Shown one piece after another: positions 1 to 64,000 of a stretch of 64,000 bases of DNA (position 1 is its first letter; each line of letters starts with the position of its first letter). Both the position numbers and the translations under genes were made by a program. The DNA is from Epilithonimonas sp. JDS (GTDB taxonomy: Bacteria > Bacteroidota > Bacteroidia > Flavobacteriales > Weeksellaceae), in the NCBI RefSeq assembly GCF_021261315.1, contig NZ_JAJSAX010000002.1, forward strand, positions 186,001-250,000, read 5' to 3'. Under the pieces are notes generated by a model. The model was not told where the DNA came from. It saw only the letters and a list, made by a program, of their open reading frames with translations, and made no database searches.

Positions 1-630
1 CAACAAACAGAAACTACTGCAAAAGACAGCATTTCCAAGTTGGACAAAGATGTAAATACAAACCGTTTGTATTGGATTATTGCAACTTTAGCAACCTTGC
101 TTTTAGGTGGTGTTTTATATTGGCTTTTAGGCAAACGTATAGCAACAAGCAAAACCGATGTAGAAACACAAATCAAAAACACCAAAAAATCTTTGGAAGA
201 AGAAAGCATTAAATTAGACAGCAAACTGGTGGAGGTGTTGGACACTCAATTGAAATTGAGACAAGAAGAAAAACAAATCGTTTCTGCAAATTCAACTATC
301 GAAATCGACCATTCTTTGGCTTTGAAAGTGGCTGATGAAATTGTTCGTATTCATAAAAATTTACAGCAAATGGATGTCAATACCAAAGGATTAAAACAAC
401 TTTCTGCATCTGTAAAAAGAATCCAAGACAATTTCGCTTCCAACGGTTATGAATTAGTTGAAATGCTTGGAAAAGAATACAACGAAGGAATGAAAGTAAT
501 AGCCAATTTTATTCCAAGCGAAGATATTGAAACAGGAAAACAAATTATTACAAGAATTATCAAACCTCAAGTTAATTTTAAAAACGAAATGATTCAATCT
601 GCACAAATTGAAGTCAGTGTAGGTGAATAA
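1..630 (+). CDS. Membrane-anchored coiled-coil protein with GrpE-like C-terminus (5' partial)
   Basis: The frame is open from base 1, so the true start is probably left of the window; a TTG at 40 is the only visible alternative. A single strong membrane segment (about visible residues 21-44) is followed by a long charged coiled coil (about 50-130) facing one compartment. The last 60 residues contain the pattern ITRIIKPQV then MIQSAQIEV, which resembles the small beta domain that ends GrpE nucleotide-exchange factors. The gene lies 12 bases before an Hsp70 homolog, the classical partner of GrpE. I infer a membrane-tethered exchange factor for that Hsp70. The GrpE assignment rests on pattern resemblance and context only; a plain structural coiled-coil protein is the alternative. 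Confidence 0.6.
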   Translation, partial: QQTETTAKDSISKLDKDVNTNRLYWIIATLATLLLGGVLYWLLGKRIATSKTDVETQIKNTKKSLEEESIKLDSKLVEVLDTQLKLRQEEKQIVSANSTIEIDHSLALKVADEIVRIHKNLQQMDVNTKGLKQLSASVKRIQDNFASNGYELVEMLGKEYNEGMKVIANFIPSEDIETGKQIITRIIKPQVNFKNEMIQSAQIEVSVGE

Positions 631-642
631 AAAAACAAAACT

Positions 643-3198
643 ATGGCAAGAACAAAAATAGATTATGGTATCGACTTAGGTACAACCAATTCCGCTATTT
701 CAAGAATGGAAAATGGAGAAATTATTATAAAAAAAACAGATTTAGGAAAAGACACAATGCCTTCTTGTGTATATTTTGACCCAAAAAAGGCTATTAAAGT
801 TGGTGACACCTCATACAATAGATTGAGAAATGACAAACTTAAAGCTATGAAAAATTGGAGTGATGAGGTTAATGTCTTTATCGAATTTAAACGAACCTTA
901 GGAACTGATAAAAAATACTCTAGTTCTAATTTGGGATTCTCTTTAAATTCAGAAGAATTGTCGGCAGAAGTTTTAAAAACATTAAAATCTTTTGTAAAAG
1001 ATGACCAGAATATCAACGCTGTTGTGATTACTGTTCCTGCTGCATTTGCAAATAATCAAAAAGAAGCTACTAGAGAAGCAGCAAAATTAGCTGGTTTTGA
1101 CCATATTGAATTATTGCAAGAGCCAGTAGCTGCTGCAATGGCTTATGGATTGGATAGCAAAAAGAAAAACGGCTATTGGTTGGTTTTCGACTTTGGAGGT
1201 GGAACCTTTGATGCGGCTTTACTGAAGGTAGAAGATGGAATTATGAAGGTTGCAGATACGGAAGGGGATAATTATTTAGGTGGTAAAAATTTAGATTTAG
1301 CAATTGTTGATGAAATTATTTTGCCTTATATCAAGGAAAATTATTCAATTGATTCCATTCTGGAGGATGATAATAAAAAGCAGATTTTGCGTAATGCAAT
1401 GAAATTTTATGCAGAAGAAGCTAAAATACAACTTTCGTTTAACGAAACACATAATGTACTATCTGATTTAGGAGATATTCCAGGCGAAGACGATAACGGA
1501 GAAGAATTTGAATTGGACATTACTGTTACACAACACGATATGGAAAGAGCATTAGCTCCTATTTTCCAAAAATCTATTGATATTTGTAAGAAACTTTTAG
1601 ATAGAAACAACTTAAAAGTTTCGTCTTTAGATTCTTTGATTTTGGTTGGCGGACCGACTTTTTCGCCTGTTGTTAGAAAAATGTTGGAGCAACAAATTTG
1701 TAAACCCGATACAAGCGTTGACCCAATGACAGTGGTTTCAAAAGGTGCGGCATTATATGCTTCAACTGTTGATATTTTAGAAGAAATCAAAGAACAAACA
1801 CGAGATAAATCAAAAATTCAAATCGAAATCGGACACGAAGCATCAACCGTAGAATTGGAAGAATTTGTTACGCTGAAAATACTAGCTGACAAGACGGATG
1901 GAAATATTCCCCAAAAAGTATTTGCAGAAATTAGCCAGAGTGGAATTGGAAGGGACTGGTCAAGCGGAAAAGTTGAAATCAATGAAATTGGCGAAGTGAT
2001 TGAAACTCATTTAAACGAAGGTAGGACTAATCGTTTTGTAGTTACATTATATGATGACAAAGGAAACATTTTAGAAAGTGAACCGAAAGAGTTTACGGTA
2101 ATTCAAGGTTCAAAAATCGGAAGTGCAACTTTGGCTTATAATATAGGTATTGAAATCAAGAAACGAGAAACGGGAAAAATTGTTTTTGAAACGGTGAAGA
2201 ACCTAGAAAAAAACAACTCTATTCCTGCTGTTGGCACAAGAAATGGGCTGAAAACACAAAAACAAATCCGCCCAGGAATGGATTCTGATTTTATTAAAAT
2301 TCCAATCTATGAAGGAGAACACGAAGCGGATGGAACGAGAGCTCTTTACAATAATCACGTAAAAGATATAATTATTAGTGGGTTAGATTTACCTGCATTA
2401 CTTCCGGAAAACAGTGATGTAGATTTAACTGTAAATGTAGATAGGTCAGAAAAGATTACCGTAACAGCCTATTTCCCTTACTTAGACTTTTCTTTTGAAG
2501 CCACTGTAGAAAGAACCGTTCAATCAGTAGAAACCAATTGGCTTTCTAATGAAATCCGAAAAGCAAAAGGAAGTATTGAAGAACTCAAAGAACAAGGAAT
2601 TCAAGAAGATAAAGTTCAGAAAATAGAAAGTGAAATTGCTGAGTTAGAAAAGAAATTTGAAAACAACAAAAATGATGCGGACAGCAAACAAGAAGTTTTG
2701 ACCAACCTTAGAAAAACGCTTAAATCCATTGATGAGTTAAGTGAAACCACAGAATGGCCAAAATTAGAAGAAGAACTAAAAGAGGAATTTTACAGATTAG
2801 AGAAAGTAAATAAGGACTTAGGGAATGATAAAACAACTCAAATTGTAAATCAATTACGAAACCAGCTGGAAGAAGTTTTGAAAACGCAAGACATAAAATT
2901 AGGTAAAGCGTTAGCAGAAGAAATTCATTCCGTATTCTTCCAAATGACTTTAGTATATCAATTGATTAACTTCATCAGACAACACAATCAAAATTTTGGT
3001 TCATACCATTGGAAAGATAGTAACAGAGCAAGACAATTGCTAAATGAAGGTTTGCAACAAATTGGAGAAAATCCAACATCAGAGGACTTACATCCCATTG
3101 TTATTAAATTAATCAATTTAATGGTTTCTGACCCAAGCAAGGCTTGTCCTTCTTGTGGTAAATTAGGTTGCAACAATGAATGTATTCTTGAAGGATAA
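643..3198 (+). CDS. Divergent Hsp70/DnaK-family chaperone with C-terminal cysteine knuckle
   Basis: An 851-residue Hsp70, longer than the usual ~640-residue DnaK. The nucleotide-binding domain is complete: IDLGTTNSA near residue 10, the phosphate loop FDFGGGTFD at 182-190 and the adenosine loop LVGGPTFSPV near 335. The middle is a divergent beta-rich substrate-binding-like region, then a charged coiled coil (about 630-760). The protein ends with four cysteines (835, 838, 843, 847; CxxC-x4-C-x3-C), a probable zinc knuckle absent from ordinary DnaK. It is flanked at 12 and 0 bases by a GrpE-like membrane protein and a kinase-AAA fusion, so it is a dedicated chaperone of this cassette rather than the housekeeping DnaK. 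Its client is unknown. Confidence 0.92.
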   Translation: MARTKIDYGIDLGTTNSAISRMENGEIIIKKTDLGKDTMPSCVYFDPKKAIKVGDTSYNRLRNDKLKAMKNWSDEVNVFIEFKRTLGTDKKYSSSNLGFSLNSEELSAEVLKTLKSFVKDDQNINAVVITVPAAFANNQKEATREAAKLAGFDHIELLQEPVAAAMAYGLDSKKKNGYWLVFDFGGGTFDAALLKVEDGIMKVADTEGDNYLGGKNLDLAIVDEIILPYIKENYSIDSILEDDNKKQILRNAMKFYAEEAKIQLSFNETHNVLSDLGDIPGEDDNGEEFELDITVTQHDMERALAPIFQKSIDICKKLLDRNNLKVSSLDSLILVGGPTFSPVVRKMLEQQICKPDTSVDPMTVVSKGAALYASTVDILEEIKEQTRDKSKIQIEIGHEASTVELEEFVTLKILADKTDGNIPQKVFAEISQSGIGRDWSSGKVEINEIGEVIETHLNEGRTNRFVVTLYDDKGNILESEPKEFTVIQGSKIGSATLAYNIGIEIKKRETGKIVFETVKNLEKNNSIPAVGTRNGLKTQKQIRPGMDSDFIKIPIYEGEHEADGTRALYNNHVKDIIISGLDLPALLPENSDVDLTVNVDRSEKITVTAYFPYLDFSFEATVERTVQSVETNWLSNEIRKAKGSIEELKEQGIQEDKVQKIESEIAELEKKFENNKNDADSKQEVLTNLRKTLKSIDELSETTEWPKLEEELKEEFYRLEKVNKDLGNDKTTQIVNQLRNQLEEVLKTQDIKLGKALAEEIHSVFFQMTLVYQLINFIRQHNQNFGSYHWKDSNRARQLLNEGLQQIGENPTSEDLHPIVIKLINLMVSDPSKACPSCGKLGCNNECILEG

Positions 3199-4962
3199 AT
3201 GAGTAACACGAAATCTATATTAACAAAAGGTCAAATCATTGACAACAAATATTCGGTTAGCTTCTTTCTGAAAAAAGGAAGCTATGCCGAAACTTATCGT
3301 GTGCAAAACGAAGCTAAAGAAACGAAATTTCTAAAACTTTTTGACTTTTCGAAATTGCATCGTACACAGTTTACAGAAAGCGGAGATATTTTGGAAATCG
3401 AAATACTAAAACAAATCAAACATTCCAATTTAGTAAAGTACAGCGATGATGGAAATATCGTAATTGACAACCAAAAATTGGCTTATGTAGTGTTGGATTT
3501 TGTAAGTGGCGAAACTTTAGCAGATAAAATGAAACGTGAGAACACGCTGAATTTATATGAAGCAAAAAATATTATTTTAAGTGTTTTAAATGGTTTGAAT
3601 AATTTACACAACAAACAAATCATACACAACGACATTACCAACCAAAATGTAATGTTAGACTTATCAGGTAAAGTCGCCATTCCTAAAATCATAGATTTTG
3701 GTTATGCTCGGTTCTTAAAACAATCGAATAAAGATTTTTTAAAAGACGGTTTGAATTTATTTTATACAGCAAATGAAACTTTTAATAAAGTCTTTTCATT
3801 CCAAAGTGATATTTATTCTGTAGGTGCATTGTATTATCAATTATTGACAGGTCTTCCACCCTATTTTGTAGAAATCTCAAAATATAAATCCGATAAAATA
3901 CAATTAGAGGATGTTATTTTAGATGAGCGAAAAAAGCCTTTAAAGTTTTCTGACAAGATTGACGAACGGACACAAAACATCATAAAGAAAGCATTACAAC
4001 CAAAAGCAGAAAACCGTTTTAAATCTGTAAAAGAATTTATTCAAACATTGAACGGAGAACTGGAAGTTGAGCTTTCAATTCCATCAGAAAAATTTGCCAA
4101 AGTTCAGCCCAAAGAAATTAAGAAAGGAAAAGGATTTTCAGCCATTGCAGGAATGCAAGAACTGAAAGACACCATACAGTTAGATGTGATTGATGCTTTG
4201 AATCATAAAGAAAGGTACGCAGAATACGGCTTGACTATTCCGAACGGTATGTTATTGTACGGTCCGCCAGGTTGCGGAAAGACTTTTTTTGCGGAGAAAA
4301 TGGCAGAAGAAATCGGCTTTAATTTTTATCAAATAAAACCTTCTGACATTCAAAGTAAATGGGTTAATGCTTCGCAGGAAAATATTAAAAATTTGTTTGA
4401 TGAAGCAAAACAAAACGCACCAAGTATCATTTTTATTGACGAATTAGATGCACTTGTTCCAAACAGAGATACATCAAACATAAGCCATATGAACACTAGT
4501 GCCGTAAATGAATTTTTAGCACAAATGAATAATTGCGGAGAAGACGGAATTTTTATTGTTGGTGCTACAAACAGACCAAATGCTATTGACCCAGCAATTT
4601 TACGTTCAGGAAGACTGGACAAACACATTTATTTGCCACCGCCGGACTTTGAAGCTCGAAAATTGATGTTTGAATTGTACTTAAAAAAACGTCCGACAGA
4701 AATCGGTTTGAATTACGAAGAACTAGCAAAGTCAACAGAAAACTATGTTTCAAGCGACATCAAATTTCTATGTGATGAAGCTTCAAGAAAAGCTTTGAAA
4801 GAAAGTGTAAGAATAACAAACGTTATTGTTTTGGAAACAATTAGAAATAACAAACCATCGGTTTCTTTACAGGAATTGAACAGCTATTTAGTAATTAGAG
4901 CTAAAATGGAAAGAGCAGAAAATAACAATCCTCAAGATAATAAAATTGGCTTCCGAAAATGA
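3199..4962 (+). CDS. Hanks-type Ser/Thr kinase fused to Cdc48/FtsH-type AAA ATPase
   Basis: The ATG directly follows the stop codon of the Hsp70 gene. Residues 20-285 form a eukaryotic-like kinase: glycine loop KKGSYAETY, probable ATP lysine K46, catalytic loop HND (143-145) with the catalytic Asp and N150, and an intact DFG (166-168). The HRD arginine is Asn and the APE motif is degenerate (ANE). Residues 312-545 form an AAA domain with Walker A GPPGCGKT (355-362), Walker B IIFIDELD (410-417), sensor-1 GATNRP and arginine-finger region LRSGRLD (468-474). All key ATPase residues are present. A kinase and a remodelling ATPase in one chain, next to Hsp70, suggests phosphorylation-controlled protein disaggregation or unfolding. 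Substrate unknown. Confidence 0.93.
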   Translation: MSNTKSILTKGQIIDNKYSVSFFLKKGSYAETYRVQNEAKETKFLKLFDFSKLHRTQFTESGDILEIEILKQIKHSNLVKYSDDGNIVIDNQKLAYVVLDFVSGETLADKMKRENTLNLYEAKNIILSVLNGLNNLHNKQIIHNDITNQNVMLDLSGKVAIPKIIDFGYARFLKQSNKDFLKDGLNLFYTANETFNKVFSFQSDIYSVGALYYQLLTGLPPYFVEISKYKSDKIQLEDVILDERKKPLKFSDKIDERTQNIIKKALQPKAENRFKSVKEFIQTLNGELEVELSIPSEKFAKVQPKEIKKGKGFSAIAGMQELKDTIQLDVIDALNHKERYAEYGLTIPNGMLLYGPPGCGKTFFAEKMAEEIGFNFYQIKPSDIQSKWVNASQENIKNLFDEAKQNAPSIIFIDELDALVPNRDTSNISHMNTSAVNEFLAQMNNCGEDGIFIVGATNRPNAIDPAILRSGRLDKHIYLPPPDFEARKLMFELYLKKRPTEIGLNYEELAKSTENYVSSDIKFLCDEASRKALKESVRITNVIVLETIRNNKPSVSLQELNSYLVIRAKMERAENNNPQDNKIGFRK

Positions 4963-5258
4963 CCATCATCAAACTCATCCTCGCCACCCTCCTCCTACTC
5001 TGTCTTCTAAAAATGCCCTACGGCTACTACCAACTCGTGCGGTTTATCAGCTTTGTAGGTTTCGGATACTTGGCATTTGAAGCAAACAAAAACAAAGATG
5101 AGAAAATGGTTATTGCATTTATCGCTTTAGCACTATTGTTTCAGCCATTTATAAAAATTGCACTCGGCAGATTTATTTGGAATATTATAGATGTGGTGGT
5201 TGCAGTATTTCTAATTATTTCAATTTTAAAAAATAAAAAAAACCATGAAAAAAATTAA
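4959..5258 (+). CDS. Small membrane protein, DUF6804-like
   Basis: A 99-residue protein with about four hydrophobic segments and a basic tail. It starts inside the stop of the kinase-AAA gene (ATGA overlap), so it is translationally coupled to it. The pattern MPYGYYQLVRF near the first segment and ALGRFIWNIIDV near the last match, from memory, the small DUF6804 membrane proteins, which have no known function. The first ~90 bases are noticeably C-rich compared with the surrounding AT-rich DNA. In this operon it may be a membrane partner of the chaperone/kinase module, but similar proteins also occur as stand-alone genes. Confidence 0.7.
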   Translation: MTIIKLILATLLLLCLLKMPYGYYQLVRFISFVGFGYLAFEANKNKDEKMVIAFIALALLFQPFIKIALGRFIWNIIDVVVAVFLIISILKNKKNHEKN

Positions 5259-5877
5259 TTTGGTAACAGTTCTTAGCTTATCACTTCTCTCTTGCACACA
5301 AAAAGAAGGAACAAATTTTAATGAAACGAATATCATTCATGATAGTACTTCTTCAGTTAACAATTATGAAAACGTAACGCCTCAAGAAACTGAAGAAGAA
5401 AAAAAAATCCGTAAAAATAATGAAGAAAAACTTCGAAAGGAAAAAGAAGCGGAACAACTGTATGGGAATAATTCATTGGAAACCGGCGCTACTCCTTACT
5501 CCAAATATTATGGTGACAATTCAGATTGCGAAGATCGAGGATGTTCAAAAATCAATGTAACGGCCAGTAATTCTGATGTTCTAGTTACCATTAAAAAGAA
5601 TGATGAGGTCGTTCGCCACGCTTATATTCAAGCAGGAGACAGCTACACTTTTTCTTTTCCAAACGGAACTTACCAAGCTTTTTTCTATTATGGAAAAGGT
5701 TGGAACCCAAACAAAGTCATGAAAAATGGAGAACTAGAGGGTGGTTTCGTATCAAACGAAGAAGTAGGGAAAGATGACCCTCAATCATTGTTTAATAATA
5801 TTTTGGAGTATGAATTGGTCTTGCAACAAAATGGAAATTTCAGCACTCGTCCCAGTAATATAGAGGAAGCACTCTGA
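5245..5877 (+). CDS. Lipoprotein of unknown function
   Basis: A 210-residue protein with a lipoprotein signal peptide (lipobox LLSC at residue ~17), then a charged, Glu/Lys-rich helical linker (about 45-75) and a compact C-terminal domain. The C-terminal domain has two close cysteines (CEDRGC) and beta-rich sequence (VLVTIKKNDEVVRHAYI, YTFSFPNGTYQAFFYYG). This kind of domain occurs in other Bacteroidota lipoproteins but I cannot name the family. Its start overlaps the end of the preceding gene by 14 bases, so it is the last gene of the Hsp70/kinase-AAA operon, just before a terminator. It probably sits in the envelope. Confidence 0.8.
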   Translation: MKKINLVTVLSLSLLSCTQKEGTNFNETNIIHDSTSSVNNYENVTPQETEEEKKIRKNNEEKLRKEKEAEQLYGNNSLETGATPYSKYYGDNSDCEDRGCSKINVTASNSDVLVTIKKNDEVVRHAYIQAGDSYTFSFPNGTYQAFFYYGKGWNPNKVMKNGELEGGFVSNEEVGKDDPQSLFNNILEYELVLQQNGNFSTRPSNIEEAL

Positions 5878-5970
5878 AAGAAGAGATATCTCAAAAAAAT
5901 AGAGCTGTCAGAAAAACTTAAATCAAAACTCCTTTTGATCATTAAAAAACCACAGCTAGCAATAATTTGA

Positions 5971-6006
5971 AAATCCCATTAGACACTCAGCCGAATGGGA
6001 TTTTTT
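5971..6006 (+). terminator. Rho-independent terminator of the Hsp70/kinase-AAA operon
   Basis: Perfect 10-bp stem AAATCCCATT / AATGGGATTT with a 13-base loop, followed by T6. It lies 93 bases after the lipoprotein stop and marks the end of the cassette. Confidence 0.85.
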
Positions 6007-6632
6007 GATTATTTTTTGATTGAATTAAATTCTGAACCCGCCAGAAACTGAGAAAACTGGAAGTTGGTCATCTCCAATCCAATTTTAGCTGGTAGTGGTG
6101 GAAAATCTTCGGTAAAGACGCAAAAATATCCGGATTGCTCCGCGCAGAGATTTGCGCAATTGTAAGGGATTTATGGAGAAGCGAACAAGTCTGCACAATC
6201 CTCAATCTAAATGGTTTTATCTGCGTACTCTGCTCTCTTCTGACCATTCATCAGACTTATTTGGTAATATGTTCTTCTATTATAGGGCATTCCTATCTTC
6301 GAAGTACAGTTCTAGGAAAGCTCAGAAATATCAAAAATATTGAAATGATCAACGTCTTTGTTGATATTATCCGTCAAAAACCAATTGATGTCCAGACAAC
6401 TTTCTCATAAAATATCCTTGTAAAATTCTTTGATGGTAATTGAATTCATCTAGTTGTAAAAATCAAAGAAAGTGATTTTGAAGTCTCGTCGATATAATTG
6501 GTATATCGACTTTTAATAAATTGTGTACATAAACCTATTAATGCATAAAGGCAAAAAAAAATTAGTTCAGTTTTATCCAAATCATCAATTGAAATGATAA
6601 ATTCTTAATTTAATGAAAATAAAATTTCACTT
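6007..6632. other. Gene-free decay zone
   Basis: No convincing gene on either strand over about 630 bases. An open frame of 91 codons on the plus strand (6135-6410) has Cys/Ile/Leu-rich, unrecognisable sequence and overlaps another short frame. One perfect hairpin is present at 6488-6510 (arms GTCGATATA / TATATCGAC, loop ATTGG) followed by TTTTAAT, possibly the terminator of a vanished gene. The stretch lies between the end of an accessory operon and a truncated gene, so I read it as eroded sequence. Confidence 0.5.
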
Positions 6633-6812
6633 ATGGATATGATAGGAAATCTGCTTCGGGTAACAAGGTCTGAGCTCGAAGATTATTTGAAAGACAGTTT
6701 ACTATTGGAAGACAAAATCTTTGATGACGAAACTGAAACTGAAAATCTGACCGACATTAAAAGATTTTCTAAATATATAAATTGTAGAGTACTCCGAAAA
6801 TTAACTTGTTGA
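6633..6812 (+). pseudogene. Truncated DUF1877 (YfbM-like) gene fragment
   Basis: An ATG-initiated frame of 59 codons reads MDMIGNLLRVTRSELEDYL and continues with LLEDKIF. This is the typical N-terminus of DUF1877/YfbM-like proteins (normally about 160 residues). After about 40 residues the resemblance fades and the frame stops at TGA (6810-6812). The rest of the family's conserved domain is not found downstream. Only the 5' quarter remains, so this is a gene remnant, consistent with the surrounding decay. Confidence 0.6.
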
Positions 6813-6910
6813 ATAAAACCTAACTACAAATTTTTAATAGCGGGCGGAAAATTTCCAATTTACATTTCGTGCATTCCTCAAAATTTGTACTTTTAGTTAA
6901 AAGAAAAACA

Positions 6911-7273
6911 ATGAAAGAAACGGATCAACACAACGAAAGAATTGCAAAAATGACCTTTGCTTCCGTTTATCCCCATTACAAAACTAAAGTTGAAAAAAAG
7001 GGACGAACATTGGAGGAACTGGAGCAAGTCATTGAATGGTTGACAGGTTTTGATTACAAAAAAATTCAGGAACTCATTGATCAGAAAGTAACCCTCGAAA
7101 CTTTTTTTGATCTTGCAAAACTTCATCCCAATGCAGAACTGATCAAAGGAACAATCTGCGGATACAAGATCGAAGAAATCGAAAATCCTTTGACAAAAAA
7201 GACAAGATACCTCGATAAGCTGATTGATGAATTGGCAAAAGGAAAAAAAATGGACAAAATTTTAAGACAGTAA
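6911..7273 (+). CDS. DUF2200 family protein
   Basis: A 120-residue soluble protein. The reading KMTFASVYPHYKTKVEKKGR followed by a helix with EELEQVIEWLTGFD is characteristic of DUF2200, a small conserved family of unknown function common in Bacteroidota and Proteobacteria. An upstream in-frame ATG at 6869 exists, but the residues it would add are not part of the family, so I chose 6911. The stop overlaps the ATG of a truncated VOC gene (TAATGATG), showing that the two were once a coupled pair. Length is normal and no lesion is seen. Confidence 0.85.
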   Translation: MKETDQHNERIAKMTFASVYPHYKTKVEKKGRTLEELEQVIEWLTGFDYKKIQELIDQKVTLETFFDLAKLHPNAELIKGTICGYKIEEIENPLTKKTRYLDKLIDELAKGKKMDKILRQ

Positions 7274-7365
7274 TGATGGCAAAACAAATTTTTATCAATC
7301 TCGCAGTGAAGGACCTTGAAAAATCTATTCATATTTTTGGCTTTATTACATTCCAAATTTATTAG
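7273..7365 (+). pseudogene. Truncated VOC/glyoxalase-like gene fragment
   Basis: The frame starts MMAKQIFINLAVKDLEKS, the standard first strand and turn of vicinal-oxygen-chelate proteins (FINLPVKDLEKS type). It loses resemblance after about residue 19 and stops at TAG (7363-7365). Family members have about 130 residues. The break near base 7330 marks the junction with the accessory genes that follow. The start is coupled to the DUF2200 stop. Confidence 0.65.
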
Positions 7366-7387
7366 CCGAAATACTTTGCATAATTAC

Positions 7388-8176
7388 GTGAAAACAAAAT
7401 TCTTATCAATTTTCCTTGGACTACTTTGGACAATTCCATTACTTGGACAAGTTCAAAATGATGTTAAAAAAGTTCTCGCTACAAAGGACTTCGTTGCGTT
7501 AAAAAAATATACTGACAATCTATCAAAAAATGAAAAGCAAATAAGCTTACATTGGGCATTTTTGCGTGACCTGACAACTGATTTTCAGGAAGGAGTCTTT
7601 ATTTTTGACAAATCAGTTCCAGACAAACACAATCCAGAGACAAGTTCGATGTACACTTATCGTGTGAACCTCGTTACGACCAAAACCAATATTGTGTACT
7701 ATGAACTTAGTGAAAAGAAATACAAAAGTGTTGGAAACGATTGGCAACCGTACTATGAGACCATTGATAGTTTTAAAAATGATAGTGTTTTTGGTGAATT
7801 AAAAAGTTCTTTCAAGAGCATTTATCAGTTAGATTTAAATGAAAATGATTTATTTATAACAGATTTTGTGTACGGTTCACAATGTGGTATTGCTGGCACA
7901 AGTCCAGAAGGCAGAGCGCAAATGGACGAATGGGTCAAATCTAATAATAAAACCGAAATAATAAAGTGGTTGAAATCAGCAAATGCAGAAAAACAAGTGT
8001 ACGCAGTTGAAGGACTTCAACAATTAAAAACCGCTGACTCAAAATTGACCGAAGATGAAATAAGGATGATTAACATCGTTTGTGATAAAAACGGAACAAT
8101 CTATGTCTGTTCAGGCTGTATTCACAGTAATCGGGATATTCGCAGTGTGACGAGACACATACCGTTGACTATTTAA
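7388..8176 (+). CDS. Secreted protein of unknown function
   Basis: A 262-residue protein. I chose the GTG at 7388 because it gives a clean signal peptide (basic VKTKF, hydrophobic core, cleavage near LLGQ). A TTG further upstream would run through the VOC remnant. The mature part is mixed alpha/beta with a CGIAG motif near the middle, and it ends with two cysteines four residues apart (CSGC) and a histidine, a possible metal or disulfide site. It is the first of four envelope or secreted proteins in a row and I do not recognise the family. Confidence 0.7.
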   Translation: MKTKFLSIFLGLLWTIPLLGQVQNDVKKVLATKDFVALKKYTDNLSKNEKQISLHWAFLRDLTTDFQEGVFIFDKSVPDKHNPETSSMYTYRVNLVTTKTNIVYYELSEKKYKSVGNDWQPYYETIDSFKNDSVFGELKSSFKSIYQLDLNENDLFITDFVYGSQCGIAGTSPEGRAQMDEWVKSNNKTEIIKWLKSANAEKQVYAVEGLQQLKTADSKLTEDEIRMINIVCDKNGTIYVCSGCIHSNRDIRSVTRHIPLTI

Positions 8177-8194
8177 TCATCTTGTCCGAATCCA

Positions 8195-8716
8195 ATGACA
8201 GAAATCAATTTTAAAAGAAGCGCTTTCAACACCAGCATTATTCTTTGTGTTGGTGCTATCATTGTTTGTTCCTATTTAATCTACAATGAATACAACATTC
8301 CTGAAAGAGTTGCACTGAGTTTGTTTCTAATTGCTATTTTATTTGTCTTAATATTTAGATTAAAACAATTCTACAAAATGTACAGTTCAGGAAATAATGT
8401 TGCGCTGAAAATTGATGAATTCGGTATTGAAAACAATACGCAAGCTAAAAGTTATTTCATCAGCTGGAGTGAGATTAGCACCTTTGAAATTGGACATTTC
8501 AGAACCCGCCAAATCTACATTAAACCAATAAATCCAAATCACTTTCCACGAAAAAAATGTTTTGGACTTTACTTCACTTCCAAGCCAGAACTTTTGTGGA
8601 TAGACAGCGATATGATTGACATAAAACGAGATGAGTTAATTAACATTTTAAATAGAAAACTTCATAATTATAATAAAAAAAGTAACAACAATTCCGTTAA
8701 AACAAATCAATCATAA
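8195..8716 (+). CDS. Small membrane protein with PH-like domain (STM3941-like)
   Basis: A 173-residue protein with two adjacent membrane segments (about residues 12-30 and 38-54) and a soluble C-terminal domain. The domain shows the pattern LKIDEFGIENN then YFISWSEISTFEI, as in the PH-like cytoplasmic domains of the STM3941 family. The tail is Asn/Lys-rich low complexity. It begins 18 bases after the preceding secreted-protein gene, so they are probably co-transcribed. Function unknown. Confidence 0.65.
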   Translation: MTEINFKRSAFNTSIILCVGAIIVCSYLIYNEYNIPERVALSLFLIAILFVLIFRLKQFYKMYSSGNNVALKIDEFGIENNTQAKSYFISWSEISTFEIGHFRTRQIYIKPINPNHFPRKKCFGLYFTSKPELLWIDSDMIDIKRDELINILNRKLHNYNKKSNNNSVKTNQS

Positions 8717-8734
8717 AAACTCAAACATCAAGAG

Positions 8735-9229
8735 ATGAAAAAACTACTACTAACTTTATTTTTTACAATCAGCATCCTCGCTTCTGCACAAGAATTGCCA
8801 ACCGAACCAGCAAAAGGTTTTGCCTTCCCTATCGGAACAAAGTTTACAATCAAACTACATCCTACCGACTCTACTAATTTTGATTTTTCAATCATCGAAT
8901 TTGAACCATTTCAAGAAGTAATCGATAGTTGGGAAAAAAGTAAACTATTTAAGGAAAAAGGTCTGGATGGAACAATAGAATTTTACTTTTGTTTAGGAAC
9001 ACACGGCAAGACCGAAGAAGAGAAACAAAAAAATATGAAAGTGTTGCTTTTGATGAAGAACAGGACAAAATATGCTCTTTCCTACAAATCAGATATCCAG
9101 ACTGTTGAGGATAGAGAATTCAAAGAAACTTCAAATGTCGGAACTTTTCCCAATGCACAAGGAACAGAAATTTGGCCCTATATGATTCAGCAAATTGGTT
9201 TGCACGATTTCGCGATAATGAAGCAGTAA
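8735..9229 (+). CDS. Secreted protein of unknown function
   Basis: A 164-residue protein with a signal peptide (MKKLLLTLFFTISILASAQ). The mature part contains FAFPIGTKFTIKLHP and a Lys/Glu-rich middle. No cysteine pattern or catalytic motif is evident apart from a single Cys. It lies 18 bases after the PH-like membrane protein gene and is probably in the same transcript. Family not recognised. Confidence 0.7.
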   Translation: MKKLLLTLFFTISILASAQELPTEPAKGFAFPIGTKFTIKLHPTDSTNFDFSIIEFEPFQEVIDSWEKSKLFKEKGLDGTIEFYFCLGTHGKTEEEKQKNMKVLLLMKNRTKYALSYKSDIQTVEDREFKETSNVGTFPNAQGTEIWPYMIQQIGLHDFAIMKQ

Positions 9230-9286
9230 AATAATTTCCCAGAAGAAAATTCTTCACACATTACCAGAACAAACAATACCATTCTT

Positions 9287-9311
9287 GGAAAGCATTTTGC
9301 TGTTGCTTTCC
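9287..9311 (+). promoter_or_regulatory. Hairpin just before a lipoprotein start codon
   Basis: Perfect 8-bp arms GGAAAGCA / TGCTTTCC with a 9-base loop. The hairpin ends five bases before the ATG at 9316. No T-run follows, so it is not a good terminator. It could occlude the initiation region in the mRNA or be a chance palindrome. Confidence 0.35.
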
Positions 9312-9315
9312 CAAA

Positions 9316-9945
9316 ATGAAAGTTATGAGAATCATTTGTTTTTCAATTCTATTTTTAGCAATCACCTCTTGCGCGACAAAAAAATACACCAAAGCCAACT
9401 TACTTCCCAAAGGCATAAAATCTGCGACAGAAGAAGTCTATGACGTTTCAAATGGTCAAAGAAAACTTCTCCAGAAAAAGGAAATGGTCTTCACCAAAAA
9501 TGGCAGAATCAAATCTTCCAAAACCGTTGATTCCGACGGAAAGCTCTTGCAAACCACCGAAAAAAAACTTTGGTTCACGGTGGAAAGATATCCCGACAAA
9601 GATTCCTACTATTGCAAAACGCGATGGAAACCGAATCAGCGGGAACGCATCAGTTGCTACACGAAAAAACAATACAAACAGAACGAAAGCATCTACCATT
9701 ACAACAAAAACGGTAGCATCGACAAAATAGTTGATAATTTTGAGACCTTCAACACGCGTCAATTTCATTATGCTAATGATGAACTTTCCAAGATTGTCGT
9801 CACAGGAAAAGACAATCAAAAGATTGATGAATTAACAATAAAATGCATCTCAAAAGACGAAAATGGAACTTGCCTGAAACAAACCAGAACTTCCACGAAA
9901 TCAAACGAAAAGGAAGAAATTTTAATTAATCCGAAGTATGATTAG
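9316..9945 (+). CDS. Lipoprotein of unknown function
   Basis: A 209-residue protein with a lipoprotein signal (lipobox AITSC, Cys19; an alternative Met at residue 4 also works). The mature part reads like a chain of short beta repeats (KNGRIKSSKTVDSDGK, YHYNKNGSIDKI, FHYANDELSKIVV), similar to the imperfect YD/MORN-like repeats of other Bacteroidota lipoproteins. It closes the accessory envelope group and converges on the flippase gene with a 9-base gap. Confidence 0.75.
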   Translation: MKVMRIICFSILFLAITSCATKKYTKANLLPKGIKSATEEVYDVSNGQRKLLQKKEMVFTKNGRIKSSKTVDSDGKLLQTTEKKLWFTVERYPDKDSYYCKTRWKPNQRERISCYTKKQYKQNESIYHYNKNGSIDKIVDNFETFNTRQFHYANDELSKIVVTGKDNQKIDELTIKCISKDENGTCLKQTRTSTKSNEKEEILINPKYD

Positions 9946-9954
9946 GTCTAATTA

Positions 9955-11433
9955 TTAGAATTTAAACAAACTCTTGATAAAATCCTTGTTCAAAAACTTG
10001 TCCAACGGATAGATTTTCAGGAAGTAATTTCCAATGAAAAGCAGAATCAAAACGACGCTTGGTTTGTAGAAAAGATTCAAAATATTATGTTCAAAATCTG
10101 GCAACAGAATCGCCACATTGATTGACAGAAATCCCAAAATCAAAGCGTACATCATCTCGATTCCCAATGGAAAAACTTTGAACTTGACGTAGTTGAAAAC
10201 GATTTTGATGATATTAAATAAAGACAACGAAATCGCGTAAGCAACGGCAATTCCGAGAATTCCCAAGTCTGTGTAAGTCAGGAAAATCATATTAAGGCTA
10301 ATCGTGAGAACCGCTAAAATCAGCATCACCACAATATTGAATTTGTAAAACTTGGACAACGAAATAATATGACCGTTGAAACCAGTCGCCAAGTCAAACA
10401 ACATCGCAAATCCTAAAATCCAAAGAACTGGCTCTGCACTTCGCAAATCCTCGCCATTCTTCATAAAATCTGCCAAATAAGGAAATCCTACAACGATGCA
10501 ACAGAACAAAACCAAGCCTAAAAAAAACAGACTGAGCGAGGTTTTCTTATGAAACCTGTCCAGCTCGTCGTAATCGCCGTTCGCAAGAACTTTATTGATG
10601 ATAGGCGCAGAAATATTGAAAAGTCCCATCTGCGGAACTACGATAATAGAGATGATTGAAAAAATATTGCTGTAAATCCCGTTTTCCTCAAAACTGATGT
10701 ATTCGCCAATCATAAAATTATCAATTCTGATGGCGATGTAATTCCCAATATTCCCAAGAAATCCGAACAAACTGTAAGTGAAAATCTCACTGTAAAATTT
10801 GTCCTTTTTGAAATAATCCAAATTGAAATCCGGTTTGATTTTCTCCAAACGATTGGTGTAAAATCCGTATCCAAACAATGAAATCACGAACATCATAAAG
10901 AAAAACCCATAAGCCGATTTTTCTGCGAATCCCATAAAAAAGAAAAGGCAAAATGCGCCAAGATTGGCAATCTTCGGGACAAAGTTTTCGAAGATATTCG
11001 GAACTACAATTCGTTTGTAATTGGTCAGAAATTTATTGAAAACCGAAGACAAGGCCAAAACCAAAACCATTGGCAGAATCAGGCGTTTCATTTCCCAGAG
11101 TCGACTTTCCTTGAGACTCGGAAAGAGATTATTGAGTAGAAAATAAGCGCCGATAAAAATCGCAAAATTGATGAAAATCGCTAGCAAACTGAGCGACAAC
11201 ATATTATGGTGTTTCCCATCAGCATTCACTTTGCTGAAGAATTTGACGTTGGAAAAACTGAGTCCAAAAACCACGATTGGAACTATCATTTCGGCAGTTG
11301 GCAAAATGTAACGGAGCTTTCCATAAAACTCCATATCGTACGGAAAAATGAAAATCGCCGAAAACGTTCCCAGCAAAAAACCGAGATAACCAATGATGGA
11401 ATATTTTATACCTTGTCTTGCAACGACGCTCAT
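9955..11433 (-). CDS. Polysaccharide biosynthesis flippase (Wzx/MOP superfamily)
   Basis: A 492-residue, strongly hydrophobic protein with about 12-14 membrane segments spread over its whole length, the size and pattern of MOP-superfamily O-antigen or oligosaccharide flippases. Such proteins move undecaprenyl-linked glycans across the inner membrane. The N-terminus (RQGIKYSIIGYLGFLLGTFS) is typical for Flavobacteriia members. It lies 9 bases downstream of an FkbM methyltransferase gene on the same strand, so the two form an operon. No glycosyltransferase genes are nearby, so this pair is a small isolated surface-glycan locus. Confidence 0.88.
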   Translation of the reverse strand: MSVVARQGIKYSIIGYLGFLLGTFSAIFIFPYDMEFYGKLRYILPTAEMIVPIVVFGLSFSNVKFFSKVNADGKHHNMLSLSLLAIFINFAIFIGAYFLLNNLFPSLKESRLWEMKRLILPMVLVLALSSVFNKFLTNYKRIVVPNIFENFVPKIANLGAFCLFFFMGFAEKSAYGFFFMMFVISLFGYGFYTNRLEKIKPDFNLDYFKKDKFYSEIFTYSLFGFLGNIGNYIAIRIDNFMIGEYISFEENGIYSNIFSIISIIVVPQMGLFNISAPIINKVLANGDYDELDRFHKKTSLSLFFLGLVLFCCIVVGFPYLADFMKNGEDLRSAEPVLWILGFAMLFDLATGFNGHIISLSKFYKFNIVVMLILAVLTISLNMIFLTYTDLGILGIAVAYAISLSLFNIIKIVFNYVKFKVFPLGIEMMYALILGFLSINVAILLPDFEHNILNLFYKPSVVLILLFIGNYFLKIYPLDKFLNKDFIKSLFKF

Positions 11434-11442
11434 AGTTTCAAT

Positions 11443-12285
11443 TTAAAGTTCTAAGTTTTTGTCAGCCTGTAGTTCTTGAAGACTTGGTAAAAATATGATG
11501 TTATTGATGTAATCTTTGTAATTCTTCACATTGTCAGGGTTTTGCAGATTCAGGAATTCTTCTGTCAAAGTTTTCAGCTTCAAAGATTCTCTGTCGAGAT
11601 AATTGACAGAATATCCCCACTCTGCAATTTCGGAAATCAAAGTCCATAGATTGTCTTCGTGATGGCGTTGTTCCATTTCCACCATCAAAATTGGTTTGAA
11701 TCTCTCAATCGTTTTTTTCGCGCCTCGCAAAGTTTGCATCTCATTGCCTTCCACATCAATTTTGATAAAATCGAGTTGTTGAAAATTCAAATTGTCAGTC
11801 TGAGCGTCGAAGACCAAGTCATCCAAAGGCTTCACCTCTACTTTTTGAAGAATGGTTTTCTCTTCATTTTTCTCTTTGATGGAAGTCTGCAAAGTCCCTC
11901 TCGTATGGATTTTTTCACCATTGATTACAGGAATTTTAAATTCGGCGATTGTTGAAATATCAGATAAAGCAACCGACGACAAATTCACTTTCGGGAACAA
12001 TCTTCCCAATCTTTTGAACAACTGCGGATTGGGTTCGAAAGCGTAAATATTTCCTGGTTTCAAGTGGTCTTCCAAAGTGAAAAGATAGGCACCAACATTG
12101 GCTCCAACATCCATAAAGACAGCATCTTTCGAAAGAATATTTTTAATCCAAAGAAACTCAGGCTCCACTTTTCTTGCCAACAGATTATGAGCATCCAGAC
12201 CTTTCAGTTTTTTGAAAAATCGGCTTTTGTAGAAGGTTGGCGAAATGTATTGTAGATTCTCAGCAAGCTTACTGTAAACGCTCAT
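11443..12285 (-). CDS. FkbM-family SAM-dependent methyltransferase
   Basis: A 280-residue protein with the SAM-binding motif I VFMDVGANVGAYLF, the acidic loop IYAFEPNP and LDFIKIDVEGNEMQTLRGA, the hallmark of FkbM-type O-methyltransferases. In this setting the substrate is probably a surface polysaccharide sugar. It is followed at 9 bases by the flippase gene on the same strand. No truncation. Regulatory elements are not obvious in the 96 bases upstream. Confidence 0.9.
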   Translation of the reverse strand: MSVYSKLAENLQYISPTFYKSRFFKKLKGLDAHNLLARKVEPEFLWIKNILSKDAVFMDVGANVGAYLFTLEDHLKPGNIYAFEPNPQLFKRLGRLFPKVNLSSVALSDISTIAEFKIPVINGEKIHTRGTLQTSIKEKNEEKTILQKVEVKPLDDLVFDAQTDNLNFQQLDFIKIDVEGNEMQTLRGAKKTIERFKPILMVEMEQRHHEDNLWTLISEIAEWGYSVNYLDRESLKLKTLTEEFLNLQNPDNVKNYKDYINNIIFLPSLQELQADKNLEL

Positions 12286-12381
12286 AAAGTTGTTTCATAA
12301 AGAAATGAACGACAAAGAAAAGGGATTTATTTTACAAATCATAAAATTTTGTTAAAATAATAAAGTCGAAGCAGTGACGAT

Positions 12382-13248
12382 TTATTTGAAAAAATTATTT
12401 TTTGCGATGTAATCTGCACTGATTTTTAAGCTATCAAACATATCCTTATCGCTGGAATCCTGTTCTACAAACCAATGTTTCAGTCCAGCTTTTTCTCTTG
12501 CTTCGAAAATAGTTTTGAAGTCAATCGTTCCGTTTCCAATCTCGGTAAAATCTTTGGTCCCAGCTTTCATATCCTTCACGTGCCACAGCGGAAATCTTTT
12601 GGGATATCTTTCAAAATATATAAGCGGATTCAAACCCGCTTTCGCCATCCAATAAAGGTCGAGTTCCATTTTGACCAAATCAGGACACGTATTATCTAAA
12701 ATGAAATCATAAACAGTTATTTCATCAAATTTTCCAAATTCAAAATCGTGGTTGTGATACGCGAATTCGATTCCTGCTTTCTTGGTTATTTCGCCAGATT
12801 GATTAAGCAATTCGGGCAGTTTTTTATAATATTCCAAAGTCCTTTCTTCCTCGAAAAGATAAGAGCAAACCATATATTTGGAACCGATGAAATGTAAATC
12901 TTCCACAGATTTTTCCCAATCGTTGAGCAAAGTTCCTTTAGTATTATGGACAATTCCGGTCGTGTGGTGCGAGCTGATGACTTCCAAACCGACATTCTTC
13001 AGAATCGCTAGAAATTCCGTTCTGGTTTTCCCGAAGAAAGTGCCGTCGTACCCGTAAATTTCAACTTGATTAAATCCCAATTTCACTAACTTTTCCAACG
13101 CTTTTTCCAAGTTATCAGAAATCGCATCCCGAACCGTGTACAATTGGATGGCTAAAGGTTTTCTAATATTCATCATATTTGAAGTTCCGCAAGTGTACAA
13201 TCCTAAAAATCCTAACGAAGACAAGGCGATAAAATCTTTTCGGTTCAT
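12382..13248 (-). CDS. Sugar phosphate isomerase/epimerase family protein (AP endonuclease 2-like TIM barrel)
   Basis: A 288-residue protein with the xylose-isomerase-like TIM-barrel motifs: AIQLYTVRD at strand 1, FNQVEIYGYDG at strand 2, YHNHDFEF and LVKMELDLYWMAKAG in the middle, HVKDM and IGNGTIDFKTIF near the end. His and Glu residues at strand ends would bind a divalent metal. The N-terminus (NRKDFIALSSLGFLGLYTCG) looks like an export signal, possibly a lipoprotein signal with Cys20, as in many Bacteroidota members of this family. It is monocistronic. The substrate cannot be read from sequence. Confidence 0.85.
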   Translation of the reverse strand: MNRKDFIALSSLGFLGLYTCGTSNMMNIRKPLAIQLYTVRDAISDNLEKALEKLVKLGFNQVEIYGYDGTFFGKTRTEFLAILKNVGLEVISSHHTTGIVHNTKGTLLNDWEKSVEDLHFIGSKYMVCSYLFEEERTLEYYKKLPELLNQSGEITKKAGIEFAYHNHDFEFGKFDEITVYDFILDNTCPDLVKMELDLYWMAKAGLNPLIYFERYPKRFPLWHVKDMKAGTKDFTEIGNGTIDFKTIFEAREKAGLKHWFVEQDSSDKDMFDSLKISADYIAKNNFFK

Positions 13249-13305
13249 TATCGATTTTAAATTTGATTAAAGGTATTTAAATTTGACAAAAGAGAGTTTA
13301 AAATT

Positions 13306-13418
13306 AACCACATAGGCACATAGAAAAACTGCAAATTTATTAAAGTTAGATAAAATAGAAATAGTCGTTCAACTATTTTCTCTTAATTGCCTTATAAAAA
13401 CTATGTTTCTATGTGGTT
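13306..13418. repeat. 113-bp imperfect inverted-repeat element
   Basis: The left end AACCACATAGGCACATAG (13306-13323) and the right end CTATGTTTCTATGTGGTT (13401-13418) are inverted copies with three mismatches. They enclose about 77 AT-rich bases without coding capacity. It fills the gene-free stretch between two divergent genes. It could be a small non-autonomous repeat or a structured transcript element. I see no second copy in this window. Confidence 0.6.
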
Positions 13419-13553
13419 CATCAATAAGACAAACCTTAAATGTTTTGATAATCATCTTCATAGACAGATTTGTAAAAAATCACATTAAAAATCCCCAAAC
13501 TTGTTTTAAATTTGATTTTTAAATTGTCTTTAAAAAAAATTTAAATTACTTTT

Positions 13554-14087
13554 ATGAAATACTTACTTATAATTATGTTTTCACTTTTCGGATTTTCAAA
13601 AAACAAAGCGCAGGCAAAATCGATTCACAGTTTCAAAGTAGAAGCCTTGGATGGCTCTACGATTGACTTTTCTAAGTTCAAAGGCAAAAAAATATTGGTT
13701 GTAAATACGGCCTCGGAATGTGGTTTTACACCGCAATATGCTGATCTTGAAAAACTTTACGAGCAGTACAAAGACAAATTGGTTGTCGTTGGTTTCCCGG
13801 CGAATAACTTTGGAGGACAAGAGCCTGGCGCAAATCACGAGATCGCTACCTTCTGTCAAAGAAATTACGGTGTCCAATTTCCTATGGCTGCAAAGATTTC
13901 TGTAAAGGGTGACGACATCGCGCCAATCTACAAATTCCTGACAGACAAGAAAGAAAACGGTGTGAAAAACACAAAAATCCTATGGAACTTCACCAAGATT
14001 TTGCTTGATGAAAAAGGAAATGTGATTGACAGCTTCATCAGCACCACAAATCCAACGAGCGAAAGCATCACGAAATATTTGAAGTAG
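13554..14087 (+). CDS. Glutathione peroxidase family (thiol peroxidase), exported
   Basis: A 177-residue protein, normal for the family plus a signal peptide (about residues 1-21). The peroxidatic cysteine is C56 in NTASECGFTPQY, with Q89 in FGGQEPG and W144/N145 in WNFTKIL completing the catalytic tetrad. C101 is placed like the resolving Cys of thioredoxin-dependent GPx enzymes, so it probably uses thioredoxin-like reductants rather than glutathione. It reduces peroxides in the periplasm. It is monocistronic, ending at a bidirectional terminator shared with the PepSY gene. Confidence 0.93.
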   Translation: MKYLLIIMFSLFGFSKNKAQAKSIHSFKVEALDGSTIDFSKFKGKKILVVNTASECGFTPQYADLEKLYEQYKDKLVVVGFPANNFGGQEPGANHEIATFCQRNYGVQFPMAAKISVKGDDIAPIYKFLTDKKENGVKNTKILWNFTKILLDEKGNVIDSFISTTNPTSESITKYLK

Positions 14088-14129
14088 ACGGAAGTTGGAT
14101 GATGGAAGTCAAAAGTTAAAAAAAAGAAA

Positions 14130-14154
14130 GCGTTCAAATTATTGAACGCGTTTT
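14130..14154. terminator. Bidirectional terminator between GPx and PepSY genes
   Basis: Arms GCGTTCAA / TTGAACGC with an ATTA loop. An A-rich run precedes it and GTTTTCT follows, so it can end transcripts from both converging genes. Confidence 0.75.
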
Positions 14155-14159
14155 CTATT

Positions 14160-14633
14160 CTATTTATCGATTCGTAAAAACTTTCCATTTTTATCGAATT
14201 CCAAATCAATGTCGTTGATGAGATCAACCTTTATTTTATTATTTTCCTTATCGATTGATTCAACATTTACACCTTTATAGTTCTTAGCAAGATATGTCTT
14301 GATGCTTGCTGGAATCAAAGCTGCTGGAACGCCTTGTTTGTCGCTGATTTCTTCCCAATTGCCATTTTTATCGAAGTCGATTTCTGCGCCGTTGTTCAGT
14401 TTCACTTCATACTTCTTTCCAACAACCGTCGTCTTTGCTTCGTACTTAGATACCGTTGCTTTTGGATAATATTTTGCCAGAAAGCTTTTGATATTTGCAG
14501 GCATTTGCTGGAAATTCAATGAAACATTAGTTGACTTCATTTCTGATTTAAAAGCAATTTCTTTCTTGTCAGCAGCTTGCAAAAACAAAGTTCCCGACAG
14601 CAGCATTACTAAACTTAGATTATTTAATTTCAT
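14160..14633 (-). CDS. Secreted PepSY-like domain protein
   Basis: A 157-residue protein with a signal peptide (about residues 1-20) and two PepSY-like repeats. Each has the pattern P-x-I-K-x-(F/Y)-L-A-K-x-Y, then a beta hairpin (YEVKLNNGAEIDFDKNGNW; IKVDLINDIDLEFDKNGKF). Such proteins are exported and are common next to two-component systems in Bacteroidota, but here the gene stands alone. The role may be inhibition of secreted proteases or ligand binding; neither is shown by the sequence. Confidence 0.85.
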   Translation of the reverse strand: MKLNNLSLVMLLSGTLFLQAADKKEIAFKSEMKSTNVSLNFQQMPANIKSFLAKYYPKATVSKYEAKTTVVGKKYEVKLNNGAEIDFDKNGNWEEISDKQGVPAALIPASIKTYLAKNYKGVNVESIDKENNKIKVDLINDIDLEFDKNGKFLRIDK

Positions 14634-14673
14634 AACAAATTATTTTTTTGAATTTAATAAAACCTTAGTCAAC

Positions 14674-14696
14674 AAAAAAGCGACCAAAATAGTCGC
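14674..14696 (-). terminator. Terminator of gcvT
   Basis: Read on the minus strand, GCGAC and GTCGC form a short stem with a 7-base loop, followed by a T6 run. It lies 28 bases after the gcvT stop. Confidence 0.7.
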
Positions 14697-14723
14697 TTGT
14701 ATTATTTTAAAATCAAAATCGAT

Positions 14724-15803
14724 TTAAACAAAAGGCAATTTTACCACTTTCGCAGGAATGTCTTTGTTTCTAATTCTGATGAAAATCTCTGAATCTAATT
14801 TGAAGTTCGGTTTATCCACGTAAGCCAATCCTATTCCGACTTTTTTCATTGGTGACATTGTTCCGGAAGTTACTTTTCCGATGATTTTTCCTTCTGCATC
14901 CACCACTTCATAATCGTGTCTTGGGATTGCTTTTTCCAGCATTTCGAAACCTACCAATTTTTTGATAACTCCCTCTGCTTTTTGATTTTCCAAAAATGCT
15001 TTATTCACAAAATCTTTATCAAATTTTGTAATCCAACCTAATCCAGCTTCAAGTGGAGACGTTGAGTCGTTGATATCGTTTCCGTAGAGACAAAATCCTT
15101 TTTCCAATCTCAAAGTATCTCTGGAAGCCAATCCGCAAGGAATCAACCCAAAATCTTGTCCAGCTTCTGTAAGCGCGTCCCAGATTTGCTCCGCATTGTC
15201 ATTATTAAAATAAATCTCAAAACCGCCACTTCCTGTGTAACCTGTATTCGAAATGATGACATCCGAAAAACCGGCTAAAGAACCCACTGTGAAATGATAA
15301 TATGGAATCGCTGACAAATCTGTCTCGGTCAGTTTTTGAAGAATCTCAGTTGCTTTTGGACCTTGGATGGCAATCAATGACATTTCGTCTGAAGCGTTGG
15401 TCATCTTCGCTCCGAATTTCTCATTGTATTTAGCGATGTGATTCCAGTCTTTATCGATGTTTGAAGCATTTACGACGACGAAATATTTCTCATCTTCCAT
15501 TTTGTAAACAATCAAATCGTCCACAATTCCACCAGTTTCGTTTGGCAAACAAGAATATTGTGCTTTTCCGTTCTCAAGCGCATCCACATTGTTGGAAGTT
15601 ACAAATTGCAAAAGGTCTTTGGCAGACGGACCTTCGATGAAAAACTGTCCCATATGAGACACATCGAACATTCCCGCTTTTTCGCGGACAGCAAAATGCT
15701 CCTCGTTGATTCCGGCATATTGAACAGGCATTTCGAAACCTGCAAAAGGAACAATCTTAGCTCCCAAAGAAACGTGTTTATCGTATAAAGCGGTCTTTTT
15801 CAT
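14724..15803 (-). CDS. gcvT: Aminomethyltransferase, glycine cleavage system T protein
   Basis: A 359-residue protein with the usual length and motifs: KTALYDKHVSLGAKIVPFAGFEMP at the start (only part quoted: LGAKIVPFAGFEMPVQY), FDVSHMGQF, the folate-binding middle NTGYTGSGGFEIYF, RDTLRLEKGFCLYGNDI, and the C-terminal barrel ending in AKVVKLPFV. It transfers the aminomethyl carbon from lipoylated H protein to tetrahydrofolate, releasing ammonia, in the cytoplasm. As often in Bacteroidota, gcvP and gcvH are not adjacent. It is monocistronic with its own -7 box upstream and a terminator downstream. Confidence 0.96.
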   Translation of the reverse strand: MKKTALYDKHVSLGAKIVPFAGFEMPVQYAGINEEHFAVREKAGMFDVSHMGQFFIEGPSAKDLLQFVTSNNVDALENGKAQYSCLPNETGGIVDDLIVYKMEDEKYFVVVNASNIDKDWNHIAKYNEKFGAKMTNASDEMSLIAIQGPKATEILQKLTETDLSAIPYYHFTVGSLAGFSDVIISNTGYTGSGGFEIYFNNDNAEQIWDALTEAGQDFGLIPCGLASRDTLRLEKGFCLYGNDINDSTSPLEAGLGWITKFDKDFVNKAFLENQKAEGVIKKLVGFEMLEKAIPRHDYEVVDAEGKIIGKVTSGTMSPMKKVGIGLAYVDKPNFKLDSEIFIRIRNKDIPAKVVKLPFV

Positions 15804-15833
15804 CTACTTTTTTATTAATTTATTTATTGCAAG

Positions 15834-15841
15834 CAAATCTA
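15834..15841 (-). promoter_or_regulatory. Bacteroidota -7 promoter box for gcvT
   Basis: TAGATTTG on the minus strand matches the Bacteroidota sigma-A -7 consensus TAnnTTTG. It lies 30 bases before the gcvT ATG. No clear -33 TTG is seen. Confidence 0.5.
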
Positions 15842-15922
15842 AAAATTTATTATGAGTTTTTGGTTATGAATGGTAAGTTACATTTCCAAATTAATATCAT
15901 TTTTAGATTGCGACATTAATGT

Positions 15923-15930
15923 TAACTTTG
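15923..15930 (+). promoter_or_regulatory. Bacteroidota -7 promoter box for PhnA-like gene
   Basis: TAACTTTG matches TAnnTTTG and lies 18 bases before the ATG at 15949. This placement excludes the upstream in-frame ATG at 15919 as the start. Confidence 0.55.
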
Positions 15931-15948
15931 CGATTCAAAATAAAAACT

Positions 15949-16281
15949 ATGAGCGACACGATTCTTTGCCCGAAATGCCAATCCGAATTCACTTACGAAC
16001 AAGACAATCTGCAGGTTTGCTCTCAATGTTTCTACGAATGGGACCCGGCGGAAGTTTCTACGGAAGGAAAAATTTTCGATTCTCTTGGCAAGGAATTGCA
16101 AAACGGAGATTCTGTGATTGTCATCAAAGACCTTCCTGTAAAAGGCGCTCCAAAAGATATCAAGGCTGGAACGAAAGTAAAAAACATTAGACTAAGACCA
16201 GAAAGTGACCACAATATTGATTGTAAAATTGATGGTTTTGGGTCGATGGCTTTGAAGTCTGAGTTTGTGAGAAAAGCTTAG
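15949..16281 (+). CDS. PhnA/YjdM-family zinc-ribbon protein
   Basis: A 110-residue protein. The N-terminal zinc ribbon has cysteines 7, 10, 24 and 27 ([10 protein letters not shown] and VCSQCFYEW). The C-terminal SH3-like domain carries [23 protein letters not shown], the signature of PhnA/YjdM proteins (shortened: [15 protein letters not shown]). Despite the name, these proteins are not part of C-P lyase and their role is unsettled. The start is set by the -7 box 18 bases upstream. It is monocistronic, followed by a palindromic repeat. Confidence 0.92.
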
Positions 16282-16303
16282 TTGAAAAAATAGATAAAAA
16301 ACA

Positions 16304-16363
16304 CTTCGACTCCGCTCAGTGTGACAAGTTTAATATTAATTGTCAGGCTGAGCGGAGTCGAAG
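16304..16363. repeat. Palindromic intergenic repeat with perfect 16-bp arms
   Basis: CTTCGACTCCGCTCAG at 16304-16319 is mirrored exactly by CTGAGCGGAGTCGAAG at 16348-16363. Inside, TGACA (16322) and TGTCA (16341) extend the pairing. The arms are far more GC-rich than the surroundings. The sequence type is widespread between genes of Chryseobacterium-like genomes (from memory). It follows the PhnA-like gene and could also serve as a transcript-ending hairpin. Confidence 0.8.
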
Positions 16364-16705
16364 CCTTTTAGATATTAAACAAAAAAAAGGAAAAATTTGG
16401 CAGGGTCGACTTTCAAAGACTTTGATTGCTTGCGCTAATTTCGGTCCTTAGGGGCAGAAAGAGAATTAACCAAAAATTTCCTGATGTATTTTCGTTTAGC
16501 AAAATTAGAAATTATTTTTAATTCAACAAACTGGAAATCTATAAGTTATCCATATTTTATCCACAAAAAAAACAATTTAATTATTGAGTGGGAATTTTAA
16601 CGCAAAGTCCGCAAAGATTTTTTTTGAAATTATTGAAAATATTTTAAGGTTCGCAAAGACGTAAAACTCATCAAAGTTTATAATTAATCAGGCAATATAA
16701 TTTAA
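16364..16705. other. Gene-free stretch with short CGCAAAG repeats
   Basis: No gene seen. The motif CGCAAAG occurs three times: two near 16601-16616 and one at 16652-16658. They resemble a degenerate intergenic repeat. The rest is AT-rich and unremarkable. Confidence 0.4.
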
Positions 16706-17641
16706 TTATAAAAATTTAAGATTCACTTTCCCTTCCAGAAATTCGTCTGTATATATAATGATTGGCTTATCATTAATCAATAACTTGTTTCGGTAATGAG
16801 AACCGGCGAAACGGCTGTCAGAAACGGTGGCCTCTACTCCACTTTCGGCAATTTTTATTTGATGTGGGAAGTAATTGGTTTTCTTTAAATTCAATTGAGA
16901 CTTTTCTGCTTCCGTGAAAATATTGACTTCTCCAAGAAGCCTTGCAACGTAATCATTGTAAGGATTTTCGTAGGTTTCTTTCGGAGAATCATTTTGAATT
17001 AATCTTCCCTGCTGGAGAACCACAATGTTATCTGCCCAAGGTAAAACTTCTTCCAAATTGTGCGTTGAAATAATCAAACTGAGATTATTTTCTTTGACAT
17101 AATTAAAAAGCTTTTCCCTCAACTCAAATTTTCTGGAAAAATCCAAGTTGCTGAAAGGCTCATCCAACAAAAGCATTTTAGGAAGAACTGCCAAAGCCCT
17201 TGCAATCGCAACTCTTTGCTGTTGTCCGCCACTCAGATTCTTTGGAATCACTTTCGCAAATTCCGTCAAACCAACGACATCCAATAATTCTTCTACTTTC
17301 GCTTTTTTCTCTTTGAGATTGATGTTGGAAATGAATTTCCCGACGTTGTCATAAACGGTTCCGTACGGCATCAAATCGTAGTTTTGAGCTACAAATTTCA
17401 TTTGAGATTCACCTGGAACGAGATTGCCTTTTGGTCCAAATAGTTTTTCGCCTTCAAACAAAATGTCGCCACTTTGCCAATCAATCAAACCATAAATCAA
17501 ACTTAATAAAGTCGATTTTCCACAGCCACTTTCGCCAACCAAAGCGATGATTTGTCCTTCATCCACATTCAGATTAAGATTTTGAAACAATGGTTTATCG
17601 GTCTGATAATTGAAATACAGGTTTTTAACTTCTAACAACAT
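16706..17641 (-). CDS. ABC transporter ATP-binding protein (orphan, MalK/PotA-like)
   Basis: A 311-residue ABC ATPase with Walker A GESGCGKST (36-44), a Q-loop, the signature LSGGQQQR and Walker B LLLDEPF followed by a His switch (STHNLEEV). Residues beyond about 230 form a small TOBE-like extension, as in importer ATPases of the MalK/PotA/FbpC type. No permease or binding protein gene is adjacent, so it either energises a distant transporter or has another role. A -7 box lies only four bases before the ATG, which suggests a very short or absent leader. Confidence 0.92.
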   Translation of the reverse strand: MLLEVKNLYFNYQTDKPLFQNLNLNVDEGQIIALVGESGCGKSTLLSLIYGLIDWQSGDILFEGEKLFGPKGNLVPGESQMKFVAQNYDLMPYGTVYDNVGKFISNINLKEKKAKVEELLDVVGLTEFAKVIPKNLSGGQQQRVAIARALAVLPKMLLLDEPFSNLDFSRKFELREKLFNYVKENNLSLIISTHNLEEVLPWADNIVVLQQGRLIQNDSPKETYENPYNDYVARLLGEVNIFTEAEKSQLNLKKTNYFPHQIKIAESGVEATVSDSRFAGSHYRNKLLINDKPIIIYTDEFLEGKVNLKFL

Positions 17642-17645
17642 CTTG

Positions 17646-17653
17646 CAAAATTA
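17646..17653 (-). promoter_or_regulatory. -7 promoter box abutting the ABC ATPase start
   Basis: TAATTTTG on the minus strand matches TAnnTTTG. Only CAAG separates it from the ATG at 17641, so a transcript from this promoter would be leaderless or nearly so. Confidence 0.45.
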
Positions 17654-17724
17654 GTGGTTGAAATCGTAATAATTTTATTATTTTAGCAAAAACACAAATT
17701 TAGACATTATTTAAAAATTTCATT

Positions 17725-18384
17725 ATGAAAAAGACAACTTTAATCTCCGCCATTTTATTGATTTCCGCTTCGGTTTTCATTATTTCTTGTGGAAAAGACA
17801 AACCTGTGACCAGCGAAAGCAATGAAGTTTTGACAACATCCGACGGACAAGTTTATGTTGTGGATACGCTAAATAGTAAAGCGGAATGGAAAGGTTTCAA
17901 AGTTGTAAAGTCTGATAACACAAGCCACATTGGTAGCCTTAAGTTTGAGAGCGGCGAAGTGACCGTAAAAGACAAAAAACTGGAAAGCGGGCAATTTGTA
18001 TTGGCAATGAATTCACTTACAAACGAGGATTTGACCGATGCAGAATCGAACGGAAAACTTCTAGGACATTTGAAAAGTCCGGATTTCTTCGACACTGCCA
18101 AATTCCCGAATGCTTCCTACGAAATCACGAAAGTGACTGAAGCACCTTCCGGAAGCGACTACAACACTATTCTCGACGGAAATCTAACTTTAAAAGGTAT
18201 TACAAAACCATTCAGTTTTAACGCAAATGTAAAAGTTGACAAAGGAGAACTGATGATTGCTACAGAACCAAAGGACATCAACAGAGATGAATTCGGAATT
18301 AAATTCCAAATGCCAGCTGCGGAAGGATTGATTAAAAACGAAATCAACATTCAGGTGAAAATAAAAGCACTGGAAAAGAAATAA
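17725..18384 (+). CDS. YceI-family lipoprotein
   Basis: A 219-residue protein with a lipoprotein signal peptide (IISCGKD, Cys22). The mature part is a YceI-like lipocalin-type beta barrel: VYVVDTLNSKAEWKGFKV, HIGSLKFESGEVTV, HLKSPDFFDTAKFPNASYEI, DGNLTLKGITKPF and DRDEFGI-like INRDEFGI. YceI proteins bind isoprenoid or lipid ligands in a long pocket in the periplasm. It is divergent from the ABC ATPase gene and ends at its own terminator. Confidence 0.93.
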   Translation: MKKTTLISAILLISASVFIISCGKDKPVTSESNEVLTTSDGQVYVVDTLNSKAEWKGFKVVKSDNTSHIGSLKFESGEVTVKDKKLESGQFVLAMNSLTNEDLTDAESNGKLLGHLKSPDFFDTAKFPNASYEITKVTEAPSGSDYNTILDGNLTLKGITKPFSFNANVKVDKGELMIATEPKDINRDEFGIKFQMPAAEGLIKNEINIQVKIKALEKK

Positions 18385-18437
18385 TTTAAAGATTCTGGAA
18401 ACAAGACTTAAGAATCAGGATTTAGAATTAAAAATTG

Positions 18438-18468
18438 AAATCTGCTTTACAAAAAGGCAGATTTTTTT
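18438..18468 (+). terminator. Terminator of the YceI gene
   Basis: Arms AAATCTGC / GCAGATTT with an 11-base loop, followed by a T-run. It separates the YceI gene from pheS. Confidence 0.8.
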
Positions 18469-18480
18469 ATTTTAAAATCG

Positions 18481-18488
18481 TATTTTTG
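18481..18488 (+). promoter_or_regulatory. -7 promoter box for pheS
   Basis: TATTTTTG matches TAnnTTTG, 22 bases before the pheS ATG and just after the YceI terminator. Confidence 0.5.
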
Positions 18489-18510
18489 CAATCTATATTT
18501 TATATATACA

Positions 18511-19521
18511 ATGCTAGAGAAAATTGATGACCTATTGGTAGAAGTACAGAATTTCCAGTCCTCTGCCAAAGATGAAATAGAACAATTCCGACTGAAGTTC
18601 AATGGAAAAAAAGGAATCATGAATGATTTCTATGATTCTTTGAAGCAAATTCCCAATGAGCAGAAAAAAGATTTTGGACAGAAAATCAATATCTTAAGAA
18701 ACTCTGTGAATGAAAAACTGGAAGAATTAAAATTGGCTACAGAAAGCAAAATCATTCTTGAAAAGGAAGATCTTTCCAGACCTGCATTTCCTCTGGAACT
18801 TGGTTCCCGTCATCCAATCAATCTGGTTAAAAACAGAATCATCGAAATCTTTAAATCCATTGGTTTTGCCGTTGCAGACGGACCTGAGATCGAAGACGAC
18901 TGGCACAACTTCACTGCACTAAATCTTCCGGAATATCATCCAGCGAGAGATATGCAGGACACGTTTTTCATAGAGCAAAATCCGGATGTTTTACTGAGAA
19001 CGCACACGTCATCTGTTCAAATCCGATATATGGAGGAAAACGAGCCGCCGATGAGAATCTTGGCGCCTGGAAGGGTTTTCAGAAATGAGGCTGTTTCTTC
19101 ACGTTCGCATTGTATTTTCCATCAGATCGAAGGACTTTATATTGACGAAAATGTGAGTTTTGCAGACCTTAAACAAACCATTCAATTTTTTACGACGGAA
19201 CTTTTCGGAAAGTCGAAAATCAGAATGAGACCTTCTTACTTCCCTTTCACAGAGCCGAGTGCGGAAGTTGATGTTTATTGGGGATTGAACTCAGAAACCG
19301 ACTACAGAATCACAAAAGGAACTGGCTGGCTGGAAATTATGGGTTGCGGAATGGTAGATCCTGCAGTTCTTAAAAATGTAAATATCGACCCAGATAAATT
19401 CTCAGGCTATGCTTTCGGAATGGGAATTGAGAGAATCGTAATGCTGCTTTACCAAATGAGCGACATCCGAATGTTCTTCGAAAATGACGTGAGAATGCTG
19501 GAGCAATTCAAAAGTCTATAA
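18511..19521 (+). CDS. pheS: Phenylalanine--tRNA ligase alpha subunit
   Basis: A 336-residue class II synthetase subunit of standard length. An N-terminal coiled-coil arm binds tRNA (about 1-90). Then come motif 1-type LGSRHPI, LPEYHPARDMQDTFF, motif 2 GRVFRNEAVSSRSHCIFHQIEG (part: GRVFRNEAVSSRSH), the Phe-binding FPFTEPSAEVDVYW and motif 3 GFGMGIER-type AFGMGIERIVML. With PheT it charges tRNA-Phe. pheT is not adjacent, as is usual in Bacteroidota. It has its own -7 box and a strong terminator. Confidence 0.97.
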   Translation: MLEKIDDLLVEVQNFQSSAKDEIEQFRLKFNGKKGIMNDFYDSLKQIPNEQKKDFGQKINILRNSVNEKLEELKLATESKIILEKEDLSRPAFPLELGSRHPINLVKNRIIEIFKSIGFAVADGPEIEDDWHNFTALNLPEYHPARDMQDTFFIEQNPDVLLRTHTSSVQIRYMEENEPPMRILAPGRVFRNEAVSSRSHCIFHQIEGLYIDENVSFADLKQTIQFFTTELFGKSKIRMRPSYFPFTEPSAEVDVYWGLNSETDYRITKGTGWLEIMGCGMVDPAVLKNVNIDPDKFSGYAFGMGIERIVMLLYQMSDIRMFFENDVRMLEQFKSL

Positions 19522-19546
19522 AAAAAATAAGTCTTATATAAATCTG

Positions 19547-19578
19547 ATCCTGTGAAAAATTTTCACAGGATTTTGATT
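19547..19578 (+). terminator. Terminator of pheS
   Basis: A 25-base near-perfect palindrome starting ATCCTGTGAAA and ending TTTCACAGGAT, followed by TTTGATTT, 25 bases after the pheS stop. Confidence 0.8.
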
Positions 19579-19695
19579 TCTCTATTATACTGTAATAAAT
19601 TATTCCTATCTTCAACAGATTGTTTATTTTTACATAATATAAGATTATCATTCAACATTATTCATTTTAGAATAAACTTGAAAATAAAAAAACAC

Positions 19696-21414
19696 ATGAA
19701 ATCAAGATCACTGAATTTTAAATTAAGAAAATTCGTCCACTACTCGCTTATCCTCTGTATTTTGCTGATACAGATCATTATCGCCGCTTTTTTTTATAAT
19801 GAATTCAACAACAAAAAGAACCTGGCATTCATCGAGAATCAGCTGAAAGATGTCCATTCTTTGGAAAATCTGACAGAAAATTCCCGAAAAGAACTCATTA
19901 ATTCTCAGGATTATTTCCAAAAATATTTGATTACGGATGATAATAAATTTCTTGAGTCCTACTTTCAATCTGTCAATAAACTAAGTCAAAATCTCGACAG
20001 CATCAACGGCTATAAAGCAAAAAATCCGAAACTAAAATCCATTCTGATCACTCAGAAAAAAGATACGGCAGAACTGAAAAAATTAAAACTTTTGGTAGAT
20101 TCTACCTTTCAGTTTTCAACGAAATCGACTTTCAAAATGAGAGATGAACTGCCGAAATTTAAAAAATACGATTTCAATTATAACTTTGATAAATTTGACA
20201 TTCAGCAGCAGACATTCGCTGATACGATTGAGAAGAAAGGTCTGTTTGGACGTTTGGGAGATGCGATTGCAGGAAAAGTAAATGTCCAAAAAGAAAGCAC
20301 TGTCATCACTCTAAAAAATGGCAGAACCACCGATGCGTCAAAAATGAAATCGGAGCTTGACAGCCTGATGAGATCCATTAATAATCATTATTCCAAAGAA
20401 GTTCAAAAGATACAGGTCAACGTCACAAAAAACCAAAACAGCAATGGGAAGTTTTACAAAACTTTCAATAACATGCTGATTTACAGCAATGATCTGATGA
20501 ACATTTATGAAGTTGCGATCAAAGATTCCAAATCAGAATTGCAGAAAGAATTGGATCATCAAAATTCTATCAACAATAAAATCAGAATGTATCTTGTTTT
20601 GGGCGCGATGATACTGATGTTCATCGTCTCTATATTAATTATGTATTTCACCAGAATTGCATTTATTTATGAGAAAAAGCTGAATGCTGCTAATAAACAG
20701 ATCAAAGAAAATCTTAATTTCAAAAACAGAATTTTGGGAATGCTGAGTCACGAGCTGAGATCACCTCTTAAAATCATTGGGATCTTCATTAAAAGAATCA
20801 GTAAAAAAACAACTGACGAAACTGTACAGGATTATTTAAAATCCATTAGCTTCACAAATAATACATTATTGATGCAGGCTAATCAAATTCTGGAATACAC
20901 AAAAAATCAACAAGTCGAAAACAAACTGAACCCAGCCGTTTTCAATCTAGACAATGAAATCAATGCGATTCTCAGGTCTATTGAACCTTATATTGAGACT
21001 AGAAATAACAAATTTGTCATTAATAAAAATATAGATCCAAATATTGTAGTCTATTCCGACTGCACGAAAATTAATCAGATCTTTATGAATATTCTGGGCA
21101 ATGCGAATAAGTTTACTGAAAACGGACAAATTACAGTCAACACTTCTGCATCGCCAATCGATAACAATACAGTTTCATTAGTTACAGAAATAAAGGATTC
21201 CGGTGTTGGTATTTCTAAATCGGATCTGGAAAAGATCTTTGAACCTTATTACCAAGGGATTTTGTCCGAAGATGTGGAAAATCTGGGTGCCGGTTTGGGA
21301 CTGAGTCTTTGTAAGGAACTAGTAGAGTTATATAACGGAAAAATATCTGTGAACAGCGAACTAAACAAAGGAACTACAGTGAGTTTCACAATTAATTTAA
21401 AGATTAATAAATGA
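19696..21414 (+). CDS. Membrane sensor histidine kinase
   Basis: A 572-residue protein. Start 19696 is chosen because an upstream frame start at 19552 falls inside the pheS terminator. Membrane segment 1 spans about residues 14-34, a ~260-residue extracytoplasmic helical sensor region follows, and segment 2 lies near 300-325. The HisKA domain has MLSHELRSPLK with phosphoacceptor H352. The HATPase domain has an N box (NILGNANKFTENGQ), DSGVGIS and GAGLGLSLCKELVEL. The sensor domain is unfamiliar. The gene overlaps the LuxR-type regulator by four bases (ATGA), so they are a cognate pair. Confidence 0.93.
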   Translation: MKSRSLNFKLRKFVHYSLILCILLIQIIIAAFFYNEFNNKKNLAFIENQLKDVHSLENLTENSRKELINSQDYFQKYLITDDNKFLESYFQSVNKLSQNLDSINGYKAKNPKLKSILITQKKDTAELKKLKLLVDSTFQFSTKSTFKMRDELPKFKKYDFNYNFDKFDIQQQTFADTIEKKGLFGRLGDAIAGKVNVQKESTVITLKNGRTTDASKMKSELDSLMRSINNHYSKEVQKIQVNVTKNQNSNGKFYKTFNNMLIYSNDLMNIYEVAIKDSKSELQKELDHQNSINNKIRMYLVLGAMILMFIVSILIMYFTRIAFIYEKKLNAANKQIKENLNFKNRILGMLSHELRSPLKIIGIFIKRISKKTTDETVQDYLKSISFTNNTLLMQANQILEYTKNQQVENKLNPAVFNLDNEINAILRSIEPYIETRNNKFVINKNIDPNIVVYSDCTKINQIFMNILGNANKFTENGQITVNTSASPIDNNTVSLVTEIKDSGVGISKSDLEKIFEPYYQGILSEDVENLGAGLGLSLCKELVELYNGKISVNSELNKGTTVSFTINLKINK

Positions 21415-22052
21415 TTGAATTAAATCAAAAGATTACTTTTCTTTTAGCTGATGATCACAGCCTTATTCGCCAGGGCATTGTTTTCCTTTTGGAGGAGATG
21501 GACTTGGAATTTGCTGTTTTCCATGCTTCCAACTTGCAGCAAATATTGGAATCTGTAAAAATAAATCCAATTGAAATCGCAATTATAGACGCGCATTTTC
21601 CGGATGGCAACAGTTTGAATATCATCTCCGAAATCAAAAAAATAAATCCTGATCTAAAAATCCTAATATTTTCGGGCATTGATGAAAATATGCATTCACT
21701 GAAGTTCCTCAACGCAGGCGCAAACGGCTTTCTTAGCAAATTGAGCGAAGAAGAAGATGTGAAGAATGCCATTTTCGAAATGATAAACAAAGGAGAATAT
21801 ATTTCTCCCGCAACACAGGCTTTGCTTGTCAATTCTTTCAGAAACAGAAACCTGATCAATCCTCTTTTCTCATTGACAGAAAGAGAACGTGAAATTGCAG
21901 AAATGTATGCTGAAGGTCTTGGAAACCTCGAGATTGCCAATAAACTCGACATCAAACAAAATACGGTAAGCACGCTCAAAAAAAGAATTTTTGACAAACT
22001 GAAGATTGAGAATATCGTAGAATTGGTAGAATTGATGAAAGATCATTCTTAG
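21411..22052 (+). CDS. LuxR/NarL-family response regulator
   Basis: A 213-residue protein with a receiver domain (ADDHSLIRQG; phosphoacceptor D60 in IAIIDAHFPDG; conserved FSG and K-x regions, the latter reading FLSKLSEEED) and a C-terminal LuxR-type helix-turn-helix (LTEREREIAEMYAEGLGN and IKQNTVSTLKKRIFDKL). Translation is coupled to the sensor kinase by the ATGA overlap. The conserved K is followed by L rather than P or the more usual residue. Target genes unknown. Confidence 0.94.
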   Translation: MIELNQKITFLLADDHSLIRQGIVFLLEEMDLEFAVFHASNLQQILESVKINPIEIAIIDAHFPDGNSLNIISEIKKINPDLKILIFSGIDENMHSLKFLNAGANGFLSKLSEEEDVKNAIFEMINKGEYISPATQALLVNSFRNRNLINPLFSLTEREREIAEMYAEGLGNLEIANKLDIKQNTVSTLKKRIFDKLKIENIVELVELMKDHS

Positions 22053-22082
22053 CTGAGTCATTCAATATTCCTCATAAACAAG

Positions 22083-22109
22083 GCTGATTTTAGAAAATCA
22101 GCTTTTTTT
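22083..22109 (+). terminator. Terminator of the sensor/regulator operon
   Basis: Arms GCTGATTTT / AAAATCAGC, then T7, 30 bases after the regulator stop. Confidence 0.85.
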
Positions 22110-22393
22110 GTAGATAAATATCTACAGACGCAGCGATATATATCGAAATGATTTAGGATAATTTTATTGTGGATGTTGGTATTTTTGTACCAAGATAATC
22201 GACAATAAAAACACAAAGAAAATAAGATTTGATATTTGGTTCTTGAAACACAAATGGTGAAGCGCAAATTATCAAAGATTCTAAAGATACAAATGATGGA
22301 ATCCGGTGTTAAAATACAATTATTGTAAAAACACCAAAGAAAGGGCAAAAACACAAATAAAGACCTTTAAAACACAAATGCAAATTCCACTAT
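22110..22393. other. Gene-free stretch with ACACAAA motifs, possible small RNA
   Basis: No credible coding frame. The motif ACACAAA recurs at least four times on the plus strand, several times inside AAACACAAAT. The stretch is bounded by the regulator terminator on the left and by a second, unassigned terminator-type hairpin on the right (22394-22436), so a short non-coding transcript is possible. Confidence 0.35.
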
Positions 22394-22436
22394 CATAATT
22401 ACAGTTTCGTACAGAATCTGTAATTATGTTTTTTTC
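22394..22436 (+). terminator. Orphan terminator-type hairpin
   Basis: Perfect 11-bp arms CATAATTACAG / CTGTAATTATG with a 13-base loop, followed by T8. No gene ends nearby on the plus strand. It could end a small RNA encoded in the preceding 280 bases. Confidence 0.7.
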
Positions 22437-22575
22437 AGTCTTGAAGCTTTTTTGTGTAATCATTTTTAAAATAGATTTCATTAAAAACAAAATCAGAAAT
22501 CAATTAATAAAATCAATTTAATTTTTGAATAAAATTCATTTTATTTTTATAGATTTATACAAACACAAATGAGCA

Positions 22576-23052
22576 ATGAAAATCAACAATCGAAAAGAGA
22601 TCGCGACAGCGATGTACGGCTTCCTACTACTAATTTTTCTGGATCTTCTATTCTTAATCTTCGCCAGACAATTCATTAATATTCGGCAATCAAGTGTTTA
22701 TGTTATCTTTTTGGTCATTTTTGTTTTCTTTGTTTGGAAAATAATGACATTGAAAATTTTTTCTCTGGAAGTTTCCGAACATATTTTTTCGGTCAAATAC
22801 AGCCATCCATTATTTCGCTCCAGACAGCCAGCTTTGGAAGTACCAATTGAAAAGGTCATTTCCCTAAAAACAGAAAAAGGCATTATAACCTATATTTTAG
22901 TAATCAGTATCAATACAAAAAGAGGCATCAGAAACTTCTATTATAAGATTGGACAGTTGCCTGAAAATCAGTTTGATAAATTTAAAAATACTATGGATCT
23001 TGTAAAAACATCATACATCAATCAGAGATCTACTTTAAGTAATCCATATTAG
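22576..23052 (+). CDS. Small membrane protein with PH-like domain
   Basis: A 158-residue protein with two hydrophobic segments (about residues 13-33 and 39-59) and a C-terminal ~90-residue beta-rich domain (FSLEVSEHIFSVKYSHP, VPIEKVISLKTEKG). The architecture resembles bacterial PH-domain membrane proteins, like the protein at 8195-8716, but the two are not clearly homologous. It is monocistronic between an orphan hairpin and a strong terminator. Function unknown. Confidence 0.75.
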   Translation: MKINNRKEIATAMYGFLLLIFLDLLFLIFARQFINIRQSSVYVIFLVIFVFFVWKIMTLKIFSLEVSEHIFSVKYSHPLFRSRQPALEVPIEKVISLKTEKGIITYILVISINTKRGIRNFYYKIGQLPENQFDKFKNTMDLVKTSYINQRSTLSNPY

Positions 23053-23069
23053 TAATTATTAGTTTGTAA

Positions 23070-23113
23070 GAAACTCCCATAAATGAATTTTTATGGGAGT
23101 TTCTGTTTTTTAT
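23070..23113 (+). terminator. Terminator of the small membrane protein gene
   Basis: Arms GAAACTCCCATAAA / TTTATGGGAGTTTC, 14 bp perfect, followed by TGTTTTTTAT. Confidence 0.85.
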
Positions 23114-23208
23114 CACACGAAAAATTACATATCCTAGATCAATTCCTGTCGCATTCTGTTTTTCTAATTTTGAAAAATAAATAATTGCTAACTTTAAAAA
23201 AATAAAAT

Positions 23209-23526
23209 ATGAAAACTGAATTCGAATCTATTCCGCTTGCAAAAAATGAATCTAAAAAACGTTTCGAAATAGAAGTTGACGGTCATTTTGCCTTTATCAA
23301 TTACGGAGAAACTGACAATCAGATTGCCTTAGTTCATACAGAAGCCGAACCAGAATTGGCAGGAACCGGCGCAGCAGCAGCTGTGGTTGAAAAAACTTTG
23401 TTGTTCATAAAAGAAAGTGGCAAAAAGCTGTTGCCATTCTGCCCGTACGTTTTTGCATTCATCAAGAAACATCCGGAATGGAAAGCGATTGTAGATGAAA
23501 AATTTGGGGCTTACGATAAACTTTAA
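23209..23526 (+). CDS. Short GNAT-like N-acetyltransferase (YjdJ type)
   Basis: A 105-residue minimal GNAT protein. It has RFEIEVDGHFAFINY, HTEAEPELAGTGAAAAVVEKTL (acetyl-CoA loop, here GTGAAAA) and the C-terminal LPFCPYVFAFIKKHPEW, which is typical of the YjdJ/COG2388 short family. The substrate is unknown. It opens a tightly packed five-gene operon; the next gene starts 11 bases later. A second member of the family closes the operon. Confidence 0.9.
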   Translation: MKTEFESIPLAKNESKKRFEIEVDGHFAFINYGETDNQIALVHTEAEPELAGTGAAAAVVEKTLLFIKESGKKLLPFCPYVFAFIKKHPEWKAIVDEKFGAYDKL

Positions 23527-23537
23527 AATTTCAAACT

Positions 23538-24065
23538 ATGAAAATATTTGCATTTGCAGGAAGCAACTCTTCCACGTCTATTAATAAGGAATTGGTAAAA
23601 TTTGTTCTGAAAAGTTTTCCGAGTGATGAAGTTAATCTGATCGATCTTAATGATTATCTGATGCCCGTTTTCTCTGTAGATCTTGAGAAAAAAGGATTTC
23701 CGGAAGAAGCCTATAAATTTCTAAAAAACATAGAAGAATCTGACATCATCATTTGTTCTCTGGCGGAAAACAACCGTTCCTACAGCGCAGCTTTCAAGAA
23801 TATTTTTGATTGGGCTTCCAGAATCAATGTGAAAGTTTTCGAGGATAAACCAATGTTCCTGATGACGACTTCGCCAGGCGGATACGGCGGTGGAAATGTG
23901 ATGGCAGAAGCGTCAAAATTCTTTCCGCAGTTTGGTGCAGACATCAAGGAAACTTTTTCACTTTCTAAGTTTTATGAAAATTTTGATTTAGAAAACGGAA
24001 TTGTGGAACCGGAATTACTGAAAACAATCCATTCGAAAATTGAAAACTTTAAAAATCAAATATAA
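23538..24065 (+). CDS. NADPH-dependent FMN reductase-like oxidoreductase
   Basis: A 175-residue flavodoxin-fold protein. The FMN phosphate loop is FAGSNSSTSINKELV at the N-terminus, followed by YLMPVFSVDLE and the conserved ICSLAENNRSYSAAFKNIFDW, where family members usually carry PEYNxSxxxxLKNxxDW. The loop TSPGGYGGGNVM contacts the flavin. It probably reduces quinones, azo or nitro compounds or supplies FMNH2. The stop is directly followed by the ATG of the YjdI-like gene. Confidence 0.92.
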   Translation: MKIFAFAGSNSSTSINKELVKFVLKSFPSDEVNLIDLNDYLMPVFSVDLEKKGFPEEAYKFLKNIEESDIIICSLAENNRSYSAAFKNIFDWASRINVKVFEDKPMFLMTTSPGGYGGGNVMAEASKFFPQFGADIKETFSLSKFYENFDLENGIVEPELLKTIHSKIENFKNQI

Positions 24066-24278
24066 ATGGACACTCACGAATATAACGCAGGCGAAATCAC
24101 CATACTTTGGAAACCGAAAGTCTGCATCCACGCAGGTGTTTGCGTAAAAATGCTTCCGAAAGTTTATAATCCAAAAGAAAGACCTTGGATCAAAACAGAA
24201 AATGCAACCGCTGAAGAACTGAAAAATCAAATTGAAAAATGTCCGTCTGGCGCATTAAGCTACAAATTAAATTCATAA
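24066..24278 (+). CDS. YjdI-like small iron-sulfur protein (Fer4_19 family)
   Basis: A 70-residue protein. VCIHAGVCVKMLPKVYN and KERPWIK followed by KCPSGALSY are the signature of the YjdI/Fer4_19 family. It has only three cysteines (20, 26, 59) with His22 in the first loop, so the cluster is either completed by His22 or another ligand or is incomplete. It starts at the base after the FMN reductase stop. The likely role is an electron carrier between the flavoprotein and a partner of this operon. Confidence 0.92.
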   Translation: MDTHEYNAGEITILWKPKVCIHAGVCVKMLPKVYNPKERPWIKTENATAEELKNQIEKCPSGALSYKLNS

Positions 24279-24280
24279 AA

Positions 24281-24676
24281 ATGGGAGTCAAAGTAAAAGC
24301 AACACTTGGAACCGAAAAATATTACACAGAAGTAATTGCTGGTGAAAACAGACTCATTACCGATGAACCTGTGGATAAAGGCGGAGGGAACAAAGGCTTC
24401 AATCCATTCGAAATTCTTGCAACATCTCTGGCAAGCTGCACAGCTGCAACGCTTAGAATGTACATCGACAGAAAAGGCTGGGATATTCCCGTGATCAATG
24501 TAGAAGTGGATTTGGAAAATTTTCCGCAGACAAAAATGGCGCAGTTCTGCAGAGTAATTGATTTTGGAACAACGGAGATCAGCGAAGAAATAAAGGACAG
24601 ACTTTTCAAAATTGCTGATGCGTGTCCCATCCATAAAATATTGACAAACAATATAGAAATCTTAACTAAAATCTAA
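24281..24676 (+). CDS. OsmC-family thiol peroxidase-like protein
   Basis: A 131-residue protein. An upstream in-frame ATG at 24239 lies within the YjdI-like gene; 24281 is preferred because it starts the family's first strand (MGVKVKATLG). The redox pair is C53 (LASCTAATLRMY) and C115 (DACPIHKIL), as in OsmC/Ohr proteins that reduce organic hydroperoxides. NPFEILATSLASC is the canonical helix. The gene is two bases after the YjdI stop, in the middle of the redox operon. Confidence 0.93.
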   Translation: MGVKVKATLGTEKYYTEVIAGENRLITDEPVDKGGGNKGFNPFEILATSLASCTAATLRMYIDRKGWDIPVINVEVDLENFPQTKMAQFCRVIDFGTTEISEEIKDRLFKIADACPIHKILTNNIEILTKI

Positions 24677-24681
24677 ATAAA

Positions 24682-24963
24682 ATGCTGGAAATAAAACAAA
24701 ATAATAAAGAAACAAAAGGCGAATTCGTAGCTTTTCTTGATGGGAAACAAGCCGGATTGATGACATATTCCTGGGCTGGAGCAGACAAATTCATCATTGA
24801 TCATACTGAAGTAGAACCTGAATATAACGGGAAAGGCGTTGGGAAAGAATTGGTTTATAAAGCTGTAGAATTTGCAAGAGAAAATAATTTGAAAATCATT
24901 CCGCTTTGTCCTTTTGCGACAGCGACTTTTAAAAAGAATGAAGAGATCAGAGATGTTTTGTAA
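24682..24963 (+). CDS. Short GNAT-like N-acetyltransferase (YjdJ type)
   Basis: A 93-residue minimal GNAT with AGADKFIIDHTEVEPEYNG, the acetyl-CoA loop GKGVGKELVYKAVEFAREN, and IIPLCPFATATFKKNEE. It is a paralog of the first gene of the operon and closer to E. coli YjdJ in its KGVGKELV loop. It begins five bases after the OsmC stop and is followed by a terminator. Two members in one operon is unusual. Confidence 0.92.
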   Translation: MLEIKQNNKETKGEFVAFLDGKQAGLMTYSWAGADKFIIDHTEVEPEYNGKGVGKELVYKAVEFARENNLKIIPLCPFATATFKKNEEIRDVL

Positions 24964-24994
24964 TTATAAATGATAAATTATAAGTTGATGATAA

Positions 24995-25033
24995 AAATCC
25001 ATTTCAAGAAAATTTGAAATGGATTTCTTTTTT
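24995..25033 (+). terminator. Terminator of the redox operon
   Basis: Perfect 12-bp arms AAATCCATTTCA / TGAAATGGATTT, loop of 8 bases, then CTTTTTT. Confidence 0.85.
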
Positions 25034-25050
25034 AAATATGAATTGAATCC

Positions 25051-25138
25051 GCAGCCCGACTTGAACGAAAATCCTTTTTGCGGTTGGAAAAGCGAGGGCA
25101 AAAAGATTGGGAGTGGAAGGCGGATAAAGCTGCCCAAA
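25051..25138. repeat. Dispersed repeat, copy A
   Basis: The stretch starts GCAGCCCGACTTGAACG and ends with GGGAGTGGAAGGCGGATAA then AGCTGCCCAAA. A related copy lies at 46804-46872 with the same ends and a shorter, different middle. It is richer in G+C than its surroundings. No coding potential. Confidence 0.65.
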
Positions 25139-25171
25139 CCTAACAAAGTGGTTCGACGAAGTCAAATTATT

Positions 25172-27589
25172 TTAAAACCAGTTTTTAACTCGATTATAAT
25201 CCAGAAAGTAAGTGATTCTCAGTGAAACATTATTGATCATCGGCGCATCGAATAGCTGATCAAAATTATTTTTAAATCTCATTCTTGAAACTTCGAGATA
25301 ATTGCTCGTCGCGTTTCGGTAGAGCAAAGTCAATTGACTTCCTGGCGCAAACCACCACGAATAGCGCAAATCTACATTCCAGGAGTTGTATGTACCGGCA
25401 AGATTTGGGCTGTAAGTTGTGTTTTCATTCAGGCTTCCATCGCTGTTAAGACTGTAAAATTGTTTGTAAGTAACATCCGAAAAATAATGACGGAAAGCTA
25501 ATGATAATGCCATTTTGTTATTGAAAGTGTATTGGCCGGTGATTGCATTTTCGTACGTATTTCGCTGTCTTCTTCCCATATAAATCTGGTCGCCGTCTTT
25601 TCCTGCAAAACCAACTTCGTTATTGCTGAAAACTGGATTGGACTGCCAAATCAAATTCAGTTTGTCCGAAGCTCTGTAACGTAGATATAGTGACGGAATC
25701 ACTTTGTTTCTACCTTTTTCATCGTAAGCATAATAATCAATATTGATGTTGTACTGAAGTTTTTTACGGCTGTCGCTTTCAAACCAAATCCAGCTGTCAA
25801 AATAGCCGGGAACTTTCAAATGTCGTCCAAAAGTTCTTGGTTCGTAAATATCATTTTCACCAATCGGCGTGAACTCAATTCCACCACCGAAATTCTGGAA
25901 ATTCTTAGTGGTAAATTGGTTATTGTGATTGAATCTCAGTGTGCTGTAAAGAAACGATTCCAAACGGTGATCGTAATTGAGATTGAAATTCAAAAAGATA
26001 TTATTAAAGTTCTTTGTTGGCTGCAAAATTCTGTACCCGTACCACGTTGAATATGAGGCATAATTAGTTTTTGTTGAAAATCCCAAATCATTGATATCCC
26101 AATTTTTGTTGACATAATTTCCAATGATTTCAAAACGGTTTTTTCCTGAATATTTTCCGATTCCGAGATTTCCTCTGTTGCCAAATTTCGTATCGCCATC
26201 TCTGACCCAACTGCCTTTGAAATTCCCAAAATAATTGTAAGTATTCTTTTTATTAGCAATATTCCAAAGCAGTCCAGTTGCGTTGGCATCGCGGAAATCA
26301 CCCATTCTCATCGTGCTTGTATTGACAAAAGTCACGGATGAATTCCCGCCAAATCTCTGATCGAAAACCAAAACATTGTAATTGGTCCAAGGTTCTACTG
26401 TTTCTTTTCGGGTTTCACCAGTTTCATTATTTTGGATTACAGCTTCCATTTTTTCTGTCACACCATTGAAGATCCCGATTCCAAGACCTTTTTGGGTTCT
26501 TCCCGAAATTTTGAAAGCGTTAAATAATTTTACTTTTCCCGGATATTCCGTGACGGTTTCATTTTCGCCCACTGTTGGGTAAATTGACGGTTCACCGCCT
26601 ACTCTTCTGGAATAGAACATATCGCCTTTGCTGAAGAGTTCCGTGCCTTCCATAAAGAATGATCGCTGTTCGGAAAATTGCTGCTCGAATGGTGTTAAAT
26701 TGAGAATCGAATTATCAAAATTAGCCTGACCAAAATCCGGAACCAAAGTCATATCAAAAGTGAAAGCATCATTAATTCCATATTTTAAATCCATTCCGCC
26801 ATTCACGTTCATTTCAGTTTTGCCATCGAAATTGTTGACATACGTTGAAAAATATGGGGTGAAAGAAAGTCTGGTTGGGGTTTTTACATTTTCTATTCCG
26901 TTTAGAATCCCGTCATATAAAGTGAAGCTTCCCTTGGTATTATCGATGTGATTCCAGGCGAGTTTTTTACGTTCACGTTGGATATTCCGGAAAAAGTTGA
27001 CGCCCCATTGCTGAACGTTATTGTTTGGAAATCTCAACTCAAAATAAGGGATTTTCATCTCTACATTCCAGCCTTTGTCAGTGATTTTCACGGCCGAATA
27101 CCAGATTCCGTTCCAAGTAGGATCTTCGCCATTGTCATTCGTTGCTTTTGCATCAAACTGAACACCAGCCGCGGTTACGATGAACTCATAACTCTGCTGC
27201 TTGTCGTTATAACCATTGACGAAAACACCAAAAAAATCATCATTGTTGATAGCATCTCTTTCTGTAAACTGTCTTGCGATTTTGGCAGGCTCGCTGTCAT
27301 AAAGTGTCGCTCCGATGTAAATTCCAGTATTGTCATACAAGACTTTTACTACACTTTTTTGATTGTCTGATTCCAATTTTCCATTTGACGGTTGAAACTC
27401 AATGAATTTGTCGGCGACGGCTGCATTGGCCCAGGCTTCCTCATCAATGATTCCGTCAATTTTTATAGACTTGTCTGTTCTCACAGCACTCATTTGCCGT
27501 CTGACAATACTATCGGCAGCAATTGTTTTTTGTGCAGTAATCTGCCCAAAAAAGAGAATCAATCCGAGAATACAAAATTTAGTTTTCAT
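25172..27589 (-). CDS. DUF5916 outer-membrane protein with CBM9-like domain
   Basis: An 805-residue protein with a signal peptide (about residues 1-19). Residues ~40-230 form a carbohydrate-binding family 9-like domain (IKIDGIIDEEAWANA, NTGIYIGATLYDSEP, DDFFGVFVNGYND, WNVEMKIPYFELRFP). The rest (about 240-805) is DUF5916, rich in alternating beta strands and closing on a long aromatic-ended strand, consistent with an outer-membrane beta barrel. The family is common in Bacteroidota; its substrate is not known. It converges on the redox operon and lies upstream of glnS with 149 bases between. Confidence 0.9.
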   Translation of the reverse strand: MKTKFCILGLILFFGQITAQKTIAADSIVRRQMSAVRTDKSIKIDGIIDEEAWANAAVADKFIEFQPSNGKLESDNQKSVVKVLYDNTGIYIGATLYDSEPAKIARQFTERDAINNDDFFGVFVNGYNDKQQSYEFIVTAAGVQFDAKATNDNGEDPTWNGIWYSAVKITDKGWNVEMKIPYFELRFPNNNVQQWGVNFFRNIQRERKKLAWNHIDNTKGSFTLYDGILNGIENVKTPTRLSFTPYFSTYVNNFDGKTEMNVNGGMDLKYGINDAFTFDMTLVPDFGQANFDNSILNLTPFEQQFSEQRSFFMEGTELFSKGDMFYSRRVGGEPSIYPTVGENETVTEYPGKVKLFNAFKISGRTQKGLGIGIFNGVTEKMEAVIQNNETGETRKETVEPWTNYNVLVFDQRFGGNSSVTFVNTSTMRMGDFRDANATGLLWNIANKKNTYNYFGNFKGSWVRDGDTKFGNRGNLGIGKYSGKNRFEIIGNYVNKNWDINDLGFSTKTNYASYSTWYGYRILQPTKNFNNIFLNFNLNYDHRLESFLYSTLRFNHNNQFTTKNFQNFGGGIEFTPIGENDIYEPRTFGRHLKVPGYFDSWIWFESDSRKKLQYNINIDYYAYDEKGRNKVIPSLYLRYRASDKLNLIWQSNPVFSNNEVGFAGKDGDQIYMGRRQRNTYENAITGQYTFNNKMALSLAFRHYFSDVTYKQFYSLNSDGSLNENTTYSPNLAGTYNSWNVDLRYSWWFAPGSQLTLLYRNATSNYLEVSRMRFKNNFDQLFDAPMINNVSLRITYFLDYNRVKNWF

Positions 27590-27642
27590 AGTAAAGCTTA
27601 TTCTTGAAATGAGACAAATCAGCGAACAACTCTGTTACATCA

Positions 27643-27673
27643 AAACAAAAAAAATCAGACAATTGCCTGATTT
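27643..27673 (-). terminator. Terminator of glnS
   Basis: On the minus strand AAATCAG / CTGATTT arms with an 8-base loop are followed by T8. It lies 66 bases after the glnS stop. Confidence 0.7.
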
Positions 27674-27738
27674 TCAATTTTATATTTATTAAAATGGAAA
27701 TATACTTTGTACATTTTACATTCTACTTTTTTACATTT

Positions 27739-29412
27739 TTAAGGTTTGTAACCATCCTTCAAAGTCACCGTTCTGTTGAACACCAAAGTTTCCTCAGAAG
27801 AATCTCTGTCTTTTTTGTAATAGCCAATTCTTTGGAACTGGAAATGATCTTCCAAAGTAGCATCTTTCAGGCTTGGTTCAGCAAATCCGTGTGTTACACT
27901 TAAAGATTGAGGATTGATAAATTGGATGAAATCAACATCTTTCTCTGCATCCGGCTGCTCGGTGGTGAACAATCGTTCGTAAGTTCTGATCTCAATTGGC
28001 AAAGCGTGTTTTGCAGAAACCCAATGCAGCGTTCCTTTCACTTTTCTCAGACTTGCTTCAGTGCCGCTTCCCGATTTTGAATCTTCATCGTAAGTTGCAA
28101 AAATAGTTGTGATTTCGCCATTAGCATCCTTCTCAACTCTTTCCGCTTTGATGATGTATCCCGCTTTCAAACGAACTTCTCCCTCCAGTTTCAGACGGAA
28201 AAATTTCTTATCAGCTTCTTCCTTGAAATCTTCTCTTTCTATGTAAATCTCCCTTGAGAAAGGCACTTGTCTTGTTCCGGCGTTTTCGTCTTCAGGATTG
28301 TTTTCAGTTTCCAACCATTCTTCTTTATCTTCCGGATAATTTTCGATGATCAGTTTTACTGGATTTACCACAGCCATCACTCTAGTCGCCACTTTGTTAA
28401 GGTCTTCTCTCACACAAAATTCTAACAATTGTATATCAATCAGGTTTTCACGTTTTGCAACACCCACTTTTTCTATGAAATTTTTGATGGCCGTCGGCGT
28501 ATAACCTTTTCTTCTGAGTCCAGAGATGGTCGGCATTCTTGGATCGTCCCAACCAGTCGTGATATTTTCCTGAACCAATCTTTGAAGTTTTCTTTTAGAA
28601 GTCACCATATAAGAAACGTTCATCCTTGCAAATTCTCTCTGTTTCGGCGCAACGCTTTCGTTATCATAAACTTGATCCAAATACCATTCGTAAAGTGGAC
28701 GGTGATTTTCAAATTCTAATGAACATAACGAATGCGAAATTTGCTCTATATAATCAGATTCTCCGTGTGCCCAATCGTACATCGGATAGATTTTCCATTT
28801 TTCGCCGGTTCTGTGATGCGGCTCTTTTAGGATTCTGTACATCACAGGGTCACGCATATTCATATTTGGGGAAGTCATATCGATTTTTGCACGCAAACTC
28901 ATCGCGCCTTTCTCAAATTCGCCGTTTTTCATTTTCTCAAAAAGTTCAAGACTTTCTTCGATTGGGCGGTTTCTAAAAGGCGATTCAACGCCATCCTCAA
29001 ATGGTGTTTTTCTCTGAGCGGTAATGTCTTCCGAAGATTGCTCATCTACATAAGCTTTGCCTTGTTTGATGAGCTCTACAGCCCAATTATAAAGCTGTTC
29101 AAAATAATCTGAAGTAAATAATTCCTGTTCATATTTAAAACCCAACCAATCGATGTCAGCTTTGATGGAATCTACAAATTCCTGCTCTTCTTTAGCCGGA
29201 TTCGTATCATCAAAACGGAGGTTTACTGGTGCATTATATTTCTGACCCAGACCAAAGTTGATGCAGATTGCTTTTGTATGACCAATATGAAGATAACCGT
29301 TTGGCTCCGGCGGAAATCTGAAACGCAGCTGCGAGGCTTTCAGGCCGTTTTCCAAATCGTCTTCTATAATTTGTTCTATAAAATTGAGTGATTTTTTTTC
29401 TTCTTCTTCCAT
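27739..29412 (-). CDS. glnS: Glutamine--tRNA ligase
   Basis: A 557-residue class I synthetase. The HIGH motif lies in PPEPNGYLHIGHTKAI (HIGH at 42-45) and the KMSKS-equivalent is VTSKRKL (270-276). The remainder includes RFDDTNP, YPMYDWAHGESDYIE, DDPRMPTISGLRRKGYTP and the anticodon-binding beta barrels (REIYIEREDF; FINPQSLSVTHGF). It charges tRNA-Gln directly. I chose the ATG at 29412: an upstream TTG reading at 29433 lies inside the -7 promoter box. Confidence 0.97.
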   Translation of the reverse strand: MEEEEKKSLNFIEQIIEDDLENGLKASQLRFRFPPEPNGYLHIGHTKAICINFGLGQKYNAPVNLRFDDTNPAKEEQEFVDSIKADIDWLGFKYEQELFTSDYFEQLYNWAVELIKQGKAYVDEQSSEDITAQRKTPFEDGVESPFRNRPIEESLELFEKMKNGEFEKGAMSLRAKIDMTSPNMNMRDPVMYRILKEPHHRTGEKWKIYPMYDWAHGESDYIEQISHSLCSLEFENHRPLYEWYLDQVYDNESVAPKQREFARMNVSYMVTSKRKLQRLVQENITTGWDDPRMPTISGLRRKGYTPTAIKNFIEKVGVAKRENLIDIQLLEFCVREDLNKVATRVMAVVNPVKLIIENYPEDKEEWLETENNPEDENAGTRQVPFSREIYIEREDFKEEADKKFFRLKLEGEVRLKAGYIIKAERVEKDANGEITTIFATYDEDSKSGSGTEASLRKVKGTLHWVSAKHALPIEIRTYERLFTTEQPDAEKDVDFIQFINPQSLSVTHGFAEPSLKDATLEDHFQFQRIGYYKKDRDSSEETLVFNRTVTLKDGYKP

Positions 29413-29430
29413 AATCTGAAACGTGAGGTG

Positions 29431-29438
29431 CAAATTTA
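29431..29438 (-). promoter_or_regulatory. -7 promoter box for glnS
   Basis: TAAATTTG on the minus strand, 18 bases before the ATG at 29412. It decides the start codon of glnS. Confidence 0.6.
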
Positions 29439-29590
29439 ACTTAATTTACTCAAAAAATGAAACGAATTCCATCTATAAATTTGTATCATTTTCAATATAA
29501 AAAAAGCTTCTGTAAACGTTCTTTATTGACTTTTAAATGTTAAATTTGTGTGAACTTTAAACATTTAGTCATATAGAGTTCAAATTTTTT

Positions 29591-29598
29591 TAATTTTG
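29591..29598 (+). promoter_or_regulatory. -7 promoter box for the OmpR-type regulator
   Basis: TAATTTTG lies 18 bases before the ATG at 29617. A second match, TAAATTTG, is at 29539-29546 and could be an additional start site. Confidence 0.5.
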
Positions 29599-29616
29599 AC
29601 ATATTAATAAATCGAA

Positions 29617-30294
29617 ATGAATCGTAAAAAAATCCTTTTAATTGATGATGAACAGGACATCCTTGAAATCATTTCTTATAATTTGGAAAAAGAAGGCTAT
29701 CAGGTCTTCACCGCAGGAAACGGAAATGAAGGAATCGCAAAAGCAAAAGAGATTTTGCCGGATTTAATACTTCTGGACGTTATGATGCCCGAAAAAGACG
29801 GCATCGAAACCTGCCAGGACCTCAGAAAGATTAAAGAGTTGCAAAAAACGCTGATCGTATTTTTGTCTGCAAGAAGCGAGGAATTTTCTCAATTAGCTGG
29901 TTATCAGGCTGGGGCAAATGATTACATTGTCAAATTAATCAAACCAAAAGTTCTGATTTCTAAGGTTGCAGCACTTCTGCAATTGGGTGCCAATTCAAAC
30001 GAAAATTCGAATTACATCGAAATCGGTGATTTGATCATCGACAAAGACAACTTCAAAGTTTCAAAAGCGAAAGAAGAGTTTTTGCTGCCGAAGAAAGAAT
30101 TCGATTTGCTTTACCTTTTAGCTTCTAATACTGAAAAAGTATTCAAAAGAGAAGAAATCCTGGAAAGAGTCTGGGGCAACGACGTAATTGTGGGAGAAAG
30201 AACCATCGATGTACACATTCGTAGATTAAGAGAGAAATTAGGAATTAACACCATCCAGACACTCAAAGGAATTGGTTATAAATTAGTAGTTTAA
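29617..30294 (+). CDS. OmpR/PhoB-family response regulator
   Basis: A 225-residue protein with a receiver domain (LIDDEQDILEI; phosphoacceptor D54 in ILLDVMMPEKDG) and a winged-helix DNA-binding domain (LPKKEFDLLYLLASN, RTIDVHIRRLREKLG, TLKGIGYKLVV). The canonical K-P dipeptide after K106 is K-L here (NDYIVKLIKPK). The family is the PhoB-like regulator common in Bacteroidota. It is followed after 31 bases by its histidine kinase gene. Its targets, perhaps phosphate genes, cannot be read here. Confidence 0.95.
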   Translation: MNRKKILLIDDEQDILEIISYNLEKEGYQVFTAGNGNEGIAKAKEILPDLILLDVMMPEKDGIETCQDLRKIKELQKTLIVFLSARSEEFSQLAGYQAGANDYIVKLIKPKVLISKVAALLQLGANSNENSNYIEIGDLIIDKDNFKVSKAKEEFLLPKKEFDLLYLLASNTEKVFKREEILERVWGNDVIVGERTIDVHIRRLREKLGINTIQTLKGIGYKLVV

Positions 30295-30325
30295 GGTTTT
30301 CTGAAAAGAAAATCTTTTTTGTGAA

Positions 30326-31414
30326 ATGGGATTTAGAAGTTCGGTAAAGATCAATTGGATATCAGCTGCAGCATCATTTTTATTGGTGGCTGTAGTCGGC
30401 GTCGTGGTTCTAATGTTTGAATTTTACACGGACGACGTTTATTTCAAAACCCGCGACTTCAATTATTTTCTGGCTTTCACACTTTGGTTTTTATTCGTTC
30501 TCAATTATTTTGTGCTGGAGTTCCTGTTCAGTTTCTACAGTAGAAATCAAATCAGAAGAATTACCAACATCCTTCCGGAAGACATCATCCACGATTACGA
30601 CACGGATCTCGGCTTCAAAGAACTCGGCGAAAAGATGCACGAGATGAACCAGAGAAACGCCGAAATGGATCTGATGAAGGAAATGGAAGATTACCGGAAA
30701 GAATACATCGGAAACGTTTCTCACGAGCTGAAAACGCCTTTGTTCTCAATCCAAGGATACATAGAAACGCTTCGTGATGGCGGCGTTGAAGACCTCAACA
30801 TTAGAGACAAATATCTTCAAAGAATTGACAGTTCCGTGGAGAGACTTCTTAATATCGTGAAAGATCTCGATATGATCAACCGTTTTGAATCCGGTCAAAT
30901 CAATCTGAAATTCAGCACGTTTGACATCAACCATTTGATTCAGGAGATTTTCGATCTTTTGGAAATGGAAGCCGAAAGACAATCGATGACGATGCAGCTT
31001 CAGACGACTCAGTCGCAATTATTTGTTTTTGCGGATAAGCAGAAAATCTCGCAGGTTTTGATTAATTTAATTTCGAATGCCGTAAAATATGCCAACCGGG
31101 AAGAAGCGCAAATCATCGTTTCCACAAGAGAAGGCACGCAGAGTATTCATATTTCTGTGGAAGACAACGGAATGGGAATCAAACCGGAGAATCTGCCGAG
31201 AATTTTCGAACGTTTTTACCGTGTGGAATCCAGCAGAAACCGCAAAGAAGGCGGATCCGGACTTGGATTGGCCATCGTAAAACATATTATGGAAGCCCAT
31301 AAACAAACAATTGTGGTAGAAAGTGTTTATCTTTCCGGAACTAAATTTAAATTCAAGCTCGCCAAATCTTCTGTTGACAAAATCAAGAAATCCAAAGCGA
31401 GTTTTATCGAATAA
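30326..31414 (+). CDS. PhoR-like sensor histidine kinase
   Basis: A 362-residue protein with two membrane segments (about residues 13-30 and 48-70) enclosing a very short extracytoplasmic loop. There is no large sensor domain, so the stimulus is likely sensed in the membrane or through partners. The HisKA motif is NVSHELKTPLFSIQGY with H133. The HATPase has NLISNAVKYANREE, DNGMGIKPENLPRIFERFYR and GGSGLGLAIVKHIMEAH. It is co-transcribed with the preceding PhoB-like regulator. Confidence 0.95.
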   Translation: MGFRSSVKINWISAAASFLLVAVVGVVVLMFEFYTDDVYFKTRDFNYFLAFTLWFLFVLNYFVLEFLFSFYSRNQIRRITNILPEDIIHDYDTDLGFKELGEKMHEMNQRNAEMDLMKEMEDYRKEYIGNVSHELKTPLFSIQGYIETLRDGGVEDLNIRDKYLQRIDSSVERLLNIVKDLDMINRFESGQINLKFSTFDINHLIQEIFDLLEMEAERQSMTMQLQTTQSQLFVFADKQKISQVLINLISNAVKYANREEAQIIVSTREGTQSIHISVEDNGMGIKPENLPRIFERFYRVESSRNRKEGGSGLGLAIVKHIMEAHKQTIVVESVYLSGTKFKFKLAKSSVDKIKKSKASFIE

Positions 31415-31498
31415 TGCGGCACTTCAAAAACGCTGAATTTATAAAAATCTTTTTTGAAAAAAAATTTACAAGAAATTTTTATGGAATTTCATTTGTTT

Positions 31499-31506
31499 TA
31501 TATTTG
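31499..31506 (+). promoter_or_regulatory. -7 promoter box for the pRiA4b ORF-3-like gene
   Basis: TATATTTG matches TAnnTTTG and lies 39 bases before the ATG at 31546. Confidence 0.5.
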
Positions 31507-31545
31507 CAACATTAATCAAGCTAATAAAGTTAAAGTAAAACAACA

Positions 31546-32133
31546 ATGGTTTATAAGATAAGAGTAATTCTAGACGCAAAGGATACGATCTTCAGAGACA
31601 TCGAGGTGAAAGAAAAACAGACACTTTGGAATCTGCAGCTGGGTATCAAAAGCGCGTTCAGCTTACCGGGCGAAGAGTTGTCTTCTTTTTATTTTTCGGA
31701 TGATGAATGGAATGAAGGCCGCGCGGTTCCTTTGGAGGATATGAGTGATGATGGTGACGGTGAGATAATGTCTGACATCTATCTGCCGGAAGGTTTTCCT
31801 GCGGTTGGGGAGAAAATGAGATTCCAGTACGGATTTATAGAGCTTTGGGATTTCTTCTGCGAGCTTTTGGAAATTATTGATGAGAAACCGGCGGTCAACT
31901 ACCCGATTACGGTTTACAGATTCGGAAATGTGCCTTTGAAAGCGCCGAGCAAAACAGGATCTTCATTAAACGGAAAAAGCAAAAACTCCGCAATGCCTTT
32001 GCTGGACGATGATTTTGGAGATTTCGAATCTGAGTTCAAAGCAACAAGCTTCGAGGATGAGGATGATGATTACAATGATGACGAGGAAGAAGAAGGATAC
32101 AACGACGTTTTCGAAGAAGACGATGAAGATTAA
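31546..32133 (+). CDS. Plasmid pRiA4b ORF-3-like (IS1096 passenger TnpR-like) family protein
   Basis: A 195-residue protein. The N-terminal ~110 residues (YKIRVILDAKDTIFRDIEV, LWNLQLGIKSAFSL, FYFSDDEWNEG, MRFQYGFIELWDF) fit the ubiquitin-like pRiA4b ORF-3 domain. The C-terminal ~50 residues are a strongly acidic Asp/Glu tract. Despite the family name, it is a chromosomal gene in many Flavobacteriia with no sign of a mobile element here. Its function is unknown. It has its own promoter box and terminator. Confidence 0.8.
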   Translation: MVYKIRVILDAKDTIFRDIEVKEKQTLWNLQLGIKSAFSLPGEELSSFYFSDDEWNEGRAVPLEDMSDDGDGEIMSDIYLPEGFPAVGEKMRFQYGFIELWDFFCELLEIIDEKPAVNYPITVYRFGNVPLKAPSKTGSSLNGKSKNSAMPLLDDDFGDFESEFKATSFEDEDDDYNDDEEEEGYNDVFEEDDED

Positions 32134-32156
32134 AAATCTTTTTTTAAAAATATTTA

Positions 32157-32181
32157 AAGCCCGATTTGTTCGGGTTTTTTT
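32157..32181 (+). terminator. Terminator of the pRiA4b ORF-3-like gene
   Basis: Short stem CCCGA / TCGGG with flanking A/T pairs, then T7. Confidence 0.75.
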
Positions 32182-32528
32182 ATGCTTAAAATTCTAATTT
32201 TAAGTCTGTTTGGTATTTTAAAACCGAAAAATCAGATTTTCAAAAGATCATTCTAATTCTTTAAGATTCGACATAACAGTCTTGACGGTCAATAGTTTAA
32301 ATAAAATTATTAATTATTAAAATATTTATAAGTATGATTAAAAATAAAACAAAATATACATAAGCTAATTTTTAAATATTTAATAATAATTAAACAAAAT
32401 AATTTATATATTTTAAACAAATAAACAATATTATTAAAATAATTATAAAAATAAATAATTTATGGTACGATTTTAGAACATAAATTAATAAGTTAAATTA
32501 ATTACATTTTAACTTATTAAATAATAAT
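32182..32528. other. Very AT-rich gene-free leader region
   Basis: About 350 bases without a gene. From 32290 to 32528 the sequence is almost only A and T. It precedes the ice-binding protein gene and probably carries its promoter, though no clean TAnnTTTG box is visible close to the ATG. Confidence 0.5.
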
Positions 32529-34136
32529 ATGAAAAAATATCTAAAACTGGTAGCTTCTGTTGCCTTCGTGGGTTTTAACTCATTACTGATGGCTCAAGCT
32601 CCAACTCTTGGCGCTTCTTCCAACTTTGCTCTTTTTTCCAGCAATGGTGCCGTGACAAACACAGGACTTTCTCATCTCACTGGTGATGTAGGAACTGCAA
32701 ATGGCGCTGCCACCAATTTCGGAAATGTAGATGGCGTGATGCACGACGCAGATGGCGCTGCTGCAGCTGCTGCTACTTCGTTAACGATTGCGTACAATTA
32801 CCTTAATGCTGCGGTTCCTAATTTTTTCCCGGCACCACTTTTAGGGAATGGACAAACATTGACCGCCGGCACATATTCCATCGGGCAAAGTGCTACACTA
32901 GATAATACTTTGACACTTAACGGTGGCGGAAATGCAAATTCTGTTTTTATCATTCAGATTCAAGGTGCATTTTCCTCTACTTCGGGTTCTAAGGTGATTC
33001 TTACAAACGGTGCGGTTGCCTGCAACGTCTTCTGGAAGATTGAAGGTCTTGTAAACCTTGCTACAAATACAGAAATGAAAGGAACTGTGATTGCAAACAA
33101 TGCAGCAATAGTCCTTAATACCGGCGTAAAAATTGAAGGCCGCGCACTTTCCACCACAGGTGCTATCTCAGTATCTGGTGTTACAGTTACCAAACCAATT
33201 GGTTGTGGCTCTCCAACGCTTACAGGACCGGTGAAGCCGGTACTAAATTCTGTGGCTTGCTACACGATTTTTACAGGAAGCGGAACGGTTACCAACTCGG
33301 GTGTTTCCACAGTGACAGGTGATATTGGATCCAACGTTGGTCTTACAACAGGCTTTTCAGCACTTAATGTAACGGGAACTATCCATTCCAATCCGGATAT
33401 GTCAACAGCCGCTTGTGCTGCAGATCTAGGTACGGTTTATACTTATCTTAATGTATTACCTACAGATATTGAGTTACTTTATCCTGCATCATTCGGAAAC
33501 GATCTTGTTTTGACGCCGCATACTTATCTTTTAAATGCAGCTACAGTTCTGAACGGAAATGTAATCCTGAATGCACAAGGTAATGAAGATGCAGTGTTCG
33601 TGATCAAAATTGTTGGCGCTTTGTCATCCAGTACTTACGCTTCAGTGATTTTGCAAAACGGCGCTCAGGCAAAAAATGTATTCTGGAAAGTAGACGGAGC
33701 AATTAGCTTAAACGACTATTCCAAATTCAAAGGAACTTTAATTGGCAACAACGGTGCAATTAATTTGAATACCGGTGTAGACATTGAAGGCCGCGTTCTT
33801 ACCACCACCGGAGCTGTAGCAACTGCCAGCATCAATGCCGTAATGACCGCTGGTTGTAATACCGGAACATTGGCAACAGGCGCTTCAAATTTAGATAAAC
33901 AAGAAGCTAAGTTTTACCCAAATCCATTTACCTCAGTTCTTAATGTGAGTCTGAATGACAGCAATCTGGGATCGAATCTTACTATTTACAACGCAGCAGG
34001 ATCAGTTGTTGTGAGCAAAGTTTTATCTGATAAAACAAATGCTTTGCAAATGAAACTGCCTGTTGGAACATATTTCTACCAATTGAAAGCCAAAAACGGC
34101 AAACAGCAAACCGGTAAACTTATTTCCAAACCATAA
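32529..34136 (+). CDS. Secreted ice-binding protein with two DUF3494 domains and T9SS sorting domain
   Basis: A 535-residue protein. After a signal peptide (about 1-22) come two DUF3494 ice-binding-like domains (about 27-222 and 240-443). Each has the family marks: LGASSNFALFSSNGAVTNTG, TLTAGTYSIGQSATL, VFIIQIQGAFSS, VFWKIEGLVNL, GTVIANNAAIVLNTG, IEGRALSTTGAI. A C-terminal T9SS type A sorting domain (about 458-535; FYPNPFTSVLNV ... GTYFYQLKAKNGK) directs it across the outer membrane. DUF3494 proteins inhibit ice recrystallisation or anchor cells to ice. The second domain, less similar at its first strand, begins at a conserved Cys. Confidence 0.93.
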   Translation: MKKYLKLVASVAFVGFNSLLMAQAPTLGASSNFALFSSNGAVTNTGLSHLTGDVGTANGAATNFGNVDGVMHDADGAAAAAATSLTIAYNYLNAAVPNFFPAPLLGNGQTLTAGTYSIGQSATLDNTLTLNGGGNANSVFIIQIQGAFSSTSGSKVILTNGAVACNVFWKIEGLVNLATNTEMKGTVIANNAAIVLNTGVKIEGRALSTTGAISVSGVTVTKPIGCGSPTLTGPVKPVLNSVACYTIFTGSGTVTNSGVSTVTGDIGSNVGLTTGFSALNVTGTIHSNPDMSTAACAADLGTVYTYLNVLPTDIELLYPASFGNDLVLTPHTYLLNAATVLNGNVILNAQGNEDAVFVIKIVGALSSSTYASVILQNGAQAKNVFWKVDGAISLNDYSKFKGTLIGNNGAINLNTGVDIEGRVLTTTGAVATASINAVMTAGCNTGTLATGASNLDKQEAKFYPNPFTSVLNVSLNDSNLGSNLTIYNAAGSVVVSKVLSDKTNALQMKLPVGTYFYQLKAKNGKQQTGKLISKP

Positions 34137-34271
34137 GGACAAATCCTGATATGATGGTTGAAATACTGAGTATAGAATTTGGATTATTTGTTACTGGTGT
34201 TATTTTAATATTATATTACGGGTCTAAGACTAATAAAAGCAATGACCAGTAAACTTATTTATAAACCATAG
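34111..34271. repeat. Imperfect direct repeat spanning the 3' end of the ice-binding gene
   Basis: The last ~26 bases of the ice-binding gene (34111-34136) recur 135 bases later at 34246-34271. Both contain GTAAACTTATTT and AAACCATA; four positions differ. The 109 bases between hold a 33-codon open frame. Confidence 0.6.
34151..34252 (+). CDS. Possible 33-residue single-span membrane protein
   Basis: A short frame reading MMVEILSIEFGLFVTGVILI then LYYGSKTNKSNDQ, with one hydrophobic segment and a polar tail. It starts 14 bases after the ice-binding gene stop and lies between two imperfect direct repeats and before a strong terminator. It is too short to be certain; it may be a real small membrane protein or chance. 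Confidence 0.35.
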   Translation: MMVEILSIEFGLFVTGVILILYYGSKTNKSNDQ

Positions 34272-34278
34272 AAAATTA

Positions 34279-34334
34279 AACTTAAACAAAGAGAAAGTCC
34301 TGCCAATTGGTAGGACTTTCTCTTTGTTTAAGTT
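34279..34334. terminator. Bidirectional terminator with 23-bp perfect stem
   Basis: Arms of 23 bases, AACTTAAACAAAGAG...AAAGTCCT and its exact complement, flank a 10-base loop. It sits between the converging ice-binding and RDD genes. No long T-run, but flanking A/T sequence allows use in both directions. Confidence 0.7.
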
Positions 34335-34355
34335 ATTCAGATCATATATCTCGAC

Positions 34356-34751
34356 TTACTTATTATCTTCTAATTTAGATCTATCAACAACATAAGTTTT
34401 TGATAAATAATCGTGTAAAAATCTATCCTTAAAGATTAGTATGAAAAAAATGTCAAATGGAAATAATCGAATTATGCTTCTAATTAAAGCGGATAAAAAG
34501 GTTTTATCTGTAAAAATCACTTCCAGTTTAAAAATCTTCTTTCCCAGTGTTTTATTAAATAAGAATTCTGTAGCTAAAAAATAAAAAATACTTATTGCAA
34601 CAAAATAATTTCTAAAATTTTCTAAAATATAAACCATACTCAAGGAAGAAACTCCTGTAGAAAAATATCTGTAAAAATTAAATAACAACAATTGAACTAC
34701 TGTAATAAAATATACATCAAAAGCATAAGCAAAAAACCGTTTAATAATCAT
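34356..34751 (-). CDS. RDD-family membrane protein
   Basis: A 131-residue protein with three to four membrane segments. The RDD pattern appears as RFFAYAFDVYFI at the start and LGKKIFKLEVI in the middle, ending in YVVDR. Members are small membrane proteins, some acting in ion homeostasis or as electron-transport accessories. It is monocistronic, converging on the ice-binding gene. It looks short at the N-terminus but complete. Confidence 0.8.
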   Translation of the reverse strand: MIIKRFFAYAFDVYFITVVQLLLFNFYRYFSTGVSSLSMVYILENFRNYFVAISIFYFLATEFLFNKTLGKKIFKLEVIFTDKTFLSALIRSIIRLFPFDIFFILIFKDRFLHDYLSKTYVVDRSKLEDNK

Positions 34752-34859
34752 CGCGAATATAAATCATTAAAAGAAAATTTATAAAAGTATAAATCCTCAT
34801 ATAGAGAATTCAAAAATATGATTAATATCTAAGAATTTTCTAAAATTTTAATTTAATCC

Positions 34860-35498
34860 CTACAAACAATTCCCACCATCTCTCCTATTAATATTTTTCA
34901 TCAGCAAATCAAAACTTTTCTGCAAGGTCGTAATTGAGCAATTTTTCATTTCCTTGTTCGGAACATTTTCAGATTTCGGATTGCTGGTAGAGTTGGATTT
35001 CAAAGTATATTTTTTCTCAAGACATTGGATTGATTTACCATCCACAATATAAAAACGCTGCTGCGTGACGTCATCTTTCGTCTCCGGCTTGTCGGCAGTT
35101 CCACCATCGAAACTCCATACGGTTTCATCTTTAAAGATAAAATAGGGTTTTCCATCATTCACAAAATAATGATCTGTCGAAGAAAAATGACTGTCCGCCT
35201 GGAAATGCTTTACAACTTTCAAAGTACCGTTTTCAGAATAATAGACGACATTGCCAGAGATCTCGTCGCATTCATATTTAAAACCCACCGAATCCAGCTT
35301 CTTCTCGGAAAGCTGAGAATTGACCAACTGATATTCCTGTCTTATTCCATTCACTGAGCTCAAATCCTTACCCAGACTGAGTGAATGCGATTTTACTTTC
35401 GTACTGATGGCATTGGAAGAAACAGAACCATCTTTATCCTTTTCATTCTTACAGCTGAAAATTAAAACAAGACCGCAAATTAAAAATACATTTCTCAT
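34860..35498 (-). CDS. Lipoprotein of unknown function
   Basis: A 212-residue protein. I chose 35498 because it starts a clean lipoprotein signal (MRNVFLICGLVLIFSCKNEK, Cys17); an in-frame ATG at 35585 would add 29 unrelated residues overlapping the SDR terminator. The mature part reads as beta strands (VGFKYECDEISGNVVYYSENG, shortened; YFIFKDETVWSFDGG). Near the C-terminus it has CSITTLQKSFDLLMKNI and ends in NCL. Family not recognised. Confidence 0.75.
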   Translation of the reverse strand: MRNVFLICGLVLIFSCKNEKDKDGSVSSNAISTKVKSHSLSLGKDLSSVNGIRQEYQLVNSQLSEKKLDSVGFKYECDEISGNVVYYSENGTLKVVKHFQADSHFSSTDHYFVNDGKPYFIFKDETVWSFDGGTADKPETKDDVTQQRFYIVDGKSIQCLEKKYTLKSNSTSNPKSENVPNKEMKNCSITTLQKSFDLLMKNINRRDGGNCL

Positions 35499-35554
35499 AA
35501 AGTAAGTTTTGAAGTTTTGCTGAGTACCAACAAAAAATGTGCAACTAGGCAGAT

Positions 35555-35584
35555 AAAAGAAAAATGCCTGCATTTCTGCAGACA
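35555..35584 (-). terminator. Terminator of the SDR gene
   Basis: On the minus strand TGTCTGCA and TGCAGGCA pair (one G-U) around a 4-base loop, followed by TTTTTCTTTT. Confidence 0.65.
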
Positions 35585-35627
35585 TTCTTCACTAACTAAA
35601 ACTAAACTTAAAATTTAAAATATTATT

Positions 35628-36419
35628 CTAAGGATTCCCGTACATATTGGATTCACCACCATCGATAGCAATCACTTGTCCGGAAACATAACCATTTTCA
35701 TCACTTAACAGATAGGCTACAAGATTTCCGACATCTTTCGGATCGCCGAGTTTTCTGGTTGGGTTATGGGAAGCATATTCCGCTTCTGCCGCTTTCGGAT
35801 CCTGTGGATTCACCTGGTTAAAAGCCTCTGCAACCATTGGGGTCAGGATTGCTCCCGGCGCAATGGCGTTGGTCAGAATGTTATATTTTCCATATTCCAA
35901 AGCCGCATTTTTCGTCATTCCGGCTACAGCATGTTTCGTTGCAACATACGCAGTTTGATTCAGAACCCCACGGATTCCTCCTACAGACGCTACATTTACA
36001 ATTCTTCCGCCTCCATTTTTCTGAAGTTCCGGGATGATGTATTTCATTCCGTAATAAACACCAAGCAGATTAATATCAATTACTTTCTTAAAGATATTAA
36101 TGTCATAATCCACCAATGACGCTTGTTTCCCTTCAATCCCTGCATTGTTGTAAAGTCCATCCACTTTCCCGAATTCCTTTACCGTTTCATCCACATAATT
36201 TTTCACCTGCTCCTCTACAGAAACATCTGCTTTGACAGTTAAGAACTTACTTTCGGGATATTTGGATTCCAGTTCTGCTTTGGCTTTGTCCAATGCTTCC
36301 TCATTATAATCCACTAATGTAATGTCAGCACCTTTTGATGCCAATGATTCAGCTGCCGCAAGACCTAAACCCATTGCTGCACCTGTAACTATGATTGTTT
36401 TTCCTTTAAAATTTGACAT
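35628..36419 (-). CDS. Short-chain dehydrogenase/reductase
   Basis: A 263-residue classical SDR with the cofactor motif TGAAMGLGLA (about 12-21), the DY after strand 2 suggesting NAD preference (ITLVDYNEEAL), the structural NNAG motif (LYNNAGIEG), catalytic Ser in NVASVGG and YxxxK in AYVATKHAV. C-terminal YVSGQVIAIDGG is typical of glucose 1-dehydrogenase-like SDRs. Substrate unknown. It is divergent from the GH13 gene with a 21-bp minisatellite between them. Confidence 0.92.
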   Translation of the reverse strand: MSNFKGKTIIVTGAAMGLGLAAAESLASKGADITLVDYNEEALDKAKAELESKYPESKFLTVKADVSVEEQVKNYVDETVKEFGKVDGLYNNAGIEGKQASLVDYDINIFKKVIDINLLGVYYGMKYIIPELQKNGGGRIVNVASVGGIRGVLNQTAYVATKHAVAGMTKNAALEYGKYNILTNAIAPGAILTPMVAEAFNQVNPQDPKAAEAEYASHNPTRKLGDPKDVGNLVAYLLSDENGYVSGQVIAIDGGESNMYGNP

Positions 36420-36506
36420 GATTTTGTATTAATGTTTCATTGCTTCATTATACAACAATGATACCTTATTGTTTTAATTTATATTAAAGTTTTCCTAAAA
36501 TTTAAA

Positions 36507-36778
36507 CACAACAAGGCATCATACAATTTCAACAAGACTACTCCAAACTTCAACAAGGCTACTTCAAAGTTCAACAAGCCTACTCCGAACTTCAACAAGA
36601 CTACACCAATTTCAACAAGAATACTCCAAACTTCAACAAGGCTACTCCAAACTTCAACAAGACTACTCCAAACTTCAACAAGGCTACTTCAAACTTCAAC
36701 AAGACTACTCCAAACTTTAACAAGGCTACTCGAAACTTCATCGAGGCTATTCCAAAATTCAACAAAGAATCTGCAGAA
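36507..36778. repeat. Minisatellite: about 12 tandem 21-bp units
   Basis: Twelve clear units run from 36528 to 36778, with one degenerate unit before (36507-36527). Consensus: TTCAACAAG, then G or A, then CTACTCCAAAC. Unit 4 (36591-36610) has 20 bases; the last two units are more degenerate. The repeat has no spacers, so it is not a CRISPR. It lies between divergent promoters. Confidence 0.92.
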
Positions 36779-36887
36779 ATAAATATTTATAAAACATTAA
36801 CAAACCCTATTTTTTCGCCTTTCTTATTTTTTATTACATTTACAGAATAGACAAAACAAAAATTCACAACCTCAAGAGAATATACAG

Positions 36888-38243
36888 ATGAAAAAACTGA
36901 TTCTTATTCCGGCAATCGCAGCCCTATTAGTATCCTGTAAAACCCAGCAATCACCACAAATAACAACTATGGAAAACCCGCAAGATTGGAAACGAACCAC
37001 GAATATATATGAAGTCAACGTAAGACAATACACACCGGAAGGCACTTTCGCCGCTTTCGAAAAAGAACTTCCGAGACTCAAAAAAATGGGTGTGGAAACT
37101 CTTTGGTTTATGCCAATCACACCAATTGCGCAGCTCAACAAGAAAGGAACCTTAGGAAGCCAGTACGCAGCATACGATTACACAACCATCAATCCCGAGT
37201 TCGGAACACTGGAAAACTTCAAACATCTGGTGGACGAAGCGCACAAAATGGGCTTCAAAGTCATCATCGACTGGGTGGCAAATCACACTGGATGGGACCA
37301 CGTCTGGACAAAATCCCACCCGGAATATTACCTGAAAGACGCCGACGGAAGTTTCCACAAAGCCAGCGGAATGGATGACATTATAGAACTGGATTATTCC
37401 AACAAAGAAATGCGCCTGGCAATGATCGACGCCATGAAATATTGGGTCAAAGAAACCAACATCGACGGATTCCGTTGCGACCTTGCAAGCTGGGTAGAAG
37501 TCGATTTCTGGCAACAGGCAAGGCCCGAAGTTGAAAAACTAAAACCGCTTTTCTTCTTAGGTGAGTTTGACGAGTTAGAAGCTCCTGATTACGGTAAAGT
37601 TTTCGACGCAAGTTACAGCTGGAAATGGATGCATTTGTCACAAGATTTCTACCAAAAACATCTGCCGCTTTCTGATCTGAAAAATTTATTAGAACAATAT
37701 TCAAAAATCGGAGACAACTCAATGAGAGCCTGGTTCACCAGCAACCACGATGAAAACTCCTGGAACGGAACCGAGTATGAAAAATATGGTGATTTCGCAC
37801 CTGCATTGGCAGTTTTCTCAGCAACTTGGAATGGTGTTCCGTTGTTGTATAACGGACAGGAATTACCAATGAAAACAAAACGTTTGGAATTCTTCGAGAA
37901 AGATCCAATCCCTTGGACTGGAAAATTTGAGCTGGAAGATTTCTACAAAACATTATTCGCTTTGAAATCCGAAAATCCTGCACTCAGAGGCGGCGATCCT
38001 GCGGTGACAACATTCTGGGTCAACACAACCGCAAACGACAAAATCCTTGCTTACCTTAGAAAAAATGGAAACCGTGAAGTTTTGGTTTTGATTAATACAA
38101 CCAAAGATCCTGTGAATTTCAAATTGGAAGATGACAACTCAATCGGCAGTTTCCAAAACGTCTTTACAAAATCGAAGAACGAGTTTATCAAAGGTTCGGA
38201 TGTGAGTCTGGACGCTTTTGGATATTTGGTTTATGAGAAATAA
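36888..38243 (+). CDS. GH13 alpha-amylase family lipoprotein
   Basis: A 451-residue protein with a lipoprotein signal (LLVSCKTQQ, Cys17). The GH13 barrel has conserved region I VIIDWVANHTG (125-135), region II GFRCDLASW with nucleophile D198, region III FFLGEFDE with acid/base E226 and region IV FTSNHDENSW with D288. A short C-terminal beta domain follows (about 370-451). It hydrolyses alpha-glucans at the cell surface or in the periplasm. No sus-type transporter or regulator lies beside it. It ends at a shared terminator. Confidence 0.94.
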   Translation: MKKLILIPAIAALLVSCKTQQSPQITTMENPQDWKRTTNIYEVNVRQYTPEGTFAAFEKELPRLKKMGVETLWFMPITPIAQLNKKGTLGSQYAAYDYTTINPEFGTLENFKHLVDEAHKMGFKVIIDWVANHTGWDHVWTKSHPEYYLKDADGSFHKASGMDDIIELDYSNKEMRLAMIDAMKYWVKETNIDGFRCDLASWVEVDFWQQARPEVEKLKPLFFLGEFDELEAPDYGKVFDASYSWKWMHLSQDFYQKHLPLSDLKNLLEQYSKIGDNSMRAWFTSNHDENSWNGTEYEKYGDFAPALAVFSATWNGVPLLYNGQELPMKTKRLEFFEKDPIPWTGKFELEDFYKTLFALKSENPALRGGDPAVTTFWVNTTANDKILAYLRKNGNREVLVLINTTKDPVNFKLEDDNSIGSFQNVFTKSKNEFIKGSDVSLDAFGYLVYEK

Positions 38244-38305
38244 GTTTTTGTACTTTAAGATAATAGACTAACAGATAATAGATTTATTAAGTCTTAAAAT
38301 AACAA

Positions 38306-38340
38306 AACCCTTTCAATTGGAATTGAAAGGGTTTTTACTT
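38306..38340. terminator. Bidirectional terminator after the GH13 gene
   Basis: Arms AACCCTTTCAATT / AATTGAAAGGGTT, 13 bp, then T5. It separates the converging GH13 and oxidoreductase genes. Confidence 0.8.
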
Positions 38341-38353
38341 TTTGTGGTTTAAA

Positions 38354-39007
38354 TTAGTAAGCCGCTGTAAAACGCTGTTTTACAAAGTTATTTTGTTCTA
38401 ACTCATCTACCAAAGCCACAGCAACGTCTTCTACAGAAAGTATACTTCTTCCGTCCGCATCAAAAACAGGATTTTCCAAAGCTGTCCTGTAAGTTCCTTT
38501 TCGTACGCCAGCCGTTCCCTGATGCATCTCGATAGCTGGTGAAAAAAATGTCCAGTCTAAGGTTTCATTCTTTTTAATTTCATTCAGATAATCTCTTGCT
38601 GCAGTTGCACCTGGTTTGATGTCAGCCGGGAAATCCGGACCATCCACCAATTGCTTTCCATCGATGAACAGACTTCCTGCTCCGCCAACCGTGATAAATC
38701 TTTTAACACCCGATTTCTCAACCGCACTTTCGATGTGTTTAGAACCATTCAGGAAGTCATCATAAAGATTTGGATTTGTCCATCCAGGATTGAAAGTATT
38801 GATCACCGCATCATTTCCTTCCAAAACTTTTGCAAATTCTTCCACATTGTTCACATCCGCGCTCACTGCATTTACATTGTCCTTCGCCTCTACTTTTGAG
38901 CTGTCTCTTGCGATGGCGTTCACTTCATAACCTCTGTTTGCTAATTCGTTTACAACTTGTTTTCCTACGAAGCCTGTTGCTCCGATAACTGCTACTTTTT
39001 TGCTCAT
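38354..39007 (-). CDS. NAD(P)-binding oxidoreductase (YwnB/NmrA-like)
   Basis: A 217-residue Rossmann protein with VAVIGATGFVGKQVVNELA at the N-terminus, DAVINTFNPGW, FITVGGAGSLFIDGKQLVD and DWTFFSPAIEM, matching the atypical SDR group of YwnB. It lacks a clear YxxxK catalytic motif, so it may be a sensor or a reductase of the NmrA/BVR-B type. It lies 56 bases downstream of an Rrf2 regulator gene on the same strand, the same pairing as ywnA/ywnB in Bacillus. Confidence 0.88.
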   Translation of the reverse strand: MSKKVAVIGATGFVGKQVVNELANRGYEVNAIARDSSKVEAKDNVNAVSADVNNVEEFAKVLEGNDAVINTFNPGWTNPNLYDDFLNGSKHIESAVEKSGVKRFITVGGAGSLFIDGKQLVDGPDFPADIKPGATAARDYLNEIKKNETLDWTFFSPAIEMHQGTAGVRKGTYRTALENPVFDADGRSILSVEDVAVALVDELEQNNFVKQRFTAAY

Positions 39008-39063
39008 AATAATTTATTTAAATTAATTGTAATGTATTTTGTTACATTTTGTATTAAAATTTT

Positions 39064-39474
39064 TTAATCGAATTGGTTCGTAAAATCTGATAACTTTTTG
39101 TCTTTAAGAAATTGATCAACCAAATCATCTGTCTCGGAAAATAAGACGTTTAGATTTTTATTAATGTCTTTCCCTACGTTGCAAAGCGGATTTGGATTTA
39201 AGTTTTTCTTACCGAGAACTTCTGAGTTTTTTATCGCCTGATAGATTTCCGCAACGTTGATTTCGTCTGCATTTTTACCAATTCTGACACCTCCATCTTT
39301 TCCTTGTCGGCTTTCTACAAGACCAGATTTTTTCAGGTTACCCAATTCTTTCCGAACAATCACCGGATTCACATTGATGCTTCCTGCCAACCAGTCAGAC
39401 GTGAGCCATTCCTGCGGATCTTTGGCAAGAAGTGTCATAATATGGATGGCGGTTGCAAATCTTGTGTTGCTCAT
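39064..39474 (-). CDS. Rrf2-family transcriptional regulator (YwnA-like)
   Basis: A 136-residue protein with an Rrf2 winged helix (TRFATAIHIMTLLAKDP, NPVIVRKELGNLKKSGLVES, GKDGGVRIGKNADEINVAEIY). It lacks the three-cysteine cluster of IscR/NsrR and has a single cysteine (NPLCNVG), as in redox- or electrophile-sensing YwnA/CymR-type members. It probably represses itself and the following NAD(P)-binding protein gene. Confidence 0.9.
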   Translation of the reverse strand: MSNTRFATAIHIMTLLAKDPQEWLTSDWLAGSINVNPVIVRKELGNLKKSGLVESRQGKDGGVRIGKNADEINVAEIYQAIKNSEVLGKKNLNPNPLCNVGKDINKNLNVLFSETDDLVDQFLKDKKLSDFTNQFD

Positions 39475-39558
39475 AATGGTGCAAATTTATAAATAATTTT
39501 AAATGTAACAAAAATAATTACAGTTAAATTTTATAACTGTAATTATTTTCTGACCTTT

Positions 39559-41025
39559 TTATTTTGTTTCAATTTCCACAATCTTCTTCCCGACTGCTCC
39601 AAAATATTGATTGATAATAGATTCATAAACTTTGTAACCGTCATCAACATTGGTAAAGATTACCAATCCTTGTTTTGTTTTTGGCAAAATAAAAACAATC
39701 GTGTTGACGCCTTTGTCAGAACCGCCGTGTGATAGAGCAATTTCGTTATTCCCTAAGTCGTAGATTTCAAATCCAAGTCCGAAATATTTGTTGTCTTTGG
39801 TTTTAACCTGCTTGGTTTTCATCGCTTCAAAAACATCTGGCGAGAGCAAATCATTATTCATTACAGCGACTAAAAATTTACTGTAATCCTCAACCGAAGT
39901 TACCAAATCGTCTGCTCCACTGGCAGTTTTGTTTTTAACAATATCATACGGTTTTCCACTTTTATCAAAACCGATAACGATTCTGTCAGCTTCCTTTTTC
40001 TCATTCCAGATGTAGCTCGTATCATCCATATCCAAAGGTTGAAAAACATATTCTTTGGCTAATGCTTCCAGACTTTTATTAAATTTCTTCTCGACAGCTT
40101 TCCTTAAATATTCAAAACCTTCACCCGAATATTGGTACTTAGTTCCGGGATCAAATTCAAATTTCAATTTATTGTCTTTATTCATCCATCTCCAGTTCGG
40201 GAATCCGGTTTGATGGCTTAAGATTAATCTTGCGGTCAGTTTTTTGATTCTTGGATCATTCGCAATATCAGGATCTGTAAAATATTTGTAAAGCGGTTCG
40301 TCGAGATTCCATTTTCCGAGACTTACCAAGCGCAAAACAGTCATTGCCGTAACTGGTTTTGTCAGAGATGCAACATTGAAAAGGCTGTTGTAAGGCGCAG
40401 TTTTCTTTCCATCCAAAGTTCCATAGACTTTTATCTGAGTTATTTTCCCGTCTTCAATCACGCCCAATCCCAATGTCGGAATATTGCTATCTCTTAACAA
40501 TTTTTCTAAATCATCCATGATTTTTGTTTTATTCGGATCGCCGTGATCGTAGCTTAGAACATCGCTCATCATCCAGTTTCCATCTTTCTTTGTCCAGACG
40601 GATGTGAATTTTGCCTGTCCGCCCAAAACATCTTCCTTATCTTTTTCCCGAATAAAAAATTGATGTTCTCCGGTTTGGATTGCGCCGTACAATTCGCCGT
40701 TATTATACAAAGGAAAAACTTCCAGACTGCTTTCGATCACTTTGCGAATTGGTTTTTGATTTGGGTTACCGCAGATATTTTGTTTTGTTCTTTCCAGAAA
40801 CAATTTCTTGTCCTGAAAACCGCCGTTATCGTGGTAAAATTTCAGATTTTCGTCCATCGTTTTTTCCAGATAAGCGATGTCACATTTATTAAAACCACGC
40901 TCGAAAAAAAGGCTGTCCTGTTTCTTGAGCTCTAAAAATAATGGTGAATTTTTATCAATCTGAGCTTGTAGATTTCCCAGAGAAAAGAAGAGAATGAAAA
41001 TGCTGATGTAGAACCTTGTTGTCAT
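39559..41025 (-). CDS. Serine hydrolase (class C beta-lactamase type) with N-terminal NTF2-like domain
   Basis: A 488-residue exported protein. I chose 41025 because it gives a signal peptide (about 1-21); the in-frame ATG at 41088 adds unrelated residues. Residues ~35-165 form an NTF2/DUF4440-like domain (LEKTMDENLKFYHDNGGF, VWTKKDGNWMMSDVLSY). Residues ~172-480 form the beta-lactamase-like domain: catalytic SLTK (220-223), YSG (299-301) and HGG (433-435). It is probably a periplasmic esterase or D-peptidase. Resistance to beta-lactams is not implied. Confidence 0.92.
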   Translation of the reverse strand: MTTRFYISIFILFFSLGNLQAQIDKNSPLFLELKKQDSLFFERGFNKCDIAYLEKTMDENLKFYHDNGGFQDKKLFLERTKQNICGNPNQKPIRKVIESSLEVFPLYNNGELYGAIQTGEHQFFIREKDKEDVLGGQAKFTSVWTKKDGNWMMSDVLSYDHGDPNKTKIMDDLEKLLRDSNIPTLGLGVIEDGKITQIKVYGTLDGKKTAPYNSLFNVASLTKPVTAMTVLRLVSLGKWNLDEPLYKYFTDPDIANDPRIKKLTARLILSHQTGFPNWRWMNKDNKLKFEFDPGTKYQYSGEGFEYLRKAVEKKFNKSLEALAKEYVFQPLDMDDTSYIWNEKKEADRIVIGFDKSGKPYDIVKNKTASGADDLVTSVEDYSKFLVAVMNNDLLSPDVFEAMKTKQVKTKDNKYFGLGFEIYDLGNNEIALSHGGSDKGVNTIVFILPKTKQGLVIFTNVDDGYKVYESIINQYFGAVGKKIVEIETK

Positions 41026-41112
41026 TGAAATTATTTTTGACAAAGATTCGGAATTAATCAAATTATATTCAAAAAATCTACCCGACAAAAACCCGACAAT
41101 TACCGTTAAAAT

Positions 41113-41718
41113 TTATATAATATTGAAATTCAGCTTGTAACGAAGAGTTTGATTTTTATCAATTTCGTAAGCGTTTCTCAAAATAATGAAGACATTTGTA
41201 AGCGCTAAACCTATCATCGTGACCATTACAGAGCCGGAACCAACTTTTAACAAAGCAACAATCATAAAAATAAGGGGCGCGATAATCGCTAAAAATATTT
41301 GGAGAGAAATGATTTGCTTCACGATTGAAGACTTCTCTTTCGTAAATAACATAACAAATAATGGAGGCAAAAAATTGGCGACTGGAAACCACGCAAAAGG
41401 AAGTGAAGAAAGATTGGTGATTTTGATTAAAGTTGAATTGAAAACTTCAATTTTTTCTGAGGTTGAAATTGGTTTTTCAGTTTCAAATTCATTAATTAAA
41501 ATAGGCTCTTCAATTTTAATTTCTTCAGTTTGAATAATTGGAATCAATAAATCTTTTTCAGAAATTTCAAGCGTAGAAGCCAAAGTTTTCAGCGTATAGC
41601 CTTTCGGTTCTGTTCCTGCTTCGATGCGTTGAATGGTTCTAACAGAAAGACCAGACTTTTCAGCCAATTCTTCCTGCGTGAGATTCTTTTCTTCTCTAAT
41701 TTTTTTTAATTCCGACAT
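41113..41718 (-). CDS. XRE-type regulator with C-terminal membrane domain
   Basis: A 201-residue protein. Residues 1-55 are a helix-turn-helix (KIREEKNLTQEELAEKSGLS, VRTIQRIEAGTEPKGYTL). After a Glu/Ile-rich linker, residues ~105-185 carry a DUF4870-like domain with two or three membrane segments (PVANFLPPLFVML, IIAPLIFMIVALL). It is probably a membrane-tethered regulator. It lies 87 bases upstream of the serine hydrolase gene on the same strand, which may be its target. A -7 box precedes it. Confidence 0.88.
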   Translation of the reverse strand: MSELKKIREEKNLTQEELAEKSGLSVRTIQRIEAGTEPKGYTLKTLASTLEISEKDLLIPIIQTEEIKIEEPILINEFETEKPISTSEKIEVFNSTLIKITNLSSLPFAWFPVANFLPPLFVMLFTKEKSSIVKQIISLQIFLAIIAPLIFMIVALLKVGSGSVMVTMIGLALTNVFIILRNAYEIDKNQTLRYKLNFNII

Positions 41719-41759
41719 TAATTAATCGATAAATGATTAATGATAACTGATTTTAAAAC

Positions 41760-41767
41760 CAAATTTA
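41760..41767 (-). promoter_or_regulatory. -7 promoter box for the XRE regulator
   Basis: TAAATTTG on the minus strand, 41 bases before the ATG at 41718. Confidence 0.45.
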
Positions 41768-41809
41768 GCAATTCAAATCATGTTATAGAAATTTTTATTT
41801 CAGCTCAAC

Positions 41810-41836
41810 AAAAAAGCCTTCCAAAATGAAAGGCTT
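41810..41836 (-). terminator. Terminator of the acyl-CoA dehydrogenase gene
   Basis: On the minus strand AAGCCTT / AAGGCTT arms with a 9-base loop are followed by a T-run, 22 bases after the stop. Confidence 0.7.
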
Positions 41837-41858
41837 AAAATTCTATCTGATGAAATTC

Positions 41859-43001
41859 TTATTTCTTGGAAATCGCTCTGGAAATCACGATTTTCTGAAT
41901 CTCGGAAGTTCCCTCATAGATCTGCGTAATCTTCGCATCACGCATCATTCTTTCCACGTGATATTCTTTCACATAACCGTAGCCGCCGTGGATTTGAACG
42001 GCTTCTATCGTCGTATCCATCGCTACTTGAGAAGCGTACAGTTTTGCCATCGCACCACTTTCTGAAATGTCTTTGCCTTCGTCTTTCTCAGCTGCTGCTT
42101 TGTAAATCAACATTCTGGCAGCCATAATGTTCACGTGCATATCTGCCAATTTGAAAGCGATTGCCTGATGATTGATAATTTCTGTCCCGAAAGATTTTCT
42201 TTCTTTGGCATATTTAAGTGACAGTTCATAAGCACCGGCAGCAATTCCCAAAGCCTGGGAAGCAATCCCGATTCTGCCACCATTGAGAACAGCCATTGCA
42301 AATGCGAATCCGAAGCCATCTTCGCCAATTCTGTTTTCCTTAGGCACTTTCACATCAGTAAACATCAGTGAATGTGTGTCGCTTCCACGGATTCCCAATT
42401 TATCTTCTTTCTTACCAACCTGAAAACCTTCCCAACCTTTTTCTACGATGAAAGCGTTGATGCCTTTATGTTTTTTCTCCGGATCAGTTTGTGCTATAAC
42501 GACATAATAAGTTGCATTGCCGCCGTTTGTGATCCAGTTTTTGGTTCCGTTTAATAGATAATAATCACCTTTATCTTCAGCTGTTGTAGATTGTGAAGTC
42601 GCATCAGAACCGGCTTCCGGCTCAGACAATGCAAACGCACCTATCACTTCTCCACTTGCAAGAGGCACTAGATATTTCATTTTTTGTTCTTCGCTGGCAA
42701 ATTTCTCGATTCCTGCACAAACCAAAGAATTGTTCACCGACATTACAACAGCCGCTGAAGCGTCAATTTTAGCTATTTCTTCCATTGCCAGAACGTAGGA
42801 GATACTGTCCAGGCCTGCTCCACCATATTTCGGATCTACCATCATCCCCAAAAATCCCATCTCGCCCATCTTTTTCACGGCATCGTAAGGGAATTTCTGT
42901 TCATTATCTCTTTCGATAACGCCTTGCAAAAGTTCTGCCTGAGCAAAATCTCTTGCGGCCTGCTGAATCATTTGCTGCTCTTCCGTAAGATTGAAATCCA
43001 T
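41859..43001 (-). CDS. Acyl-CoA dehydrogenase
   Basis: A 380-residue protein, the family's normal length when started at 43001; an in-frame ATG at 43049 adds 16 unrelated residues. It has the signature GAFALSEPEAGSDATS, NGTKNWITNGG for FAD/substrate contacts, the FAD/CoA motifs VAMDTTIEAVQIHGGYGYVKEY (in part: VQIHGGYGYVKEYHVE) and the C-terminal IYEGTSEIQKIVISR, where the catalytic glutamate sits (short- or medium-chain type). It oxidises acyl-CoA to enoyl-CoA. It is divergent from the first acyl-CoA ligase gene, which fits a role in beta-oxidation. Confidence 0.96.
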   Translation of the reverse strand: MDFNLTEEQQMIQQAARDFAQAELLQGVIERDNEQKFPYDAVKKMGEMGFLGMMVDPKYGGAGLDSISYVLAMEEIAKIDASAAVVMSVNNSLVCAGIEKFASEEQKMKYLVPLASGEVIGAFALSEPEAGSDATSQSTTAEDKGDYYLLNGTKNWITNGGNATYYVVIAQTDPEKKHKGINAFIVEKGWEGFQVGKKEDKLGIRGSDTHSLMFTDVKVPKENRIGEDGFGFAFAMAVLNGGRIGIASQALGIAAGAYELSLKYAKERKSFGTEIINHQAIAFKLADMHVNIMAARMLIYKAAAEKDEGKDISESGAMAKLYASQVAMDTTIEAVQIHGGYGYVKEYHVERMMRDAKITQIYEGTSEIQKIVISRAISKK

Positions 43002-43149
43002 AAGTTTTTTTATTATATTTTTCGTTCGTAAATATAAACTTTTTGGCAAAAAATCAAAGGAAAATGCAGCATTTTGTTATCTGAGAAAAAAAAATTATAT
43101 TTACGATAATGTAAACTCAATTTTAATAATATATTAACAACAATATTTT

Positions 43150-44916
43150 ATGAACGTTAAAAGAATTTTTGATTTTTCTGCGCTGGCGTTGGAAAAATTC
43201 CCCAAAGATGATTGTCTCGTGACCAAAAAAAATGGAACCTGGGTCAAAACTTCTACGATGGAATTCGTGAATCAAGGGAACAAAATCTCTCGCGGACTTT
43301 TGAAATTGGGTATCAAACCTGGCGACAAAATCGGACTTGTAACTTCCAACAACAGAACAGAATGGGCAATTATGGATTTGGGAATTTCTCAGATTGGCGT
43401 TGTGACTGTTCCTGTTTATCCCACCATTTCTGAGGAAGATTATGTTTATATCTTTAATAATTCTGAGATCAAATACTGTTTCGTTTCCGATAAAGATCTT
43501 TATAAAAAACTGACGAACGCAAAGTCTCAGATTCCATCGCTGGTTGGTGTGTTTACATTTGATGATATCGATGGCGCTCCAAACTGGAATGAAATATTGG
43601 ACCTTGGAGAAAATGACCTGACGCAGGACGAAGTTGATGATCTAGCAAAAGCCATCAATCCTGAAGATATCGCCACCATCATTTACACTTCCGGAACAAC
43701 TGGAAAACCAAAAGGTGTTCCTTTGACTCATAATAATTTGGTTTCTAATGTAATAGCAAGCAATCCGCGAGTTCCAAAAGATAAAAGCCTTGATTATAAA
43801 GAACTGAAATCTTTGAGTTTCCTTCCGATCTGCCACGTTTTCGAACGGATGATTTTTTATATTTATATGAGTAACGGAATCTCTTTATATTTTGCTGAAA
43901 GCATCGAGAAAATCGGTGAAAATGTAAAGGAAGTGAAGCCACATTATATGACGGTTGTACCAAGGCTTGTTGAAAAAGTTTACGATTCTATTTATAACAA
44001 AGGAACTGCATCCGGTGGACTAAAATCTAAGATTTTCCTTTGGTCATTGGGCATCGCCGAAAAATACGAGATTGAAAAGCCAAAAACCTTTATGCACACG
44101 ATTGCTGACAAATTGGTTTTCAAAAAGTGGAGAGAAGGTCTGGGCGGGAATCTGATCACATTAGTTTCCGGATCGGCTGCATTATCAAAACGACTGAACG
44201 TGATGTTTCACGCCGCAGGAATTCCAATCCTGGAAGGTTATGGACTGACGGAAACTTCACCTGTAATTTCAGTAAATAGTTTCGGGAAAGTGAAAGCCGG
44301 ATCTGTCGGAATTCCATTAGAAAACCTTACAGTTAGAATAGAATCTGACGGCGAAATTGTAGTAAAAGGACCTTCTGTTTTCGAAGGTTATTACAAAGAT
44401 GAGGAAAAAACGAAAGAAGCTTTTACAAGCGATGGTTACTTCAAAACCGGCGATATCGGAATGCTGGATGAAGATAATTTCCTGTTCATTACAGACCGAA
44501 AGAAAGAAATGTTCAAAACATCTGGCGGTAAATTCATTGCACCACAAGTGATTGAAAATCTGGCAAAAGCTTCAAAATTCATAGAACAGATTATGGTTGT
44601 CGGTGATGGCGAGAAAATGCCTTGCGCTTTGGTTCAGCCCGATTTTAATTATGCAAAAAGCTGGGCAGAACTTCATAACGTCAAGATATCTGACTCTCAT
44701 AAAGAGATTGCGGCAAATCCAGCCGTAAAATCAAGGATAGAAAAAGAAATTGAAAATATGAATCAGCATCTTGGCAAGTGGGAACAAATCAAGAAAATCG
44801 AACTCACACCGAAAGTCTGGACAATCGACGACGGACTTCTGACGCCGACGCTCAAACTGAAAAGGAAAGCCATCAAGGCAGAATTCCAAGATCTTTATGA
44901 CAGAATGTACAAATAA
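43150..44916 (+). CDS. Long-chain fatty acid--CoA ligase, paralog 1
   Basis: A 588-residue AMP-forming ligase of the ANL superfamily. The P-loop is YTSGTTGKPKG (179-189), followed by SFLPICHVFERM, GYGLTETSPVI (adenylate binding), YFKTGDIGMLDEDNFLFITDRKKEMFKTSGG (part: TGDIGMLDEDNF) and C-terminal LTPTLKLKRKAI with the catalytic lysine region. It activates fatty acids for beta-oxidation or membrane lipid use. It is divergent from the acyl-CoA dehydrogenase gene. A close paralog lies 97 bases downstream, but a terminator separates them. Confidence 0.96.
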   Translation: MNVKRIFDFSALALEKFPKDDCLVTKKNGTWVKTSTMEFVNQGNKISRGLLKLGIKPGDKIGLVTSNNRTEWAIMDLGISQIGVVTVPVYPTISEEDYVYIFNNSEIKYCFVSDKDLYKKLTNAKSQIPSLVGVFTFDDIDGAPNWNEILDLGENDLTQDEVDDLAKAINPEDIATIIYTSGTTGKPKGVPLTHNNLVSNVIASNPRVPKDKSLDYKELKSLSFLPICHVFERMIFYIYMSNGISLYFAESIEKIGENVKEVKPHYMTVVPRLVEKVYDSIYNKGTASGGLKSKIFLWSLGIAEKYEIEKPKTFMHTIADKLVFKKWREGLGGNLITLVSGSAALSKRLNVMFHAAGIPILEGYGLTETSPVISVNSFGKVKAGSVGIPLENLTVRIESDGEIVVKGPSVFEGYYKDEEKTKEAFTSDGYFKTGDIGMLDEDNFLFITDRKKEMFKTSGGKFIAPQVIENLAKASKFIEQIMVVGDGEKMPCALVQPDFNYAKSWAELHNVKISDSHKEIAANPAVKSRIEKEIENMNQHLGKWEQIKKIELTPKVWTIDDGLLTPTLKLKRKAIKAEFQDLYDRMYK

Positions 44917-44921
44917 TTGAA

Positions 44922-44946
44922 AGCTATCCTCTGGATAGCTTTTTTT
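44922..44946 (+). terminator. Terminator between the two acyl-CoA ligase genes
   Basis: Arms AGCTATCC / GGATAGCT with a 3-base loop, then T6. Confidence 0.8.
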
Positions 44947-44982
44947 ATGTAATTATTAACAGTTCGTAGCTTATGATTTAAT

Positions 44983-44990
44983 TATATTTG
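44983..44990 (+). promoter_or_regulatory. -7 promoter box for the second acyl-CoA ligase
   Basis: TATATTTG lies 23 bases before the ATG at 45014 and after a terminator, so paralog 2 has its own promoter. Confidence 0.55.
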
Positions 44991-45013
44991 CTTTGAACGT
45001 AAGCTAAAACACT

Positions 45014-46771
45014 ATGGAAGTAAAAAGGATTTTCGACATTCCTTATTATTCGAAAACAAAATACACAAAAGACGATTATCTGTGCGATAAGAGAAGTGGA
45101 AAATGGGAAAAAGTTTCGACAGATCAGTATATCGATATTACCAATCAGCTTTCCCGGGCGCTTTTGAAATATGGCTTGAAAAAAGGCGATAAAATTGCGC
45201 TTATCACTTCTACAAACCGCGTGGAATGGTGTTTCTTTGATCAGGCGGCTTTACAGATTGGCTTGGTCACAGTTCCAATTTATCCATCAATTTCCAGCGA
45301 AGATTGTGTTTATAATCTTGAAAATTCGGATTCCAAAGTTTGCATTGTTTCGGATGAGAAATTGTTTGAGAAAATCAATTCAATCAAAAGTCAATTATCG
45401 GATTTAAAGGAAATTTTCACTTTTGATGAAGTTTCGAATGCTAAAAACTGGAAAGAACTCTTTGATCTGGGGAAAGAAAATGACAATCAGAATGAAGTTG
45501 ATGCCCTTAAAAATTCAATTTTTGAAGATGAACTAGCTTCCATTATTTACACTTCCGGAACGACCGGCAGACCAAAAGGCGTAATGCTGACGCACAAAAA
45601 TATAGTTTCCGATGTTCTTGGCTGCGAAGACAGAGTGCCGCACAAAGATTCAAAAAACAGAGCTTTGAGTTTTCTTCCGCTTTGCCACGTTTACGAAAGA
45701 ATGATTCTTTACCTTTTTACAACCAACGGAATTTCAATCTATTTCGCTGAAAGCAATGAGAAACTGAGTGAAAATCTCAAGGAAGTAAAACCGCAATACC
45801 TGACAGTCGTTCCCAGAATGATTGAAAAAGTCTTTGATGCAATCAACAAAAAAGGGACAGAATCCGGTGGAATCAAAGCCAAGATATTCCTTTGGTCGTT
45901 AAAAGTAGCTGAGAAATACAAATTAGGAAGTTCAAAATCGTTGTCACATATCATAGCAGACAAATTGGTTTTCAGCAAGTGGAGAGAAGGTTTGGGAGGA
46001 AATCTGATCACTTTGGTTTCCGGTTCTGCGGCTTTATCCAAAAGATTAAACACGATGTTTCATGCCGCCGGAATTCCGATTCTGGAAGGTTATGGTTTGA
46101 CGGAAACTTCGCCTGTGATTGCTGTTAACAGTTTTGGTCACACGAAAATCGGTTCTGTTGGAAGACCTATTGAAAACATTGATGTGAAGATCCAGGAAGA
46201 TGGAGAAATCACTGTGAAAGGTCCAACTGTGACGCAAGGCTATTACAAAGACGAAGAAAAAACTAAGGAAGCTTTTACCGATGACGGCTATTTCAAAACG
46301 GGTGATATTGGAATGCTGGATGAGGATAATTTCCTATTCATCACTGATAGAAAAAAGGAGATGTTCAAAACTTCAGGCGGAAAATATGTTGCGCCCCAAG
46401 TGATTGAAAATCTGGCAAAAGCGTCGCAGTTCATTGAACAAATAATGGTGGTTGGAGATGGCGAAAAAATGCCTACTGCACTCGTTCAGCCTGATTTTGA
46501 ATATGCAAAAAATTGGGCTTCAAAAAATAAAATTAACATTGGAACTTCTCCTGAAGAAATTGCCAATTCCAAGGAGCTGAAAGATGAAATCCAAAAGGAA
46601 CTTGAAAAAATAAACGCACATCTCGGCAAATGGGAACAAGTCAAAAAAATAGAATTAACGCCTGAAGTCTGGACAGAAAACAACGGTTTGCTGACTCCTA
46701 CTCTTAAACTGAAACGGAAAGCTGTGAAAGAACGTTTTAATGAGTTGTATGAGAAGTTATACGATCGATAA
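45014..46771 (+). CDS. Long-chain fatty acid--CoA ligase, paralog 2
   Basis: A 585-residue AMP-forming ligase, clearly a tandem duplicate of the preceding gene: the segments around YTSGTTGRPKG, SFLPLCHVYERM, GYGLTETSPVIAVNSFG and TGDIGMLDEDNFLFITD are nearly identical, while the N-terminal and linker parts have diverged. All catalytic motifs are intact. It has its own -7 box. The pair may differ in chain-length preference or in regulation. A dispersed repeat lies just downstream. Confidence 0.96.
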   Translation: MEVKRIFDIPYYSKTKYTKDDYLCDKRSGKWEKVSTDQYIDITNQLSRALLKYGLKKGDKIALITSTNRVEWCFFDQAALQIGLVTVPIYPSISSEDCVYNLENSDSKVCIVSDEKLFEKINSIKSQLSDLKEIFTFDEVSNAKNWKELFDLGKENDNQNEVDALKNSIFEDELASIIYTSGTTGRPKGVMLTHKNIVSDVLGCEDRVPHKDSKNRALSFLPLCHVYERMILYLFTTNGISIYFAESNEKLSENLKEVKPQYLTVVPRMIEKVFDAINKKGTESGGIKAKIFLWSLKVAEKYKLGSSKSLSHIIADKLVFSKWREGLGGNLITLVSGSAALSKRLNTMFHAAGIPILEGYGLTETSPVIAVNSFGHTKIGSVGRPIENIDVKIQEDGEITVKGPTVTQGYYKDEEKTKEAFTDDGYFKTGDIGMLDEDNFLFITDRKKEMFKTSGGKYVAPQVIENLAKASQFIEQIMVVGDGEKMPTALVQPDFEYAKNWASKNKINIGTSPEEIANSKELKDEIQKELEKINAHLGKWEQVKKIELTPEVWTENNGLLTPTLKLKRKAVKERFNELYEKLYDR

Positions 46772-46803
46772 ATTAATCAACGCTGGAATTGTAAAACGGA
46801 CTT

Positions 46804-46872
46804 GCAGCCCAACTAGAGTGGGATCTCGATGTGAAATCGGGAGTGAACGGAAGGCGGAAATAGCTGCCCAAA
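46804..46872. repeat. Dispersed repeat, copy B
   Basis: It starts GCAGCCCAACT and ends GGGAGTG..GGAAGGCGGAAAT, then AGCTGCCCAAA. The ends match copy A at 25051-25138; the middle is shorter. It ends ten bases before the ATG of the next small gene, so it may form part of that gene's leader. Confidence 0.65.
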
Positions 46873-46882
46873 TAATTAATAA

Positions 46883-47122
46883 ATGAATATTACGCGACAA
46901 GAGTTAATAAAAATATGCGATCGCTTTCTTGAAGATAAGATCAGTAAAGAGGAGATGATACATTTTGCAACATCTGTGATGTTCGATGATGAGGACAAAT
47001 ATGAATGTGAGGATGAAATAGTAGAGGAAATCCTGTCGCAATGGGACAATGTGCATACACAGCATAAAATCAATAAAAGAAGTATTGAAATTTTAAGAGA
47101 TCATCTTTTGAAGATTAACTGA
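46883..47122 (+). CDS. Small acidic helical protein, unknown
   Basis: A 79-residue, mostly alpha-helical protein rich in Glu, Asp and Lys, with no signal or membrane segment. The start ATG is ten bases after a dispersed repeat; the frame is followed by a strong shared terminator. It reads like a real small gene (continuous amphipathic helices, no low complexity). The overall look resembles small immunity-type proteins, but I recognise no family. Confidence 0.7.
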   Translation: MNITRQELIKICDRFLEDKISKEEMIHFATSVMFDDEDKYECEDEIVEEILSQWDNVHTQHKINKRSIEILRDHLLKIN

Positions 47123-47123
47123 T

Positions 47124-47161
47124 AAAAAAAACGTCCCGATAAAAATTTCGGGACGTTTTTG
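47124..47161. terminator. Bidirectional terminator
   Basis: Arms ACGTCCCGA / TCGGGACGT with an 8-base loop, A7 before and T5 after. It serves the small acidic protein gene and the converging 64-residue membrane protein gene. Confidence 0.85.
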
Positions 47162-47163
47162 AT

Positions 47164-47358
47164 TTATTTTTTCTCTGCCAATTTGCTCCACAAATGGAGA
47201 ATGTAAACGACAATGATTCCTAAGATTCCGGATGCAATGGAAAATATGAATTTCGTATTCTCATCATCCATAAATCCAGCCTGCCAATCCAGCGCATAAA
47301 AACTTACTGCAATCGAAAAGATGAAAATAGCTAGGAATACTTTATAAAATGTTTTCAT
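47164..47358 (-). CDS. Small two-span membrane protein, unknown
   Basis: A 64-residue protein with two membrane segments (about residues 5-22 and 36-57). It is 12 bases downstream of the MarC gene on the same strand and probably co-transcribed. Family not recognised. Confidence 0.7.
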   Translation of the reverse strand: MKTFYKVFLAIFIFSIAVSFYALDWQAGFMDDENTKFIFSIASGILGIIVVYILHLWSKLAEKK

Positions 47359-47370
47359 TCTGATGAAATT

Positions 47371-47973
47371 TTAAAAATGAATATAGTTCTGAAATAACTG
47401 TGCAAAGTTAGCAGTAAATAATTTAATAGAGATGGCCAAAAGGATAATTCCGAAAACTTTTTGCAGAACCTGTAGCGATCCTTCACCCATTTTTCTCTCG
47501 ATCCAAGGTGCCAATCTCAAAACAATGTAAACTAAAATCGTATTGAGCACAATTCCGCAAATGATATTTATGTCGTGGTATTCTGCTCTTAATGAAAGCG
47601 TTGTAGTCAAAGTTCCCGCTCCGGCAATTAATGGAAATGCGATGGGAACAATGGAAGCTGCCTGTGGTTGATTTGTCTTATGGATTTCGATTCCTAAAAT
47701 CATTTCGATGGCAATGATGAAAATGACAAATGCTCCCGCAATTGCAAATGAATTGACATCTACTCCAATGAATTTCAGAATGTTGTTCCCTATGAAAAGA
47801 AATGAGATCATCAGTAAGCCTGCGACAATCGCAGCTTTCTCAGATTCGATTTTTCCAAACTTCTGACGTAGCGAAACGATGATTGGGACAGATCCTACAA
47901 TGTCTATCACAGCGAACAAAACCATAAAGGCCGTCATTGTTTCCCGAATCGAAAATTCTTCTAAAAATTCCAT
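47371..47973 (-). CDS. MarC-family integral membrane protein
   Basis: A 200-residue protein with six membrane segments and the MarC pattern: FAVIDIVGSVPIIVSL in the first span, IEMILGIEIHK, IVPIAFPLIAGAGTLTTTLSL. MarC proteins are conserved transporters of uncertain substrate and are not multidrug pumps despite the name. A -7 box lies 22 bases upstream. Confidence 0.92.
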   Translation of the reverse strand: MEFLEEFSIRETMTAFMVLFAVIDIVGSVPIIVSLRQKFGKIESEKAAIVAGLLMISFLFIGNNILKFIGVDVNSFAIAGAFVIFIIAIEMILGIEIHKTNQPQAASIVPIAFPLIAGAGTLTTTLSLRAEYHDINIICGIVLNTILVYIVLRLAPWIERKMGEGSLQVLQKVFGIILLAISIKLFTANFAQLFQNYIHF

Positions 47974-47995
47974 AACTTTGATTTTAAAGATTTCG

Positions 47996-48003
47996 CAAAA
48001 ATA
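47996..48003 (-). promoter_or_regulatory. -7 promoter box for the MarC gene
   Basis: TATTTTTG on the minus strand, 22 bases before the ATG at 47973. Confidence 0.5.
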
Positions 48004-48024
48004 TGAATTATTTTTGACAATTTC

Positions 48025-49761
48025 TTAAAGCTTGCTATAGACTTCTTCTATTTCTTTCAAAATTTCTGTTTGATTCTCTTTTGTTGAGTATGGAGAATAC
48101 TTTTCGATATTGACTTTGGTAATCAATTGGTTGTACTTTTCAGACTCACCTTGTCCGAAATTAGCTTTCAAATAATCTTTGAAACTGGACGAAAATTTGG
48201 TTTTGCAATATTGGTCTGCATCAGATTTCAAATCTTCAAAGCCTTTGAAAAACTGAGCTGTTTCACCCTGATCTATTGTCTTTCGAAGATAATTGAAATG
48301 AACATCTACATCAAAGGAAACATTATTTTTCAACATTGCTTCAGTCTCAGCAATCGTAACAATGGGTTGAGATGAAATCTTTTTCTTTTCTAAATCCAGT
48401 TTTTTCTTATCCTTGATTTTTTTATTAAAATAAAGAAATAATAGGGCACCAATTCCTACAATGAAAAGATTGCCAAGGATCACAAACCAATCTATTTTTT
48501 TATGTTCTTTAATTTTCAGTTTTTGTGTACTTATCACCGGCGAATCTACCTTTTCTAAGACATTGTTGGTGTACTCGTTTACTTTTTGCAACGTTGTTTT
48601 TGCATTGGCAATGTCCTGGGCATTTACGGCATTTAACACTAAAAACTTAGATCCAACTTCCACATATTTCTCTTCTTTCGGATCGAAGTATGAAAAATCT
48701 TCGGTTGTGATTTTTAGATCGCCTCTTCTCTTTGGAATGATCACGTATTGAGCTTCCACGTCGCCCTCAATTCCATTGACTGTTGCAACAGAATTGTTGA
48801 TGATTTTCGGTTCAAAGATTTCATAATCCGGCGAAGGCAATATTTTTGGAAAAATCGCAGGTGAAAGATTTCCGTTTCCGGAGACTTTTACAGAGATATT
48901 AAAGGCTTTGTTAATTTCGAAATTCTCTTTGCCCTTATCGATCATTTCGATCTTCACATCATACTTACCAACTGCATTTTTGAAATTTTCGGGTGCGCCT
49001 TCCGGAAGTCTTTTTACGCTGAGTCTTGCTTTGTTGGAAACCAAAACATTTTTGTGATTGGTAAACGGCACTTCCATCGGCGGCACATCCATGATTCCAG
49101 CTACTTTTGGAACGATAACAAACATTCCGACAATCTGCGCAGAATAGTTATTTTCAGAATCTTCGATTGACTCATCAAAGTTGGCAATAGAACGGATTGA
49201 AAGATTCCTTGCCGGCTCAAATTTAGCAGGTTCCAAATGACGGAAATTAGAAATATTCCTCGAAAATGCTTTTAAAACCACAACAGCAGGCTCATCTTTG
49301 TAAACTTCGCGCTCCTCCAACTGCATATTGAGGTACATATTTTTTGCCGGATTGTTGGTTGCCAAAGGTCTTTTCTCTGCCTCTTTTACAAAAATATCAA
49401 TCGGTTCTGTTTTGTACATTTTGCCATTGATTTTCACAAGTGCAGATCCGATTTTTATATTTCCGGTTTGTTTTGGATTCAGCAAGAACTGATAAACCAT
49501 CTGGTTAATCCTGATTTTTTTAACCGGATCAATCAGTGTGTTCTGCTCGGAAGAAATAGCATATTCGAATTTTGTAAGATCCGGAAGTTTCACGGGTGTT
49601 TCCTGCACAAGATCTTCACCAAAAATTTCCAGAACAACCGTAAATGTGATTGGCGTATTGACACGGGAATCCTGCGTATTAACCTCCGAATAAAGATTAA
49701 CCTGAGCAAGGGAAAAGCCCGATGCTAAAAGGAATAGTATGTATAAATTTTTTCTAATCAT
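48025..49761 (-). CDS. BatD-family (aerotolerance-type) membrane protein
   Basis: A 578-residue protein with a signal peptide (about 1-19), several beta-sandwich modules (NTPITFTVVLEIFGEDL, KINGKMYKTEPIDIFVKEA, SGNGNLSPAIFPKILPSPDYEIFEP), one membrane segment near residue 432-452 and a cytoplasmic helical tail. The layout and NLSPA..P motif are those of BatD. BatD belongs to the Bat operon (MoxR, DUF58, BatA, BatB, BatC, BatD) linked to stress and aerotolerance. Here only a BatC-like partner is adjacent, directly upstream without a base between. Confidence 0.9.
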   Translation of the reverse strand: MIRKNLYILFLLASGFSLAQVNLYSEVNTQDSRVNTPITFTVVLEIFGEDLVQETPVKLPDLTKFEYAISSEQNTLIDPVKKIRINQMVYQFLLNPKQTGNIKIGSALVKINGKMYKTEPIDIFVKEAEKRPLATNNPAKNMYLNMQLEEREVYKDEPAVVVLKAFSRNISNFRHLEPAKFEPARNLSIRSIANFDESIEDSENNYSAQIVGMFVIVPKVAGIMDVPPMEVPFTNHKNVLVSNKARLSVKRLPEGAPENFKNAVGKYDVKIEMIDKGKENFEINKAFNISVKVSGNGNLSPAIFPKILPSPDYEIFEPKIINNSVATVNGIEGDVEAQYVIIPKRRGDLKITTEDFSYFDPKEEKYVEVGSKFLVLNAVNAQDIANAKTTLQKVNEYTNNVLEKVDSPVISTQKLKIKEHKKIDWFVILGNLFIVGIGALLFLYFNKKIKDKKKLDLEKKKISSQPIVTIAETEAMLKNNVSFDVDVHFNYLRKTIDQGETAQFFKGFEDLKSDADQYCKTKFSSSFKDYLKANFGQGESEKYNQLITKVNIEKYSPYSTKENQTEILKEIEEVYSKL

Positions 49762-50490
49762 TTACCAATCTTTCTCCTTGCTTTGCGGCATAGAGTTAGA
49801 TTTTTTGTTTAAAATTCTTCGTGCAGTTTCTTTCTCCCTGTTTTCTATGTCTTTCAGGATTTGTCTTTCTGCTTCTTCTGGTATTTTATTTTCGTCTTTC
49901 TTCGGCTGGTTTGGCTTGCCTTGGTCTTTTCCCTTTTGGTTGTCGCCTTTGCCGTCTTGCTGATTCTTTTTCTGATCGCCTTTGCCGGAATCATCTTTGT
50001 TTTTCTGATCCTGATCGCCGCCTTTTCCTTTGTTCTGTTTTTGCTGATCCTTTTTCTCTTTGTCTTTCAGCATTGCAATCTCGTAATTCTTTCGGATGGC
50101 TTCATTGTAAGGATCTTGCTTCAAAGCCTGCTTGTAGTAATCTGCTGCTTTTTCAGGATTACTGGACTGGATTGAAACATTCCCCATATTGTACAATGCG
50201 GCCGCTTTTTCGTATTTGCTTTTGGTATATTTTGCAGCTTTTTCGTATTCCGCATTAGCCTCCTCGTACTTTTTGCTTTTGTAAAGCGCATTTCCCAGGT
50301 TGTAATGTGCTGTATAATTGCTATTTTTCTCGGCAATTGCTTCCAGATATTTGCTGGATGAAGCATCATATTCTTTGGCATCAAATTTCTTATTACCTTC
50401 GTAAACCAAAGCATTATAACTCTTCTGCGCAACGAGAAATTGCGAGGAAATTATCATACAAATTAGGGATAGAGTAATTCTAAAATTCAT
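49762..50490 (-). CDS. TPR protein, BatC-like
   Basis: A 242-residue protein with a signal peptide (about 1-21). Three TPR units (about 27-135) contain the family's YEGNKKFDAKEYDAS, AHYNLGNALYKSKKYEEA and AALYNMGNVSIQSSNPEKAADYY (part: ALYNMGNVSIQSSNPEKA). They are followed by a long Lys/Gln/Asp/Gly-rich, disordered tract (about 145-210) and a helical end. The TAA is directly followed by the BatD ATG. No vWA (BatA/BatB) or MoxR gene lies upstream; the next gene is an unrelated ABC transporter permease. Confidence 0.88.
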   Translation of the reverse strand: MNFRITLSLICMIISSQFLVAQKSYNALVYEGNKKFDAKEYDASSSKYLEAIAEKNSNYTAHYNLGNALYKSKKYEEANAEYEKAAKYTKSKYEKAAALYNMGNVSIQSSNPEKAADYYKQALKQDPYNEAIRKNYEIAMLKDKEKKDQQKQNKGKGGDQDQKNKDDSGKGDQKKNQQDGKGDNQKGKDQGKPNQPKKDENKIPEEAERQILKDIENREKETARRILNKKSNSMPQSKEKDW

Positions 50491-50619
50491 TGATACAAAA
50501 TTATCCGTTTTAATGTTAAAATCAACAGTTTAAAAGTTAAAGTTGGGTTAAAAAAAAGTTGCTAAAACTCCTTTAAACAAAGCATTTTTTAACACTTTAC
50601 GATCCAATTTAACATAATA

Positions 50620-50649
50620 AAAACCACCGAAATCAACTTCAGTGGTTTT
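50620..50649 (-). terminator. Terminator of the ABC exporter operon
   Basis: On the minus strand AAAACCAC / GTGGTTTT arms, with further pairing inside, are followed by TTTTATTATG. It lies about 105 bases after the permease stop. Confidence 0.6.
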
Positions 50650-50754
50650 GAACTTCATAATTAGAGTGCTATTTTAGTATTATAATTAACTTTAATTATT
50701 CTTGTATAAATTATTCATTATCAAAACATTAAATAAAATTAATTAAAGCAATAT

Positions 50755-51600
50755 TTACCAGTCTTTTTTCTTTAGAATATAATAACTTCCAGCTATAAAT
50801 ATTGCGGACCAGATAAAACATGCTATCACACTTCCAACAGGATATTCGAATTTGAACTGCATTCCCAAAAGCTTTGCCATATTTGTTCTTACTAATGGAT
50901 TTGGAATCAGGTTCGATATACTTTCCAAAGGCAGATAATCCGTGTAAAAAGTTTTTGTATTGAGAACTTTGGCTCGCTCTAATTCTGTAACGTGATGCTG
51001 AATACTGAATGACTCGATAAAGATCAAAATTTTCTCGACAAACCAAAACATAAAAAATCCAAGAAACACAAAAATCGATTTTCTGAAAAGAATGGATAAA
51101 AACATCAGGAAGGAAAAGAAACTAAATAACTTCAAAAAGTAGTTGAAAATAAAATAGATTTCTCTAAAAATCAATTCACTTTCCTGGGTATCAGAATAAC
51201 TCTTACCCAAAGCAAAAGCCATTACAAAAACAACTAAGGTTGAAAAACCGGTGAAAATCAAAATCGTCAATAATTTGGAAAAGATGAATTCTTCCCTACT
51301 TAATCCGTCAATGAGATTTTGCTTGAACATTCTGTTGCTAAACTCCTGACAGATAGAAAATACGATAATACAACCCAGAAAAATTTTCAGCAACCCGACA
51401 ATGTAAGTTGTGAAATTCCAGACGCCTGGAAAATTGTACATTCCCTGTTCTTTTAAGTTGATTTTATTTCCGAAAAGGTCAAAATCTACCAATCCTACAA
51501 ACAGCAATGCGATCAAAACAATAAAGTACAAACCTGCAAAAACCTTAAAAGGCCTGTAGTTCAAATTTTTGAGATATTCTAATTTTAATAATCTGATCAT
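50755..51600 (-). CDS. ABC-2 type transporter permease
   Basis: A 281-residue protein with six membrane segments in the ABC-2 pattern (first span after RPFKVFAGLYFI, then a pair near 60-90, LTILIFTGFSTLVVFVMAF and so on). Its start overlaps the ATPase stop (ATGA), so both are one transporter. It ends in a basic tail (KKKDW). The substrate cannot be told. Confidence 0.9.
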   Translation of the reverse strand: MIRLLKLEYLKNLNYRPFKVFAGLYFIVLIALLFVGLVDFDLFGNKINLKEQGMYNFPGVWNFTTYIVGLLKIFLGCIIVFSICQEFSNRMFKQNLIDGLSREEFIFSKLLTILIFTGFSTLVVFVMAFALGKSYSDTQESELIFREIYFIFNYFLKLFSFFSFLMFLSILFRKSIFVFLGFFMFWFVEKILIFIESFSIQHHVTELERAKVLNTKTFYTDYLPLESISNLIPNPLVRTNMAKLLGMQFKFEYPVGSVIACFIWSAIFIAGSYYILKKKDW

Positions 51601-52496
51601 GAGTTGGATTGTTTTACAAGTTCTAGGAATTGGGTTTCAAGGCTTTCTTTTTTCTTCATCAAATGAGACAGGAAAACACCTTTTTCGAATAATTTTTTAT
51701 TGAGTTCTGACGCTGAAATATCTTCTGAAATCTGAGCTATGACCAAATTATCTTTTTCTTTTATGCTTGAGAAAATATTCAAACCATTCAAAGCTGTAAT
51801 CAAAGCATTTGCATCATCAGACTTCAATTCAAAGAAACCTTTCGTATTGCTCATCGCATCGACTGATCCTGAATAAATGGCGCTTCCGTGTTTGAGGACA
51901 ATCACGTGGCTGCAGATTTTTTCGATTTCATCCAGGAGATGACTCGCAACAATAATTGTGGTTCCGGACTTTGCAATCGAATTAATAATATCTCGAATTT
52001 GAATAATTCCTTCCGGATCAAGACCATTTGTAGGCTCGTCCAGAATCAGAACTTCCGGATTTGCGAGCAATGCCGAAGCAATTGCCAAACGTTGTTTCAT
52101 TCCCAAAGAATACGATGAGAAAGCGTCTTTTTTTCTTCCCAAAAGATTGACGGTTTCCAAAACCTGATCGATTCTCTGCTCTGGAACACCTTTGATTGTC
52201 GCAACGATTTGCAGATTTTTCTCGGCACTCAAGTAAGGATAAAAGTTCGGTTGTTCTATGATTGCGCCGATTCTTTTCAAAGTTTCGGTATCAGTGCCCT
52301 CTTTTCCAAACCATTTCCAGTTTCCGGAAGTTGGATTGATAGTAGAAAGCAGCATCCCGAATGTCGTGGATTTTCCGCTTCCGTTGGGTCCCAAAAGACC
52401 GTAGACATTTCCTTTCTCCACATCGAAGGAAATGTTGTTAACCGCAATCTGTTTGAATTTTTTGGTTAAGTTTTTAACTTCCAGAATTTTTTCCAT
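51597..52496 (-). CDS. ABC transporter ATP-binding protein
   Basis: A 299-residue ABC-2 type ATPase: Walker A GLLGPNGSGKST, the signature YSLGMKQRLAIA, Walker B EVLILDEPTNGLDPEG and the His switch VASHLLDE. The C-terminal ~75 residues are the usual accessory domain of exporter ATPases. It is the upstream gene of the pair with the permease. Confidence 0.94.
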   Translation of the reverse strand: MEKILEVKNLTKKFKQIAVNNISFDVEKGNVYGLLGPNGSGKSTTFGMLLSTINPTSGNWKWFGKEGTDTETLKRIGAIIEQPNFYPYLSAEKNLQIVATIKGVPEQRIDQVLETVNLLGRKKDAFSSYSLGMKQRLAIASALLANPEVLILDEPTNGLDPEGIIQIRDIINSIAKSGTTIIVASHLLDEIEKICSHVIVLKHGSAIYSGSVDAMSNTKGFFELKSDDANALITALNGLNIFSSIKEKDNLVIAQISEDISASELNKKLFEKGVFLSHLMKKKESLETQFLELVKQSNS

Positions 52497-52586
52497 ATAA
52501 ATATTTGATATAAAAGTCTTAACATTGGGTCAATTGTTACTCCGATTTGTATAGTTTTTGTTAAATATCCGAAAAGATTGAAAAAA

Positions 52587-53933
52587 ATGATTCAAAACAT
52601 CACAGAGTTTTCCAAAAAATTAGACATTTCTGAAGAAAGTATCAAGCAGTTTATTCAGGATTTTGATCTCGAAATATCAGACTGTCTTTCTCCGAATCTT
52701 AATATTACACAAAATTTCGAAACTTTTGCGACAGAAAATCAGGAATTCCTGAGAAAATATGACAAAGACCTGAATGAAGAGAAAAATTCAGATCAGATTG
52801 CTGAAAAAATACATCAGCCAAAAGAAAAGGTCGAAGAAATTATCCAGAATAAAATATCAAATATTTATGACAATGGTCTTTACAAATCTTCTGTCTCTAC
52901 TTTCGGAGTAGATCACCAGTTGGGTGGAGATTATCAGTTTATTTACAACTATTTCGGCAACAAGACGGAACTGAAACAGCGGGATTTTATCGGCTACCGA
53001 GATTTGTTTTTTTACATCTATGATATGCTGGAACCATTCATCAATCCTGAACAATCGAAAAACTGGGGCATCCAGAAGGCAGCAGGAATTATCGTTTACG
53101 GCCCTCCGGGAAGCGGCAAAATATTCTGGGCAAAAAGAATTGCAGAAATGATTGATTTCGAATTTTTAGAAATCCTGAAATCCAGATTAAAATCGACTTC
53201 CGAAAATGATAACAAAACAGATTTTGACAGTTATCTTTCCGAAATGCTGAAGAAAAACAAAGTCATTCTTTTCCTTGAAAATTTTGATGAAATAATGGCG
53301 CAGAGAAAGGAAAATCAAATCATCAGTTATGATAATGAGGAAGTTAAAGATTGCATTTTTCAGAATATCGAAAAATTTGAAAAGGAAAATCTTTTGATGA
53401 TTGGCTCTGCAAAAGGATTAGCAGGAATCGAAACCGAAATGATTGCACCGGGAAGGTTTGATGTTTTGATTCCGATTTTCCCACCGAATTTACAGGAACG
53501 TGCCGAAATGCTGCTTTTTAATATGATAAAAAATCTCAGCGGAGAGGCGACTTTATTAAAAATTCTTAAAGAAAACAAAGCAGATCAAATTCCCTTTTGG
53601 CTAGATATTGCTGAGAAAATGAAGGTTTTTTCCAACACGATGATTGTAGATTTTACCCAAAGTCTTAAAAAGAGAATTCGTAGTTCATATCTGAAAAACA
53701 GAACTGAGAAAATTAAAATTAGCCAACCAATTTTGGAAGCTTCATTCAAAGAATCGGCATCCAAGCTGACAAATGACTATCTCAACAATGTGCAGCAATT
53801 TGTAATGGAAGCTTCGGCTAACTCGTATGACCGGTTTGGAGTAAGAATCGAAGCTTTAAAAAAAGAACTTGAAACTTACAAAGCCAAAGAATCACCAGCG
53901 AAAACTATTGGATTCAAAACCGACCAAGCATAA
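52587..53933 (+). CDS. AAA-family protein with degenerate Walker A and B motifs
   Basis: A 448-residue protein; I chose ATG 52587 over TTG 52578. Residues 1-95 are helical and unfamiliar. The AAA fold is recognisable (about 165-330) by VYGPPGSGKIFWAKRIAE and the sensor-1/arginine-finger stretch APGRFDVLIPIFPPN. However, the Walker A Thr/Ser is Ile (GSGKI, position 179), and Walker B reads LENFDE where IDEIDA is expected. Sensor-1 Asn also seems absent (GSAKGLAG). It is therefore probably impaired in ATP hydrolysis. It may be a regulatory or scaffold AAA. Neighbours give no clue. Confidence 0.85.
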   Translation: MIQNITEFSKKLDISEESIKQFIQDFDLEISDCLSPNLNITQNFETFATENQEFLRKYDKDLNEEKNSDQIAEKIHQPKEKVEEIIQNKISNIYDNGLYKSSVSTFGVDHQLGGDYQFIYNYFGNKTELKQRDFIGYRDLFFYIYDMLEPFINPEQSKNWGIQKAAGIIVYGPPGSGKIFWAKRIAEMIDFEFLEILKSRLKSTSENDNKTDFDSYLSEMLKKNKVILFLENFDEIMAQRKENQIISYDNEEVKDCIFQNIEKFEKENLLMIGSAKGLAGIETEMIAPGRFDVLIPIFPPNLQERAEMLLFNMIKNLSGEATLLKILKENKADQIPFWLDIAEKMKVFSNTMIVDFTQSLKKRIRSSYLKNRTEKIKISQPILEASFKESASKLTNDYLNNVQQFVMEASANSYDRFGVRIEALKKELETYKAKESPAKTIGFKTDQA

Positions 53934-53935
53934 GA

Positions 53936-53964
53936 AAAGCCCGAAAATATCGGGCTTTGATTTT
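53936..53964. terminator. Bidirectional terminator between AAA and SPFH genes
   Basis: Arms AAAGCCCGA / TCGGGCTTT with a 5-base loop, then GATTTT; on the minus strand the stem is followed by TCTTATG. Confidence 0.75.
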
Positions 53965-53989
53965 ATAAATTGACTTTCCGAATTTCAAA

Positions 53990-54883
53990 TTAATTTGTTT
54001 CCTCAATCTTTTTCGAAACAGCCATCGATGTTACTAGATCATTTAGCAAAGAACTTGCTGCCGTCGGGGAATTAGGCAACAAAACAAGATTTGACCTGTT
54101 ATTGGCTCCAATCGAATGCAAAGTATCGTAATGCTGAGTCACAACAATCAAAGCTGAGGCTTCGTGCGCACTGATTCCGGCTGCATTCAGCATTTTTACA
54201 GATTCTTCCAGACCTTTGGCGATTTCTCTCCTTTGATCCGCAATCCCTTGTCCTTGAAGTTTTTTAGATTCAGCTTCTGCTTTTGCAACAGCTACTATTC
54301 TGATTCTTTGTGCTTCGGATTCGTACTCTGCAGCTGTTTTTTCACGTTCTGCAGCGTTGATTCTGTTCATCGCATGTTTTACCTGGTCGTCAGGATCAAT
54401 ATCTGTTACCAAAGCTTTAATGATATCATAACCATAACTCTGCATTGCTTCCTGCAATTCGGCTTTCACCGCAACCGCAATATCATCTTTTTTTAAGAAA
54501 ACATCATCTAGTTTTAATTTAGGAACTTCCGCTCTCACTACGTCAAACACATAAGACGTAATCTGATCGTGCGGACTTTCGAGTCTGTAAAAAGCATCCG
54601 CCACCTGATTTCTAATCACCTGAAACTGAACAGAGATTTTCATTTTTACGAAAACATTGTCTAGCGTTTTGGTATCAATCATCACATCCAGCTGTTGAAT
54701 ACGCAGATTCATTCTTTTGGAAATCTGATCAATAAATGGAATTTTCAAATGCAAACCAGCGTGCCTCGCCGAATGAAACTTACCCAAACGTTCCACAAGT
54801 GCTGCAGTCTCCTGTTTTACTGTGAAAAATGATGCGAAAAGGACAATGAGTCCAAAAAAGATAAGGATTCCAACTAAATACAT
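53990..54883 (-). CDS. SPFH/Band 7 protein (stomatin-like, QmcA type)
   Basis: A 297-residue protein with an N-terminal membrane anchor (about 3-22) and an SPFH domain (ALVERLGKFHSARHAGLHLK, SVQFQVIRNQVADAFYRLESP). A long coiled coil follows (EREKTAAEYESEAQRIRIVAVA, in part) and the C-terminal helix ends in LLPNSPTAASSLLNDLV. These proteins form membrane microdomains and protect or regulate membrane proteases. Usually an NfeD partner is adjacent; none is seen here, which fits the QmcA type. Confidence 0.93.
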   Translation of the reverse strand: MYLVGILIFFGLIVLFASFFTVKQETAALVERLGKFHSARHAGLHLKIPFIDQISKRMNLRIQQLDVMIDTKTLDNVFVKMKISVQFQVIRNQVADAFYRLESPHDQITSYVFDVVRAEVPKLKLDDVFLKKDDIAVAVKAELQEAMQSYGYDIIKALVTDIDPDDQVKHAMNRINAAEREKTAAEYESEAQRIRIVAVAKAEAESKKLQGQGIADQRREIAKGLEESVKMLNAAGISAHEASALIVVTQHYDTLHSIGANNRSNLVLLPNSPTAASSLLNDLVTSMAVSKKIEETN

Positions 54884-55018
54884 AATTTGTTATTTTTCTT
54901 AAAGATAGCTTTTTTCTCAGAAAACTACAAACTAAACCCAACATTAATCATTCTTTAAATATTAAAACTAAAACTTATAAATTTCATATTCAAATCCCAT
55001 TATTAATAAACAATTTGT

Positions 55019-55026
55019 TAAATTTG
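55019..55026 (+). promoter_or_regulatory. -7 promoter box for the PNGase F-like gene
   Basis: TAAATTTG lies 19 bases before the ATG at 55046. Confidence 0.55.
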
Positions 55027-55045
55027 TCTTAATAATAAATCTAAC

Positions 55046-56695
55046 ATGAAGAAAAAACTATTTTTTGCAGCTGCAGGACTACTTACGAATTCATTTTTCC
55101 TGGCTCAAAACGTTTCCGTTTTTAATGATGTGCCGTTTTACAGTATGTATCATTATCTTGGCGAAGGTCAAACAATGCCGCCAGAAGCATTTTCTCAAAT
55201 TCCAGCCGGGGCGATCAGACTTCACGCTTACGAGCAGGACATCATTTCCAGAAAACTGACTGAGGCAGAAATCGCATCCATCGGAAGCAGCGTCACGATG
55301 AACATCAAATTGATCGCAGCTTGTGATAATTACGACAGAATTGCCGGAGTTAATTTGGTTCTTGTTCCGAAGGGAAGTACGGCTTACACTTTCAATCAGG
55401 CTGACATCAAACGGATTGAAATCGGGCGTTTCATCACGCCTTTTATGAATAAAAATGCGACGATAAAAGAAGTGCCTTACAGCTATAAAGTTGATAATAT
55501 TTCTAATATTCTTCACGATTCTGCTCTATCGGCTATTTATGATTTCTGGATTGAGTTTCGTGCAGATGGATATTCAGCTGCTGCAAACACTCAGGTCGCC
55601 GGTTGCGCAGACAGAACAGACGTATTCCGAGGAAATTTGGAATTTGTTTCCACTGGAACTGCTACTCCGGCACAGAATTTCTTTTTGCCTATTTCTTACC
55701 GGGACAATCTTAACAACTACAATGCAACCGATGTTCCGGGACAGACTACCAGGTTGGTAACGTTCACCTTAGACCAGGCTGTTCCGAATGCTGTTCTGCA
55801 TTTGACAACTTCAAATCACGGATCCAATACAAACGGCGAAGAATATGTGAAGAGAGTTCACAATGTCTATCTGGATGATCAATTGGTACATCAATATATT
55901 CCGGGCGGAAAAAACTGTGAAGATTTCAGACAATATAATACGCAGGGCAACGGAATCTATGGAACGACGGCGAAAACTTTAAGAGGCTGGATCTCATGGA
56001 ACAACTGGTGTCCAGGCGATGTGATCCCAAATCGTGAAGTGAACTTAGGCAATCTTTCTGCTGGAACACACACGATCAAATTAGATGTTCCTACCGCTGT
56101 TTTCGCAGCGCAGCAAGGTTATTTTCCAATATCTATGTACATTCAGAATCAAAAAAGTGGCGAAGTTATTTGTGCTGCTCCTTATGATTTTAAAATTACA
56201 AATCAGCTGAACACAACCGTAGACATTTCCTGGAAAGAAAAAGAGAGTGCTACACAATGGCAGACACTTTGGGGAAGAAGAAATGTTTTCACGGCGGCTG
56301 GCGGAGAAGTTTATCGTGATATTTCTAACGAACCAAAAGATTCTCGAAGTGATCTTAATGTCAACTGGATCTACGAAATGTATGTCAAATCAAAATGTTC
56401 AAACGACCAAAGCAGTGTTTGGTACGGACCACTTTACTCTACTCAGATAAAATTGGGAACCGATGATATCGAAACTAAGAAAATATCTATCTATCCGAAT
56501 CCAACCAAGGATTTTGTGAATATCGACACGGCTTCGAAAATTTCAAAAGTGACTATTTTTGCAGTAGATGGAAAACAATTGTTGGAAGATTCTACTACGA
56601 AAATCAATGTTTCAAAATTACCGGCCGGTGTTTACTTAATGAAAGTAGACTTTGCAGACGGAAAATCATCGACACAGAAAATTGTAAAACAATAA
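55046..56695 (+). CDS. Secreted PNGase F-like protein with T9SS sorting domain
   Basis: A 549-residue protein with a signal peptide (about 1-20). Residues ~25-360 match the PNGase F fold: the first domain has FRGNLEFVSTGTATPAQNFF and AVLHLTTSNHGSNTNGEEYV; the second has HNVYLDDQLVHQYIPGGKNC, RGWISWNNWCPGDVIPNREV and LSAGTHTIKLDVP. PNGase F removes N-glycans from asparagine. A fibronectin-like piece (about 375-465) and a T9SS type A sorting domain (about 475-549, ISIYPNPTKDFVNI) follow. Whether its catalytic Asp and Glu are in place needs an alignment. It ends before a terminator. Confidence 0.88.
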   Translation: MKKKLFFAAAGLLTNSFFLAQNVSVFNDVPFYSMYHYLGEGQTMPPEAFSQIPAGAIRLHAYEQDIISRKLTEAEIASIGSSVTMNIKLIAACDNYDRIAGVNLVLVPKGSTAYTFNQADIKRIEIGRFITPFMNKNATIKEVPYSYKVDNISNILHDSALSAIYDFWIEFRADGYSAAANTQVAGCADRTDVFRGNLEFVSTGTATPAQNFFLPISYRDNLNNYNATDVPGQTTRLVTFTLDQAVPNAVLHLTTSNHGSNTNGEEYVKRVHNVYLDDQLVHQYIPGGKNCEDFRQYNTQGNGIYGTTAKTLRGWISWNNWCPGDVIPNREVNLGNLSAGTHTIKLDVPTAVFAAQQGYFPISMYIQNQKSGEVICAAPYDFKITNQLNTTVDISWKEKESATQWQTLWGRRNVFTAAGGEVYRDISNEPKDSRSDLNVNWIYEMYVKSKCSNDQSSVWYGPLYSTQIKLGTDDIETKKISIYPNPTKDFVNIDTASKISKVTIFAVDGKQLLEDSTTKINVSKLPAGVYLMKVDFADGKSSTQKIVKQ

Positions 56696-56716
56696 ATTTC
56701 TCATTAATAATAACTA

Positions 56717-56751
56717 AATTCCTGCTTAGAAATAAGCGGGAATTTTTGTTT
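56717..56751 (+). terminator. Terminator of the PNGase F-like gene
   Basis: Arms AATTCCTGCTTA / TAAGCGGGAATT (one wobble) with a GAAA tetraloop, then TTTGTTT. Confidence 0.8.
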
Positions 56752-56768
56752 CCGAAAAATATGCCTTT

Positions 56769-57653
56769 ATGAATAAGCGTTTTGATGTAATGAAGCATTT
56801 TGGATTTTTGACGATTGGCTTGATCGTCGTTTCGTGTAAAACTCACGTGGCTTCTCAACCGGAATTTTCTGATCTGACTAATACAAATCAGATTGAGATT
56901 AGGAAAGTCAATAACTTCAGATTTTTGGGAGGACTTAAGAATTCGGAAGGAAAAATCTTGAGAGACAGTTTGATTTACAGAAGTGGGAATCTTCATCAGT
57001 TAAAGTCTAACTCTTTTGAAGACTTCGAAAAGCTTAAGATCAATAAAGTCATTGACCTTCGGACAAAACAGGAAATCTCCAAAGAAAGTGATCATTTGCC
57101 GAATCATATCATTTACAAAAACTATCCCGCCTTTGAAGATAAAAATGATGAAATGAAGAAAGCTAAGAAATTAGCTTTGAAAGGAAAAATCACGAAAGCT
57201 GACGCGGACATAAGAATGCTGAAATTCTATACAGATTATGTCTCCGAAAATCCGGAAGTCATCAAAACAATCATTACAGAAATTCTAGAATCTGACCAAC
57301 CTATACTCTACCATTGCACCGCAGGAAAAGACAGAACCGGAATGATCACAGCTTTGATTCTGAAGATTTTGAAATTTGATGATGCTGTTATTTTTGATGA
57401 ATATCTGGTTTCTAATGATCTTCAGAAAAACGTCATCAACAATCGATTGAAACTGGCGAATACTTTTCATTTTGTTTATCCAAAACTGGATATTGGCGTT
57501 GTGGAAAAAACCAGCTGGATTGAGCGTAATTATCTTCAGGCTGCGTTTGATGAGATTGATAAAAAGTACGGATCAATAGATCATTATATCAATCAGGTTT
57601 TAGGAATTTCGGAGGAAGAACGGAAAATTTATATCACTAGATTTTTGAAGTAA
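56769..57653 (+). CDS. Tyrosine-protein phosphatase-like lipoprotein
   Basis: A 294-residue protein. A lipoprotein signal is visible (IVVSCKTH, Cys23; a second Met at residue 8 would also give a good signal). The phosphatase signature HCTAGKDRTGM has nucleophile C183 and R189; the preceding RVIDLRTKQE and NYPAF match the bacterial dual-specificity/PTP family that includes phosphoinositide-active members. It is exported, so it may act on periplasmic or host substrates. It follows the PNGase F gene after a terminator and ends at a shared bidirectional terminator. Confidence 0.92.
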   Translation: MNKRFDVMKHFGFLTIGLIVVSCKTHVASQPEFSDLTNTNQIEIRKVNNFRFLGGLKNSEGKILRDSLIYRSGNLHQLKSNSFEDFEKLKINKVIDLRTKQEISKESDHLPNHIIYKNYPAFEDKNDEMKKAKKLALKGKITKADADIRMLKFYTDYVSENPEVIKTIITEILESDQPILYHCTAGKDRTGMITALILKILKFDDAVIFDEYLVSNDLQKNVINNRLKLANTFHFVYPKLDIGVVEKTSWIERNYLQAAFDEIDKKYGSIDHYINQVLGISEEERKIYITRFLK

Positions 57654-57656
57654 ATT

Positions 57657-57694
57657 AAAAGAGCAATTCAAAATATGAATTGCTCTTTTTAAAT
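57657..57694. terminator. Bidirectional terminator
   Basis: Arms AAAAGAGCAATTCA / TGAATTGCTCTTTT, 14 bp perfect with a 5-base loop. It lies between the converging phosphatase and ccsBA genes. Confidence 0.85.
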
Positions 57695-57714
57695 ATTTAA
57701 ATTTCTTTATTTGA

Positions 57715-60700
57715 TTAAGGCTCAACCTGCGTTCTTTCGTCACCTTTGATATGAAGATCGTTGTGCAGTTTTTTATATTTGAACCAAGCTGCAATCGAAA
57801 GCGCAACCATGTAGCCAATACTCACATAAACCCAAAGCGGTAGCGGAATAGGATCTCCCTTCGCGTAGGAATGCAATCCTGATAAATAATAATTCACTCC
57901 GAAATACGTCATTACCATTGAGCAAAATGCAAACATTGTCACGACGTGGAAAGTATATCGTCCTCTCAATCCAGGAACCAATCTCATGTGGATTACAAAT
58001 GCGTAAATCATAATTGAGATGAACGCCCAAGTTTCTTTCGGATCCCAGCTCCAGTAACGTCCCCAGGATTCGTTTGCCCAAATTCCGCCTAAGAAGTTTC
58101 CGATTGTTAACGCTAAAAGTCCGATATTAAGGGACATTTCGCTCACGATGGCTAATTCTTTCAGCGTGGTATCGTTGTGTCTTTTGAAAGTAGTTTTGTT
58201 GGCAATGATATAGAAAATCAATGAAATCATGGCGATCAGCATTGAAAGTGAGAAGAATCCATAACTGGATGTAATGATCGCCACGTGAACCACCAGCCAG
58301 TAAGATTTCAGAACAGGAACTAGCGGTGTAATCTGCGGATCCAATGCAGAACCGCCGTGTGCAAATCCCATCATAATCACTGCTACCAAAAATCCTGCAG
58401 CAGGAATCAAAGTATTTGAGTTTCTATATAATGCAAATCCTGCCGTAATCCCAACCCAAGAAATAAAGATGATCGCTTCATAACCATTACTCCAAGGTGC
58501 GTGTCCGGAAATATACCATCTTGCTACCAATCCTAAGAAATGAAAAACATAACCAACGGCACCAACGTAAATCAATGCTTTTATTATGTGATTAAGAATC
58601 TTTGTAGGTTTGAACAATGCTATAAAACCTAAAACCAAAAGCAATCCTCCTATCAGCGTATAAAAAATCAACAATTTGAAGTTGATATCCAGCTTGTTTA
58701 TCAAAACCTCCAATTGCACTTTATCTTCAGAAGGCACCACATTTTTGCCCCATTTCTGCTGATATTCTTCTACTTTTTTTAGTTCTGCATCTGCTTTTGC
58801 CCAGCTTCCGCCTTGAGTCGCCAAAAGAACGCTTGACAAATATGGTCCTAAAACTGCCTGTGCATTTTCATCCGGCTCAAAATTCGGTGTCATTACAGAA
58901 CTCCAGGTGTGATTGGAATCGTTTTTAACCGGAACTGTTCTGAAATATTGGTAAGACATAATTCCATTAAGAACCTGAACTTTGTCGTTCAGTTTGATAA
59001 CAGCCTCGTCGTATCTTGTTCTTTCAGACGCTTTTTTACGGAAGGCATCGTTGTAATCATCTTCCAAAACAAAACGAAGATTGCCATTTTTATCAGCTGG
59101 GAATAATTTGATTAAACTTGTAAAACCTTCATCGGTCGCTCTTGTTTTGGCACGAAGATCTTTTCCTACTTTACCTGCTGTTTCAATTTTGATGATATTG
59201 ACTTGCGCCCAAAACATCGGATCAATTGTCGCTGCAAGAAACCACTGATTGGCATCCAGATTCTGAAATTTGTCTCTGCTTGTCAGTTTATGAAGAATGT
59301 CAATTGCCTGAGTGTTAGACGGCACAATACGGCCTTCGTAATTCTGAACCAATAAATAAGCAAATTTATCGGCGTGCTCTTTACTGATTTCGATATTCTT
59401 TACCATTGCATCCGCATCAATCACTGCCGGATTTTTGTTTGGCGATGTGGGTTGAGCTTCGGCGTGAGAATGGCCTTCGTGGCTTCCGTCTTTTCCGTGC
59501 ATATCGATTTCCTGAGCATTAAGTCCGAAACTTAACAACAGTAAAAGAACGGCTGCGGCTTTTTTCCTGCTGATAGTTTTCAGCATCTGGTTCAGACTCC
59601 AGAATCTGGAACCTTTCCAGAACATCGTCACAAACATCCCGATAAATAAGAATGCATAACCGATATAACTGATCAAAGTTCCCCAGAAATCGTGGTTGAC
59701 AGAGAGCACAGTTCCTTTTCTGTCAGGATCAAAACTGGCCTGGAAGAATCGGTAACCTTTATAATTAAGAACGTGATTCATATAAATATTGTAAGGCGTT
59801 TCTTTGCCTTCGTCCACTATTTTTACGTGGGATTCATACGCTGACGGAGACGAACTTCCCGGATAGGTTTCCATCACGAATTTTTCCAGTTTAAGCGCAA
59901 AAGGCTGCGTGAAATAAATCTTTGGTCCAAATCCCAGCATAATATCTAAACCATCCACTTTGATCTGTTTGTAATTATTTGGATTTCCTTTTTCTACTAC
60001 AAGATCAACCAATTGTTTGGTTTTCGGTCCTGCAACTTCTACTCGAAGAAGATCCGGAACGTCTTTGTCTTTTTGTTTATCACCTTCGTAAGAGACTAAT
60101 TTTCCAATCTTCGTTCCTTCGGGAATTACCAGTTTTAATTGATCAATGGTGTAAAGACTTCTAAGAACCAAAGGTTGAAATTCATCTTTAATAGTTGTTC
60201 CCGTCGCTTTTGTTGCCATTGTCATAAAAGCGGCATCCAAAGGTGTTTTGATGAAAAGCTGTCCGTCTTTCTTCTGGAATTCAACGGCGCCGTCGATTGC
60301 AGTTCTGTTGTAACTTACCAAAGTTCCGTTGATATTCTGAACATCGCCTTCACCCAAATAAATATTCTGACGGCCGCCCATATCACTCGTAGAAACCAGG
60401 TGAAGATATTCTTTGCCAGCTCCGACCACCAAACTATCTTTCTTCCTCTGAATATAATCCACAGCTTTCACAACAATTTTTTCTTTGCCCAAGAAATCAT
60501 AAGTGGCCTGAAAATCGTAGTGAAGAGGCGACATCAGGTAAGGCACATCGTGGTAATTCTGCTGCTCACCTTTTTCTTCGATTTTGATTTTGAAGAAATG
60601 TTTATCGGTCACAATTTCGTTATTCGTTTCGCCTTCACGGATGTGCATCGTCCCTTCAAAACTGATGTATCGTGTGATTGCACCGCCAATAAAAATTAGG

Positions 60701-60957
60701 ATAAAAGCCAAATGGAAAACCAGAATCGGCCATTTTTCTCTTCGGAAAAGCCTGTAACGGCCAATGTTTCCAATGAAGTTTAATATTAATAAAAACATCA
60801 CGGCTTCAAACCATTTTGCTTCGTAAATAAGGGCTTTTGCAGTTGGAGTTCCGTAATCGTTTTCGATAAAAGTGGCAACCGCCATAGAAATTGCGAAAAC
60901 CAGCAACAGAAGCGCCATTGTTCGCGTAGAAATAAGAATATCCTGAATCTTTTTCAT
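57715..60957 (-). CDS. ccsA: Cytochrome c biogenesis fusion protein (ResB-CcsA, system II)
   Basis: A 1080-residue fusion of the two system II heme-lyase subunits. The N-terminal part has ResB features (four membrane segments, a large extracytoplasmic domain with IYLGEGDVQNINGT, and a membrane segment before the centre). A linker follows with MHGKDGSHEGHSHAEA, rich in His. The C-terminal CcsA part carries the WWD heme motif WGRYWSWDPKETWAF near residue 965 and several spans. It attaches heme to apocytochromes c in the periplasm. Bacteroidota often have this fusion. A -7 box lies 96 bases upstream. Confidence 0.95.
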   Translation of the reverse strand: MKKIQDILISTRTMALLLLVFAISMAVATFIENDYGTPTAKALIYEAKWFEAVMFLLILNFIGNIGRYRLFRREKWPILVFHLAFILIFIGGAITRYISFEGTMHIREGETNNEIVTDKHFFKIKIEEKGEQQNYHDVPYLMSPLHYDFQATYDFLGKEKIVVKAVDYIQRKKDSLVVGAGKEYLHLVSTSDMGGRQNIYLGEGDVQNINGTLVSYNRTAIDGAVEFQKKDGQLFIKTPLDAAFMTMATKATGTTIKDEFQPLVLRSLYTIDQLKLVIPEGTKIGKLVSYEGDKQKDKDVPDLLRVEVAGPKTKQLVDLVVEKGNPNNYKQIKVDGLDIMLGFGPKIYFTQPFALKLEKFVMETYPGSSSPSAYESHVKIVDEGKETPYNIYMNHVLNYKGYRFFQASFDPDRKGTVLSVNHDFWGTLISYIGYAFLFIGMFVTMFWKGSRFWSLNQMLKTISRKKAAAVLLLLLSFGLNAQEIDMHGKDGSHEGHSHAEAQPTSPNKNPAVIDADAMVKNIEISKEHADKFAYLLVQNYEGRIVPSNTQAIDILHKLTSRDKFQNLDANQWFLAATIDPMFWAQVNIIKIETAGKVGKDLRAKTRATDEGFTSLIKLFPADKNGNLRFVLEDDYNDAFRKKASERTRYDEAVIKLNDKVQVLNGIMSYQYFRTVPVKNDSNHTWSSVMTPNFEPDENAQAVLGPYLSSVLLATQGGSWAKADAELKKVEEYQQKWGKNVVPSEDKVQLEVLINKLDINFKLLIFYTLIGGLLLVLGFIALFKPTKILNHIIKALIYVGAVGYVFHFLGLVARWYISGHAPWSNGYEAIIFISWVGITAGFALYRNSNTLIPAAGFLVAVIMMGFAHGGSALDPQITPLVPVLKSYWLVVHVAIITSSYGFFSLSMLIAMISLIFYIIANKTTFKRHNDTTLKELAIVSEMSLNIGLLALTIGNFLGGIWANESWGRYWSWDPKETWAFISIMIYAFVIHMRLVPGLRGRYTFHVVTMFAFCSMVMTYFGVNYYLSGLHSYAKGDPIPLPLWVYVSIGYMVALSIAAWFKYKKLHNDLHIKGDERTQVEP

Positions 60958-61053
60958 AGGTAGATATCTACTGTTTTTATATCAAATGTCATCGCCAATT
61001 GTTATTTATAAGAATCAAAGTTCTGGCGATTTCATTCTGAAATTTATAGTTTA

Positions 61054-61061
61054 CAAAAATA
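61054..61061 (-). promoter_or_regulatory. -7 promoter box for ccsBA
   Basis: TATTTTTG on the minus strand, 96 bases before the ATG at 60957. The rest of the 314-base intergenic region shows no gene. Confidence 0.4.
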
Positions 61062-61242
61062 AGGATGATAAACCACAACGGCATCAAAAAAAACTGTTTT
61101 TTGTCATTTTAAAAGACGCCAAGCTTATTTTGAAACATTCTTAATAAGCGGTTTTTGACTGGAAATTAGATGGGTAAAATTTTTATCATTTTAAATAATT
61201 TAAAAATATCCATTAACAATTTATATGACTGATAAAAAACAT

Positions 61243-61250
61243 TAAATTTG
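61243..61250 (+). promoter_or_regulatory. -7 promoter box for ftsK
   Basis: TAAATTTG lies 21 bases before the ATG at 61272. It excludes the upstream TTG reading at 61248. Confidence 0.6.
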
Positions 61251-61271
61251 CATCTATTGTCGATTTTTAAA

Positions 61272-63752
61272 ATGAGTAAAGAAGAAATAAACACAACTGC
61301 AGGAAGCAAAATCATCTCCAAACCAAGAATCATTTCAGGTATTATTTTAGTAGTATTGTCAGTCGTGCTGGCACTTTCTTTCGTGTCTTATCTGATGAAC
61401 TGGAAAGCCGACCAAAGCCAGGCCGGAACTATGGCGGACAAAAGCGTCGTTTCCTCCAACCTTTTTGGAAAAATCGGTGATTGGCTGGGGAATCTTTTCA
61501 TCTTTGAAAGTATTGGTGTTGCGGCTTTCATCGTTGCATTTTTGTTTTTGGTCTTTGGAACTTTAATTTTCAAGAAAACTTATTTCAAACCTTGGAAAAC
61601 CATTTCGCACAGTTTGTTTTTCATTTGCTGGCTGCCGATTTTCTTCGGGGCAGTGACGAATGGTGAAGGTGTTTTGGGTGGTGTTTACGGTTACCAGATT
61701 ATGGATTATCTTAAATCTTACATCGGTTCCGTTGGACTTTGGATGGTACTTTTGGTAAGTTTTGCTTTGTATTTTGTTTTGGAATTTAACCTGAGACCAA
61801 GTTCGATTAAGAATAAACTGAATGACATTAATGATAATACGTTCGGCAAATTAAAAGGTTTGATGCCGGATTCTGATGAGGAATTTGAGGCTGATGAAGA
61901 ATTGGAAAATCAAATCAAGACTGAAAAATTAGCAGTCAACGAGCCCATTTTGAAAACAGAGAATGATTTTGGCAATATTAAAGTAACACAGGATTTCGAG
62001 CCAATAAAAACGCCTAACAAAACAACTTTTGTTGAAGATATTAAGGAAACTCAGCCGGAACAAATTGTTCTTTCCACGGAAGCTCCAATTCAAAAACCGA
62101 TTGTTGAAAAGCCGATTTTTGATATTCCTGCCGTAAAACCTGCTGACGATATCACCTTAAATATTGAAGTTAAAAAAGAAGAAGTTTACGTTCCAAATGC
62201 CGAGCAGCAAAAATCAGACGATCTTGTAAGCAAACATGGTTTGTACGATCATAAATTGGATTTGGCTAAGTTCCAAATGCCGTCAGTCGATCTTTTGAAA
62301 GATTACGGAAACGAAGAAATTACCATCAACCACGACGAACTTGAGGAAAATAAAAACAGAATTGTTGGATTGCTAAAAACCTTCAACGTTGGGATTTCTG
62401 AAATAAAAGCGACCATCGGTCCAACAGTTACACTTTACGAAATCGTACCGGAAGCCGGAATCAGAGTTTCAGCAATTAAAAAATTACAGGACGACATTGC
62501 CTTGAATCTTTCCGCATTAGGAATCAGAATCATTGCGCCAATGCCAGGAAAAGGAACGATAGGAATCGAAGTTCCAAGAAAAAACCCTACGATGGTTTCT
62601 ATGAAATCCGTGATCGCTTCTCCGAAATTCCAGACTGCGGATATGGATCTTCCAATCGTTTTTGGAAAGACCATTTCCAACGAGGTTTTCGTGGCCGATC
62701 TTGCAAAAATGCCCCACCTTTTGATGGCTGGAGCAACCGGACAAGGAAAGTCTGTTGGGATTAATGCAATCCTGACTTCTTTAATTTATAAAAAACATCC
62801 GAGCGAACTGAAATTCGTAATGGTGGATCCGAAGAAAGTTGAGCTTTCTCTATATTCAAAAATCGAAAGACATTATTTAGCAAAACTGCCTGACACAGAA
62901 GATGCGATCATTACAGACAATGCAAAAGTGATCAATACTTTGAACTCACTTTGTATCGAAATGGATCAGCGTTATGACCTTTTGAAAAATGCATTTTGTA
63001 AAAACATCAAAGAATACAACGCCAAATTCGCTCAGAGAAAACTGAATCCAGAAAACGGACACCGATATTTGCCTTACATCGTTTTGGTAGTCGATGAGTT
63101 CGCAGATTTGATTATGACTGCAGGAAAAGAAGTTGAACATCCGATTGCACGTTTGGCACAGTTGGCAAGAGCGATTGGAATCCACTTGATCGTTGCGACA
63201 CAAAGACCTTCCGTAAACGTCATCACAGGTATGATCAAGGCGAATTTCCCTGCGAGGATTGCCTTCCGTGTAATTTCGGGCGTTGATTCCAAGACTATTT
63301 TGGATTCGCCTGGAGCAGAGCAATTGGTTGGACGCGGTGATATGCTTTACTTCAACGGAAATGATCTGACCCGTTTGCAATGTGCCTTTGTAGATACGCC
63401 TGAAGTGGAGAGAATTGCTGAATTTGTAGGCGAACAAAAAGGTTATCCCGACGCTTATCTTCTTCCAGAATATTCCAGCGACGAAGGAAGTTCAACAGTT
63501 GGCGCCTTCGACCCGAACGAGAAAGATCAGCTTTTTGAAGATGCGGCAAGAATCGTCATTTCGACACAACAGGGTTCAACATCAATGCTTCAAAGACAAT
63601 TGAAATTAGGGTACAACAGAGCCGGAAGAATTATGGATCAGCTGGAAGCGGCTGGTGTAGTTGGCGGTTTTAATGGTGCGAAGGCGAGAGAGGTTTTGAT
63701 CTCCGACCTTGGTTCTTTGGAAAGGTTGTTTGATGAGTTGAAAGGGAGGTAA
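61272..63752 (+). CDS. ftsK: DNA translocase FtsK
   Basis: An 826-residue FtsK/SpoIIIE. The N-terminus has about four membrane segments (to about residue 170), then an acidic, Pro/Lys/Glu-rich linker (about 190-330). The motor domain has Walker A GATGQGKSVG (487-496), Walker B VLVVDEFADLIM and the Q-loop ATQRPSVNVITG. The C-terminal gamma winged helix is complete (FEDAARIVISTQQGSTSMLQ... LKLGYNRAGRIMDQLEAAGVV). It resolves and pumps chromosomes during division. The start follows the -7 box. The SpoIIIE-type short linker is normal for Bacteroidota. Confidence 0.97.
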   Translation: MSKEEINTTAGSKIISKPRIISGIILVVLSVVLALSFVSYLMNWKADQSQAGTMADKSVVSSNLFGKIGDWLGNLFIFESIGVAAFIVAFLFLVFGTLIFKKTYFKPWKTISHSLFFICWLPIFFGAVTNGEGVLGGVYGYQIMDYLKSYIGSVGLWMVLLVSFALYFVLEFNLRPSSIKNKLNDINDNTFGKLKGLMPDSDEEFEADEELENQIKTEKLAVNEPILKTENDFGNIKVTQDFEPIKTPNKTTFVEDIKETQPEQIVLSTEAPIQKPIVEKPIFDIPAVKPADDITLNIEVKKEEVYVPNAEQQKSDDLVSKHGLYDHKLDLAKFQMPSVDLLKDYGNEEITINHDELEENKNRIVGLLKTFNVGISEIKATIGPTVTLYEIVPEAGIRVSAIKKLQDDIALNLSALGIRIIAPMPGKGTIGIEVPRKNPTMVSMKSVIASPKFQTADMDLPIVFGKTISNEVFVADLAKMPHLLMAGATGQGKSVGINAILTSLIYKKHPSELKFVMVDPKKVELSLYSKIERHYLAKLPDTEDAIITDNAKVINTLNSLCIEMDQRYDLLKNAFCKNIKEYNAKFAQRKLNPENGHRYLPYIVLVVDEFADLIMTAGKEVEHPIARLAQLARAIGIHLIVATQRPSVNVITGMIKANFPARIAFRVISGVDSKTILDSPGAEQLVGRGDMLYFNGNDLTRLQCAFVDTPEVERIAEFVGEQKGYPDAYLLPEYSSDEGSSTVGAFDPNEKDQLFEDAARIVISTQQGSTSMLQRQLKLGYNRAGRIMDQLEAAGVVGGFNGAKAREVLISDLGSLERLFDELKGR

Positions 63753-63773
63753 ATGAATTTAACTTAATATATT

Positions 63774-63800
63774 AACGCTAAAAATAATTAGCGTTTTTTT
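63774..63800 (+). terminator. Terminator of ftsK
   Basis: Arms AACGCTAA / TTAGCGTT with a 6-base loop, then T5. Confidence 0.8.
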
Positions 63801-63855
63801 ATTTACAATTTTTTTTTTGAGATATTGAGAATAAAAATTTAAACCAATTTAAAAA

Positions 63856-64000
63856 ATGAAAACAGTAAAATCAGTCTTAGAAAATGCAGAAAACACTTTA
63901 TATACAGCTGAACTAGGTTTAAAAATGTATCAAGATTCGAGTTCATCAAAGGATAAAATGGCAGGACTTAGAAATTTAATTGTATTTGGTAGAGCAGTAA
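63856..64000 (+). CDS. Hypothetical protein (3' partial)
   Basis: The frame starts at ATG 63856 (MKTVKSVLENAENTLYTAEL, continuing with GLKMYQDSSSSKDKMAGLRN) and runs off the window after 48 codons. It reads as a soluble, helical N-terminus. It is separated from ftsK by a terminator. No family can be named from this piece. Confidence 0.55.
   Translation, partial: MKTVKSVLENAENTLYTAELGLKMYQDSSSSKDKMAGLRNLIVFGRAV

Follow-up and report, generated by a model that had tools for sequence, protein, structure and literature searches.

An accessory Hsp70 operon in Bacteroidota with a transmembrane GrpE-like protein, a kinase-AAA fusion, and an exchanged GrpE-Hsp70 cassette

The nearest published theme that we found for the locus analyzed here is the GAP1-N2 group of DO-GTPase conflict neighborhoods, which in the excerpted account is associated with HSP70, GrpE, and DnaJ-FNIII and described chiefly in actinobacteria and firmicutes (Kaur et al., 2020, PMC7159879). 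A second link between chaperones and conflict is bNACHT25, described in the excerpts of its paper as sensing phage infection through host DnaJ/DnaK (PMC12169576), while the excerpts of a third paper contain no mention of Hsp70, GrpE, or DnaJ (PMC10907252). Among the PADLOC models, the PD-T4-6 and MAD6 kinases match the kinase half of the fusion protein described below and the AAA protein IetA matches its AAA half, each model covering one half of the fusion and none including chaperone partners. Word searches of open-access papers, a set that excludes most subscription journals and bioRxiv, returned no description of the operon that we recognized and no paper containing "CFI-box" or "DUF6804". 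As far as the searched literature goes, the operon is an undescribed, real variant of the Hsp70 machinery with an unusual exchanged core.

The operon begins just left of a stretch of 64,000 nucleotides from Epilithonimonas sp. JDS (the window; negative positions lie upstream of it). It resembles the canonical DnaK-DnaJ-GrpE system in an Hsp70 whose NBD is nearest to DnaK, a GrpE-like fold, and a J-like N-terminus, and differs from it in that the GrpE-like protein is transmembrane and falls under the Pfam cut-off, the J-like part has no HPD motif, the Hsp70 probably carries an extra beta-rich stretch, a fused kinase-AAA protein is present, and the whole set is accessory and mobile. With the GAP1-N2 theme, as excerpted, it has in common a predicted conflict operon in which an Hsp70 is accompanied by a GrpE of its own and by a repeat protein bearing DnaJ; unlike that theme, its GrpE-like protein is membrane-bound, the kinase-AAA belongs to it alone, and it is found in Bacteroidota (PMC7159879). 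No DO-GTPase or GAP1 was recognized when the proteins of the operon were scanned. The likeness to bNACHT25, again judged from excerpts, lies in the proposed use of chaperones in phage sensing, whereas the set encoded here is private and contains no NACHT protein, although one adjoins the divergent locus L066 (PMC12169576).

The ORF list of the window gives five co-directional genes with gaps of 12, 0, -4, and -14 bases, just as and where an earlier note on this DNA had placed them. Gene 1 is truncated by the window edge and encodes 299 aa in full. Further members had been expected to the left, and the upstream stretch (L056) indeed contains a sixth gene 5' of gene 1, encoding a 546-aa J-like/TPR protein, overlapping gene 1 by 4 bases and pointing away from glgB. 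The order is J-like/TPR, transmembrane GrpE-like, Hsp70, kinase-AAA, DUF6804, and lipoprotein, followed by a hairpin and a T run (Table 1). This hairpin agrees with the terminator claimed earlier, but a terminator scan with a loop limit of 8 bases called none at the end of the unit. Because the genome also has separate canonical dnaK, grpE, and dnaJ genes, the operon is an additional chaperone set.

Table 1. Features of the operon, in window coordinates (L056, upstream stretch)
Feature	Position	Strand	Basis
J-like/TPR protein, 546 aa, with CFI-box C-terminus	-1906 to -266; L056 16094-17734	+	CFI box NF041770, E=1e-22
Transmembrane coiled-coil/GrpE-like gene, 3' part in window	1-630 (whole: -269 to 630; L056 17731-18630)	+	ORF and fold
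Hsp70	643-3198	+	PF00012, alignment
Hanks-type kinase (residues 1-300) fused to Cdc48/FtsH/katanin-type AAA ATPase (310-587)	3199-4962	+	Pfam
DUF6804 small membrane protein	4959-5258	+	PF20619, 1.7e-33
Lipoprotein, no assigned function	5245-5877	+	LLSC lipobox by eye; often adjoins DUF6804
Intrinsic-terminator-like hairpin closing the unit	5960-6012	+	Folding -15.9 kcal/mol, z -4.59, then T run

Four core genes (J-like/TPR, GrpE-like, Hsp70, and kinase-AAA) occur in one order in all 27 loci where the kinase-AAA is nearly full-length and the upstream sequence suffices, so that the gene order proposed as a check in the earlier note proved to be conserved. These loci comprise the window, 21 of the loci L006-L033, the divergent loci L063-L066 found through the GrpE-like protein, and plasmid pHALHY02 (L071). 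Identity of the core falls to 22-41% in the divergent loci, the four core proteins of the most divergent, L066, being 22, 32, 41, and 38% identical, respectively. A pattern scan of species genomes for close kinase-AAA relatives had given 49 loci: in 28 the kinase part matches at 66-91% identity (L006-L033), in 20 only the AAA part does, at 36-43% (L034-L053), and one is the fragment L054. All four core genes are present in 21 of the 29 loci L006-L033 and L054; six (L011, L013, L014, L019, L022, and L025) are cut by contig ends, L012, on a short contig, has its kinase-AAA in two pieces and a different gene 5' of it, and L054 retains, with ample upstream sequence, kinase-AAA residues 6-71 only, the other core genes being absent. 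L026 and L024 have all four core genes, with the J gene in three and two pieces, respectively. The records of L006-L033 are named Bacteroidota, save two short MAG contigs named Oceanicaulis and Bdellovibrio, which we take to be binning errors. The AAA-only relatives L034-L053 (n=20) were set aside as having no J-like or GrpE-like partner (blastp, 1e-4); in one of them, L046, an Hsp70 (33%) lies on the opposite strand at a distance of about 5 kb. Viral contigs gave two weak AAA matches, and phage records six matches, all confined to the NBD.

The periphery is looser. DUF6804 and the lipoprotein shift position or are missing between loci, and 17 of the 28 loci L006-L033 have, 3' of the kinase-AAA, a TerB-like gene that is missing in the window; its product scores 17.3 bits against 24.4 for PF05099, and the pHALHY02 copy is annotated as TerB family. 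That the genes are coincidental neighbors with generic annotations, sharing no common machine, would draw on this looseness and on the wide occurrence of DUF6804, found in 93 of 395 genomes as opposed to 6 of 395 for the GrpE-like protein. Such an explanation is contradicted for the core, whose four genes keep their order across 27 loci even where identity is as low as 22-41%, and we consider it barely credible. Elsewhere, DUF6804 is accompanied by TerB-like and other genes. In L237 (7501-10585), L238 (7312-10372), and L239 (7410-10318) it belongs to another conserved unit, whose further genes encode a small protein resembling TerB (by eye), a membrane protein with a coiled coil, and a lipoprotein-like product.

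Protein 1 has, by eye, a signal peptide, a coiled coil, a transmembrane segment at about residues 113-133 with positive charge after it, another coiled coil, and, at about residues 192-299, the GrpE-like domain; this arrangement would place the first coiled coil outside and the C-terminal domain inside the cell. The AlphaFold model (mean pLDDT 76.6, pTM 0.39) shows the GrpE order of elements, with a long helix, short helices, and a C-terminal beta domain. In a Foldseek search of the PDB, ranks 1-9 are GrpE, as judged by entry title and chain length (best E=4.5e-3, probability 0.96), which speaks against protein 1 being unrelated to GrpE; none of these matches reaches E<0.001, and the query TM-scores of 0.18-0.24 are low, which we attribute to the long helix. 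The GrpE-like C-terminus proposed earlier thus stands by fold, but its sequence does not reach the Pfam cut-off: PF01025 scores 9.9 bits against 25.8 on the in-window part and is unlisted in the scan of the whole protein, and GrpE is absent among the 44 matches of a PDB sequence search. In hhalign, the GrpE-like domain alone matches canonical GrpE at 9.6-32.6%, the controls of the 9.6% run giving at most 1.15%. Taken together, the fold supports a resemblance to GrpE, sequence alone does so weakly, and nucleotide exchange is a predicted activity.

Additional evidence comes from smaller, soluble relatives. In L235 (genome G310), a J-like protein (by eye), a soluble protein of 115 aa, a related Hsp70, a TerB-like protein, and DUF6804 follow one another, with no kinase-AAA, and in another five genomes (L254-L258), as well as on plasmid pSDM007 (L253), a related Hsp70 is preceded by a soluble protein of 95-117 aa, which makes six genomes and a conjugative plasmid of Pseudomonas hygromyciniae. 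These mini-GrpE proteins occupy the position of the transmembrane GrpE-like protein. In hhalign comparisons, all run with no control, the match between the mini-GrpE profile and the GrpE-like domain of protein 1 is at 94%, and the two joined match canonical GrpE at 86.4% (P=4.7e-6), whereas either one singly does so at 33%; Pfam recognized GrpE in none of the five soluble proteins scanned. A third protein weakly like the J-like protein of L235 (22-24%, E from 5e-5 to 1.5e-8) adjoins the pair in L253, L257, and L258, and no relative of it was detected beside the pair in L254-L256. On pSDM007 (L253, 9510-14490), the unit consists of a TPR protein, the soluble mini-GrpE, and the Hsp70, and two PAPS-reductase-like genes lie nearby.

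The Hsp70 is recognized by PF00012 (E=1.2e-66) over residues 9-374 only, and for its NBD (residues 1-375) DnaK is the closest relative. In the alignment, the ATPase stretches DLGTTNS, EP, and GGGT are invariant or at least 90% conserved, and the hydrophobic VLLL-type stretch, which we take to be the Hsp70 inter-domain linker motif, is absent, by eye, after the NBD. The remainder consists of a probable extra beta-rich stretch at about residues 385-490, a probable SBD-beta-like part at about 491-625, and a helical C-terminal part. Pfam did not recognize a substrate-binding beta domain in the protein; in hhalign, residues 491-625 match the DnaK substrate domain weakly (19.6%) and colinearly, and six control windows gave at most 0.73%. 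A Cys4 knuckle, reported in the earlier note, is present in the window's Hsp70 but in only two of 26 Hsp70 rows, and was ruled out as a conserved feature. In L022 (3260-5887) and L023 (7552-10008), a second Hsp70 with altered phosphate-binding loops lies right behind the intact one and is perhaps a non-hydrolyzing partner.

The kinase-AAA protein is, as the earlier note had read it, a Hanks kinase fused to an intact AAA ATPase, with Pfam matches to Pkinase (5.2e-36), AAA (7.4e-39), and the lid (2.7e-8). The AAA part holds Walker A/B, sensor, and arginine fingers and the aromatic pore loop SKWVNAS. Across 27 rows including the window, the kinase lysine, catalytic-loop, and DFG positions and the AAA Walker, sensor, and arginine-finger positions, whose catalytic and other roles we assume to be the usual ones, are invariant or at least 90% conserved. 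Among the loci examined, the fusion was found only in this operon and its fragments. The two halves can differ in history (L008, L017, and L026); L008 and L026 share 78-98% identity over the kinase half and 50-78% over the AAA half.

The first gene product is called J-like, not a J protein. In hhalign, its N-terminus matches helices I-II of 31 ordinary J domains with a probability of 34% (21 close rows), rising to 62-68% over 17-22 columns when five divergent rows are added, compared with 5.65% for the best other window of the protein tested; the HPD motif is absent in all 26 rows (21 aligned close and five divergent), and the N-terminal likeness is tentative. Beyond the N-terminus, the predicted model shows a helical solenoid, for which Foldseek returned unspecific solenoids only, none under E=0.001, and a PDB sequence search gave no matches. 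Among the 21 rows, five end in a CFI box and five in a third type of C-terminus that shares a VDW motif, and the other 11 end mostly in a likely membrane helix (by eye). The J-like proteins of L006-L033 have at least three unrelated C-termini.

A feature that is new in this analysis concerns the history of the core. The comparison of distance matrices across 22 loci shows that the GrpE-like domain has been exchanged together with Hsp70 residues 1 to about 700, as a single cassette whose history is separate from that of the rest of the operon (the chassis). In Mantel tests with 1,999 permutations, for which p=0.0005 is the smallest possible value, the distances of the GrpE-like domain correlate with those of the Hsp70 NBD (rho 0.91, p=0.0005) but not with those of the other half of protein 1 (rho 0.13, p=0.11), the kinase-AAA (rho 0.10, p=0.17), or the Hsp70 tail at residues 700-840 (rho 0.01, p=0.43). 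The other half of protein 1 and the Hsp70 tail themselves correlate with the kinase-AAA (rho 0.57 and 0.49, respectively; both p=0.0005). When the 22 loci are divided into two or three clusters, the classes of the GrpE-like domain and the NBD are identical (adjusted Rand 1.0; four clusters, 0.88). Kinase-AAA proteins are at least 85% identical in 42 pairs of loci, and in 26 of these the GrpE-like domains are at most 55% identical; among all 231 pairs, 24 show the reverse pattern by at least 10 points. Identity profiles of 18 chosen pairs and sliding correlation place the breaks at about residue 200 of protein 1 and about residues 640-720 of the Hsp70.

Trees, built with a quick method, give the same picture. 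In the cassette tree, every class is one side of a branch, whereas on the chassis tree the classes require seven changes instead of the minimum of two, a value as low as which was seen in 5 of 200 shuffles. AU tests were applied to groups named after the data had been seen, and in the chassis tree L029 sits on a long branch. The tests reject a chassis clade for class B (p=2.7e-54) and for class C (p=8.9e-6), and a cassette clade for the window-type chassis (p=1.3e-55). Because the cassette is one contiguous stretch of DNA, exchange alone explains the covariation; the GrpE-like domain and the Hsp70 may also be in physical contact. The cassette would be the specificity part of the operon, diversified as expected in conflict with phages or plasmids.

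The distribution of the operon is patchy, which agrees with the accessory locus proposed earlier. The kinase-AAA was found in two of 98 genomes and the GrpE-like protein in six of 395, the source genome included in both counts. Five of these six genomes contain the operon; it was not seen in G307, where L067 (1-3969), at a contig end, encodes a weakly GrpE-like protein (28%) and, in a gene of its own, a kinase. The left flank, glgB, is present in all 23 genomes of the genus, again including the source genome. When the site was followed in five genomes of the genus, the right flank was reached in two, both with other cargo between the same flanks; one of the other three is cut by a contig end and two stop short of the right flank, and no clean empty site was seen in the five. 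Between the operon and the conserved right flank (window 6100-7300) there are short ORFs only, as in a decayed or exchanged hot spot. In the same hot spot of genome G021 (L097, 4536-10116), the cargo ends in a DUF6804-lipoprotein pair 74 and 69% identical to that of the window and also includes a P-loop protein, a 517-aa unrecognized protein, and a retropepsin-like protease. The P-loop protein has sub-threshold matches (AAA_23, 19.5 bits; DO-GTPase1, 18.1 against 27 bits), and the unit is possibly a divergent GTPase-centered conflict system that ends in the same way as the operon of the window.

The core is also carried by plasmid pHALHY02 and the small form by the conjugative plasmid pSDM007. 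Chaperones aid the replication of some plasmids, and the operon could be a module for the maintenance, transfer, or interference of mobile elements, adding to plasmid or ICE fitness; the genes upstream in L008 and L009, read by eye as mobilisation genes, and MobC_2 in two of 145 flank proteins would fit. We regard this as rather unlikely, given that such an Hsp70 occurs in only two of 72,556 plasmid records at E<=1e-70 and that the copy in the window is chromosomal, in a hot spot adjoining glgB.

Defense genes adjoin the operon in single loci: BREX genes in one, a NACHT-FGE protein with a sub-threshold DUF4062 match in L066, GmrSD in L006, and genes read as type I restriction in L064. For a broader comparison, the nearest ORFs of 100 aa or more, no more than three per side, and a few inside the loci were collected (145 proteins; six from L068, which appears to be the same contig as L009, each having 75,677 bases, were left out), and 117 control proteins were taken from 20 arbitrary 20-kb stretches of single-contig genomes, after trimming from 160 to 157 (proteins over 1,650 aa removed) and then to 117 (first and last protein of each locus removed). 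PADLOC matched 195 families in the flanks and 126 in the control, and in the family comparison, made from the best 25 of each, families such as MTase_I (PDLC03035; two against two) and mad2 (three against three members) were matched in both alike; between the 145 flank and 117 control proteins, compared with no per-locus count, no defense enrichment among neighbors was shown. For the five window proteins themselves, PADLOC 2.0 matched the kinase half and the AAA half separately and the Hsp70 tail marginally, with no system-level match among these five. The conflict system suggested in the earlier note therefore draws support from mobility, alternative cargo, and single-locus defense neighbors, but not from the PADLOC neighbor comparison.

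The main rival is an accessory chaperone for envelope quality control or stress, in which the GrpE-like protein would sense envelope damage, the Hsp70 and AAA proteins would clear damaged membrane proteins, and mobility would reflect niche adaptation. The same anatomy fits it, Pfam-type scans recognized no toxin or nuclease in the proteins of the operon, and defense-neighbor enrichment was not shown. Moreover, the mini-GrpE/Hsp70 pair adjoins gldK-N-like genes in G180 and G403, which belong to one genus, and lies near a cbpA-like gene in G113 (all by eye), so that the small form may be a housekeeping chaperone. Against it stand the patchy, hot-spot-borne distribution of the operon, the BREX and other defense genes adjoining single loci, and, in our judgment, the repeated exchange of the cassette, which would be unusual for such a chaperone. 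We think it doubtful, though deserving of serious consideration.

In conflict systems it is typical for a single recognition-like module to be exchanged repeatedly. Our preferred reading, to which we give about an even chance, is a dedicated mobile chaperone machine with an exchanged specificity cassette, used for sensing and remodeling, perhaps in conflict with phages or plasmids. The membrane-tethered protein remodeling suggested earlier fits its anatomy, which, like the exchange, was established computationally; the gating by phosphorylation suggested in the same note is putative, and the direction of the signal, the client, and the output are proposed as follows. A change on the envelope side at the transmembrane coiled coil, or the load of clients, would alter the nucleotide state or exchange of the paired private Hsp70, to which the J-like/TPR protein would bring clients. 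The kinase-AAA would phosphorylate and thread those caught by the substrate domain of the Hsp70, DUF6804 and the lipoprotein might act as partner or effector at the membrane, and foreign or damaged protein complexes would be removed or marked as a result. A more specific and more tentative proposal is that the operon represents a new class of immune or conflict receptor, whose interchangeable specificity module is the Hsp70 paired with its own transmembrane exchange factor and in which client capture leads to phosphorylation and unfolding by the kinase-AAA.

If this is true, a nucleotide-exchange factor would serve as a transmembrane receptor and the Hsp70-GrpE pair as a swappable recognition cartridge, and we know of neither in described chaperone systems. 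The loci would also provide a natural set of paired GrpE-Hsp70 alleles for the study of partner specificity, and the operon would be a candidate for chaperone-based phage sensing.
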